A stretch of 29,424 nt of DNA. It comes from a virus. The position numbers were made by a program, and so were the translations under genes. The stretch is from IMG/VR virus record IMGVR_UViG_3300037153_000259, positions 1 through 29,424 of that record. The stretch is one strand, 5' to 3'. Below, piece by piece: positions 1 through 29,424 of the stretch (position 1 is its first letter; each line of letters opens with the position of its first letter). The notes under the pieces are model-generated. The model was not told the origin of the DNA and did no database searches. It saw only the letters and a list, made by a program, of their open reading frames with translations.

Positions 1-132
1 AGCGACCTGGCCGGGCTCGCGCAGGTCGACGATCTCGCCGGTGACCGGCAGCACCAGCTGCGGCTCCGCGTCGACCTGCTGGGCGACCTGCTCGAGCTCG
101 TCGGGCGGCCTGCGCTCGAGCTGCTCGCTCAT
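1..132 (-). CDS. Small early phage protein, C-terminus outside window
   Basis: The N-terminal 44 residues of a gene that runs off the left edge. It begins MSEQLERRPPDELEQVAQQ and continues with a 'LVLPVTGEIVDLREPGQVA' segment. The ATG overlaps the TGA of the upstream gene (ATGA), the usual junction in this operon. The '(V)TGE(I/V)VDL' phrase followed by a helical region recalls small actinophage proteins of unknown function, but too little is visible to name a family. It lies downstream of the recombination genes in the early transcription unit. Confidence 0.6.
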   Translation of the reverse strand, partial: MSEQLERRPPDELEQVAQQVDAEPQLVLPVTGEIVDLREPGQVA

Positions 133-398
133 TCGCCGTGCTCCTCGACCGGCTCGTAGGTCTGGTCGAAGATGTCGGGCTTACACGGATAGAGCTCGCC
201 GGCGACGCCGCGGATGATCCAGTCGCCGACCTCCGCGCGATGCCGGCCTTCGAGCGTGTAGATCGTCAGGCCGCCGAGGTAGCGCTCGGCGACGTCGCCG
301 GCCCGGTCACGGGCGAGCCTGACGATCTCTCGGTAGTTCCTGCCGTCGTAGCGGACGGCCTCGATCACGACGGGCTTCTTGCGGTAGCGGCCGCTCAG
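129..398 (-). CDS. Conserved small phage protein (YRKKPVVIEA / GDWIIRGVxGExYPCKPDIF family)
   Basis: The protein has the hallmark phrases of a widespread small phage protein family: 'YRKKPVVIEAVRYDG' at the N-terminus, then 'GDWIIRGVAGELYPCKP' and 'DIFDQTYEPV'. Its biochemical role is unknown to me. A conservative GTG start at 368 would cut off the conserved YRKKPVV segment. The only in-frame start that keeps it is CTG at 398-396, which overlaps the upstream TGA (CTGA). I therefore annotate 89 aa from CTG. The gene follows the RecT-like gene and overlaps the next gene by 4 bp. The family match is strong; the CTG start is inferred. Confidence 0.75.
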   Translation of the reverse strand: MSGRYRKKPVVIEAVRYDGRNYREIVRLARDRAGDVAERYLGGLTIYTLEGRHRAEVGDWIIRGVAGELYPCKPDIFDQTYEPVEEHGE

Positions 399-1339
399 AA
401 CGGGATCGCCTCCTCCTCGACCAGGCGGACGAGCTCGTCGAGCTGGTCGACGTCGAGGTCGGCGCGCGACTCGACGCCGAAACGCTCCTTAGCGAGCCAG
501 CGGCTGTAGCCCTCCCAGGAGTCGTGGCCCTTCGGCAGCAGCGTGCGCGCGTCGGTCTCGGCGCTGTCGATCGCGACCGCGAGCCGCCGGTGCAGCCGGG
601 CCTTGCGCTCCTCGGGCGACTCCCGGTCTGCGGGCGGGTCGGGCGGCGCGGCAGGGCCACCGGCCGCCGCTGCCGCCCCTTCGGTGTCAGCCGGTCCCGC
701 CGGCTCGTCGACGTCCGTCCAGTCGGCATCCTCGACGTCCTCGCCGCCGCCGGCGGCCGGCTGCGCCGGGGCGGGTCCGGGCGCGAGCTCGTCGAGCTCG
801 CCCTCCTCGCCGAGGCCGAGCGTCACCTCGGGCGCGTAGTCGTCGAGCACGAACTTGCACGCGCGAGCCCAGAGCATCCGGGCCGGGTGCGTCTGCCAGG
901 CGGAGTCGTCCTTGACGAGCTTCGCGCGCTTCGCGTCCTCGAGCGTGAACGTGTAGCGGCCGAGCTCGCGGCCGGTCGCGTGCTCGAGCAGGACGGCGGT
1001 GCAGCGCTGGTCGTCGCTGTCGGGGGTGCGCTCGACGCGGTAGCCGGCGCGGGCAGCCAATGCGCGCAGGAGCTTCGCGTGCGGGAACAGGCGGCCGCGG
1101 ACGATCGACAGCTCGGAGGCGGCCAGCGGCGGCAGGCCGAGCTCTTGCGCGTAGAAGAGCCTGAGGGCGGCGGTCATGCCTCTGGACTTCGCGTCGTTTC
1201 CGCCGGCCTCGCTCGCGGCGAGCCACGTCCCGATCCGGGCCAGCCGGTCGAGCTCCGGATCACGCGCGCGTTGCGCCGGCAGCTGCGCGTCGCGCACCGC
1301 CGGCTTCGTCTCGGACTGCTGGGTCGCCTGCTCGGTCAT
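395..1339 (-). CDS. RecT-like ssDNA annealing/recombination protein
   Basis: A 314-aa protein. The core (about residues 30-180) contains 'AALRLFYAQELGLPPLAA' , 'LFPHAKLLRALAARAGYRV', a 'TLEDAKRAKL' helix and 'WQTHPARMLWARACKFV' followed by 'DDYAPEVTLGL'. This is the order seen in actinophage proteins related to RecT/Bet single-strand annealing proteins: substrate-binding core, then the W..hP..ML.aRA helix. The C-terminal 130 residues are acidic, Pro/Ala-rich and probably disordered, with a conserved-looking tail. The ATG at 1339 has an AGGAGG ribosome-binding site 8 nt upstream and overlaps the stop of the nuclease gene (ATGA). A longer frame from 1384 has no such site. Pairing with the PD-(D/E)XK nuclease upstream supports a recombination role. 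Distant homology only; confidence is moderate. Confidence 0.65.
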   Translation of the reverse strand: MTEQATQQSETKPAVRDAQLPAQRARDPELDRLARIGTWLAASEAGGNDAKSRGMTAALRLFYAQELGLPPLAASELSIVRGRLFPHAKLLRALAARAGYRVERTPDSDDQRCTAVLLEHATGRELGRYTFTLEDAKRAKLVKDDSAWQTHPARMLWARACKFVLDDYAPEVTLGLGEEGELDELAPGPAPAQPAAGGGEDVEDADWTDVDEPAGPADTEGAAAAAGGPAAPPDPPADRESPEERKARLHRRLAVAIDSAETDARTLLPKGHDSWEGYSRWLAKERFGVESRADLDVDQLDELVRLVEEEAIPF

Positions 1340-1836
1340 GCGGCTGTCCTCCTGGAGTCGAAGAGTTCGCGGCCGTCGACCCACGCGTACAACTCACGTC
1401 GTGTCGTGAGGGAGGCCACTTCGTTGGCGGGCGCGGTCACGCGGGCGACGGACTGCGGCCCCGACAGCTTGACCCGCTGCTTGCCGCTGCGCTCTCCGGC
1501 GGCGAGGCCACGCAGGACGTAAGCGCCGCTGAGCGGATGGAGCCGGCGCTCGGAGTTCGGGCAGGTCGCCGCGTGGGCGAGGCAATAGTCGAAGAGCTCG
1601 AGCACGCGGCGCTGACCCGGTTTCAGCGCCATCCCCGGCTGCTTGTGCTCGACGAGGCGCAGCAGCGTTTCAGCACCGATCCACGTCGCCAGGTAGAGGT
1701 CGACGTCGCCGCAGGTGAACGTGTGCGGCAGGTGGAGGACGTACTGCCCGAACGCGGACGCCGACTCATAGCCGCGTCGGTGGTCGCGGTGGATCATCTC
1801 CTCGTCGCAACTGCGACAGAACGTCCGGCCGCACAT
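1336..1836 (-). CDS. PD-(D/E)XK-type nuclease with N-terminal cysteines
   Basis: A 166-aa protein. It starts with a Cys cluster (C2, C7, C10; 'MCGRTFCRSCDEE') that may bind zinc. It then shows a PD-(D/E)XK-like arrangement: 'CGDVDLYLATW' (D44/D46), a beta strand, and 'LLRLVEHKQPG' with E63-x-K65, followed by 'LKPGQRRVLELFDYC'. The 'EHKQPGxxLxPGQ' phrase is typical of phage nucleases that recognise DNA ends or junctions. The start ATG overlaps the methyltransferase stop (TGATG), and the stop overlaps the RecT-like start. Inference: it supplies the exonuclease or resolving activity for the adjacent annealing protein. A Holliday-junction resolvase is the main alternative. Confidence 0.6.
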   Translation of the reverse strand: MCGRTFCRSCDEEMIHRDHRRGYESASAFGQYVLHLPHTFTCGDVDLYLATWIGAETLLRLVEHKQPGMALKPGQRRVLELFDYCLAHAATCPNSERRLHPLSGAYVLRGLAAGERSGKQRVKLSGPQSVARVTAPANEVASLTTRRELYAWVDGRELFDSRRTAA

Positions 1837-2759
1837 CAGGCTGCGATCACCCCTGCTGCGCGCTCGGCGTCATCAGCTACGTCAGCGCCGAGCCAGCGGC
1901 GCCCCATCTCGGCGGCGATCCGTCCCCAGGCAGCGGTCCCGGCGAACGGGTCGATGATCCGCTCGCCAGGTTCGGTCAACTGCTCGATCAGGAACGTGAC
2001 GCCGGCTTCGCCCTGCGCCCACTTGCGTTCCTTGTCAGGGGCCACCGGTCGGAGTACGTCCGTCACGAGCGAACGACCGCGCCGGTAGTCCTTCACGTAC
2101 CAGAGCGCCGGCTTGAACTCGGCGACGACGAATTTGCCGGGTAGCCGTTGCCCTCGCGTGTGCAGCATCGAGAGCAGCCACCAGTAGCGGAGCCGCTCGC
2201 CGAAGATGCGCATGTCGCGATCGAGGCGCGCCTGGCCCGTGTAGACGATCAACGAGCCCCCCGGCAGCAGCACGCGCTCGGCCCACTCAGCGAGCCAGCG
2301 GTAGAGCGGCTCGGCCTCGTCGCCGTAGGGCGGGTCGGTCAGGATCAGCGGCACCGACGAGGCGGGCACGTCGGCGAGCACGTCGCGTGCGTCACCCTCG
2401 CGCAGCTCGAATCCGTCCTCGAGCTCAGGCGCGCTTCGGGAGATTTCCCGGCGCGACCGCGTCTCAGCCGCGCCCGCCAATTTCTTGGCATCGAGTCGGA
2501 GGGTCTCGCGGCTTACGCCGATGGCGCGGGCCGCTTGTTGCTTGGTGAAACCATCGGCTGCCAACTGTTTGGCAGCGCCGTGCCGCTCCTCGATCGAGAG
2601 GCGGACGTAGCCGCCCAGCCGCTGCTCGACCCATTCGCGGGTCGTGAGGCCGAGCGCGGCTGGCACGCCGAGCCGCTCGCCGAGCGCGACTTGCCGCCAG
2701 CTGCCGGCGACAACCTGGCCGAGCGCTTGGGTGTACTCCTCGGCGTCGGCCGCGTTCAT
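1836..2759 (-). CDS. DNA amino-methyltransferase (N6-A or N4-C), beta class, with N-terminal HTH
   Basis: A 307-aa protein. Residues about 55-95 contain a helix-turn-helix ('FTKQQAARAIGVSRETLRLD') after an 'LSIEERHGAAKQLAADG' helix, as in ParB/KorB-like specificity modules. The catalytic domain (about 115-300) has motif IV 'LILTDPPYGD' (DPPY at 142-145) before the SAM-binding motif 'DPFAGTAAWGRIA' (270-282). DPPY-first order defines beta-class exocyclic amino methyltransferases. No restriction partner is visible, so this is an orphan phage methylase. It could protect phage DNA from host restriction or have a regulatory role. ATG at 2759 overlaps the upstream stop (ATGA). The methylated base and target site cannot be read from sequence. 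Confidence 0.85.
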   Translation of the reverse strand: MNAADAEEYTQALGQVVAGSWRQVALGERLGVPAALGLTTREWVEQRLGGYVRLSIEERHGAAKQLAADGFTKQQAARAIGVSRETLRLDAKKLAGAAETRSRREISRSAPELEDGFELREGDARDVLADVPASSVPLILTDPPYGDEAEPLYRWLAEWAERVLLPGGSLIVYTGQARLDRDMRIFGERLRYWWLLSMLHTRGQRLPGKFVVAEFKPALWYVKDYRRGRSLVTDVLRPVAPDKERKWAQGEAGVTFLIEQLTEPGERIIDPFAGTAAWGRIAAEMGRRWLGADVADDAERAAGVIAA

Positions 2760-2995
2760 GCGCGTCTCGCTTCGGCTGCGGAGGGGCAGGTCGCGAAGTG
2801 CGACAGGTAGAGCGGCTCGCCGTCGGCGCGCGCCTGCTCGAGCGGGCCGCCGCTGAGGACGAGGCAGTTGCCGGCGACGCGGTCCCAGCGGATGTTGCCG
2901 TTCGGGTTCGGGTCGCGCTCGAGCGGCATGCTCGTCCTGCGGCCGAGCAGCGGCACGAACACGATCTGCGCCCCGCAGAAGCGGCAGACGCTCAC
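2756..2995 (-). CDS. Small zinc-ribbon phage protein
   Basis: A 79-aa protein read from GTG at 2995, which overlaps the preceding TGA (GTGA). The N-terminus 'VSVCRFCGAQIVFVPLLGRR' has a CxxC knuckle, followed by 'MPLERDPNPNGNIRW' and a distal 'YLSHFATCPSA' segment. The pattern CxxCGAxI...MPLD/E..P.P.GN...H...CP is common in short actinophage early proteins predicted to bind zinc. The function is unknown; nucleic-acid or protein binding is inference. A longer open frame to 3241 exists, but its extra N-terminus is a shadow of the neighbouring genes. Confidence 0.7.
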   Translation of the reverse strand: MSVCRFCGAQIVFVPLLGRRTSMPLERDPNPNGNIRWDRVAGNCLVLSGGPLEQARADGEPLYLSHFATCPSAAEARRA

Positions 2996-3162
2996 CGGGC
3001 CCGCCTCGGCCGCAGCTGCAGCTCGCGCTCCTCGTGCCCCCTGCGCCAGCCGGCCTGGTAGGCCTCGTCGAGCGAGCAGGCTTGGCGGCCGGCGAGCCCG
3101 TCGCGGTAGCCCTGCCGGCGTCGGCGGACGCGGAGCACGAGCCGCTTCGCGGCGGCCTTCAC
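2992..3162 (-). CDS. Small basic protein, RMF-like motif
   Basis: A 56-aa Arg-rich protein from a GTG that overlaps the stop of the upstream gene (GTGA at both ends). It contains 'GYRDGLAG' and 'AYQAGWRRGHEERE'. This repeated aromatic-x-x-G spacing is reminiscent of ribosome-modulation-factor-like small phage proteins (GYxxGxxG...Y.xGWxxG). The size (about 55 aa) and charge fit, but the resemblance is short. It could act on ribosomes or simply bind nucleic acid. The open frame continues upstream to 3543 with unstructured Arg/Ala text that I regard as spurious. Confidence 0.5.
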   Translation of the reverse strand: MKAAAKRLVLRVRRRRQGYRDGLAGRQACSLDEAYQAGWRRGHEERELQLRPRRAR

Positions 3163-3377
3163 CGCTTCGGCTCCTGCTCGACGAGGGCGACGATCCGCCG
3201 CCGACGGACGAGCCTGCGGGTGCCGTCGTCGAGCTCGACAACGACGTTTGTGTGGCGGACAGGCCGCTCGCCGTAGAGGCCCCACTCGTTGCGGGGCAGC
3301 CAGCCGAGCACGCGCCCCTGCAGGCCGTCGTCGCAGGCGACGCGGTCGCCGACCCGCAGAGCGCGACCGACGCTCAC
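3159..3377 (-). CDS. Hypothetical small beta-rich protein (KOW/SH3-like turn)
   Basis: A 72-aa protein beginning VSVGRALRVGDRVACDDGLQ. 'LRVGDRVACDDGLQGRVLGW' followed by 'TNVVVELDDGTRRLVRRRRI' looks like a small beta-barrel of the type found in KOW/SH3-like domains (GDRV...G.V..). No catalytic motif is evident. The GTG start overlaps the upstream TGA and the stop overlaps the next GTG, placing it firmly in the micro-gene chain. Function unknown. Confidence 0.55.
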   Translation of the reverse strand: MSVGRALRVGDRVACDDGLQGRVLGWLPRNEWGLYGERPVRHTNVVVELDDGTRRLVRRRRIVALVEQEPKR

Positions 3378-3547
3378 AGCGGCTGGCCTTCGCTGGAGGT
3401 GTCCCAGCAGTCGACGCAGAGGTAGGGGCCACGCTGGCGGCGAGCGCGGCAGTAGCGCTGCCGCAGGCAGCCGGCGCAGAAGGTGTGCTTGACGTAGCCG
3501 CCCCAGGCGTGCCAGGCGGCGCGCGCCTGCTGCTCGAGCGCACTCAC
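3374..3547 (-). CDS. 57-aa four-cysteine zinc-finger protein
   Basis: A short gene found by following the overlapping-stop chain. GTG at 3547 overlaps the TGA at 3544, and its own TGA overlaps the GTG at 3377. Translation gives MSALEQQARAAWHAWGGYVK, then 'HTFCAGCLRQRYC' and 'GPYLCVDCWDTSS'. Two CxxC knuckles (C24/C27 and C44/C47), with an extra Cys at 33, make a compact treble-clef or zinc-ribbon fold likely. The coding frame, junctions and cysteine spacing all support a real gene. Partner and role are unknown. Confidence 0.6.
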   Translation of the reverse strand: MSALEQQARAAWHAWGGYVKHTFCAGCLRQRYCRARRQRGPYLCVDCWDTSSEGQPL

Positions 3548-3942
3548 CCGTCCGCCCTCCGGTCGTCGATCTGCCAGAGGTGGAAGCAGTACTCGTGCGC
3601 GTTGACGTACTCGCCGCGCGGCGGCAGCAGCAGCGCCATCGTGACGTCGTCCGGGACAAGCGCGTAGCGCACGTCGGCGATCTCGTCCCAGCTCGGGTAG
3701 CGGTCAGGGTGCGAGATCGAGAGGTGCCAGAGCTCGAGCTCGGCCGGCGGCAGCCAGATGCCGGCGGGCGCCGCCTTCGCGGGCTCGCGGCCGACGATGA
3801 TGCCGCAGCCGCTCCTCGAGGTATAGGCGCGGCACGTGCCGGGAAGCCAACTCGTCGGCGCCGGCACCTCGACCGGCTGGAGCTCGCCGGCGCCGCGGCT
3901 GATGCGCGTCCGCTGCATCGATGGCCGGCCGGCGAGGCTCAC
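3544..3942 (-). CDS. Conserved phage protein (HPDRYPSWDE...VPDDVTMALLLPP family)
   Basis: A 132-aa protein from GTG at 3942 (GTGA overlap). The C-terminal half contains 'ELWHLSISHPDRYPSWDEI', 'VRYALVPDDVTMALLLPP', 'GEYVNAHEYCFHLWQI'. This is a recognisable conserved block in many actinophage and proteobacterial phage early proteins of unknown function. The conserved His and Asp residues (HLSxSHPDRYPxWDE, H...FHL) could form a metal site, but I know of no established activity. The N-terminal 55 residues are poorly conserved in appearance. Named only as a conserved phage protein. Confidence 0.7.
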   Translation of the reverse strand: MSLAGRPSMQRTRISRGAGELQPVEVPAPTSWLPGTCRAYTSRSGCGIIVGREPAKAAPAGIWLPPAELELWHLSISHPDRYPSWDEIADVRYALVPDDVTMALLLPPRGEYVNAHEYCFHLWQIDDRRADG

Positions 3943-4130
3943 GCGGACTCCTCGACGATCTCGACGCCGAGCGTCTCGAGGAGCGCGACGATCGCGGCGC
4001 GCTTGCGCGCGTTCGCCGGCAGCCGATCGGCGGGGAAGCTGACCCGCAGGCCGCGCGACCAGCAGACGAGGATCTCGGCGGCGAGCACGCGCGACCACTC
4101 GTGGCCGTCCTGCGAGCCGACGGCGGGCAC
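3939..4130 (-). CDS. Hypothetical small protein
   Basis: A 63-aa protein. The preferred GTG at 4130-4128 forms a TAGTG stop/start junction with the upstream transglycosylase-like gene and has GGGAG about 9 nt upstream. GTGs at 4139 and 4145 are possible but overlap the upstream gene further. The sequence has 'LVCWSRGLRVSFPADRLPAN' and a C-terminal 'IVALLETLGVEIVEES' helix-strand. No recognised domain. Its place in the continuous overlap chain is the main evidence that it is a gene. Confidence 0.5.
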   Translation of the reverse strand: MPAVGSQDGHEWSRVLAAEILVCWSRGLRVSFPADRLPANARKRAAIVALLETLGVEIVEESA

Positions 4131-4672
4131 TAGCGGCACTCCCACTCGCCGCCGCGGCCGTGCGTGATCATCCAGCCGGCGGCGAGCGCGTTCGCGTAGG
4201 GGCTCCAGACCGAGAAGCGGCCGAACGGCGTCGACCGCCAGGTCGACGGGAGGAACTGCAGCAGGCCGCTCGCCCGCGAGCTCGCGTTGTAGGCGCGCGG
4301 CGAGAAGGTGCCGCCGGTCTCGCAGCGCGCCCTCCGCCAGAGCGTGTCACAGCTGCCGTAGACGACGCAGGCGAGGTTCAGCGCCTCTGCGACTGTCGGA
4401 CGGTGCTGGAGGGTGCGCGTGAGCTGCCGGGCGCGCCGGCGGGCTGCGAGGTAGCGGCGGTGCTCGAGCGCGAGCTTGCGGTGCAGGGCGGCGAGCGGGA
4501 GCTCGTGCTCGGCGAGGGGGGTCGCCGCCGGCGCCGGCGCCCCCGATGGCACCGGCGGCAGCGTGGCGGTCCCGTCGGGTCGCGGGTCGCGGCCGGAGGC
4601 GCGCAGGCTGAGCGCGAGCCAGACGACGATCGCGATCACGAGCAGGACGATCCAGGCGGCGGCGCGGCTCAG
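4130..4672 (-). CDS. Membrane-anchored lytic transglycosylase-like (SLT/RPF-type) enzyme
   Basis: From CTG at 4672 the protein is 180 aa and starts with a full transmembrane helix ('AAAWIVLLVIAIVVWLALSL'). A Pro/Ala linker and an Arg-rich helix follow, then a C-terminal muralytic domain: 'WRRARCETGGTFSPRAYN' with the probable catalytic Glu (E118 in this numbering; E107 from GTG 4639), 'SRASGLLQFLPSTWRSTPFG', 'SVWSPYANALAAGWMI' and 'GGEWEC'. This is the goose-lysozyme/SLT-like pattern of secreted actinobacterial peptidoglycan hydrolases. The conventional GTG at 4639 would leave only about 12 hydrophobic residues. The CTG overlaps the upstream TGA (CTGA). It lies in the early operon, far from the endolysin, so a role other than terminal lysis (DNA entry or wall remodelling) is possible. 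Confidence 0.7.
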   Translation of the reverse strand: MSRAAAWIVLLVIAIVVWLALSLRASGRDPRPDGTATLPPVPSGAPAPAATPLAEHELPLAALHRKLALEHRRYLAARRRARQLTRTLQHRPTVAEALNLACVVYGSCDTLWRRARCETGGTFSPRAYNASSRASGLLQFLPSTWRSTPFGRFSVWSPYANALAAGWMITHGRGGEWECR

Positions 4673-4800
4673 AAGATCACCCGCCAGGCCGAGACGATCA
4701 CCGCCGCGAGCAGCGCGACCAGCGCGAGCGTGCCGGCGAGCAGCACGACCGCGATCAGCGCGCTGATGTAGCCGCCGAGCCAGTTCGGCGACGCGCTCAC
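4669..4800 (-). CDS. 43-aa single-pass membrane protein
   Basis: Short ORF from GTG at 4800 that overlaps the upstream TGA. After 'VSASPNWLGGY' nearly the whole protein is hydrophobic ('ISALIAVVLLAGTLALVALL' and on to 'AAVIVSAW'), consistent with one long or two very short membrane helices. It sits immediately upstream of, and overlaps, the membrane-anchored muralytic enzyme, so the two may act together at the cytoplasmic membrane. A small holin-like or anchoring role is inference. Confidence 0.55.
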   Translation of the reverse strand: MSASPNWLGGYISALIAVVLLAGTLALVALLAAVIVSAWRVIF

Positions 4801-5477
4801 GGTCTGCGCCCGCTCAGGACGAGCCGTTCGAGCTCGGTCAGGTTCCAGGTCGCCTCGACCGCGTAGAAGTCGCCGCCGACGTGCTTCAAGAGCGCCGGGT
4901 CGCCGGGCGGCGCCGGCACCGTCGACCAGGTCCAGTCGTCGGCCTCCCACAGCACGAGGCGGTCGCCGAGCCCTCGCGGCGGCCGGTGTCTCGGCGGCAC
5001 GATCGGCACCATCGCCGTCCACGCGCCCGAGCGGGTCGCGACGGCGTAGGCGCCGGCGGTGAACCCGTCGGGCAGCTCGAGCTGCGCGTCGAGCCGGATG
5101 ACGCCGGCGCTGTAGTCGTAGCGGCGCCGCAGCGAGTCGGCGTACTCGACGGAGCCGTCGGCCTGGACGCCGCTCGTGTAGCAGAACGCGGCGCGCCAAG
5201 TGCAGACCGCGAGCCGCGGGATCGCGTAGTGCTCGCGCCGCTCGTACTTGCCGCCGCGGTTGCGGACGAGGGTGCGGGTGAGGGTGCCGCCAGCGCGGAT
5301 CGTCGGTGTGAGCGCGATCAGCGCGACCTCGTCGCGGGCGGCGATCCGGTAGGCGCGCGCGATCTCCTCGAGCTCGGCGCGCCGGCCGGGGTCGTGCTCG
5401 CGGCGTGCCTCCCGCTGGTACTCGGCGGCGCGCTCGCGGGCGCCGGCACGGGGGATCTCGACGGTGGCGAGGTTCAT
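4797..5477 (-). CDS. Conserved hypothetical phage protein, 226 aa
   Basis: Starts MNLATVEIPRAGARERAAEY from ATG 5477 with a GGAGG ribosome-binding site about 7 nt upstream. It has an N-terminal helical segment (residues about 8-45, 'AEYQREARREHDPGRRAELE'), followed by a beta-rich region with 'VALIALTPTIRAGGTLTRTL', 'REHYAIPRLAVCTWRAAFCY' and 'SGAWTAMVPIVPPRHRPPRG', ending 'VGGDFYAVEATWNLTELERL'. The well-ordered sequence and clean start suggest a folded protein, but I recognise no characterised family. Possible homologues in other actinobacterial phages cannot be confirmed here. Confidence 0.65.
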   Translation of the reverse strand: MNLATVEIPRAGARERAAEYQREARREHDPGRRAELEEIARAYRIAARDEVALIALTPTIRAGGTLTRTLVRNRGGKYERREHYAIPRLAVCTWRAAFCYTSGVQADGSVEYADSLRRRYDYSAGVIRLDAQLELPDGFTAGAYAVATRSGAWTAMVPIVPPRHRPPRGLGDRLVLWEADDWTWSTVPAPPGDPALLKHVGGDFYAVEATWNLTELERLVLSGRRP

Positions 5478-5731
5478 GATCTGCCTCCTCGGCTTGTGTC
5501 TTTGGCGGCTGCGCGCAGGCGGCGGGCGTGCTCGGCGAGGTCGTCGCGGCGGGTGCGCACTTCGGCGGCCGCGGCGGCGACCTGCTGCCAGGCGCGCTCG
5601 TCGTCTTCGAACAGCCCCTCGATCCGGGCGGTCTCCTGCAGCCACCGCTCAAGCGCCCTGACCTCGGCTTCGCAGCCGAGCGCGACCGCGACCTCCCAGG
5701 CGCCCTCGTCGGCGCGCTCGCGGGCGCTCAC
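5474..5731 (-). CDS. Small coiled-coil hypothetical protein
   Basis: An 85-aa, highly helical and charged protein ('EAEVRALERWLQETARIEGL', 'QQVAAAAAEVRTRRDDLAEH'). GTG at 5731 has GAAGGAG about 8 nt upstream, and the stop overlaps the ATG of the next gene (ATGA). It is the first gene of the left-hand early chain downstream of the integrase-proximal gap. No enzymatic motif; probably an oligomeric or protein-binding factor. Confidence 0.5.
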   Translation of the reverse strand: MSARERADEGAWEVAVALGCEAEVRALERWLQETARIEGLFEDDERAWQQVAAAAAEVRTRRDDLAEHARRLRAAAKDTSRGGRS

Positions 5732-6003
5732 CGGTCGGCTCCTTCGGCGGCGGGCGCAGCTGGAACTGCATTCCGGCCGCCTTGCGGCTGACAGGTCCCC
5801 GGCTCACCGCCGAAAGGAGAAACGGGAGCAGCAGGAACTAGGCCGTATCCGCCGCCGAAGCGTCCTCGCCCACGCCGGCCGTCAGAAATACCCTGGAAAA
5901 CCTGGGCTTTCGGTTTCAGGCCTTTGACCGATATGCCTACACCGGATTCCGGATTTGGCTCAACCACGCGGGCTGTCGGCGCAGTTCGGTCTGTGCAGTT
6001 GGC
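5732..6003 (-). other. Integrase-proximal non-coding gap, candidate attP region
   Basis: A 272-nt gap downstream of the integrase stop. Composition is visibly less GC-rich around 5885-5960 than in the flanking genes. A GTG-initiated frame exists (to 5967), but its third-codon positions are rich in A/T and its product is low-complexity, unlike every neighbour, so I treat it as non-coding. It contains CCTGG-AAAA-CCTGG direct repeats near 5892-5905 and an ACCGATATG (5927-5935) repeated upstream of the integrase at 7062-7070. Position next to a tyrosine integrase makes it the best attP candidate. The core sequence cannot be fixed without the attachment junctions. Confidence 0.35.
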
Positions 6004-7053
6004 TCATTCGTCGACCCAGTCGAGCGGGTTCGGCATGTTCCGCTGGATCTCCGCGATCGCCCTTGCCCGGTCCAGGTGGATGTAGGTGTTCGCGGTTGTG
6101 GCGGGGTTGCGGTGGCGCATGAAATGCTGGGTCGCGACGAGGTCGTGGCCGGCCTGGTGGAAGTGGGTGCCGGCGGTGTGCCGCATCTCGTGCATCGGGA
6201 AGCGGTCGAGCCCGGCCCGGTCGAGGCACCGCCACCACCAGAGGTCGATCCCGCTCGGCGTGAACGGCCGCAGGCGGTCCTCCCAGATGACGCCGCGCTC
6301 CTGCAGCGGCCACGAGCCGCGCATGCCGGTCTTCTGCGGGTAGAGCAGGTACTCGTCGGACTGGCGCTGATCGAGCAGGATGTGCGCCTCGAGCTCGCCG
6401 GCGAGCTGCTCCGGGATGTTCTGCTCGGCCACCCGGCCGCCCTTCCCGTGGACGGTCATCCGCCGGTTGTGGAGATCAAAGTGGCCGATCTGCGCCTGCC
6501 GCAGCTCGTTCCGCCGCAGCGCGCACCAGTAGAGCGTGAGCAGAGCGGCCCGGTCGCGCCGCGAGTCCTGCCCGGAGATCAGCCGGAGGATCACCGACGC
6601 GGCGTGCGCGACCCGGTCGCTGTCGGGAACGCTCACGCGAGGGAGCCGGCGGGCCGGGTTCGCCGGGATCAGGTCGCTTTCGTGCGCCCAGGTGAAGAAG
6701 ACGCGGACGTTCGAGGTGTTCTGCCGGCGGGTCGCCGGTTTCGCGTCCCGCCAATGCTCGGTCAGGAAGCCGACCAAGTGCTCGGCGCGGACCTCGTCCG
6801 GCTCGAGGTGCGCGAGGTCCAACGCGAGCCACGCCAGCGTCTGCTCGCGGTTTTCGATCGTGCGTTCCTGCTGGCTCGCGAACGCGCACTCGTCGAGGTA
6901 GCGCCGGACGAGCTGGCCGATCGGCGTCGCCTGGTAGCTCTTGTCCTTCACAGCGGTTTCCCGGAGCCTCGCAGCTTCCGCTAGCAGCCAGCCCAGGTCA
7001 AACCGCACCCGGCCGTCGCCGCCGGTCAGGACCGGGTGCGGATCAATCGACAT
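6004..7053 (-). CDS. int: Tyrosine site-specific integrase
   Basis: A 349-aa phage integrase. An N-terminal arm/core-binding domain (about residues 40-135, SAM-like, 'TPIGQLVRRYLDECAF') precedes the catalytic domain. Catalytic residues are visible: R180 in 'CALRRNELRQ', K204 in 'VHGKGGRV', H288 and R291 in 'MHEMRHTAGTHFHQ', H314 in 'FMRHRNPATT' and nucleophile Y324 in 'NTYIHLDRA'. All are intact, so the enzyme should be active in integration and, with a partner, excision. ATG 7053 lies within an inverted repeat (7052-7067). The gene is 45 nt downstream of the small HTH gene and probably co-transcribed with it. This establishes a temperate lifestyle. Confidence 0.95.
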   Translation of the reverse strand: MSIDPHPVLTGGDGRVRFDLGWLLAEAARLRETAVKDKSYQATPIGQLVRRYLDECAFASQQERTIENREQTLAWLALDLAHLEPDEVRAEHLVGFLTEHWRDAKPATRRQNTSNVRVFFTWAHESDLIPANPARRLPRVSVPDSDRVAHAASVILRLISGQDSRRDRAALLTLYWCALRRNELRQAQIGHFDLHNRRMTVHGKGGRVAEQNIPEQLAGELEAHILLDQRQSDEYLLYPQKTGMRGSWPLQERGVIWEDRLRPFTPSGIDLWWWRCLDRAGLDRFPMHEMRHTAGTHFHQAGHDLVATQHFMRHRNPATTANTYIHLDRARAIAEIQRNMPNPLDWVDE

Positions 7054-7067
7054 CGGTCGAAACCGAT
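7052..7067. repeat. Inverted repeat over the integrase start codon
   Basis: ATCGGT-CGAA-ACCGAT, six-base perfect arms separated by 4 nt, overlapping the integrase initiation codon. In the mRNA it could fold into a small hairpin that masks the start; as DNA it could be a protein-binding site. The right arm is part of ACCGATATG, which recurs at 5927-5935. Confidence 0.45.
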
Positions 7068-7098
7068 ATGTCGCGCAGGCTCAGCGTGCCGACTGCGT

Positions 7099-7314
7099 TC
7101 ACTCGCCATCCTCCGCCACTGATCTCTCGCGGAAGAATCGTTCGAGGGCGCGGCGATGCTTGGGCCACGGGAACGTCGTTCCAGCCTCCCAGTTCTGAAG
7201 CGTCCGCTCGGAGATCCCCAGCCGATCGGCGGCTTCTCGTTGGCTCAGATGGAGACCGATGCGATGCGCTCGAAGGCGGGGCCCGAGATCGTCGCTGATG
7301 TCGATGAGAGCCAT
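7099..7314 (-). CDS. XRE-type HTH regulator (Cro- or Xis-like)
   Basis: A 71-aa protein. 'LHLSQREAADRLGISERTLQ' followed by 'NWEAGTTFPWPKHRRALERF' (residues about 22-60) is a textbook HTH_3 domain with almost nothing else attached, the size of Cro-like repressors. ATG 7314 diverges from the larger HTH gene at 7436 across a short operator region and reads toward the integrase. That position fits a Cro analogue or a regulator of integrase/excision. No separate MerR/AlpA-type excisionase is seen, so it may also serve that purpose; that is inference. Confidence 0.8.
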   Translation of the reverse strand: MALIDISDDLGPRLRAHRIGLHLSQREAADRLGISERTLQNWEAGTTFPWPKHRRALERFFRERSVAEDGE

Positions 7315-7435
7315 TCTAGACGCAGAAAAGTTGCGGCGCAGCTAAAGTGCAGAGAAAGTGCAGCCTACGCGCAGTCATACCGTGACGCAACTACCTGCGG
7401 CGACAAACGTCCGCAACTTGCGCAGATTTCTTCTC
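7315..7435. promoter_or_regulatory. Divergent lysis-lysogeny operator region
   Basis: The 121 nt between two divergent HTH genes hold repeated motifs: AGTTGCG at 7329-7335 and its complement CGCAACT at 7386-7392 and 7412-7418, plus tandem AAAGTGCAG at 7344-7352 and 7355-7363. The CGCAACT at 7412-7418 would sit in the spacer of a weak candidate leaderless promoter for the plus-strand repressor (GCGACA 7400-7405, CAGATT 7423-7428, 7 nt before ATG 7436). Repeated half-sites between opposing regulators are what a phage switch needs. Which protein binds which motif is unknown. Confidence 0.5.
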
Positions 7436-7759
7436 ATGCAGGAGGCCGAGAGAAAAGAGGTCGGCGAGCGCATCAAGCGGGCCCGCCTCGAGCAGGGCCT
7501 CACGCAGGACGACCTGGCGGCGATGGCGTCGTTCTCGAAGCGCTCACTCCAAGACTACGAAGCCGGAAAGACTCCGCCGTATAGGGCACTGCCCGAGCTC
7601 ACGCGACTGCTCAACAAGCGAGCGGAGTGGATCCTGTACGGCGAGCAGGCCATTGGAGCACTCGACGAGCAGCGGCTCCGCGAGATCGTCCGCGAAGAGA
7701 TCGAGGCCGCGTTCACCCGGCGAAAGGACAATCCGCTCCCACACGCGGCCTCGGCTTAG
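7436..7759 (+). CDS. XRE-family repressor, probable immunity (CI-like) repressor
   Basis: A 107-aa protein. The HTH_3 domain spans about residues 8-65 ('VGERIKRARLEQGLTQDDLA', 'SFSKRSLQDYEAGKTPPYRA') and ends with the typical 'KRAEWILYGE'. A charged C-terminal helix ('LDEQRLREIVREEIEAAFTR') probably mediates dimerisation. There is no LexA-like peptidase domain, so RecA-triggered self-cleavage is not expected. ATG 7436 lacks a clear ribosome-binding site, fitting a leaderless transcript; an upstream GTG at 7358 is possible. It opposes the small HTH gene across the operator region and precedes the plus-strand nuclease-helicase cassette. Confidence 0.8.
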   Translation: MQEAERKEVGERIKRARLEQGLTQDDLAAMASFSKRSLQDYEAGKTPPYRALPELTRLLNKRAEWILYGEQAIGALDEQRLREIVREEIEAAFTRRKDNPLPHAASA

Positions 7760-7762
7760 GCT

Positions 7763-7816
7763 CGGTCGGCACAAGCGGAAACTCTCTCTGACTTTTTTGG
7801 CTCGCTTTGCCGACCG
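7763..7816. repeat. Imperfect inverted repeat with T-run in loop, downstream of repressor
   Basis: CGGTCGGCACAAGC (7763-7776) and GCTTTGCCGACCG (7804-7816) are near-complementary with one bulge, enclosing a 27-nt segment that contains TTTTTT (7793-7798). It begins 4 nt after the repressor stop. It could act as an attenuator or weak terminator, or be a DNA-binding site; a run of T inside the loop is not the classical terminator layout. Confidence 0.35.
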
Positions 7817-7898
7817 TGGCGCACGGGCGGCGGGCCCCTAGGCTTGCTCTTGCCGGCCGGTGAGCGTCCTTAGCCGGTACGTTCCCGGCCGGCTCTCC

Positions 7899-7928
7899 GC
7901 GAAAGATAATCCATGGATTATCTTTCGC
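7899..7928. promoter_or_regulatory. 30-bp perfect palindrome, probable operator
   Basis: The half-site GCGAAAGATAATCCA is followed immediately by its exact complement with no spacer, giving a 15+15 perfect palindrome. Its right end abuts the -10 box at 7929. It is strikingly AT-rich at the centre compared with its surroundings. The position over the -35 region of the nuclease-helicase operon indicates a repressor or activator operator specific to that operon. The same half-site was not noticed elsewhere in the window. Confidence 0.75.
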
Positions 7929-7934
7929 TATACT
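7929..7934 (+). promoter_or_regulatory. -10 element of the nuclease-helicase operon
   Basis: TATACT, close to the TATAAT/TANNNT consensus, lies 57 nt upstream of the ATG at 7991. The expected -35 position falls inside the palindrome and has no TTGACA-like hexamer, so the promoter may depend on the protein that binds the palindrome. The leader of about 50 nt carries a GGAGGA ribosome-binding site 8-9 nt before the ATG. Confidence 0.5.
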
Positions 7935-7990
7935 CCTGCGCACCTCGCGAGTGTTCGGTGGGGGAACCGGCTAGCCGGAGGAAGACAGAG

Positions 7991-10054
7991 ATGAGTACGA
8001 GTGACCGCTCGCGCGTGCCGCGAGCGCTGCGGGAGCGGGTGCTCGCGCGGTCCGAGGGCGTCTGCCAGTGCGTCGGTGTCTGCGGGCATCACGAGGCGCG
8101 CTGCACGACCGTGATCACGCTCGACGGGTTCCACCTCTCACATCTGCGCTCGCATGCGCACGGAGGGCCGTTGCACGAGACGAATCTCGAGGCATGGTGT
8201 TCTGCCTGCAATCTTGCTCTGAGCAGCCGGGACGCGGCCGACCCGCGGCTCCCGCCGCGGGAGTGGCAGCTGCGCGAGTTGAACGCGATCGTCGACGCGA
8301 TCAGCCGCACGAGCGCGGCGACGCTCTCGGCGGCGCCGGGATCGGGGAAGACGATCTTCGCCGGGCTCGTCTTCGAGGCTCTTCGCGACGCCGGGCTGGT
8401 CGAGCGGATGCTCGTTGTCGTTCCCCGCCGCGGCCTCGCCGAGCAGTGGGTCGAGGCTCTGACCGCGTCTCGCCATATCCAGCTCAAGCCGCACGCGGCG
8501 CTCGAGCGGCCCGGACAGGACGGCGTGGTTGTCACCTATCAGTCGCTCCCGAACCGTGACCAGCTCGAGGCGCATCTGATCAAGAGCCGCCAGGTGCCGA
8601 CGCTGCTCGCACTCGACGAGGTGCACCATCTCTCTCGCGACGCCGGAGGCATCCATCGCGCCTGGGGGAACGCGATCGCCGAGCTCGCCGGCGACGTCGA
8701 GACGGGCAACCTGAACGTCGCCGCGGTCCTGAACCTCTCCGGCACGCTCTGGCGGTCCAACAAGAGCGAGCGGATCTCGACGGTCCGCTACAGCCCACCC
8801 GACGACGACGGCAGGATCACCTCGCTCGTCGACGCCGAGGTGAGCGTGCAGGAGCTCGTCTACCGTGGCGAGCTGCGCTCCGTCGATCTCTACCGGCTCG
8901 ACGCGGAAGTGCGGATCGCGGATTACGCGGAGCTCGAGTACGTCGAGGGCAATCTGAGCGATCTCGACGAGCGGCCAGCGAAGGCGGCGCAGGCGGCGCT
9001 CGGGGCGATCGAGGAATGGCGGGAGGCGTTCGTCGCCTCGGTGCTCGATCGGCTCGAGCAGGCGCACCGCGCGCTCGGCGGCTACCACGTGAAAACGTTG
9101 ATCGTGGCCGCTCGCCAGGACCACGCTTCGCTCTTCCGTGACGAGGTTGACCGGCAGATGCGGACGCGCGGCCTGCAGCCGTTGGCCGCGCTCGCGGTCA
9201 GCCGCGACGAGGACGAGGCGCAACGAGCGCTCGAGAGCTTCCGGGCGCAGAAGCGTGTCGGGGTTCTCTGCACCGTCGACATGGCGGGCGAGGGCTACGA
9301 CTGTCCCGAGATCGCTGTGCTCGGCTACGCCTCGAACAAGCTGACCTCGCTCTACGTTCGCCAGGTGACCGCCCGGGCGATGCGCGTCACCGAGCGCGAG
9401 CGCGAGCTGGCAACGGTTCTGCCGGCAATGGTCGTCCTTCCCGACTCACCCGCGCTCGTGCGCGAGCTCGTTGCCTACATGGCTCCCTTCACGCACGAGG
9501 TGCTGCTCGAGGACGAGAGGCCCGATGCTGACGAGACAGGTGATGGCCCCTTCATCGTCGGGCCGCGGATGCAGCGCTTCGTCCTGACCGAGGCGCAGGC
9601 GGGCTCGGAACGGATCACCGTTTCCTTCCTCGACGGCACCGTCGAGAATCTTGACGACGAGCTGATCGTGGCGCTCCAGCCGCACCTCGAGCAGGCGAAC
9701 ATCCCCGAGGTCTACCGGCCGCGCGCAACGGGCGCCTACCAGCGAACGATCCGTGAGCTTCTGCGCGACCGGCCGTTTGACTTCGGAGGGCACGAACCCG
9801 GGCAGCGAGCGAAACCACAACGCACGGTGACTCTGGAGGGGCAGGCGCGGATGCTGCAGGAGCAATTGCAGAAGAAGGGCGGCTGGTGGGCGATCAACGG
9901 CAACACGCCCGTCGACCACTTCAATCACCTCATCAACGATCACGCCGGAATCGTGAACGGGCAGCGCGGCAACGCCAGCATCGAGCAGCTCGAGCGGGCG
10001 CTCGCGTTCGCGACCGAGACGATCGACGCCTACCGCAGGACGCAAAGCCGATGA
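7991..10054 (+). CDS. HNH nuclease-SF2 (DExH) helicase fusion
   Basis: A 687-aa protein. The N-terminus has Cys residues (C25, C27, C31, C38) and an HNH core: H51 in 'FHLSHLRSHAHGG', N65 in 'LHETNLEAWCSACN', with the C70-x-x-C73-N74 knuckle. A complete SF2 helicase follows: Walker A 'SAAPGSGKTIFAG' (117-121), DEVH 'LLALDEVHHLS' (209-212), 'NLSGT' (249-252), motif V 'MAGEGYDCPEI' (431-441) and motif VI 'VRQVTARAMRVTE' (457-468). The last 200 residues are unassigned. I start at 7991, which has a good ribosome-binding site, not at 7913 inside the palindrome. The TGA overlaps the next ATG (ATGA). The architecture suggests ATP-driven DNA translocation coupled to cutting, as in restriction-like defence; I know no named system with this exact pair. 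Confidence 0.85.
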   Translation: MSTSDRSRVPRALRERVLARSEGVCQCVGVCGHHEARCTTVITLDGFHLSHLRSHAHGGPLHETNLEAWCSACNLALSSRDAADPRLPPREWQLRELNAIVDAISRTSAATLSAAPGSGKTIFAGLVFEALRDAGLVERMLVVVPRRGLAEQWVEALTASRHIQLKPHAALERPGQDGVVVTYQSLPNRDQLEAHLIKSRQVPTLLALDEVHHLSRDAGGIHRAWGNAIAELAGDVETGNLNVAAVLNLSGTLWRSNKSERISTVRYSPPDDDGRITSLVDAEVSVQELVYRGELRSVDLYRLDAEVRIADYAELEYVEGNLSDLDERPAKAAQAALGAIEEWREAFVASVLDRLEQAHRALGGYHVKTLIVAARQDHASLFRDEVDRQMRTRGLQPLAALAVSRDEDEAQRALESFRAQKRVGVLCTVDMAGEGYDCPEIAVLGYASNKLTSLYVRQVTARAMRVTERERELATVLPAMVVLPDSPALVRELVAYMAPFTHEVLLEDERPDADETGDGPFIVGPRMQRFVLTEAQAGSERITVSFLDGTVENLDDELIVALQPHLEQANIPEVYRPRATGAYQRTIRELLRDRPFDFGGHEPGQRAKPQRTVTLEGQARMLQEQLQKKGGWWAINGNTPVDHFNHLINDHAGIVNGQRGNASIEQLERALAFATETIDAYRRTQSR

Positions 10055-10818
10055 GCAGCAGCCCGTTCCTTGACGTGGCCGGCGAGAGGGTCGTCCGCTT
10101 CATGAGCGAGGCGCGCAACCTGACCCGGATCGGAGAGCTCACAGACGAGGTCGTCGCGATTGCCGAGTCGGGCGCATGGCGCCGCTACAAGACCGCGCTC
10201 GGCGTCGACGAGTGGCGTGAGCGCGAGCTCGACTACTTCCTGATCGCCTCCGAGATCGGTTGGGATGACGCGGCCCGCGTGATCGCCTACACGCGGAAGA
10301 GCAACGAGCTCGTCGGGATGATGGACCCGAACGCTCCGACCAAAGCCAGGCGCACGCTCGAAGAGGCCTCCGCCGCCTGGCATGCACCAGGCCCGGAGAC
10401 GCTCCTGGAGCGGGCCGTCAGACTCGGCTGGGCGAAACCCGACGGGTCGACACGCCGGCCGCCCGTCTCACCGCGTTCGCTCGCGAAATACGCGCGCGGC
10501 GGTCAGGAGCCAGAAGAGCACGCGCGCACGCAACGGGCCCTTCACATCACCGCGAAGCGCCGTCGTGAGCTGGATGCGCTCGCCAAGCGCGTCCGCGTCG
10601 AGCTCGCCGACGACCTCGAACGCCGCTACCTGCTCGACCGGCTCCGTGCAACCGACGGTGCCGGGCGGCCACGGACGAGCAGCACACACCTCGATGCCTG
10701 GCGCGCTGACGCCGAGCGGCTCAATTGGGAGACGGCTGAGCTCGCGAAGCACTGGGGCGTTACGCCGCAAGCAGCGCGAGCTCGCGTGCGGCGGCTGCGC
10801 GAAGGAAAAGCAAAATGA
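10051..10818 (+). CDS. Helicase-partner protein with C-terminal HTH
   Basis: A 255-aa, mostly helical and basic protein overlapping the nuclease-helicase stop by ATGA, so almost certainly co-translated with it. The N-terminal half includes 'GAWRRYKTALGVDEWREREL' and 'SEIGWDDAARVIAYTRKSNE'. The end, 'WETAELAKHWGVTPQAARAR' (about 226-245), looks like a winged or simple helix-turn-helix. No catalytic motif is seen. Likely jobs are DNA recognition or specificity for the helicase, or regulation of the operon through the upstream palindrome. No family recognised. It ends 5 nt before the convergent holin-like gene. Confidence 0.7.
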   Translation: MSSSPFLDVAGERVVRFMSEARNLTRIGELTDEVVAIAESGAWRRYKTALGVDEWRERELDYFLIASEIGWDDAARVIAYTRKSNELVGMMDPNAPTKARRTLEEASAAWHAPGPETLLERAVRLGWAKPDGSTRRPPVSPRSLAKYARGGQEPEEHARTQRALHITAKRRRELDALAKRVRVELADDLERRYLLDRLRATDGAGRPRTSSTHLDAWRADAERLNWETAELAKHWGVTPQAARARVRRLREGKAK

Positions 10819-10823
10819 TTCCA

Positions 10824-11117
10824 TCATTCGCGCGGCCACTGGCCGGGCGGCAGCTCGTGGACGCGCCGGCGGGCCCGGGTGAGGAGCACGAGCCCGACGG
10901 CGACGAGCGCGTAGGCGGCGAGCGTGCCGACCCGGTACCAGTCTGAGACGTCGCGGTCGAGGTCGAGCCAGGCGTTGACGACGACGCTGACGGCGAGGCC
11001 GGCGCCGATCACGCCGTAGGCGGTGCGCGCCTGCGGTTCGAAGCGGAGCGTGTAGCTCGCCGAGTAGAAGAGGCTGCCGACGAGGAAGCCGCCGATCGCG
11101 AGGTAGGCCCAGGTCAC
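10824..11117 (-). CDS. Small membrane protein, holin-like, three helices
   Basis: A 97-aa protein from GTG 11117, which overlaps the TGA of the gene before it (GTGA). Three hydrophobic segments are visible, at about residues 4-22 ('AYLAIGGFLVGSLFYSASY'), 33-51 and 63-81 ('VGTLAAYALVAVGLVLLT'), followed by a basic tail 'RARRRVHELPPGQW'. Size, topology and position at the end of the late operon after endolysin and another membrane protein suggest a holin or antiholin. Sequence families for holins are too diverse to be certain. Confidence 0.6.
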   Translation of the reverse strand: MTWAYLAIGGFLVGSLFYSASYTLRFEPQARTAYGVIGAGLAVSVVVNAWLDLDRDVSDWYRVGTLAAYALVAVGLVLLTRARRRVHELPPGQWPRE

Positions 11118-11287
11118 GTGGCCGTCTCGGTCGCCTTCTCGGTGAAGAGCCAGCCGACGACGCCTGTCATGAGCGGCGTCGTGGCGCGCAGGACGCTGTG
11201 GCCGTCGGCGACCGCGAGGATGACGCCGACGAGCCAGGCGGCGGCGACGACGAGGACGACGACGAGCTGCACCTCAGCCTTCGTCAC
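11114..11287 (-). CDS. Small membrane protein, holin-like
   Basis: A 57-aa protein starting VTKAEVQLVVVLVVAAAWLV from GTG 11287. One strong helix (about 7-26) is followed by 'ILAVADGHSVLRATTPLMTG' and 'VVGWLFTEKATETAT', giving one or two membrane spans with a charged C-terminus. It lies directly downstream of the endolysin, separated from it by a hairpin region, and is translationally coupled to the second membrane protein. This is the expected site of a phage holin pair. No clear ribosome-binding site was seen. Confidence 0.6.
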   Translation of the reverse strand: MTKAEVQLVVVLVVAAAWLVGVILAVADGHSVLRATTPLMTGVVGWLFTEKATETAT

Positions 11288-11370
11288 GGCTCGGCGACCC
11301 GGATTCGGTTCGATTCCGACGAACCGTGGTACGCTCCGATAGGTATCAGTCGGGCATGGAATTCACCCTT

Positions 11371-11389
11371 GCGAGCCTGACTAGCTCGC
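11371..11389 (+). repeat. Small hairpin preceding the terminator
   Basis: GCGAGC-CTGACTA-GCTCGC, a six-base perfect stem with a 7-nt loop, lies 6 nt before the terminator hairpin at 11396. Two consecutive hairpins in a 138-nt non-coding gap hint at a structured plus-strand RNA. Confidence 0.4.
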
Positions 11390-11395
11390 GCGAAT

Positions 11396-11419
11396 CGAGC
11401 CCCGCTTCGGCGGGGCTCG
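11396..11419 (+). terminator. Intrinsic terminator hairpin with UUCG loop
   Basis: CGAGCCCCGC-TTCG-GCGGGGCTCG: a ten-base perfect stem closed by a C(UUCG)G tetraloop on the plus strand, followed by a T-rich TCGTTTCT. The loop and the tail favour termination of plus-strand transcription. On the minus strand the loop is CGAA with no T tract, but the hairpin lies 6 nt after the endolysin stop and may still mark the end of that message. It would stop read-through from the plus-strand cassette before the endolysin gene. Confidence 0.75.
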
Positions 11420-11425
11420 TCGTTT

Positions 11426-12997
11426 CTACGACTCCTGGACACGGACGAAGACGGTTCCCTGGTCGTTGCGGTTCCGGGTTCGGCGGCACACTTGTCCGCC
11501 GTTGCTCTGGCTTCCGCCCGATCCTTCGGGACTAGTGTTCCCCTCCAGCGTGCTCAACGTGCCGTAGTGGTCGGGCGCCGTCTCTACGATCCCGACGTGG
11601 TCGTACTCGCCGTCGCGAGCCCAGTCGAAGCAGACGAGGTCGCCCGGCTTCGGTGAGCTGGTGACGCTGAGCCCGTTGTAGCCGAGGCGGGCGTCCGAGA
11701 CGATGTAGGGGACGTAGGCGTAGCGGCTGCCTTTCACGAACGAGCGGGTCGGGTGGCCGCCCATCTGGTCGCAGTAGGTGACAAAGACGGCGCACCAGGG
11801 GCCGGTCATCGGGTACCAGGGCGTAAACGGCGGGCAGACGTTCGAGTTGGGCGGGTTCTCCTTGACGCCGATGTACGTCTTCGCCTTCGCTAGCCGAGCA
11901 TGCGCCGAACTCGAGCTCGACGGGGGCGGCGGCTCCTTGCCTTTGAAGCGGTCCCAGGCGGCGTTCACGAGCTCGACCGAGCGGGCGTCCATTGCCATCT
12001 CCCCGGCGTGCGGCAGACCCTCGGGCACCCGGATCGACCGGAGCGTGTTGAACGTCTTCTCGCCGATCCAGCCGCTGTCGGGGCTGATCTTCTGCTGGCG
12101 TTGGACGCCGGCGACTCCGGTGTCGATCACGTTGCCGGACTTGCCGTGCGCGAAGCCGTTGGAGTAGGCCTGGTCGAACGGCTGCCATTTCCACCGGCCG
12201 GCCCGTGAGACGGTCCGCTTGTACGCCTCGACGTCGGGGCCGTCGACGGACGGTTTCTTGCCTTGGGAGGCGGCGTCGGGCGGGTACAGCGGGCGGGGGA
12301 AGCCTTTGACGGCGACCATCGGGCCTCCTTTGTAGGCGTGCGTCCACCAGTCGGGGTCGCTCGGCGGCGGCTCCGGCTGCGGCGGCGGAGCCGCCGTTCT
12401 CCGAGCGAGCTCGTCCCAGTCGGCGTCGGTCATCGTCTCGGCGTTCCAGACGTTGAACCCCGGCCCGAGCTCCGGGTAGCCGGAGAGGGGGTAGCCGCCG
12501 TAGGCGCCGAGGCACGGGCTTGCGACCTGGTAGCCGCGCGCGAGCGCGTCGGCACGCATCTGCACCGGGTCGATGTTCGGCTGGTCTGAGCGGTAGCACT
12601 CGGGCAGGCAGGCGAACCCGGCCGCCTGCAGCAGGTCGTCGTCGAGCCCCTCGAAGTTCGTGACGACCGCGGCCTCGAGGCCGCCGAGGTTGAGGATGAT
12701 CCCTTCCCAGTCGGGCCGGTAGCCCTCGCTCTCGGCGATGTAGAACGCCGGCGCGAGCCGCACGATCTGGCTGGTGCGCCAGGCGTCGGGGTCGGAGTCC
12801 CAGACGCCGAACGCGACGCCGGCGCCGTGGCAGGTGTCGGCGAGCTCCTCGAGGTTGTCGATGTTGTCGTCGTACCATTGGCCGGCGACCCAGGCGGCGC
12901 CGTAGTCGACGCAGCGGCGCACCAGCTTGTCGGCGGGCAGCTCGCCGTGGACCATGCCCCAGGTCGAGAAGACGCCGGGCCGCTCGAAGACGCTCAT
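11426..12997 (-). CDS. Multidomain endolysin with C-terminal CHAP domain
   Basis: A 523-aa protein. Residues about 8-200 ('GVFSTWGMVHGELPADKLVR', 'GVAFGVWDSDPDAW', 'GGYPLSGYPELGPGFNVWNA') look like an alpha/beta-barrel glycosidase-like domain. A Pro-rich linker leads to a peptidoglycan-binding-like segment (about 255-325, 'VAGVQRQQKISPDSGWIGEK'). A second linker (PPPPSSSSS) leads to a CHAP amidase/endopeptidase domain with C402 in 'GPWCAVFVTYC', H467 in 'EYDHVGIVE' and N487 in 'TLEGNTSP'. ATG 12997 overlaps the upstream stop (ATGA). It degrades host peptidoglycan at the end of infection. The CHAP assignment is firm; the barrel's catalytic activity is uncertain. Confidence 0.88.
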   Translation of the reverse strand: MSVFERPGVFSTWGMVHGELPADKLVRRCVDYGAAWVAGQWYDDNIDNLEELADTCHGAGVAFGVWDSDPDAWRTSQIVRLAPAFYIAESEGYRPDWEGIILNLGGLEAAVVTNFEGLDDDLLQAAGFACLPECYRSDQPNIDPVQMRADALARGYQVASPCLGAYGGYPLSGYPELGPGFNVWNAETMTDADWDELARRTAAPPPQPEPPPSDPDWWTHAYKGGPMVAVKGFPRPLYPPDAASQGKKPSVDGPDVEAYKRTVSRAGRWKWQPFDQAYSNGFAHGKSGNVIDTGVAGVQRQQKISPDSGWIGEKTFNTLRSIRVPEGLPHAGEMAMDARSVELVNAAWDRFKGKEPPPPSSSSSAHARLAKAKTYIGVKENPPNSNVCPPFTPWYPMTGPWCAVFVTYCDQMGGHPTRSFVKGSRYAYVPYIVSDARLGYNGLSVTSSPKPGDLVCFDWARDGEYDHVGIVETAPDHYGTLSTLEGNTSPEGSGGSQSNGGQVCRRTRNRNDQGTVFVRVQES

Positions 12998-13404
12998 GGC
13001 TCGGCCGGGGTCAGGAAGGCGGGCGGCGGCGGGATCGTCACCGAGGGCGCGTCGGGCGGTGTCGGCCAGGCGAGCTCGGTCGGGTCGTCGCCCTGGTCGG
13101 GCAGGTCGCGCAGCGCCTGCCGGTAGTCGGCCCAGGCTTGCGCGTTCGCGTCGATCTCGCCGTCGACGTCGTCGGGGAGGTCGGGCGGCTTGGTGCCGAG
13201 CCAGTCGGTCGCGGAGAGCTGCGCGCCACGGGCGCGCCGCACCTCGTCCCACTGCTGCGCGGCGAGCTCGGCGGCGGCTGCTTCGCTCGCTGCGGCTTGC
13301 GCGGTGAGCTCGTCGCGTGTCAGCGGCACGAGCTCGGGCTCGGGCCAGGCGCCGGTCTCGGGGTCGGGCGGTTGCGAGCAGTCGATCACGGCCTTGTTGG
13401 GCAT
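12994..13404 (-). CDS. Tail-fiber assembly / tail assembly chaperone-like protein
   Basis: A 136-aa protein from ATG 13404 with a GGAAGGGGAG ribosome-binding site. After an N-terminal strand region it has a helical 'ELAAQQWDEVRRARGAQLSA', then 'TDWLGTKPPDLPDD' and 'AWADYRQALRDLPDQGDDPT', ending 'LAWPTPPDAPSVTIPPPPAF'. The WDxVRxxRxxxLxxTDW...W..YRQALRDLP...WP.PP pattern is characteristic of phage tail-fiber assembly or tail-associated chaperone proteins. Its location directly after the fiber-like gene agrees. Confidence 0.75.
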   Translation of the reverse strand: MPNKAVIDCSQPPDPETGAWPEPELVPLTRDELTAQAAASEAAAAELAAQQWDEVRRARGAQLSATDWLGTKPPDLPDDVDGEIDANAQAWADYRQALRDLPDQGDDPTELAWPTPPDAPSVTIPPPPAFLTPAEP

Positions 13405-13416
13405 GGCTCCCCTTCC

Positions 13417-14178
13417 TTATGCGGTGATGCCGTAGAGCTGCGCGCGGCAGCCGGCGATGAAGTTGCCGGACGTGCCCGGCTTGAGCGTGACGCGGTTGAT
13501 CGCGGCAGCACCCGTCCACGAGCCGGCGCCGACGTTCGAGGCCTTGGCCATTGAGCCGCCGGCGCCGGGTTGCCCGACCGCGAAGACCGCGACGTACTTC
13601 GACGAGCCGAGCGTGTAGTAGCGGAGCATGTACTCGACGGCCATCATTTCCCCGGCGGGCGTCGCGTTCGCGCCCGGCACTTGGCAGGCGAGCGCCGTCG
13701 CGCTCGTCAGCACGCCGGGGCTTCCCGACGTCACCTCAGTCACGATTGCCTGCGCGGTGCGGTAGTTCGAGCCGGTGTCGCCGTTGCACTGGAGCACGGC
13801 CGTGTCCTGGTTGGTGGCGCGGTCGGTGCGCAGGTAGGCCTCGATCAGCAGGTGCTTGTAGGTCGCGGGGATCGAGGTCCACTCGATCTGCGCAGCGGCG
13901 GCGGCGAGCACGACCTCGGCGCCGATCGGGACGATCAGGCCGAAGGCGCCGGCGCTCTGCCAGCCGACGGTGAGCGGCGCGCCGGCGAGCGTCTGGAGCA
14001 CGTAGCCGGCTTGCGCGCCGGGCGCGATCGCGGTCGGCGGCAGCGGCATCACGGTGCGCGTGTCGACGGGGGTGAGCGCAGCCTCGGCGTCGGTCGCGAG
14101 CTTCTGCAGGTCGACGGGGACGTCGGCGGGGTCGGTCTCGAGCGGGTAGCGCAGGCCGTACTTCGGGGTTGCGGGCAT
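13417..14178 (-). CDS. Tail fiber / receptor-binding-like structural protein
   Basis: A 253-aa protein. The N-terminus 'MPATPKYGLRYPLETDPADV' followed by 'PVDLQKLATDAEAALTPVD' is the typical virion-attachment segment of actinophage minor tail or fiber proteins. The remainder is beta-rich, Thr/Ala/Gly-rich, with 'WTSIPATYKHLLIEAYLRTD' and a C-terminal 'VTLKPGTSGNFIAGCRAQLY', resembling a collar/receptor-binding head. GAGGAGG lies about 8 nt before ATG 14178. It probably contacts the host surface; the ligand is unknown. Confidence 0.7.
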   Translation of the reverse strand: MPATPKYGLRYPLETDPADVPVDLQKLATDAEAALTPVDTRTVMPLPPTAIAPGAQAGYVLQTLAGAPLTVGWQSAGAFGLIVPIGAEVVLAAAAAQIEWTSIPATYKHLLIEAYLRTDRATNQDTAVLQCNGDTGSNYRTAQAIVTEVTSGSPGVLTSATALACQVPGANATPAGEMMAVEYMLRYYTLGSSKYVAVFAVGQPGAGGSMAKASNVGAGSWTGAAAINRVTLKPGTSGNFIAGCRAQLYGITA

Positions 14179-14192
14179 GGCGGTGTCCTCCT

Positions 14193-14474
14193 CTAGCGGA
14201 CGGCTCCGATCGCGAGCGCGGTGCCGTCGGCGATCAGGACGTAGCAGGGCTCGCCGGCGACCGGCGCGGCGTAGCTGGTGAGCTTGGCGATGTCGGCGTT
14301 GACGCCGTTGACGACGATCCGGACGTGCCTGGAGTCGGGCGCGCTGACGACGGTCGCGACAAGCAGCGAGCAGGGGACGCCGCGCGCCTGCGCGAACTGG
14401 CGGCGCAGCAGCTCCGGCAGGTCGCGCGCCGGCAGCGTCGGCGCCGCCCCGATCGGCCGCTCCGGCGTGCTCAT
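14193..14474 (-). CDS. Small tail/baseplate-associated protein
   Basis: A 93-aa protein beginning MSTPERPIGAAPTLPARDLP. The C-terminal half is a small beta-barrel-like sequence ('ATVVSAPDSRHVRIVVNGV', 'ADIAKLTSYAAPVAGEPCYV', 'LIADGTALAIGAVR') of the OB/baseplate-spike insert type seen in many actinophages between the baseplate hub and fiber genes. ATG overlaps the stop of the preceding baseplate gene (ATGA). Structural role is inferred from position. Confidence 0.6.
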   Translation of the reverse strand: MSTPERPIGAAPTLPARDLPELLRRQFAQARGVPCSLLVATVVSAPDSRHVRIVVNGVNADIAKLTSYAAPVAGEPCYVLIADGTALAIGAVR

Positions 14475-15601
14475 GGCCCTGGCGCCGCTCCTCCGTCGGC
14501 GCCGTAGCGGCTCACGGTCGAGAGCGTCATCGGGTCGGCCGGGTTGAGCGGGATCTGCATCGAGGCGATCCGGTGCAGCTCGCTCGTGCCCTCCGGGAAC
14601 ACGACCTCGACGATGTCGCCGGCCTCGAGCGCCGGGTTCGGGACGCACGTGATCTTGAGGGTGCGGCCGAGGCCGCCGCGCTTGCGGAAGTAGGCGGCGG
14701 CGGCCGCCTGGCAGCCGTAGAAGTCGACGACGCTCTCGAGCTGGTAGGCGACGGCGACCTTCCCGAACGGGCCGCCCCAGCGCATCGGCGAGCCGACGGT
14801 GTCGTCGATCCAGAGCGCCTCGAACGGCGCCTGGTCCCAGGCGCCGATGCCGCGCAGGTAGACGCCGTTGACGGCCTCGGCGCGGTCGTAGCCCTCGTCG
14901 GTGTCGACGAGGACGCCGGCGTCGCCGGCGTCGATCGTCCAGACCTCGGAGCCGGCGACGGGGTCGCTCGGGACGGGTGCGATCACGACCTCGCCGTTGA
15001 CGTCGAAGTAGACGTCGACGCCGACGCCGGCGGCGAGCGCCTGCACCGCCGAGATCCTCGAGTCGTGGTAGACGGCGTCGGTCAGGTTCGGGCCGGCGAC
15101 CGACGAGTCGTGGTACACGCGGCCGCTGGGGAAGCATTCGTCGATCAGCTGCTTGATCGACGCCTGCGCGCTCTTGCCCTTCGCGTCGTAGACGTAGTTG
15201 ATCAGCGTGTCGGTCACTTGCACCATCGGGTCGGCGAGCTCGAAGCTCGCGGCCGCGGCCAGCGCCGTCCAGGAGACGGCGTCGATGCGGAAGCGACCCA
15301 GCGGCGCGGTCTCGGTCGTGCCGTCGGCGTAGCGGACGCCTCGAGCGAGCCGCAGGTAGCTGCCGAACGCGAGCGTGCGCGGGTCGACCGGCAGCATCGC
15401 CTCGTCGCCGGGGTCGGCGCTCCACGGCACCTCGACGCGGCCGGTGCGCCGCACTTGCGCCGAGGCGTCGACGTCGATCTCGCCGGCGGTCACGGTCGGG
15501 ATCGGGATCAGCGTCCCGTCGGGCTGCTCGATCGTGGCGGCGATCGCGACGACGTGCGGCACCCGCAGCATGGCGAGGAACCGTTGCGAGACGGCGTACA
15601 T
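14471..15601 (-). CDS. Tail baseplate hub-like protein (DUF5047-type N-terminus)
   Basis: A 376-aa protein from ATG 15601, which shares one base with the upstream stop (TGATG). The N-terminus 'MYAVSQRFLAMLRVPHVVAI' with 'GEIDVDASAQVRRTGRVEV' resembles the DUF5047 domain of siphovirus tail proteins. The middle has 'RFRIDAVSWTALAAAASFEL' and 'KSAQASIKQLIDECFP', and the C-terminal part 'LKITCVPNPALEAGDIVEVV' is beta-rich. This is the usual layout of a baseplate hub or tail-associated protein downstream of the tape measure. A 7-codon upstream extension to 15622 (GTG) is possible. Confidence 0.75.
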   Translation of the reverse strand: MYAVSQRFLAMLRVPHVVAIAATIEQPDGTLIPIPTVTAGEIDVDASAQVRRTGRVEVPWSADPGDEAMLPVDPRTLAFGSYLRLARGVRYADGTTETAPLGRFRIDAVSWTALAAAASFELADPMVQVTDTLINYVYDAKGKSAQASIKQLIDECFPSGRVYHDSSVAGPNLTDAVYHDSRISAVQALAAGVGVDVYFDVNGEVVIAPVPSDPVAGSEVWTIDAGDAGVLVDTDEGYDRAEAVNGVYLRGIGAWDQAPFEALWIDDTVGSPMRWGGPFGKVAVAYQLESVVDFYGCQAAAAAYFRKRGGLGRTLKITCVPNPALEAGDIVEVVFPEGTSELHRIASMQIPLNPADPMTLSTVSRYGADGGAAPGP

Positions 15602-16500
15602 CAGACGTCCGCCGGCGGCCACGGCGCGACCGGCGCGGTGCCCGCGCTGTAGTCGTAGAGGACGGAGTCGTAGGTCGGCCGCTGCGCGCGGAGGTCGGCG
15701 TAGCTCGCGTAGACGGTGCGCACGACCTGGTAGGTGTTCGGCGGCGCCGGCAGGTACAGGGTCGGGTCGGGCCGGCTGACCTGGACGACGTCGACCTCGA
15801 AGCGGCGGTCCTCGTAGAGCGCGATCCTCGAGACGCGCGTCTCGGTGAACCCGGTCACCGACAGGTAGATGTTGCCGACCCCCTGCTCGGGCGGGACGCG
15901 CAGCAGCACCGGGACGCCGTTGGAGAGCGCGTTGCGGGCGCGCCCGGCCTCCTCGTCGGTGGCGGTGACGAACACGAGCTTGCCGCCGGGCGTGTAGGCG
16001 AGGTCGCTCGTGACGACCGGGGTGCGCCGGTTGAGGACGCGGTGGACGCCGGTGACGGTCGGGTACTCGAGCGGCCCGAACGACTCGACGACGACCTGCT
16101 CGGAGTTGAGCGGCCGCGCGATGTCGACGAGCCAGGGGTTGCGGTCGTCGCCGGCCTGCAGCGTGTAGGTGAGCGGCCCGACGGTGCCGAGCGCGGCGCC
16201 GCCGGCGTTGAACGCCTGCGCGTAGTAGGCGACCGGCACCTCGAGCGGCGCCTCGAAGTCGCGGATCATGTACGGGGCGGCGTAGGCGGCGCCCGGCGGC
16301 GCGGCGCCGCGGACGTAGGCGAGCGCGCCCGACTGCGACCCGACCCGCCAGATCGTCAGCTTCGCGGTCCCGGCCGGCGGGCCGGTCACGGTCAGCCGGA
16401 CGGCTTTGCGCTCCTCGTCGACGTCGGCGGTCAGCCAGCCGACGGTGACCGGCGGCTGCGCCGTCGGCGTCCAGGCGTCCTGCGGCGCGACGGCGCTCAC
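15601..16500 (-). CDS. Minor tail / distal tail-like protein
   Basis: A 299-aa beta-rich protein from GTG 16500, overlapping the tape-measure stop (GTGA). It begins 'VSAVAPQDAWTPTAQPPVTV', contains a fibronectin-like N-terminal segment ('AVRLTVTGPPAGTAKLTIWR', 'EVPVAYYAQAFNAGG') and a second domain with 'NPWLVDIARPLNSEQVVVES' and 'FEVDVVQVSRPDPTLYLPAP'. Genes immediately after the tape measure normally encode the distal tail protein, which this order and composition fit. The exact family is not certain. Confidence 0.7.
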   Translation of the reverse strand: MSAVAPQDAWTPTAQPPVTVGWLTADVDEERKAVRLTVTGPPAGTAKLTIWRVGSQSGALAYVRGAAPPGAAYAAPYMIRDFEAPLEVPVAYYAQAFNAGGAALGTVGPLTYTLQAGDDRNPWLVDIARPLNSEQVVVESFGPLEYPTVTGVHRVLNRRTPVVTSDLAYTPGGKLVFVTATDEEAGRARNALSNGVPVLLRVPPEQGVGNIYLSVTGFTETRVSRIALYEDRRFEVDVVQVSRPDPTLYLPAPPNTYQVVRTVYASYADLRAQRPTYDSVLYDYSAGTAPVAPWPPADV

Positions 16501-19500
16501 CGGAGCCCCCTGCCGCCGGCGAGCAGCGCGCGGGCGGTCGCCTGGTCGGATGCCTGCACTTCGCTGCGGACGAGCCCCTTGAGCTCGGTGTCGCCGATGA
16601 ACACCCTGACGACCGTCGGCGCCGGCTCCGGCGCGGCCTGCCGGGAGATCGCGCTCATGAGCGCATCGTCGAGCCGCATCGCCGGCGTCTTGACCCCGTA
16701 GAGGGTGCCGCCCGCAGCCGCGCTCGCCGGCGCCCCGAGCAGGCTCGCCTGCACCATCGGGGCCGGCGCCGGCGCGGCCGCGCTCTTGACGCCGCCACCG
16801 CCCGCGGCGGCGACAGCGGCATTGGCGTCCTGGAGGTCGCGCAGCAGCTTCAGCGCCGCCTCGATCTTCTTGCGCAGCGCGTCGGCGAGCGTGTCGACGC
16901 TCTTGGTCGCGTTCTGCAGCGCCGTCGTGAACGACGAGCCGAGCAGGTCGCCCATCTCGCCGAAGTCGAGCCCGAAGCGCTGCATGAACGTCTTGGTCTT
17001 GGCCTCGGCTTCGGCGCCGGTCAGCTTCCCGGACGAGATCTGCGTCTCGAGCGACTGCAGGCCGGTCTGGAACGCCTGCTCCTGCCGCTGCTTCTGCGCG
17101 TCGAGCGCCGTCTGCTCGGCGTCGGCCTGCTTCTGTAACCGGTCGACGGTGATCTGATACTCGTCGTCGGCGAGCTGCTGCTGCGCCTGCTTCTGGTCGT
17201 CGGTGAGCCCCTGTGTCTGCGCGGCGAGCTCGGCTTGCGCCGCCTGGTAGTCCTGCGAGGCGGCCTTCGCCTGCTTCGACGCCGGCCCGTACTTGACGAC
17301 GGCGTCGTTGTAGGCGCGCTGCGCGTCGGCGGCCGCAATCGTCGCGTCGGCGACCTGCTGCATGTAGGCGGCTTGGTCGTCGCCGCCGGCGGCGACGAGG
17401 CCGGCCTTCGCCTGCTGGACGGCGGCCTGCTTTTGCGCGGCGTCCTGTTGCGCCTGGAGCTTGTCGAGCAGGGCTTGCGCCGGCGAGACGATCTGCGCCT
17501 GCTTCGCCTCGAACGCCTGCGTCAGCAGCAGGCCGAGGTTGCCGGCGGCGCTCTTGAGCGAGCCCTGCACGCCGGCGATCACCTTGTTGCTCATCGTCAC
17601 GGCCGCTTGCACGGCCTGCGGCGTCTTGTTCGTGATCCCGACGGCGAGGCCGAGCGTGATCTGCTCGCCGTAGGCGATCGTCACCTTCGACGGCGAGAGG
17701 ATGCCGAAGCCGGAGGTGATCGCGTGCTTCATCTGTGAGCCGAGGTTCTTGACGGCGCCGATCGCGGCCTCGGCCTTGTCGGTGATGCCCTTCGCGAGCC
17801 CGGCGACGAGCTGCACGCCGGCGTCGTAGAGCCAGCTCGCGGCGCCCTTGAAGGCGCCGGTGATCGCGCTCTTGACGCTCGCGACGGCACGCTTGACGGC
17901 GGCGACGCCGTCCGAGATGCCGCTCGCGATGCCGTGGACGGCGGCCGAGCCGAGCGCCGTCGCAGCGCCGGTCACGGCGCTGATCGCGCCTCGGATCACG
18001 CCGCTGATGACGCTGCCCACCTTCGAGGCGCCGGAGCGGAGCCCGTTGACGATCGCTTCGCCGGCGCGCTGCGCCGCCCGAGCGACCGCGGTCGCGGCCG
18101 TGTCGATCGGCTTCCAGATTGCCTCGCCGATCGCCTTCGCGATCGTGCCGGCGAGCCCGAGGATGATCCGAAGCTGGTTCACCATCCCGGTGAGGACCGC
18201 CTTGACCGCGTCGACGGCGCCCTGCACGACCTGCTTGACGCCGTCCCAGGCCATGCCCCAGTCGCCGGTGAGGATGCCCCGGATGATCTTGACGACGCCG
18301 CCGACGACCTCGACGAGCCCCTTGAAGACGCCGATCACGGTCGTGATCCGGTTCACGATCGTGTCGGCCATCGCCTGCCAGACCGGGGTGAGCGCGACGA
18401 TGATCGCCTTGAGGTCGACGAAGATCGGGCCGAGGCTCTGGAGCGCCGGGATCAGGCTGCCGGTGATCGCGTCGACGACCGGCTGGAAGCGCGGCGCGAG
18501 CGCCTCGATCGCCGGGCCCATCTGCTGCTTGAGCGTCGCGATCACGCCGGGCCCTTCGCGGTTGAGCGCGGCCATGCCTTGCCCGAGCCCGGAGAAGAGC
18601 TTGCTCGCGATCGGCTCGAGCCCGACGGCGACCTGGTTCTTGAACATCTGCCATTGCTCGGAGAAGTCGTAGGTGTCGGTCGCCGCCTTGTGAATCGTGT
18701 CTCGACCCTTCGAGATCGTCCCGACGAGGTCGTCGATCGAGAAGCGGCCTTCGCGGATCGCGGCCGCCATATCGGGGCCGGCTCGAGCCCCGAAGAGCTC
18801 GATCGCCTGCGCGTTCGCCTTGCCCGCGTCGCCGGTGTCCTTGATCGACTGCATCGTCTGACGCAGCGCCTCGACGGGGTCCTTGCCGGCCTTCGCCATC
18901 TTGCCGAGCGCGATCCGCATCGAGCCCATCACGAGCTCGGTGTTGACGCCTTCCTTCTCGAACTTGCCGAGCATCGCGGCCTCTTGCTCGAACGAGAAGC
19001 CGAGCTGCCGCATCGGGCCGCCGAACTTCGTCATCAGGTCGGAGAGCCGGCCGACTGGCACCCCGGTCGCCTCGCTCGCCCGGAAGATCTCGTCGAGCGC
19101 CTTCGACATTCCGGCGCCCTTGACGCCGGCGTCGCCGAGCATACGCGTGAGCGAGTTGAGCGCGGTCGGCAGGTCGGTGCCGCTGATCTGCGCGAGCTCG
19201 ATCATCTGCTGCGAGACCTTCTCGAGCGGCTTGCCGGTGAGCCCGAGCCGCGTCGAGACGCTCGAGACGGCCTTGCCTGCGTCCTCGAACGAGGCCGGCA
19301 CGGTCTTGCCGACGTTCATCGCCGCCTTCGAGAGCCGGTCGAGGTCCTTGCCGGTCGCGCCGGTCGACTTGCGGATCGTGTCGCTCATATCGTCGAACTG
19401 GGCGCCGATCTCGTAGAGCGCCTTGCCCGCGCCGACGCCGGCGGCGATCGCGGCGCCGAAGCCGGTGGCGGCGGCCGCGCCCCAGCCGCCGCCGATCTTC

Positions 19501-19601
19501 TTGAAGAGGCCGGTGCCTCGGCCGCTGAGCGCGCCGAGTTGCGCCTCCATCGACTTCGGGTCGAGCGCGACGTCGACGAACGCGGTGCCGATCGAGCTCA
19601 T
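16497..19601 (-). CDS. Tail tape measure protein
   Basis: A 1034-aa protein, the longest in the window. The N-terminal 350 residues match the TP901-type tape-measure core ('QFDDMSDTIRKSTGATGKDL', 'QQMIELAQISGTDLPTALNS', 'GFSFEQEAAMLGKFEKEGVN', 'NAQAIELFGARAGPDMAAAI'). Hydrophobic stretches follow (about 38-60 and 410-470), and the C-terminal third is Ala/Gln-rich coiled coil ('QAKAGLVAAGGDDQAAYMQQ'). It sets tail length and lies between the tail-assembly chaperones and distal tail genes. ATG 19601 directly follows the TAG of the preceding ORF. Confidence 0.95.
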   Translation of the reverse strand: MSSIGTAFVDVALDPKSMEAQLGALSGRGTGLFKKIGGGWGAAAATGFGAAIAAGVGAGKALYEIGAQFDDMSDTIRKSTGATGKDLDRLSKAAMNVGKTVPASFEDAGKAVSSVSTRLGLTGKPLEKVSQQMIELAQISGTDLPTALNSLTRMLGDAGVKGAGMSKALDEIFRASEATGVPVGRLSDLMTKFGGPMRQLGFSFEQEAAMLGKFEKEGVNTELVMGSMRIALGKMAKAGKDPVEALRQTMQSIKDTGDAGKANAQAIELFGARAGPDMAAAIREGRFSIDDLVGTISKGRDTIHKAATDTYDFSEQWQMFKNQVAVGLEPIASKLFSGLGQGMAALNREGPGVIATLKQQMGPAIEALAPRFQPVVDAITGSLIPALQSLGPIFVDLKAIIVALTPVWQAMADTIVNRITTVIGVFKGLVEVVGGVVKIIRGILTGDWGMAWDGVKQVVQGAVDAVKAVLTGMVNQLRIILGLAGTIAKAIGEAIWKPIDTAATAVARAAQRAGEAIVNGLRSGASKVGSVISGVIRGAISAVTGAATALGSAAVHGIASGISDGVAAVKRAVASVKSAITGAFKGAASWLYDAGVQLVAGLAKGITDKAEAAIGAVKNLGSQMKHAITSGFGILSPSKVTIAYGEQITLGLAVGITNKTPQAVQAAVTMSNKVIAGVQGSLKSAAGNLGLLLTQAFEAKQAQIVSPAQALLDKLQAQQDAAQKQAAVQQAKAGLVAAGGDDQAAYMQQVADATIAAADAQRAYNDAVVKYGPASKQAKAASQDYQAAQAELAAQTQGLTDDQKQAQQQLADDEYQITVDRLQKQADAEQTALDAQKQRQEQAFQTGLQSLETQISSGKLTGAEAEAKTKTFMQRFGLDFGEMGDLLGSSFTTALQNATKSVDTLADALRKKIEAALKLLRDLQDANAAVAAAGGGGVKSAAAPAPAPMVQASLLGAPASAAAGGTLYGVKTPAMRLDDALMSAISRQAAPEPAPTVVRVFIGDTELKGLVRSEVQASDQATARALLAGGRGLR

Positions 19602-19868
19602 CTAGCCGGCCTTCCTTGCCGGGCCGAACTGTCGCGCGAAGGCCGAGGCGCCGAGCCGCTGCACCGGCGCCGGCTCCTCGTCATCGGGGCGAGGAACGCG
19701 CCACGGCCGACGCGAGCTTGAGTGCACGTTGACGTAGACCTCGAGCAGGCCGGCGACGAGCTCGTCGAGCCGGGTCCAGCGGCGAGCAGCCGCGCGCTCG
19801 AGCGCCTCGAAGAGCTCGAGGTCGAGCTCGAGCAGCTCGCCGGGGCCGATGCCGAGCGTCGCCGACAA
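19602..19868 (-). CDS. Tail assembly chaperone, downstream (T-like) frame
   Basis: An 88-aa ORF if read from TTG 19868; the frame is open further upstream to 19979. It contains 'TLGIGPGELLELDLELFEAL' and 'RWTRLDELVAGLLEVYVNV', resembling the distal half of the G-T tail chaperones that always precede the tape-measure gene. It lies exactly in the -1 frame of the upstream chaperone ORF with about 100 nt of shared open frame, so production as a -1 frameshift fusion is likely. I see no canonical X_XXY_YYZ heptamer, so independent TTG initiation remains possible. Confidence 0.65.
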   Translation of the reverse strand: MSATLGIGPGELLELDLELFEALERAAARRWTRLDELVAGLLEVYVNVHSSSRRPWRVPRPDDEEPAPVQRLGASAFARQFGPARKAG

Positions 19869-19873
19869 GCGGG

Positions 19874-20203
19874 CTACCCTGTCTCGCTCGCTCTCGCCGG
19901 CAGCGGAATCGGCTCGTCGCCGGCCTCGTCGGTAGGGTCCGCGGCCGCGAGCTCTTCCTGCACCTTCGCGACCTCGGTCTCATCGGCGGTTATGTCTTCG
20001 AGCGTCTCGACCCACTCGGCGAGCGGCTGCTCGAGCTTGAGCGCGCGGTGCACGAGCCAGGCGAGCTCGCGGATCGCGTAGGGCTCGGACGGGCCGAGCT
20101 TGTCGAAGGTGTCGGCGAAGGCGATCAGGTCGGCCGGCCGGCCGGCTCTCACGACCTCCTTGTGGCCGTCGTCGTAGACGACGGCGACGTTGACCGGCGG
20201 CAT
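19874..20203 (-). CDS. Tail assembly chaperone, upstream (G-like) protein
   Basis: A 109-aa protein. The N-terminus 'VNVAVVYDDGHKEVVRAGRP' and 'DLIAFADTFDKLGPSEPYAI', with 'LAWLVHRALK' and an acidic C-terminus, fit actinophage tail-assembly chaperones. ATG 20203 lies 1 nt after the major tail protein stop. The gene ends at TAG 19874, 6 nt upstream of the TTG of the next ORF, and shares an open -1 frame with it over 19877-19979. It coats the tape measure during tail assembly. Confidence 0.8.
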   Translation of the reverse strand: MPPVNVAVVYDDGHKEVVRAGRPADLIAFADTFDKLGPSEPYAIRELAWLVHRALKLEQPLAEWVETLEDITADETEVAKVQEELAAADPTDEAGDEPIPLPARASETG

Positions 20204-20204
20204 C

Positions 20205-20807
20205 TCACGCCGCCGCCTTCGTCTTGGTCTCGGCCGCCGCCGCCGCCGCGCCCGCTGCCGTGTCGAAGTTCTCGGCGTCGGAGATGATCCTCCACTTCTC
20301 GTCGGCGGCGAGCACCGAGAAGGTGAGCGGCAGCCGTGTCGCGTCGGAGCGGACGAGGCTCATCTCGACCGCGTCCGAGATCTGCACGCGCGGGAAGCAG
20401 AAGCGGAAGTGCTCGGCGCCGTCGACGGCGTCGACCGTGATCGCGCGCACGTCGGAGGCGCCCGCGTCGGGCGGCTCGTACGTCCACGGCGCCGCCGTGC
20501 CGGTGAAGGTGCCGCCCCGGAAGGCGAGCAGGACCGTGTCGCGATCGAACTGGATCAGCTCGAACTCGATCGTGATCGGCTCCTCGGTGATCAGGACGCG
20601 CACCGGCGTCGAGACCTGCCAGGCGTTGACCTCTTCCTGGTTGCGGTCGAAGGTGAACTTGACGCCGTCTTCGGAGACGTAGCCGACGTCGATCCACGCC
20701 GCCGGCAGCGGCGTCACGAGGTCGGCGGGCAGCGTCGTGCCCTCGGGTGCGACGTAGACGGCGCCGGTGCCGGCGACGACGACGTCCTGAGCGTTCTGTC
20801 CTGCCAT
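20205..20807 (-). CDS. Major tail (tube) protein
   Basis: A 200-aa protein starting 'MAGQNAQDVVVAGTGAVYVA'. 'PLPAAWIDVGYVSEDGVKFT' and 'FDRNQEEVNAWQVSTPVRVL' are the hallmarks of actinophage major tail proteins (GTGxVYvAP.GT..P......WxDvGYvsedGv). The domain continues with 'EFELIQFDRDTVLLAFRGG' and ends in an Ala/Lys-rich tail. A GGAGGAGG site lies about 9 nt before ATG 20807. Multiple copies polymerise to form the tail tube. Confidence 0.92.
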   Translation of the reverse strand: MAGQNAQDVVVAGTGAVYVAPEGTTLPADLVTPLPAAWIDVGYVSEDGVKFTFDRNQEEVNAWQVSTPVRVLITEEPITIEFELIQFDRDTVLLAFRGGTFTGTAAPWTYEPPDAGASDVRAITVDAVDGAEHFRFCFPRVQISDAVEMSLVRSDATRLPLTFSVLAADEKWRIISDAENFDTAAGAAAAAAETKTKAAA

Positions 20808-20828
20808 CAGAGGGGGCCTCCTCCCTCG

Positions 20829-21263
20829 TTAGGCGGCCGCGAAGAGCGCCGCCGCTGGTTTGACCACCACCTCGAAGTCGCTCACGTACCGCGGGCGTGG
20901 GGGCTTCCACGTCTCGTCGGGTACGTAGCGGTGGGTGACGAGCGCGACGACGTCGCAGACGTTGCCGAGCTCGTCGGGCTGCTCGCCTTCGAGCTCGGCG
21001 AGCGCCTGCAAGCACGTCTCGGCGAGCTGGTAGGCGAGCGCGATCGGTCCGCCGTAGGCGTCGAGCTGCATCGTCGCGCGCTCGACGACGCGCGGCCGGC
21101 CGACGACCGGCGTGCCGCCGATCCGGGTGACGAGCACGAACGGCTCGCCGCCGATCTGCTTCGGGAACACCGTGTAGACGCGGTCGCCGACGATCGCGGC
21201 GACCTCCGGCACCGTGCGCAGGTAGGCAGAGACGAGCCGGGCGACGTCGGGCAGCAGAATCAC
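20829..21263 (-). CDS. Tail terminator-like protein
   Basis: A 144-aa protein from GTG 21263, with GGGG 6-9 nt upstream; a TTG at 21275 would add 4 residues. 'VILLPDVARLVSAYLRTVPE' is followed by 'FPKQIGGEPFVLVTRIGGTP', 'QLDAYGGPIALAYQLAETCL' and a C-terminal strand 'RYVSDFEVVVKP'. This is the alpha/beta layout of tail-terminator (DUF3168-like/gpU-like) proteins, and the gene is in the expected slot between the tail-completion and major tail genes. It caps the tail tube during assembly. Confidence 0.78.
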   Translation of the reverse strand: MILLPDVARLVSAYLRTVPEVAAIVGDRVYTVFPKQIGGEPFVLVTRIGGTPVVGRPRVVERATMQLDAYGGPIALAYQLAETCLQALAELEGEQPDELGNVCDVVALVTHRYVPDETWKPPRPRYVSDFEVVVKPAAALFAAA

Positions 21264-21276
21264 GCGAAGCCCCAAC

Positions 21277-21282
21277 TACAAT
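21277..21282 (+). promoter_or_regulatory. -10 element of the HNH mini-gene, leaderless layout
   Basis: TACAAT lies 7 nt before the GTG at 21290, the standard spacing for a leaderless actinobacterial transcript. No convincing -35 is present. It is oriented opposite to all surrounding late genes. Confidence 0.5.
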
Positions 21283-21289
21283 CGAGCCA

Positions 21290-21550
21290 GTGCCAAGGTG
21301 CCGCACAGAGGGATGTCTGAACGACGAGAAGTACGTTCGCCGCGGCCTCTGCCACGCCTGCTACATGCGCGCATGGCGGCGAGACCATCCGCCGGAGATG
21401 CGAGGTGACCGTCCTCGCTGCATGATCGGCGGCTGCGAACGACCGCGCGTGAACCCCGACCATCTGTTCCTCGCGACGCCAGCGGCAAACAGCGCCGACA
21501 TGGCACGCAAGGGTCGTGCGCGCAACGCGGTCACTTCGGCTCGTACCTGA
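21290..21550 (+). CDS. Decayed HNH homing-endonuclease mini-gene with zinc finger
   Basis: An 86-aa plus-strand ORF inside the minus-strand tail operon. The N-terminus 'MPRCRTEGCLNDEKYVRRGL' with 'CHACYMRAWRR' is the small zinc finger common at the start of actinophage HNH endonucleases. The C-terminus 'CERPRVNPDHLFLATPAANS' with 'ADMARKGRA' is their closing segment (..CvNPdHLFLGT.adNmaDM..KGR). The roughly 80-100 residues between, including the first catalytic His, are missing, and the usual Cys before VNP is Arg. It therefore looks like an internal-deletion remnant, probably not a nuclease, yet it keeps an intact frame and a -10 box. It ends 20 bp inside the convergent tail-completion gene. 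Confidence 0.7.
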   Translation: MPRCRTEGCLNDEKYVRRGLCHACYMRAWRRDHPPEMRGDRPRCMIGGCERPRVNPDHLFLATPAANSADMARKGRARNAVTSART

Positions 21551-21844
21551 GCCCCAGCGAACGCACGGCGGTCTCGACCGGCCGGTAGGCCGGATTCCAG
21601 CGCGTGCCATACTCGCGGCTCTAAGCCAGTGCCAGAACGGGGAGCCGACGTGCACCCTCACTCCCTGCTCGGCACCGGCTTCCTCCACCGATGGCTTGTA
21701 GCTCGCGCGCATCGTGCCGTAGTGCACCGGCACGAAGGCGGGGATCGTCGCGGCGATCGCGTCGGCTGTCGGCCGCATGCCCGGCTTCGCGAGCTCCGCG
21801 ATCGTCTTCGCCGCGTCGGGCTCGAGCACGAGCACGGTCGGCAT
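21531..21844 (-). pseudogene. HK97 gp10-like tail completion protein, frameshifted
   Basis: ATG 21844 (TGATG junction with the head-closure gene) opens a protein with 'TADAIAATIPAFVPVHYGTM', 'RASYKPSVEEAG' and 'RVHVGSPFWHWL', typical of gp10-like head-tail or tail-completion proteins. After FWHWL the frame leaves the family. The expected continuation 'EYGTRWNPAYRPVETAVRSL' and 'GLRYEPK' is present in the -1 frame and ends at TGA 21531. Removing 8 nt (equivalent to 21616-21623) restores a continuous gene of about 101 aa. Either the gene is broken, the sequence has an error, or a recoding event is required. As written, the zero frame would read through the antisense HNH ORF. Confidence 0.75.
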
Positions 21845-22200
21845 CAGGCGGCCGCCTCGCCGTAGTCGGTGCGTCGCGCCATCGCCTCGACGTGCGTGAT
21901 GCCGGTGAGCGGCGAGCGCGGCGCCGCCGCGTCGCCTTCGAGCTCGAGCAGCTCGCCGCTGTCGGTGAGCCGGATCGCGTCCCAGCCGCGAAGCGGCGCG
22001 CCGGCCGGCAGGAAGACGCGGTAGGTCGCGATCTGGACGGCGCCGCCTTCGGCCTCGAGCGAGCTCGCCTGCTGGAGCTCGCAGAGCGTCGTCGCGATAA
22101 CCGTCTCGGCGGCCGGCTGCGCGCCGTCGTCGGCCGGCGTCTCGGCGTAGGCGCGTTGCACGAGCTCGCACGGCGTCGTCAGAAGGTGGTCGAGGCTCAT
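21844..22200 (-). CDS. Head closure / head-tail stopper protein
   Basis: A 118-aa protein: 'MSLDHLLTTPCELVQRAYAE', 'TTLCELQQASSLEAEGGAVQ', 'TYRVFLPAGAPLRGWDAIRL' and 'LELEGDAAAPRSPLTGITHV', ending 'EAMARRTDYGEAAA'. The order (hydrophobic strand with 'CELVQR', 'YRVFLPAG..L..WD.i', 'pl.GvtHveA..RRT') is that of SPP1 gp16-type head-tail connectors. The ATG overlaps the adaptor stop (ATGA). It plugs the portal after packaging and provides the tail docking surface. Confidence 0.8.
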   Translation of the reverse strand: MSLDHLLTTPCELVQRAYAETPADDGAQPAAETVIATTLCELQQASSLEAEGGAVQIATYRVFLPAGAPLRGWDAIRLTDSGELLELEGDAAAPRSPLTGITHVEAMARRTDYGEAAA

Positions 22201-22658
22201 GCGAGCGCCAGCTCTTCCGAGAGCCGGTCGAGGTCGCGCTGCCACCATTCGGGCGGCCAGCCGCAGCCGGCGATCGGCGAGGTGTCGAGGTCGAAGGCCG
22301 TCGAGTGCATCGGCGCCCACGGGTTGAGCTGCCGGCCGAGCGCGCCGTCGAGCGCGCCGAGCACCGAGTCGAGCGTGAGCGGCGTCGCGAGCCGGTAGCT
22401 GTAGCCGCCGATCGTCTCGCCGACGACGGCGCCGGCCTTCGTCAGCGCGGCGCCGCCGAACATCGCCGCGAGCTCGAGGCCGACGGCGTGCACCGGCGCC
22501 GGAATCGGCGCCTCGATCACGTTCGGCCAGCAGTAGGCCTCGACCGCGATCTGCACGAGCGTCGAGACGCGCTGCGCGTCTTCGGCGCTGAGCCCGAGCA
22601 GCTCTTCGAGCTCGTCGGGCTCGACGATCGTGCCCCATTCCGGCGCCGGCGTCGACAA
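22197..22658 (-). CDS. Head-tail adaptor (connector) protein
   Basis: A 153-aa helical protein, probably from TTG 22658 ('MSTPAPEWGTIVEPDELEEL' when read with Met), with a GGAAGGCGG stretch upstream. 'LLGLSAEDAQRVSTLVQIAV' and 'EAYCWPNV' resemble the alpha-helical gp15/gp6-like adaptors that bind the portal. The stop overlaps the head-closure start. The gene order scaffold-capsid-small protein-adaptor-closure-completion-terminator is canonical for siphoviruses and supports the call. Confidence 0.75.
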   Translation of the reverse strand: MSTPAPEWGTIVEPDELEELLGLSAEDAQRVSTLVQIAVEAYCWPNVIEAPIPAPVHAVGLELAAMFGGAALTKAGAVVGETIGGYSYRLATPLTLDSVLGALDGALGRQLNPWAPMHSTAFDLDTSPIAGCGWPPEWWQRDLDRLSEELALA

Positions 22659-22659
22659 G

Positions 22660-22797
22660 CTAGCCGCCGCCGCCTTCCGAGCTCGAGCTCGCCGTCTTGC
22701 GCTTCGAGCTCGTCTTGCGCTTCGGCTTCGGCTTCGGCTCGGGCCCGGCTGCGGCGTCCCGGGCCCGAGCCGCGAGCAGACGTCGCCGTCTGCTCAC
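22660..22797 (-). CDS. 45-aa Lys/Ser-rich protein following the capsid
   Basis: GTG 22797 overlaps the capsid TGA (GTGA). The product starts 'VSRRRRLLAARARDAAAGPE', continues with a Lys/Pro run 'PKPKPKRKTSSKRKTASSSS' and ends EGGGG. Small basic, low-complexity proteins are frequent after capsid genes in actinophages and may bind DNA or decorate the head, but no domain is evident. The coupling to the capsid gene is the main support. Confidence 0.5.
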   Translation of the reverse strand: MSRRRRLLAARARDAAAGPEPKPKPKRKTSSKRKTASSSSEGGGG

Positions 22798-23666
22798 GAC
22801 GTCCACTTCGCGGTCTTGAACGCGTCGACCGAACCGCCGTCGGTGAGCGGCTTGCCGATCGCGACGCCGAGCCGCATGTAGGCGCGCATCGCGATCAGGT
22901 CGTCCTGGAAAGCGTTGGCGATGATCGCGCCGGTGTTGTCCTGGAGGATCGCCGAGTCGGAGAGGTCGAAGCGGATGTCCTGCCGGATGCCGATGACGAG
23001 GTAGCGCCAGTCGCCGACGATCGCGTCGCCGTCGGTCGGATCCCAGGTCGCGCCGTGCTCGACCGGCAGGCCGTAGAGCTGCTCGGCCGGCGCCGACTCC
23101 GGCGTCACCATCAGGTCGCGGTAGACCTTGCGCAAGGCGGCGCCGATCGCCGGGCCCGACGCGATCCCGGACGGCGTCAGCCCGTCGGCCTCGAGCAGGC
23201 TCATCGCGCCGTCGATCGCGCCGAGCGCGTCGTCGGCGGCGACCGAGTCGGGCGGCGGCGTGCCGGCGACACCGTCGGGCGGGAACGAGGCAGGCTCGCC
23301 GTTTCCGAAGAGCACGGCGTCGTCGATCACCTCGGCCATGCTCGACGAGATAAGCGGCCGCACCTGGTCCCAGACCGGGAAGCCGGCGTCGTCGACGAAC
23401 GCCGACGGGATCGCGAGCGCGCAGGCGAGCTCTTCCGGCACGATCTGCTCGGCCGTCCACTCGACCTTGGTCGCGGGCTTGCGGCCGCCGAAGCGCGGGT
23501 TGACCCAGCCGGCGACGGGCAGCGCCGAGACGACCGGCAGCGATTCGAGGCCTTGCGGCATGCGCAGCGTCGTGCCGAGCGCGAGCGCCGCCGACGTCTT
23601 CTCGACGACGTTGAGCAGCTCCGCCGCGACGGCGGACGGGATCAGTGAGTCGTAATCGGTTGCCAT
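22794..23666 (-). CDS. Major capsid protein, HK97 fold
   Basis: A 290-aa protein with the conserved N-arm 'ATDYDSLIPSAVAAELLNVV', then 'EKTSAALALGTTLRMPQGLE', 'LPVVSALPVAGWVNPRFGGR', the P-loop-like 'ATKVEWTAEQIVPEELACAL' and the C-terminal 'DLIAMRAYMRLGVAIGKPLT'. This is the typical HK97-fold capsid of actinobacterial siphoviruses. AGGAGG lies about 9 nt upstream of ATG 23666, one of the strongest ribosome-binding sites in the window and in keeping with high expression. The cleavable delta domain is absent; a separate scaffold gene precedes it. Confidence 0.93.
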   Translation of the reverse strand: MATDYDSLIPSAVAAELLNVVEKTSAALALGTTLRMPQGLESLPVVSALPVAGWVNPRFGGRKPATKVEWTAEQIVPEELACALAIPSAFVDDAGFPVWDQVRPLISSSMAEVIDDAVLFGNGEPASFPPDGVAGTPPPDSVAADDALGAIDGAMSLLEADGLTPSGIASGPAIGAALRKVYRDLMVTPESAPAEQLYGLPVEHGATWDPTDGDAIVGDWRYLVIGIRQDIRFDLSDSAILQDNTGAIIANAFQDDLIAMRAYMRLGVAIGKPLTDGGSVDAFKTAKWTS

Positions 23667-23810
23667 AGCGGGACACCTCCTAGAAGGCGAAGCGGTGAAC
23701 TAGGGAAGCGTCCGGCGCCATGGCCGGATTGAGCGGCGAGCTCGCTAGCCGCGCCCGGCTGCACTAGCGAGTCGTCTGCGCGCGATGTTAGCGCGGTCGG
23801 TCGACGTGCG

Positions 23811-24413
23811 CTATCGGCGGCCTCCTCGAGCCGCCTTACGCAGCCACTCCGACCCGTCCGAGTCGGCGGCGCGCGTACCGCCAGGCTGCGTGCGCGCGCC
23901 TTGCGAGCGCACGCCGGTCGTCGGCGTCGCGCCGTTCGTGTCGGCGGCGAGATAGCTCTTCTGCTCGATCAGCGTCGCGACGGCCTTGTCGAGGTCGCGG
24001 TCGCGCTCGTCGAGCTCGAGCAGCTTGTCGACGTCGAGGTAGCGGATCGCGTCGTCGGGGTCGCGCAGCTTGCCGGCGGCGGCCGCTCTGATCTGCGCCT
24101 CGAGCAGCCGGCGGCCGTGCTCGGCGGCGGCCTCGCGCTTGCCTTCGGCCTTCGCCTCGGCGACGGCGCGCTCTTGATCGCCGAGCGCCGCCGTCTTGAG
24201 CTTCTCGAGCTCCGTCTCGGCGTTGCGCAGCCGGCGCCGGTAGTCGCCCGCCTCGGTCTTCAACGCCTCCATCGTCTTGAACGCGAGCGCGGGGTCGGTG
24301 CGGATCGCCTCGAGCTCCGCGTCGCCGGGTGTCGGGTCAGCCGGCGGGTCGGCCGGCGGATCGTTCGCTGGGTCGGCCGTGGGGTCGGCCGGCGGGTCGG
24401 GACTCGTGCTCAT
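23811..24413 (-). CDS. Capsid scaffolding protein
   Basis: A 200-aa protein. An acidic Pro/Asp repeat N-terminus is followed by a coiled coil (about 32-110: 'LKTEAGDYRRRLRNAETELE', 'DQERAVAEAKAEGKREAAAE'). Then comes the conserved 'DPDDAIRYLDVDKLLELDER', 'ATLIEQKSYLAAD' region and a disordered tail ending 'WLRKAARGGRR'. This is the standard actinophage scaffold layout, located directly before the capsid. AGGAAG lies just upstream of ATG 24413, which overlaps the MuF-like stop (ATGA). Confidence 0.88.
   Translation of the reverse strand: MSTSPDPPADPTADPANDPPADPPADPTPGDAELEAIRTDPALAFKTMEALKTEAGDYRRRLRNAETELEKLKTAALGDQERAVAEAKAEGKREAAAEHGRRLLEAQIRAAAAGKLRDPDDAIRYLDVDKLLELDERDRDLDKAVATLIEQKSYLAADTNGATPTTGVRSQGARTQPGGTRAADSDGSEWLRKAARGGRR
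24330..24395 (-). repeat. Degenerate tandem repeat coding for PADP units in the scaffold
   Basis: Repeats of about 12 nt encode 'PPADPTADPANDPPADPPAD' (scaffold residues 7-28). The unit varies by small substitutions, suggesting slippage-driven length variation in a disordered region. Confidence 0.6.
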
Positions 24414-25033
24414 GCTTCCTCCCCTTCGAGGACCGGCGAGACGCTGCACCGGTCGCGGTCGTGGAACGGGACCGAGTCGGCCCCCTTGTAGACGCGGTCG
24501 GCGCCGACGAGCTCGCACCACGGGCAGCAGGCCGGGTCGACCTCCTTGCGGTAGCCGCGCACGCGCGCGCCGGTCGAGCTCGTGCCTTCCTCGACACCGA
24601 CGCGCTGCGCCGCCTGCAAGTCGCCCGACGTGAGCGCGTGCGCGTAGCTCGCCGCCTGCTCGACCGCGGCCGGCATCGCGGCGCCCTCGTCGACGAGAGC
24701 TCTTGCTCGGAGCACCGGCGCGACGAGCGAGCGCGAGTCGGGCTGCACGAGCACACCCGACCGCTCGAGCGCGTGCTCGACGTCGACGGCGCGCTTGATC
24801 CGATGGCCGGCGAGCGCCGCGATCGCGACGCCGTAGCCGGCGGCCGAGCTCGCCGCCGCATGCTGCCCGCCGGCGACGACCGGGAAGGCACGGCCGACGT
24901 AGCCGGCGAGCGCGTCTTCGCCGAGGTCGGGCATCGCGGCGAGCAGCGCGCCGAGGCCGGCGGCAACGCGCTCCTGCATGCCGAGCTGCCGCTTGCGGTT
25001 GAGCTCGTCGAGCGTCTTACGCGGTAGCGCCAC
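24410..25033 (-). CDS. MuF-like minor head protein
   Basis: A 207-aa protein. The N-terminal helical region (about 1-120) resembles the MuF scaffold of portal-adjacent proteins. The C-terminal block 'VRGYRKEVDPACCPWCELVG' followed by 'SVPFHDRDRCSVSPVLEGE' matches the actinophage MuF motif (C..C..L....VY......FH..C.C.P). Cys residues may bind a metal. GTG 25033 overlaps the portal stop by 17 nt. The protein is packaged in or assembled with the head, probably helping portal or capsid assembly. Confidence 0.78.
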   Translation of the reverse strand: MALPRKTLDELNRKRQLGMQERVAAGLGALLAAMPDLGEDALAGYVGRAFPVVAGGQHAAASSAAGYGVAIAALAGHRIKRAVDVEHALERSGVLVQPDSRSLVAPVLRARALVDEGAAMPAAVEQAASYAHALTSGDLQAAQRVGVEEGTSSTGARVRGYRKEVDPACCPWCELVGADRVYKGADSVPFHDRDRCSVSPVLEGEEA

Positions 25034-26459
25034 CAGGCGGGGTCCCTGCCGGCGCCGGTGCGGGCGCGAGCGCCGCCGCTGCCGCCGCCGCGAGCTGCTC
25101 GGCCTCGGCCTGCACGCGCATCCGTTGAATCGCCTGCGGCGAGAAGCCCATGAACGTCCAGATAGCCTCGGTCGGCACGCCGACGGCCTGCATCTTCGTC
25201 GCAGCGTCTGCGACGACCGCCGGGTTGCGCCGCTCGGGTGTGTGCCAGAGCACCTCGAGCCGCGAGTCGTCGGCGAGCTCGGAATCGCCGGCCGCCTTCG
25301 CCGCGATCCTGACGACCGACTGCCACGACTCGCCGAAGCTGAGCTGCCGGTCGAGGCACTTCGTCACGAGCCCGGTTTCGCTCGTGATCAGCGACTCGGC
25401 GCTCGGCGGATTGGCAAGATCGGATTGCACGAAGTAGTAGCTCGGCACGCGCGAGATCGCGGCGAGCTCGGCGACCTCGTCGTCGATCGCGCGCAGGTAC
25501 TGCCCGATGTCGCCGGCCGGGAACGAGCCGAACTTGACGTCCTTGCCGGCCTCGCCTTCTGCAACCCAGAGCCGCCAGGGGCCCGCCTGGAATGGGTTGA
25601 TCGGCTTGCCGGTGTCGGGGTCGCGCACGACCTCGAGGCCGGTCGCCCACTTCTGCGGAAACGTGATCGAGTAGGCGCCGATCAGTTTCGCGAGCTCGAG
25701 CTCTTGAATCCGCTGCATGATCGGCACGAGCTCGTCGAGCTCCGACAGGCCCGGCGAGGCGGCCGTCGGCCGGTTCTCGAACGGGACGACAGGCACGACG
25801 CCGAGCTCGTTCGGCACGACGATCGGCAGCTCGTCCCACGGCGCGCGCGACCCGTCAACCAGCGGCGAGCGGCGCGCGTCCCGGTAGACGGCCTGCCAGG
25901 AGGCGACGAGCGTCGGCGTGTAGAGCTCGGCAAGCCAGCGGCCGCCGCCGAGCGGCAGACACTTGAGCGCCGAGTCGACGGTGCGCCGGTCGCCGGCGAC
26001 AGCTAGGTGGGTCACCTCGAGCGCCGTCTCGGGCGCGATCCGGACGGCGTCGCCCGAGCCGCTGACGCTGACGTAGCCGACGCCGGTGATCAGCGACTCG
26101 GTGTGCACGTCGCGCTGATCTGCGTCCATGCGCGAGTCGACGAGCCGAGCCCAGGCGCGATCGTCGGCGGCCTCGCCGCTGGTTGAGCGCACGCCCTGGA
26201 TCGAGAGCCGCTCGGTGATCGTGTCGACGACGAGCCTGGCCCAGGCGCCGCGCGCCATCTGCCGCAGCCGCTCGAACGCCGGCTTGTAGTCGGCGGCCGG
26301 CGGCATCGCCGGCGGCGGCTGCTCGCAGCGGTACCAGTCGTAGAAGTCTTCCGCCTGCTCGCGCTGCACGCGAAGCTTCGTCAGCAGCGTGTCGCGAAGA
26401 CTCGCGAGCGCGTCGAGCTCATCGGTCGTCGTCGCGAGCTCGACGTCTAGGACGCTCAC
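25017..26459 (-). CDS. Portal protein (SPP1 gp6-like)
   Basis: A 480-aa protein from GTG 26459. Features: 'DFYDWYRCEQPPPAMPPAAD', 'RLRQMARGAWARLVVDTITE', 'ERLSIQGVRS', 'ELPIVVPNELGVVPVVPFEN', 'LSELDELVPIMQRIQELELA' and 'SRVPSYYFVQSDLANPPSAE' with 'SLITSETGLVTKC'. These are the standard blocks of the Phage_prot_Gp6 portal family. The dodecameric portal is the DNA entry and exit channel. A longer open frame (to 26657) is non-coding upstream sequence, because a -10 box sits 7 nt before this GTG. Confidence 0.92.
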   Translation of the reverse strand: MSVLDVELATTTDELDALASLRDTLLTKLRVQREQAEDFYDWYRCEQPPPAMPPAADYKPAFERLRQMARGAWARLVVDTITERLSIQGVRSTSGEAADDRAWARLVDSRMDADQRDVHTESLITGVGYVSVSGSGDAVRIAPETALEVTHLAVAGDRRTVDSALKCLPLGGGRWLAELYTPTLVASWQAVYRDARRSPLVDGSRAPWDELPIVVPNELGVVPVVPFENRPTAASPGLSELDELVPIMQRIQELELAKLIGAYSITFPQKWATGLEVVRDPDTGKPINPFQAGPWRLWVAEGEAGKDVKFGSFPAGDIGQYLRAIDDEVAELAAISRVPSYYFVQSDLANPPSAESLITSETGLVTKCLDRQLSFGESWQSVVRIAAKAAGDSELADDSRLEVLWHTPERRNPAVVADAATKMQAVGVPTEAIWTFMGFSPQAIQRMRVQAEAEQLAAAAAAALAPAPAPAGTPPGGATA

Positions 26460-26466
26460 ACGCGCG

Positions 26467-26496
26467 AGTGTAGACCTGGACGACGACGTGCGTGAA
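26467..26496 (-). promoter_or_regulatory. Leaderless promoter for the portal operon
   Basis: On the minus strand TTCACG (26491-26496), an 18-nt spacer, TACACT (26467-26472), then 7 nt to the GTG at 26459. The spacing predicts transcription starting at or next to the initiation codon. It lies in a 175-nt gap between the secreted-protein moron and portal, which also has twin CGATACCGG repeats (around 26505-26530). It would let capsid and tail genes be transcribed separately from the terminase. Confidence 0.55.
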
Positions 26497-26634
26497 GACG
26501 GCGGACCGATACCGGATGCCCGATACCGGCCGCCGTCTGCTAGCCGCCGCGTGTAGCTACCCGCGCACGTTCGATCCGGAACGTCGCACGCCGACGGCAG
26601 CATTCGCCGAACGAGGCAGACAGAGCGGCGGCGG

Positions 26635-27096
26635 TCACGCAGGGCAGCGGCCGGCACGGTAGGCGCGGAAGTGATCGCCGGCGATGAGGCCGTACCACTT
26701 GCCGCGATAGCGGCCGGTGTAGACGGTGTCGGCGATCTTGCGCTTGCCGAGCGCGACTTGCAGCGTCACGGCGCGCACCTTCTGCCGGCCGAGCAGCGGG
26801 AACGTCACGACGTCGTCGTACTCGTCGACGACGCGCACGTCGTCGGGTTGCATGTTGAGCGCGACGTCGGTCGCATGCGAGCGGCGCTGGCATCGCTCCC
26901 AGGCGGCGCGACGGAAGGCCGCGCGCTGCCGGGGGTGAAGGATCTGCCATTGCCGGCCGTACTGCCCGAGGATCTGCGCCTGCAGCGCGGCCTGCGCGAG
27001 CTTGCCCGGCTCGTCCGGCGAGAACGCCGAGGCGACGCCCGCGAGCGCGAGCGCCGCGAGCGTCGCAGCCGTGAGCGTGGAGAGGCGTTTCGTCAT
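26635..27096 (-). CDS. Secreted protein (moron) between terminase and portal
   Basis: A 153-aa protein with a clear Sec signal peptide: 'MTKRLSTLTAATLAALALAG' then VASA, cleavage after A24. The mature part contains 'GRQWQILHPRQRAAFRRAAW' with C69 nearby, 'ALNMQPDDVRVVDEYDDVV', 'RAVTLQVALGKRKIADTVYT' and a C-terminal 'FRAYRAGRCPA' (C151). Two Cys may form a disulfide outside the cell. The style (W..LHP.qR...r..w..C, then beta strands) resembles small NTF2-like exported proteins of actinobacteria. AAGGGGG precedes ATG 27096. It is not a virion gene by sequence; a lysogenic-conversion or superinfection-exclusion role is inference. Confidence 0.75.
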   Translation of the reverse strand: MTKRLSTLTAATLAALALAGVASAFSPDEPGKLAQAALQAQILGQYGRQWQILHPRQRAAFRRAAWERCQRRSHATDVALNMQPDDVRVVDEYDDVVTFPLLGRQKVRAVTLQVALGKRKIADTVYTGRYRGKWYGLIAGDHFRAYRAGRCPA

Positions 27097-27136
27097 CGTT
27101 CCCCCTTCCCGATCAGTAGCCCGACCGGGAAGTCTC

Positions 27137-28696
27137 CTAGAAGGCGAGCAGGCGTGCCGGCTCGCGGCGGCGAGGCTTGTCGGCGCCGGCCGCGATACAG
27201 TCGCCGCGCGCCTCCCACGAGAGCACGCCGGCCATCGCGCCGTCGATCTTCCGAGGCGAGCCGGGCCGGTCCTTCGCGATCGTAAAGAGCTGCCGGTGAT
27301 CCTCGTCGAAGACCGGCACGGCGCGCTTCCTCGCCTGCGCGACGTGCCTCGAGAAGAGCTCGTCGCCGGAGTGCGAGAGGTCGCCGGCGCCGATCGCGGC
27401 CGCGTAGTTGCGCACGGCCCACGCCGTCGGCCGCACCCGGTTTGTGTGCCAGACGAAGACGCGGTCGCCCCAGCGCCCGCGCCAGCGGTTGACGAGCGCG
27501 TCGATCCACTGATCGTCGACGTAGGCGCGCCAGACCTCGAACCGCTCGAACGCGTCGACCATCACCTCGTCGGCGAGCTCGAAGTCGTGCTCATAGCCGT
27601 CCGGCGCCGCCGGCGGCCGCTCGAGGATCACAAGCGGCCACTGATAGCCCGACTCGACCTCGGTCGCAACCAGCGCGAGCGCGTCCTCGAAGCGAGCGCC
27701 GTCGACGCCGACGACGATCACGCCGCGCTCGGCCGGCTCGTGCGCGGCGTCGGCGAGCTCGCGCCAGCGGTCCGAGTCGAAGGCGGCGTCTGCCGCCGCG
27801 CGCTTGCGGTTGAGGAAGTACCGCTCGGCCTGCGCCGGGTCCCGCTCCAGAAGCGCGACGACCTCCTCGTCGACGCGGTCGAGGTCGACCCACCACGAGT
27901 CGCCGTAGACGCGCTTGAGCATCCGCCGCCGCTCGCGCTTGTTCCGCACGCTGCCGGCGCCGGCGTCGACGTCGTCACGGTAGACGCCGGGCTCGCCGCT
28001 CTCGGCCGTCTGCTGCGCGACGCTCTCCTCGGTCGGGTCCCAGGCGTTCGTCGACTCGAGGAAGCGGCCGCCGATGCCGGCGAGGTTCCGCCGCTGCGTG
28101 TCGGCGAGCGCGCGGCCGCCGTTGCGCGCCGTCCATGACTCGGTCTGGTCCTGCACGGCGAGCGTGATCCGCTGCCCGAGCCGAGACTGCGCGGAGCTCG
28201 TCACCGGCTCGATCCGGCCGCCACCGGGAAGGTTGATCCTCGTCTCGCCCGTGTCGGTGAGGACCGCGGAGAGCGGGCCGAGCTCGATCATCGGCACGAG
28301 CGCGCGCCAAACGTTGTCGGTCTGATCCTCCGAGCCGGCTGTCACCTGGACCCACGGCGTCGCCCACGGCCGGCCGACAGGCTCGCCCCGTGCGTCCCAG
28401 CCGTCGAAGAGCACCGGCCCCTCAGGGTCGACCTCGGCGCAGACGATCGCTGCGAAAAGCGGCGCCTTGCCCCACTTCTGCGGCCGCACAAGCTGCGAGC
28501 CGCGCGAGAAGGTGAACCGGCCGGACGGCTCGAGCCGGTAGTGCCAGAGCAGGAAGCGCAACATCTCGTCGGTGAGCCGGTAGGGCTCGCCGGCGTGATC
28601 GCCGTCGGGGATGACGCAGCGCGCCTCGATCAGCTCGGCGACGGCGTAGCCGAGCGTCGGGAAGTGCCCGGGGTAGTCAGGGCCGCGCCACGGCAT
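27137..28696 (-). CDS. terL: Terminase large subunit
   Basis: A 519-aa protein. The ATPase domain has Walker A 'SQLVRPQKWGKAPLFAA' (R71 to K77; Ala replaces the usual Ser/Thr), Walker B-like 'ITLAVQDQTESW' (D183, E186) and coupling motif 'FLESTNAW'. The nuclease domain has acidic residues in 'IVVGVDGARFEDAL' (D332), 'AYVDDQWIDA' (D394/D395) and 'RKIDGAMAGVLSWEAR' (D485), typical of RNase H-like terminase nucleases. It powers DNA packaging and cuts concatemers. ATG 28696 lies inside the previous gene's end (20-nt overlap). Confidence 0.95.
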   Translation of the reverse strand: MPWRGPDYPGHFPTLGYAVAELIEARCVIPDGDHAGEPYRLTDEMLRFLLWHYRLEPSGRFTFSRGSQLVRPQKWGKAPLFAAIVCAEVDPEGPVLFDGWDARGEPVGRPWATPWVQVTAGSEDQTDNVWRALVPMIELGPLSAVLTDTGETRINLPGGGRIEPVTSSAQSRLGQRITLAVQDQTESWTARNGGRALADTQRRNLAGIGGRFLESTNAWDPTEESVAQQTAESGEPGVYRDDVDAGAGSVRNKRERRRMLKRVYGDSWWVDLDRVDEEVVALLERDPAQAERYFLNRKRAAADAAFDSDRWRELADAAHEPAERGVIVVGVDGARFEDALALVATEVESGYQWPLVILERPPAAPDGYEHDFELADEVMVDAFERFEVWRAYVDDQWIDALVNRWRGRWGDRVFVWHTNRVRPTAWAVRNYAAAIGAGDLSHSGDELFSRHVAQARKRAVPVFDEDHRQLFTIAKDRPGSPRKIDGAMAGVLSWEARGDCIAAGADKPRRREPARLLAF

Positions 28697-28913
28697 CGCC
28701 GTCAGTCTCGCCGAAGGCCTGCGCCTGCTCTCGGCGCACCTCGTCGATCAGCGTGCGCGCCTCGTCGTGGCGGCCTGCTCGCTCGAGCTCGGCCGCCGCC
28801 TTGAACTTCGCGACACGTGCCTCGGCGAGCTGCCGCTCGACGCGTGCCTCGAGCAGCGCCGCCTCGAAGAGCTCGAGCGCCGTGCGGAAGGTCGCGCTCG
28901 AGTCGACGCTCAC
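28677..28913 (-). CDS. Small coiled-coil protein between terminase subunits
   Basis: A 78-aa, nearly all-helical protein from GTG 28913 (GTGA overlap with the small terminase stop): 'VSVDSSATFRTALELFEAAL', 'LEARVERQLAEARVAKFKAA', 'AELERAGRHDEARTLIDEVR'. The heptad-like pattern suggests an oligomer. It lies between and overlaps the two terminase genes, so it may assist the terminase complex, but no known family was recognised. Confidence 0.6.
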   Translation of the reverse strand: MSVDSSATFRTALELFEAALLEARVERQLAEARVAKFKAAAELERAGRHDEARTLIDEVRREQAQAFGETDGDAVARP

Positions 28914-29377
28914 GCGCGCCCGGCCGCCTTCGGGTCGACGGCCCGCAGCCGCCGCACGTTCGAGCTCGAGCTCGCCGTCGGCAGCGGCGCCGGCGCCGCC
29001 GAGCTCGGCGCCTCGCCGGCCGCGAGCACCTGCCATTGCAAGAGCTGCCGCGAGCGCGGCGAAAGGCCGAAGCGGTCCTCGAGCTGCTGAATCGCCGAGT
29101 GCCCGCTCACCGGCAGCATGCCGCGCGCGAGCTGCTCGACGAGCTCGGCGAGCCGGTGCAGCGCGCCGAGGTCGGCCTCGAGGTAAGCGGCGCTCATCGG
29201 CGAGCGCCAGACGCGGCGCCACCACGCGCGCGTCGACGCGCTCCACGCCGGCCGGCGCGCCGGCAACGCAGGCACCGAGCCCTTCCGAGCGCCGGCGTCG
29301 AACGTGCGCCACTGAGACTGACCGAGGTTCCGGCGCCGACGAGCGCCAGGCGGCTTCGACGGTGTCGACGCTGGCAC
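28910..29377 (-). CDS. Terminase small subunit-like protein
   Basis: A 155-aa protein from GTG 29377 (TAGTG junction with the gene before it). 'RRPAWSASTRAWWRRVWRSP' with 'MSAAYLEADLGALHRLAELV' and 'FGLSPRSRQLLQWQV' is the classic helical core of actinophage P27-like small terminases (W...t..wW..vw.SPma..y...D...l.rla.L......g......ei...e..fGLtP..R..L.W). It recognises the packaging start and recruits the large subunit. The Ser/Ala/Pro-rich C-terminus is probably flexible. Confidence 0.85.
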   Translation of the reverse strand: MPASTPSKPPGARRRRNLGQSQWRTFDAGARKGSVPALPARRPAWSASTRAWWRRVWRSPMSAAYLEADLGALHRLAELVEQLARGMLPVSGHSAIQQLEDRFGLSPRSRQLLQWQVLAAGEAPSSAAPAPLPTASSSSNVRRLRAVDPKAAGRA

Positions 29378-29424
29378 TACTCGCCGAGAGTCGCGTTGCC
29401 GTGGGCGTACACACCGCGAGCCCT
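29377..29424 (-). CDS. C-terminal end of an upstream gene (partial)
   Basis: The last 15 codons of a frame entering from the right edge, ending 'RARGVYAHGNATLGE' and TAG that overlaps the small-terminase GTG (TAGTG). The junction style matches the operon. The gene immediately upstream of small terminase in such phages is often an HNH endonuclease, but identity cannot be judged from 15 residues. Confidence 0.35.
   Translation of the reverse strand, partial: RARGVYAHGNATLGE

Follow-up and report, generated by a model that had tools for sequence, protein, structure and literature searches.

We describe a two-gene cassette, carried by a temperate soil phage, in which a protein fusing an HNH nuclease to an SF2 helicase is encoded directly upstream of a rapidly diverging partner. 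The two genes apparently form a genuine two-gene family without a name, and the cassette is accessory, not core, in temperate phages. We put at roughly one half the probability that it acts as a methyltransferase-free restriction-like barrier of temperate phages and plasmids against competing DNA.

A nuclease-helicase gene and its partner in a temperate soil phage

The window, meaning the whole stretch of DNA analysed, is a virus record of 29,424 bases from a temperate soil phage (Table 1). Matches identified its terminase, endolysin, integrase and repressor-like HTH genes; portal, capsid, tail and RecT-like genes were recognised by eye. The terminase shares 43% identity with that of Streptomyces phage Kromp. 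The initial annotation had placed the cassette on the plus strand between the repressor and the lysis genes, and this arrangement held: a repressor-like HTH_3 gene lies upstream and an endolysin downstream, while the minus strand carries 98% of the window's coding bases once repressor and cassette are set aside. The early region also encodes a lytic-transglycosylase-like protein (4130-4639, minus strand, read by eye), distant from the lysis genes.

Table 1. Features of the cassette and its surroundings, in window coordinates
Feature	Position	Strand	Remarks
Tyrosine integrase	6004..7053	-	Phage_integrase 4e-19; marks a temperate phage
Small HTH protein, Cro/Xis-like	7099..7314	-	Divergent from the repressor; profile match
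HTH_3 protein, probable phage repressor	7358..7759	+	6.3e-10; 5' of the cassette on the same strand
Perfect 30-bp palindrome GCGAAAGATAATCCATGGATTATCTTTCGC, likely operator	7899..7928	.	Unique in the window
TATACT, possible -10 hexamer	7929..7934	+	Adjoins the palindrome; inferred; without a matching -35
Ribosome-binding site GGAGGA of the helicase gene	7977..7982	+	Read from sequence
HNH-SF2 helicase fusion, 687 aa	7991..10054	+	HNH about aa 1-80; SF2 core aa 85-495
Partner protein, 255 aa	10051..10818	+	Conserved N-terminal domain, variable middle, optional C-terminal HTH
Small membrane protein, possible holin (weak)	10824..11117	-	Phage_holin_2 E 0.6
Endolysin	11426..12997	-	Actinomyces and Bifidobacterium phage lysins, 35-44% over the C-terminal domain

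The 687-residue reading frame lies where it had been annotated, and both halves of the proposed fusion were borne out. The HNH domain is weak in a single-sequence Pfam search (PF01844, E 0.019, below cut-off) and clear in PHROGs (8.9e-6). Across 18 aligned close relatives (mean identity 46%), C25, H51, G59, N65, C70, C73 and N74 are invariant, among them the residues first read as HNH (H51, N65, C70, C73 and N74), and the zinc cysteine C38 is kept in 17; both the zinc cysteines and the H-N-N/H catalytic triad are present. The helicase domain matches ResIII (3.3e-13), and the same relatives show no variation in motifs I, II, III, V and VI, including K120, D209-E210-V-H212, SGT 250-252, E434/G435/D437 and Q458/R462/R465, in agreement with its annotation as a full DExH SF2 helicase. 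As judged from these alignments, the invariant catalytic residues argue for a working nuclease joined to a working motor. The C-terminal region (residues 500-687) is variable. An alternative, longer helicase reading frame from 7913 starts within the palindrome and has no ribosome-binding site. At one related locus (L023, 7992-10123) the helicase gene is broken into two overlapping frames, by frameshift or assembly error, and the partner is intact.

No sequence relatives of the HNH-SF2 protein were found in the PDB at E 0.01. In its AlphaFold model (pLDDT 82) the SF2 core has RadD as its nearest fold (Z 20.5 over 338 residues, rmsd 3.9, about 17% identity; Foldseek 1e-13), followed by XPB-Bax1 (Z ~18), with XPB, Mfd, SNF2-type motors and the type ISP enzyme LlaBIII (Z 17.3) as further structural neighbours; HsdR is also among the Foldseek matches.

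The partner gene starts within the helicase stop codon through an ATGA overlap of 4 bp, bearing out the annotated translational coupling. Its product, modelled at pLDDT 89 and mainly helical, carries a conserved N-terminal motif (W43..Y46..E59-D61-Y-F-L), and conservation drops from 0.40 at the N-terminus to 0.17 at the C-terminus. The initial annotation had the partner ending in an HTH. A weak HTH_AsnC match (0.0012) and predicted terminal helices (211-223, 228-235 and 239-254) favour this for the window protein; within the family the HTH is dispensable, being missing in about 7 of 18 partners, several of which end ahead of it. In L006 (5750-5960) the partner ends before the HTH, and the small ORF that follows and overlaps it ends like an HTH, as if the HTH had split off. 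Foldseek returned no match to the partner, its N-terminal domain included, at E below 0.1 in the PDB or in BFVD, a set of viral predicted structures; a partner-profile search of PDB sequences at E 1 and PADLOC likewise gave no match.

The cassette had also been credited with its own promoter and operator. The operator part corresponds to the perfect palindrome, a likely operator, and the evidence for the promoter is only suggestive: TATACT adjoins the palindrome, but a sigma-70 scan returned no site, TATACT included. Dyads of differing sequence occupy a similar place in L005, L006 and L025. The palindrome core is absent from viral_contigs, and an operator sequence common to the loci was rejected, since the dyads do not agree from locus to locus. 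Between repressor and cassette (7763-7830) lies a long, imperfect inverted repeat, CGGTCGGCACAAGCG ... CGCTTTGCCGACCG, whose loop contains a T-run; by eye it is not a canonical terminator.

Pairing, divergence and accessory status of the two genes

Scans with the HNH-SF2 protein and a family profile yielded loci in viral records, plus five in three MAGs. Both genes are adjacent and in order in every one of these close loci (branch A), with a homologous partner directly downstream of the helicase in 19/19, and a search with the partner profile alone recovered the helicase every time while gaining further loci. More distant helicases, on Streptomyces plasmids and in phage PIS136, share 27-30% identity, retain the HNH and have a small protein of another type next to them downstream. 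Scanning with this second partner type gave seven more viral loci, each with a family helicase directly upstream; the HNH motif was seen in six, and L070 ends at a contig edge. Together, the Streptomyces plasmids, phage PIS136 and viral contigs make up branch B, in which the partner is directly downstream in 11/11 loci. Homologues of the pair thus always co-occurred, the question on which the initial annotation had asked for a tally. Most pairs overlap by 1-25 bp, and the pairwise identities of helicase and partner correlate (Mantel r 0.74 in branch A and 0.76 in branch B, p<0.001). Compared by hhalign, the two partner types gave a marginal, non-significant match (E 0.005, probability 7%); an N-terminal W-x2-[YF] motif suggests that they may be related.

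Alleles of the cassette also change amid conserved neighbours, a pattern reminiscent of conflict genes. A Microbacteriaceae MAG (G013, 1.6 Mb) holds four related copies (L016, L017, L018 and L060) with helicases about 80% identical, and the main difference among them is the C-terminal half of the L016 partner, which is unrelated to that of the other three. All four have a divergent XRE repressor upstream of the cassette and an Xis-like HTH gene downstream, and in L060 an integrase starts near the contig end; they may represent small integrative elements or phages of one family. The same MAG also holds two contigs (L061 and L062) that have flanks 88-97% identical around unrelated HNH-helicase/partner alleles. 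These are nearly identical phage-like contigs with the alleles at the same site, and the final part of the partner is common to both. Such replacement fits a change of defence specificity, but also exchange of a replication module.

The initial annotation regarded the cassette as an accessory gene pair and named as its alternative a core replication helicase conserved in all related phages; the evidence sides with accessory status. Carriers span three terminase families (phrog_2, phrog_9 and phrog_15). In 7/11 branch-A phages the strand opposite the cassette holds more than 80% of the remaining coding bases; around the cassette this share is 82-100% in the window and in L004, L005, L006, L007, L008 and L021, and over whole contigs it is 99% in G002, 95% in G003, 92% in G004 and 97% in G005. 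In G004 the cassette is flanked by repressor and integrase, in G006 it adjoins an integrase, and in L015 and L020 an integrase is nearby. A tail-protein search for relatives of the window phage found none, and the empty-site comparison therefore rests on another carrier, G009, and its sister phage L071, which are syntenic, with terminases 70% and portals 69% identical. Between terminase and portal, G009 has about 5.8 kb including the cassette, and L071 about 1.3 kb without it. Neither cassette gene occurred in any of 80 TerL-related loci, so that in this one testable lineage the helicase is not conserved across related phages.

Outside mobile elements the family is sparse. The close branch was found in 0/991 other (non-seed) bacterial genomes sampled from three phyla, and the distant-branch partner in 2/396 Actinomycetota genomes; in these samples of 991 and 396 genomes the family is not common in bacterial genomes or defence islands. 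There is no methyltransferase inside the cassette, and none is conserved around it: among 12 carriers, whose records may be fragments, PF01555 was matched in two, PF00145 in none and phrog_67 in two. In its early region (1836-2759, minus strand) the window encodes an orphan DNA methyltransferase of the DPPY type, HTH-like at its N-terminus, and G003 has an HNH-methyltransferase fusion (11371-13068); most carriers have no methyltransferase. Directly 3' of the cassette in L020 (10982-11812, plus strand) is a gene with an anti-restriction PHROG match (phrog_7245, 1.3e-9).

Comparison with known systems

The combination had been put forward as unlike named systems, and our searches agree: PADLOC-DB 2.0.0, Pfam, NCBIfam and the PDB contained no whole-length match to the cassette, and the nearest relatives are the helicase modules of PbeA, HsdR and RadD. 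No published description of the gene pair was found in a literature covered mostly outside subscription journals. Hachiman consists of a HamA nuclease and a HamB helicase as separate proteins, and its two-gene logic of nuclease plus SF2 helicase resembles the cassette; the PADLOC matches listed included no Hachiman model.

In PADLOC the HNH-SF2 protein gave short local helicase matches only, with PbeA models at residues 85-162, and the PbeA helicase profile matched 21/21 family members tested. In PbeABCD, a CxC-ABC ATPase/DndE system, PbeA joins an HKD nuclease to an SF2 helicase, and its associates include a small protein that evolves fast along with other components (PMC6459918, PMC10853773). 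The cassette likewise has an N-terminal nuclease fused to a ResIII-type SF2 helicase and a fast-evolving small partner, but its nuclease is an HNH whereas that of PbeA is of the HKD (PLD) type. Moreover, PbeA acts together with PbeB, PbeC, PbeD and Dnd modification genes, none of which was recognised beside the cassette; gene maps place just two genes in the cassette, the CxC ABC-ATPase PbeC and PbeD/DndE having been sought among neighbours that were scanned in part.

The HsdR/Res subunits of Type I and III restriction-modification systems and the Type ISP enzyme LlaBIII also carry nuclease and SF2 translocase on one chain, and their SF2 cores align structurally with that of the cassette. The cassette shares with Type I and III systems an SF2 translocase with all motifs; however, the HsdR/Res nuclease is a PD-(D/E)XK enzyme, and the HNH-bearing cassette has no conserved methyltransferase or specificity subunit. 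In anatomy, then, the cassette resembles PbeA or HsdR, and it is a member of neither system. RadD and XPB-Bax1 are the nearest SF2 folds, and XPB-Bax1 is also a collaboration of helicase and nuclease, but neither is paired with the cassette's partner and RadD is not an HNH fusion.

Possible roles of the cassette

On present sequence evidence an anti-phage defence role is plausible. A restriction-like barrier is supported by two genes that always occur and diverge together, by their intact catalytic sites, by the cassette's accessory status and allele replacement, by a nuclease-plus-SF2 layout as in PbeA with a core that aligns to HsdR and LlaBIII, and by the anti-restriction-like gene that follows the cassette in L020. 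In the mechanism we infer, the partner would use its variable C-terminal half to sense some feature of foreign DNA, whether incoming or replicating, and would recruit or license the HNH-SF2 protein; the SF2 motor would travel along the duplex with ATP, and the HNH site would nick or cut it. If expressed in the lysogen under a control region of its own, the cassette would shield the prophage's host from superinfection. More tentatively, with a probability below even, the family may be a new kind of methyltransferase-free restriction confined almost wholly to mobile elements and serving conflict of phage with phage or plasmid, in which a partner with a swapped recognition half would aim the HNH-SF2 motor.

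Against a general defence system stand the absence of the close branch from all 991 sampled genomes, unlike most defence systems, and the lack of any visible component for self/non-self discrimination or conserved methyltransferase. RadD, the top structural neighbour, is moreover a repair helicase, and SF2 cores predict role poorly. The main rival, which we consider rather unlikely, draws on this likeness: the cassette would be an accessory module of phage DNA metabolism whose HNH-SF2 protein, loaded by the partner, remodels and cuts forks or recombination intermediates in the manner of RadD or XPB-Bax1, aiding lytic replication or recombination. Branch-B pairs often lie in replication/recombination operons (L061, L066, L068 and L069), beside RecT and exonuclease genes (read by eye), SSB in L061 (also by eye), a phage replisome organiser in L069 (PF09681, 2.2e-4) and DnaB in L068, which likewise counts against defence, and a DnaB match over the cut-off in 0/12 carriers also favours such a module. 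Set against it are the cassette's orientation, opposite to that of the lytic operons in most carriers of branch A, its absence from the sister phage, three branch-A carriers with their own replication initiator apart from the cassette, and rapid allele replacement amid conserved neighbours.

Tight gene coupling, the HTH of many partners, dyads near the promoter in several loci and carriage on plasmids would suit a toxin-antitoxin or addiction pair, in which the HNH-helicase would harm host DNA unless restrained by a partner whose HTH represses the operon through the palindrome. We find this improbable, as so many partners have no HTH, a helicase-nuclease of 690 residues is unlike known toxins, and the promoter dyads have no common sequence. 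Still slighter is the chance of a selfish homing-type cassette whose HNH enzyme drives its own spread between phages: the HNH domain, scattered insertion sites and allele replacement at one site are compatible with it, but the insertion sites differ wholly between phages, and a full SF2 motor and a second gene are kept in every copy.

If the cassette is indeed a restriction-like barrier, it would be a compact one of two genes, able to distinguish self from non-self independently of DNA methylation. Its setting, temperate phages of actinobacteria (and their relatives) from soil and freshwater, is one with few known prophage defences. Both its specificity and its function can be tested directly, given the natural allele pairs and a sister phage free of the cassette.
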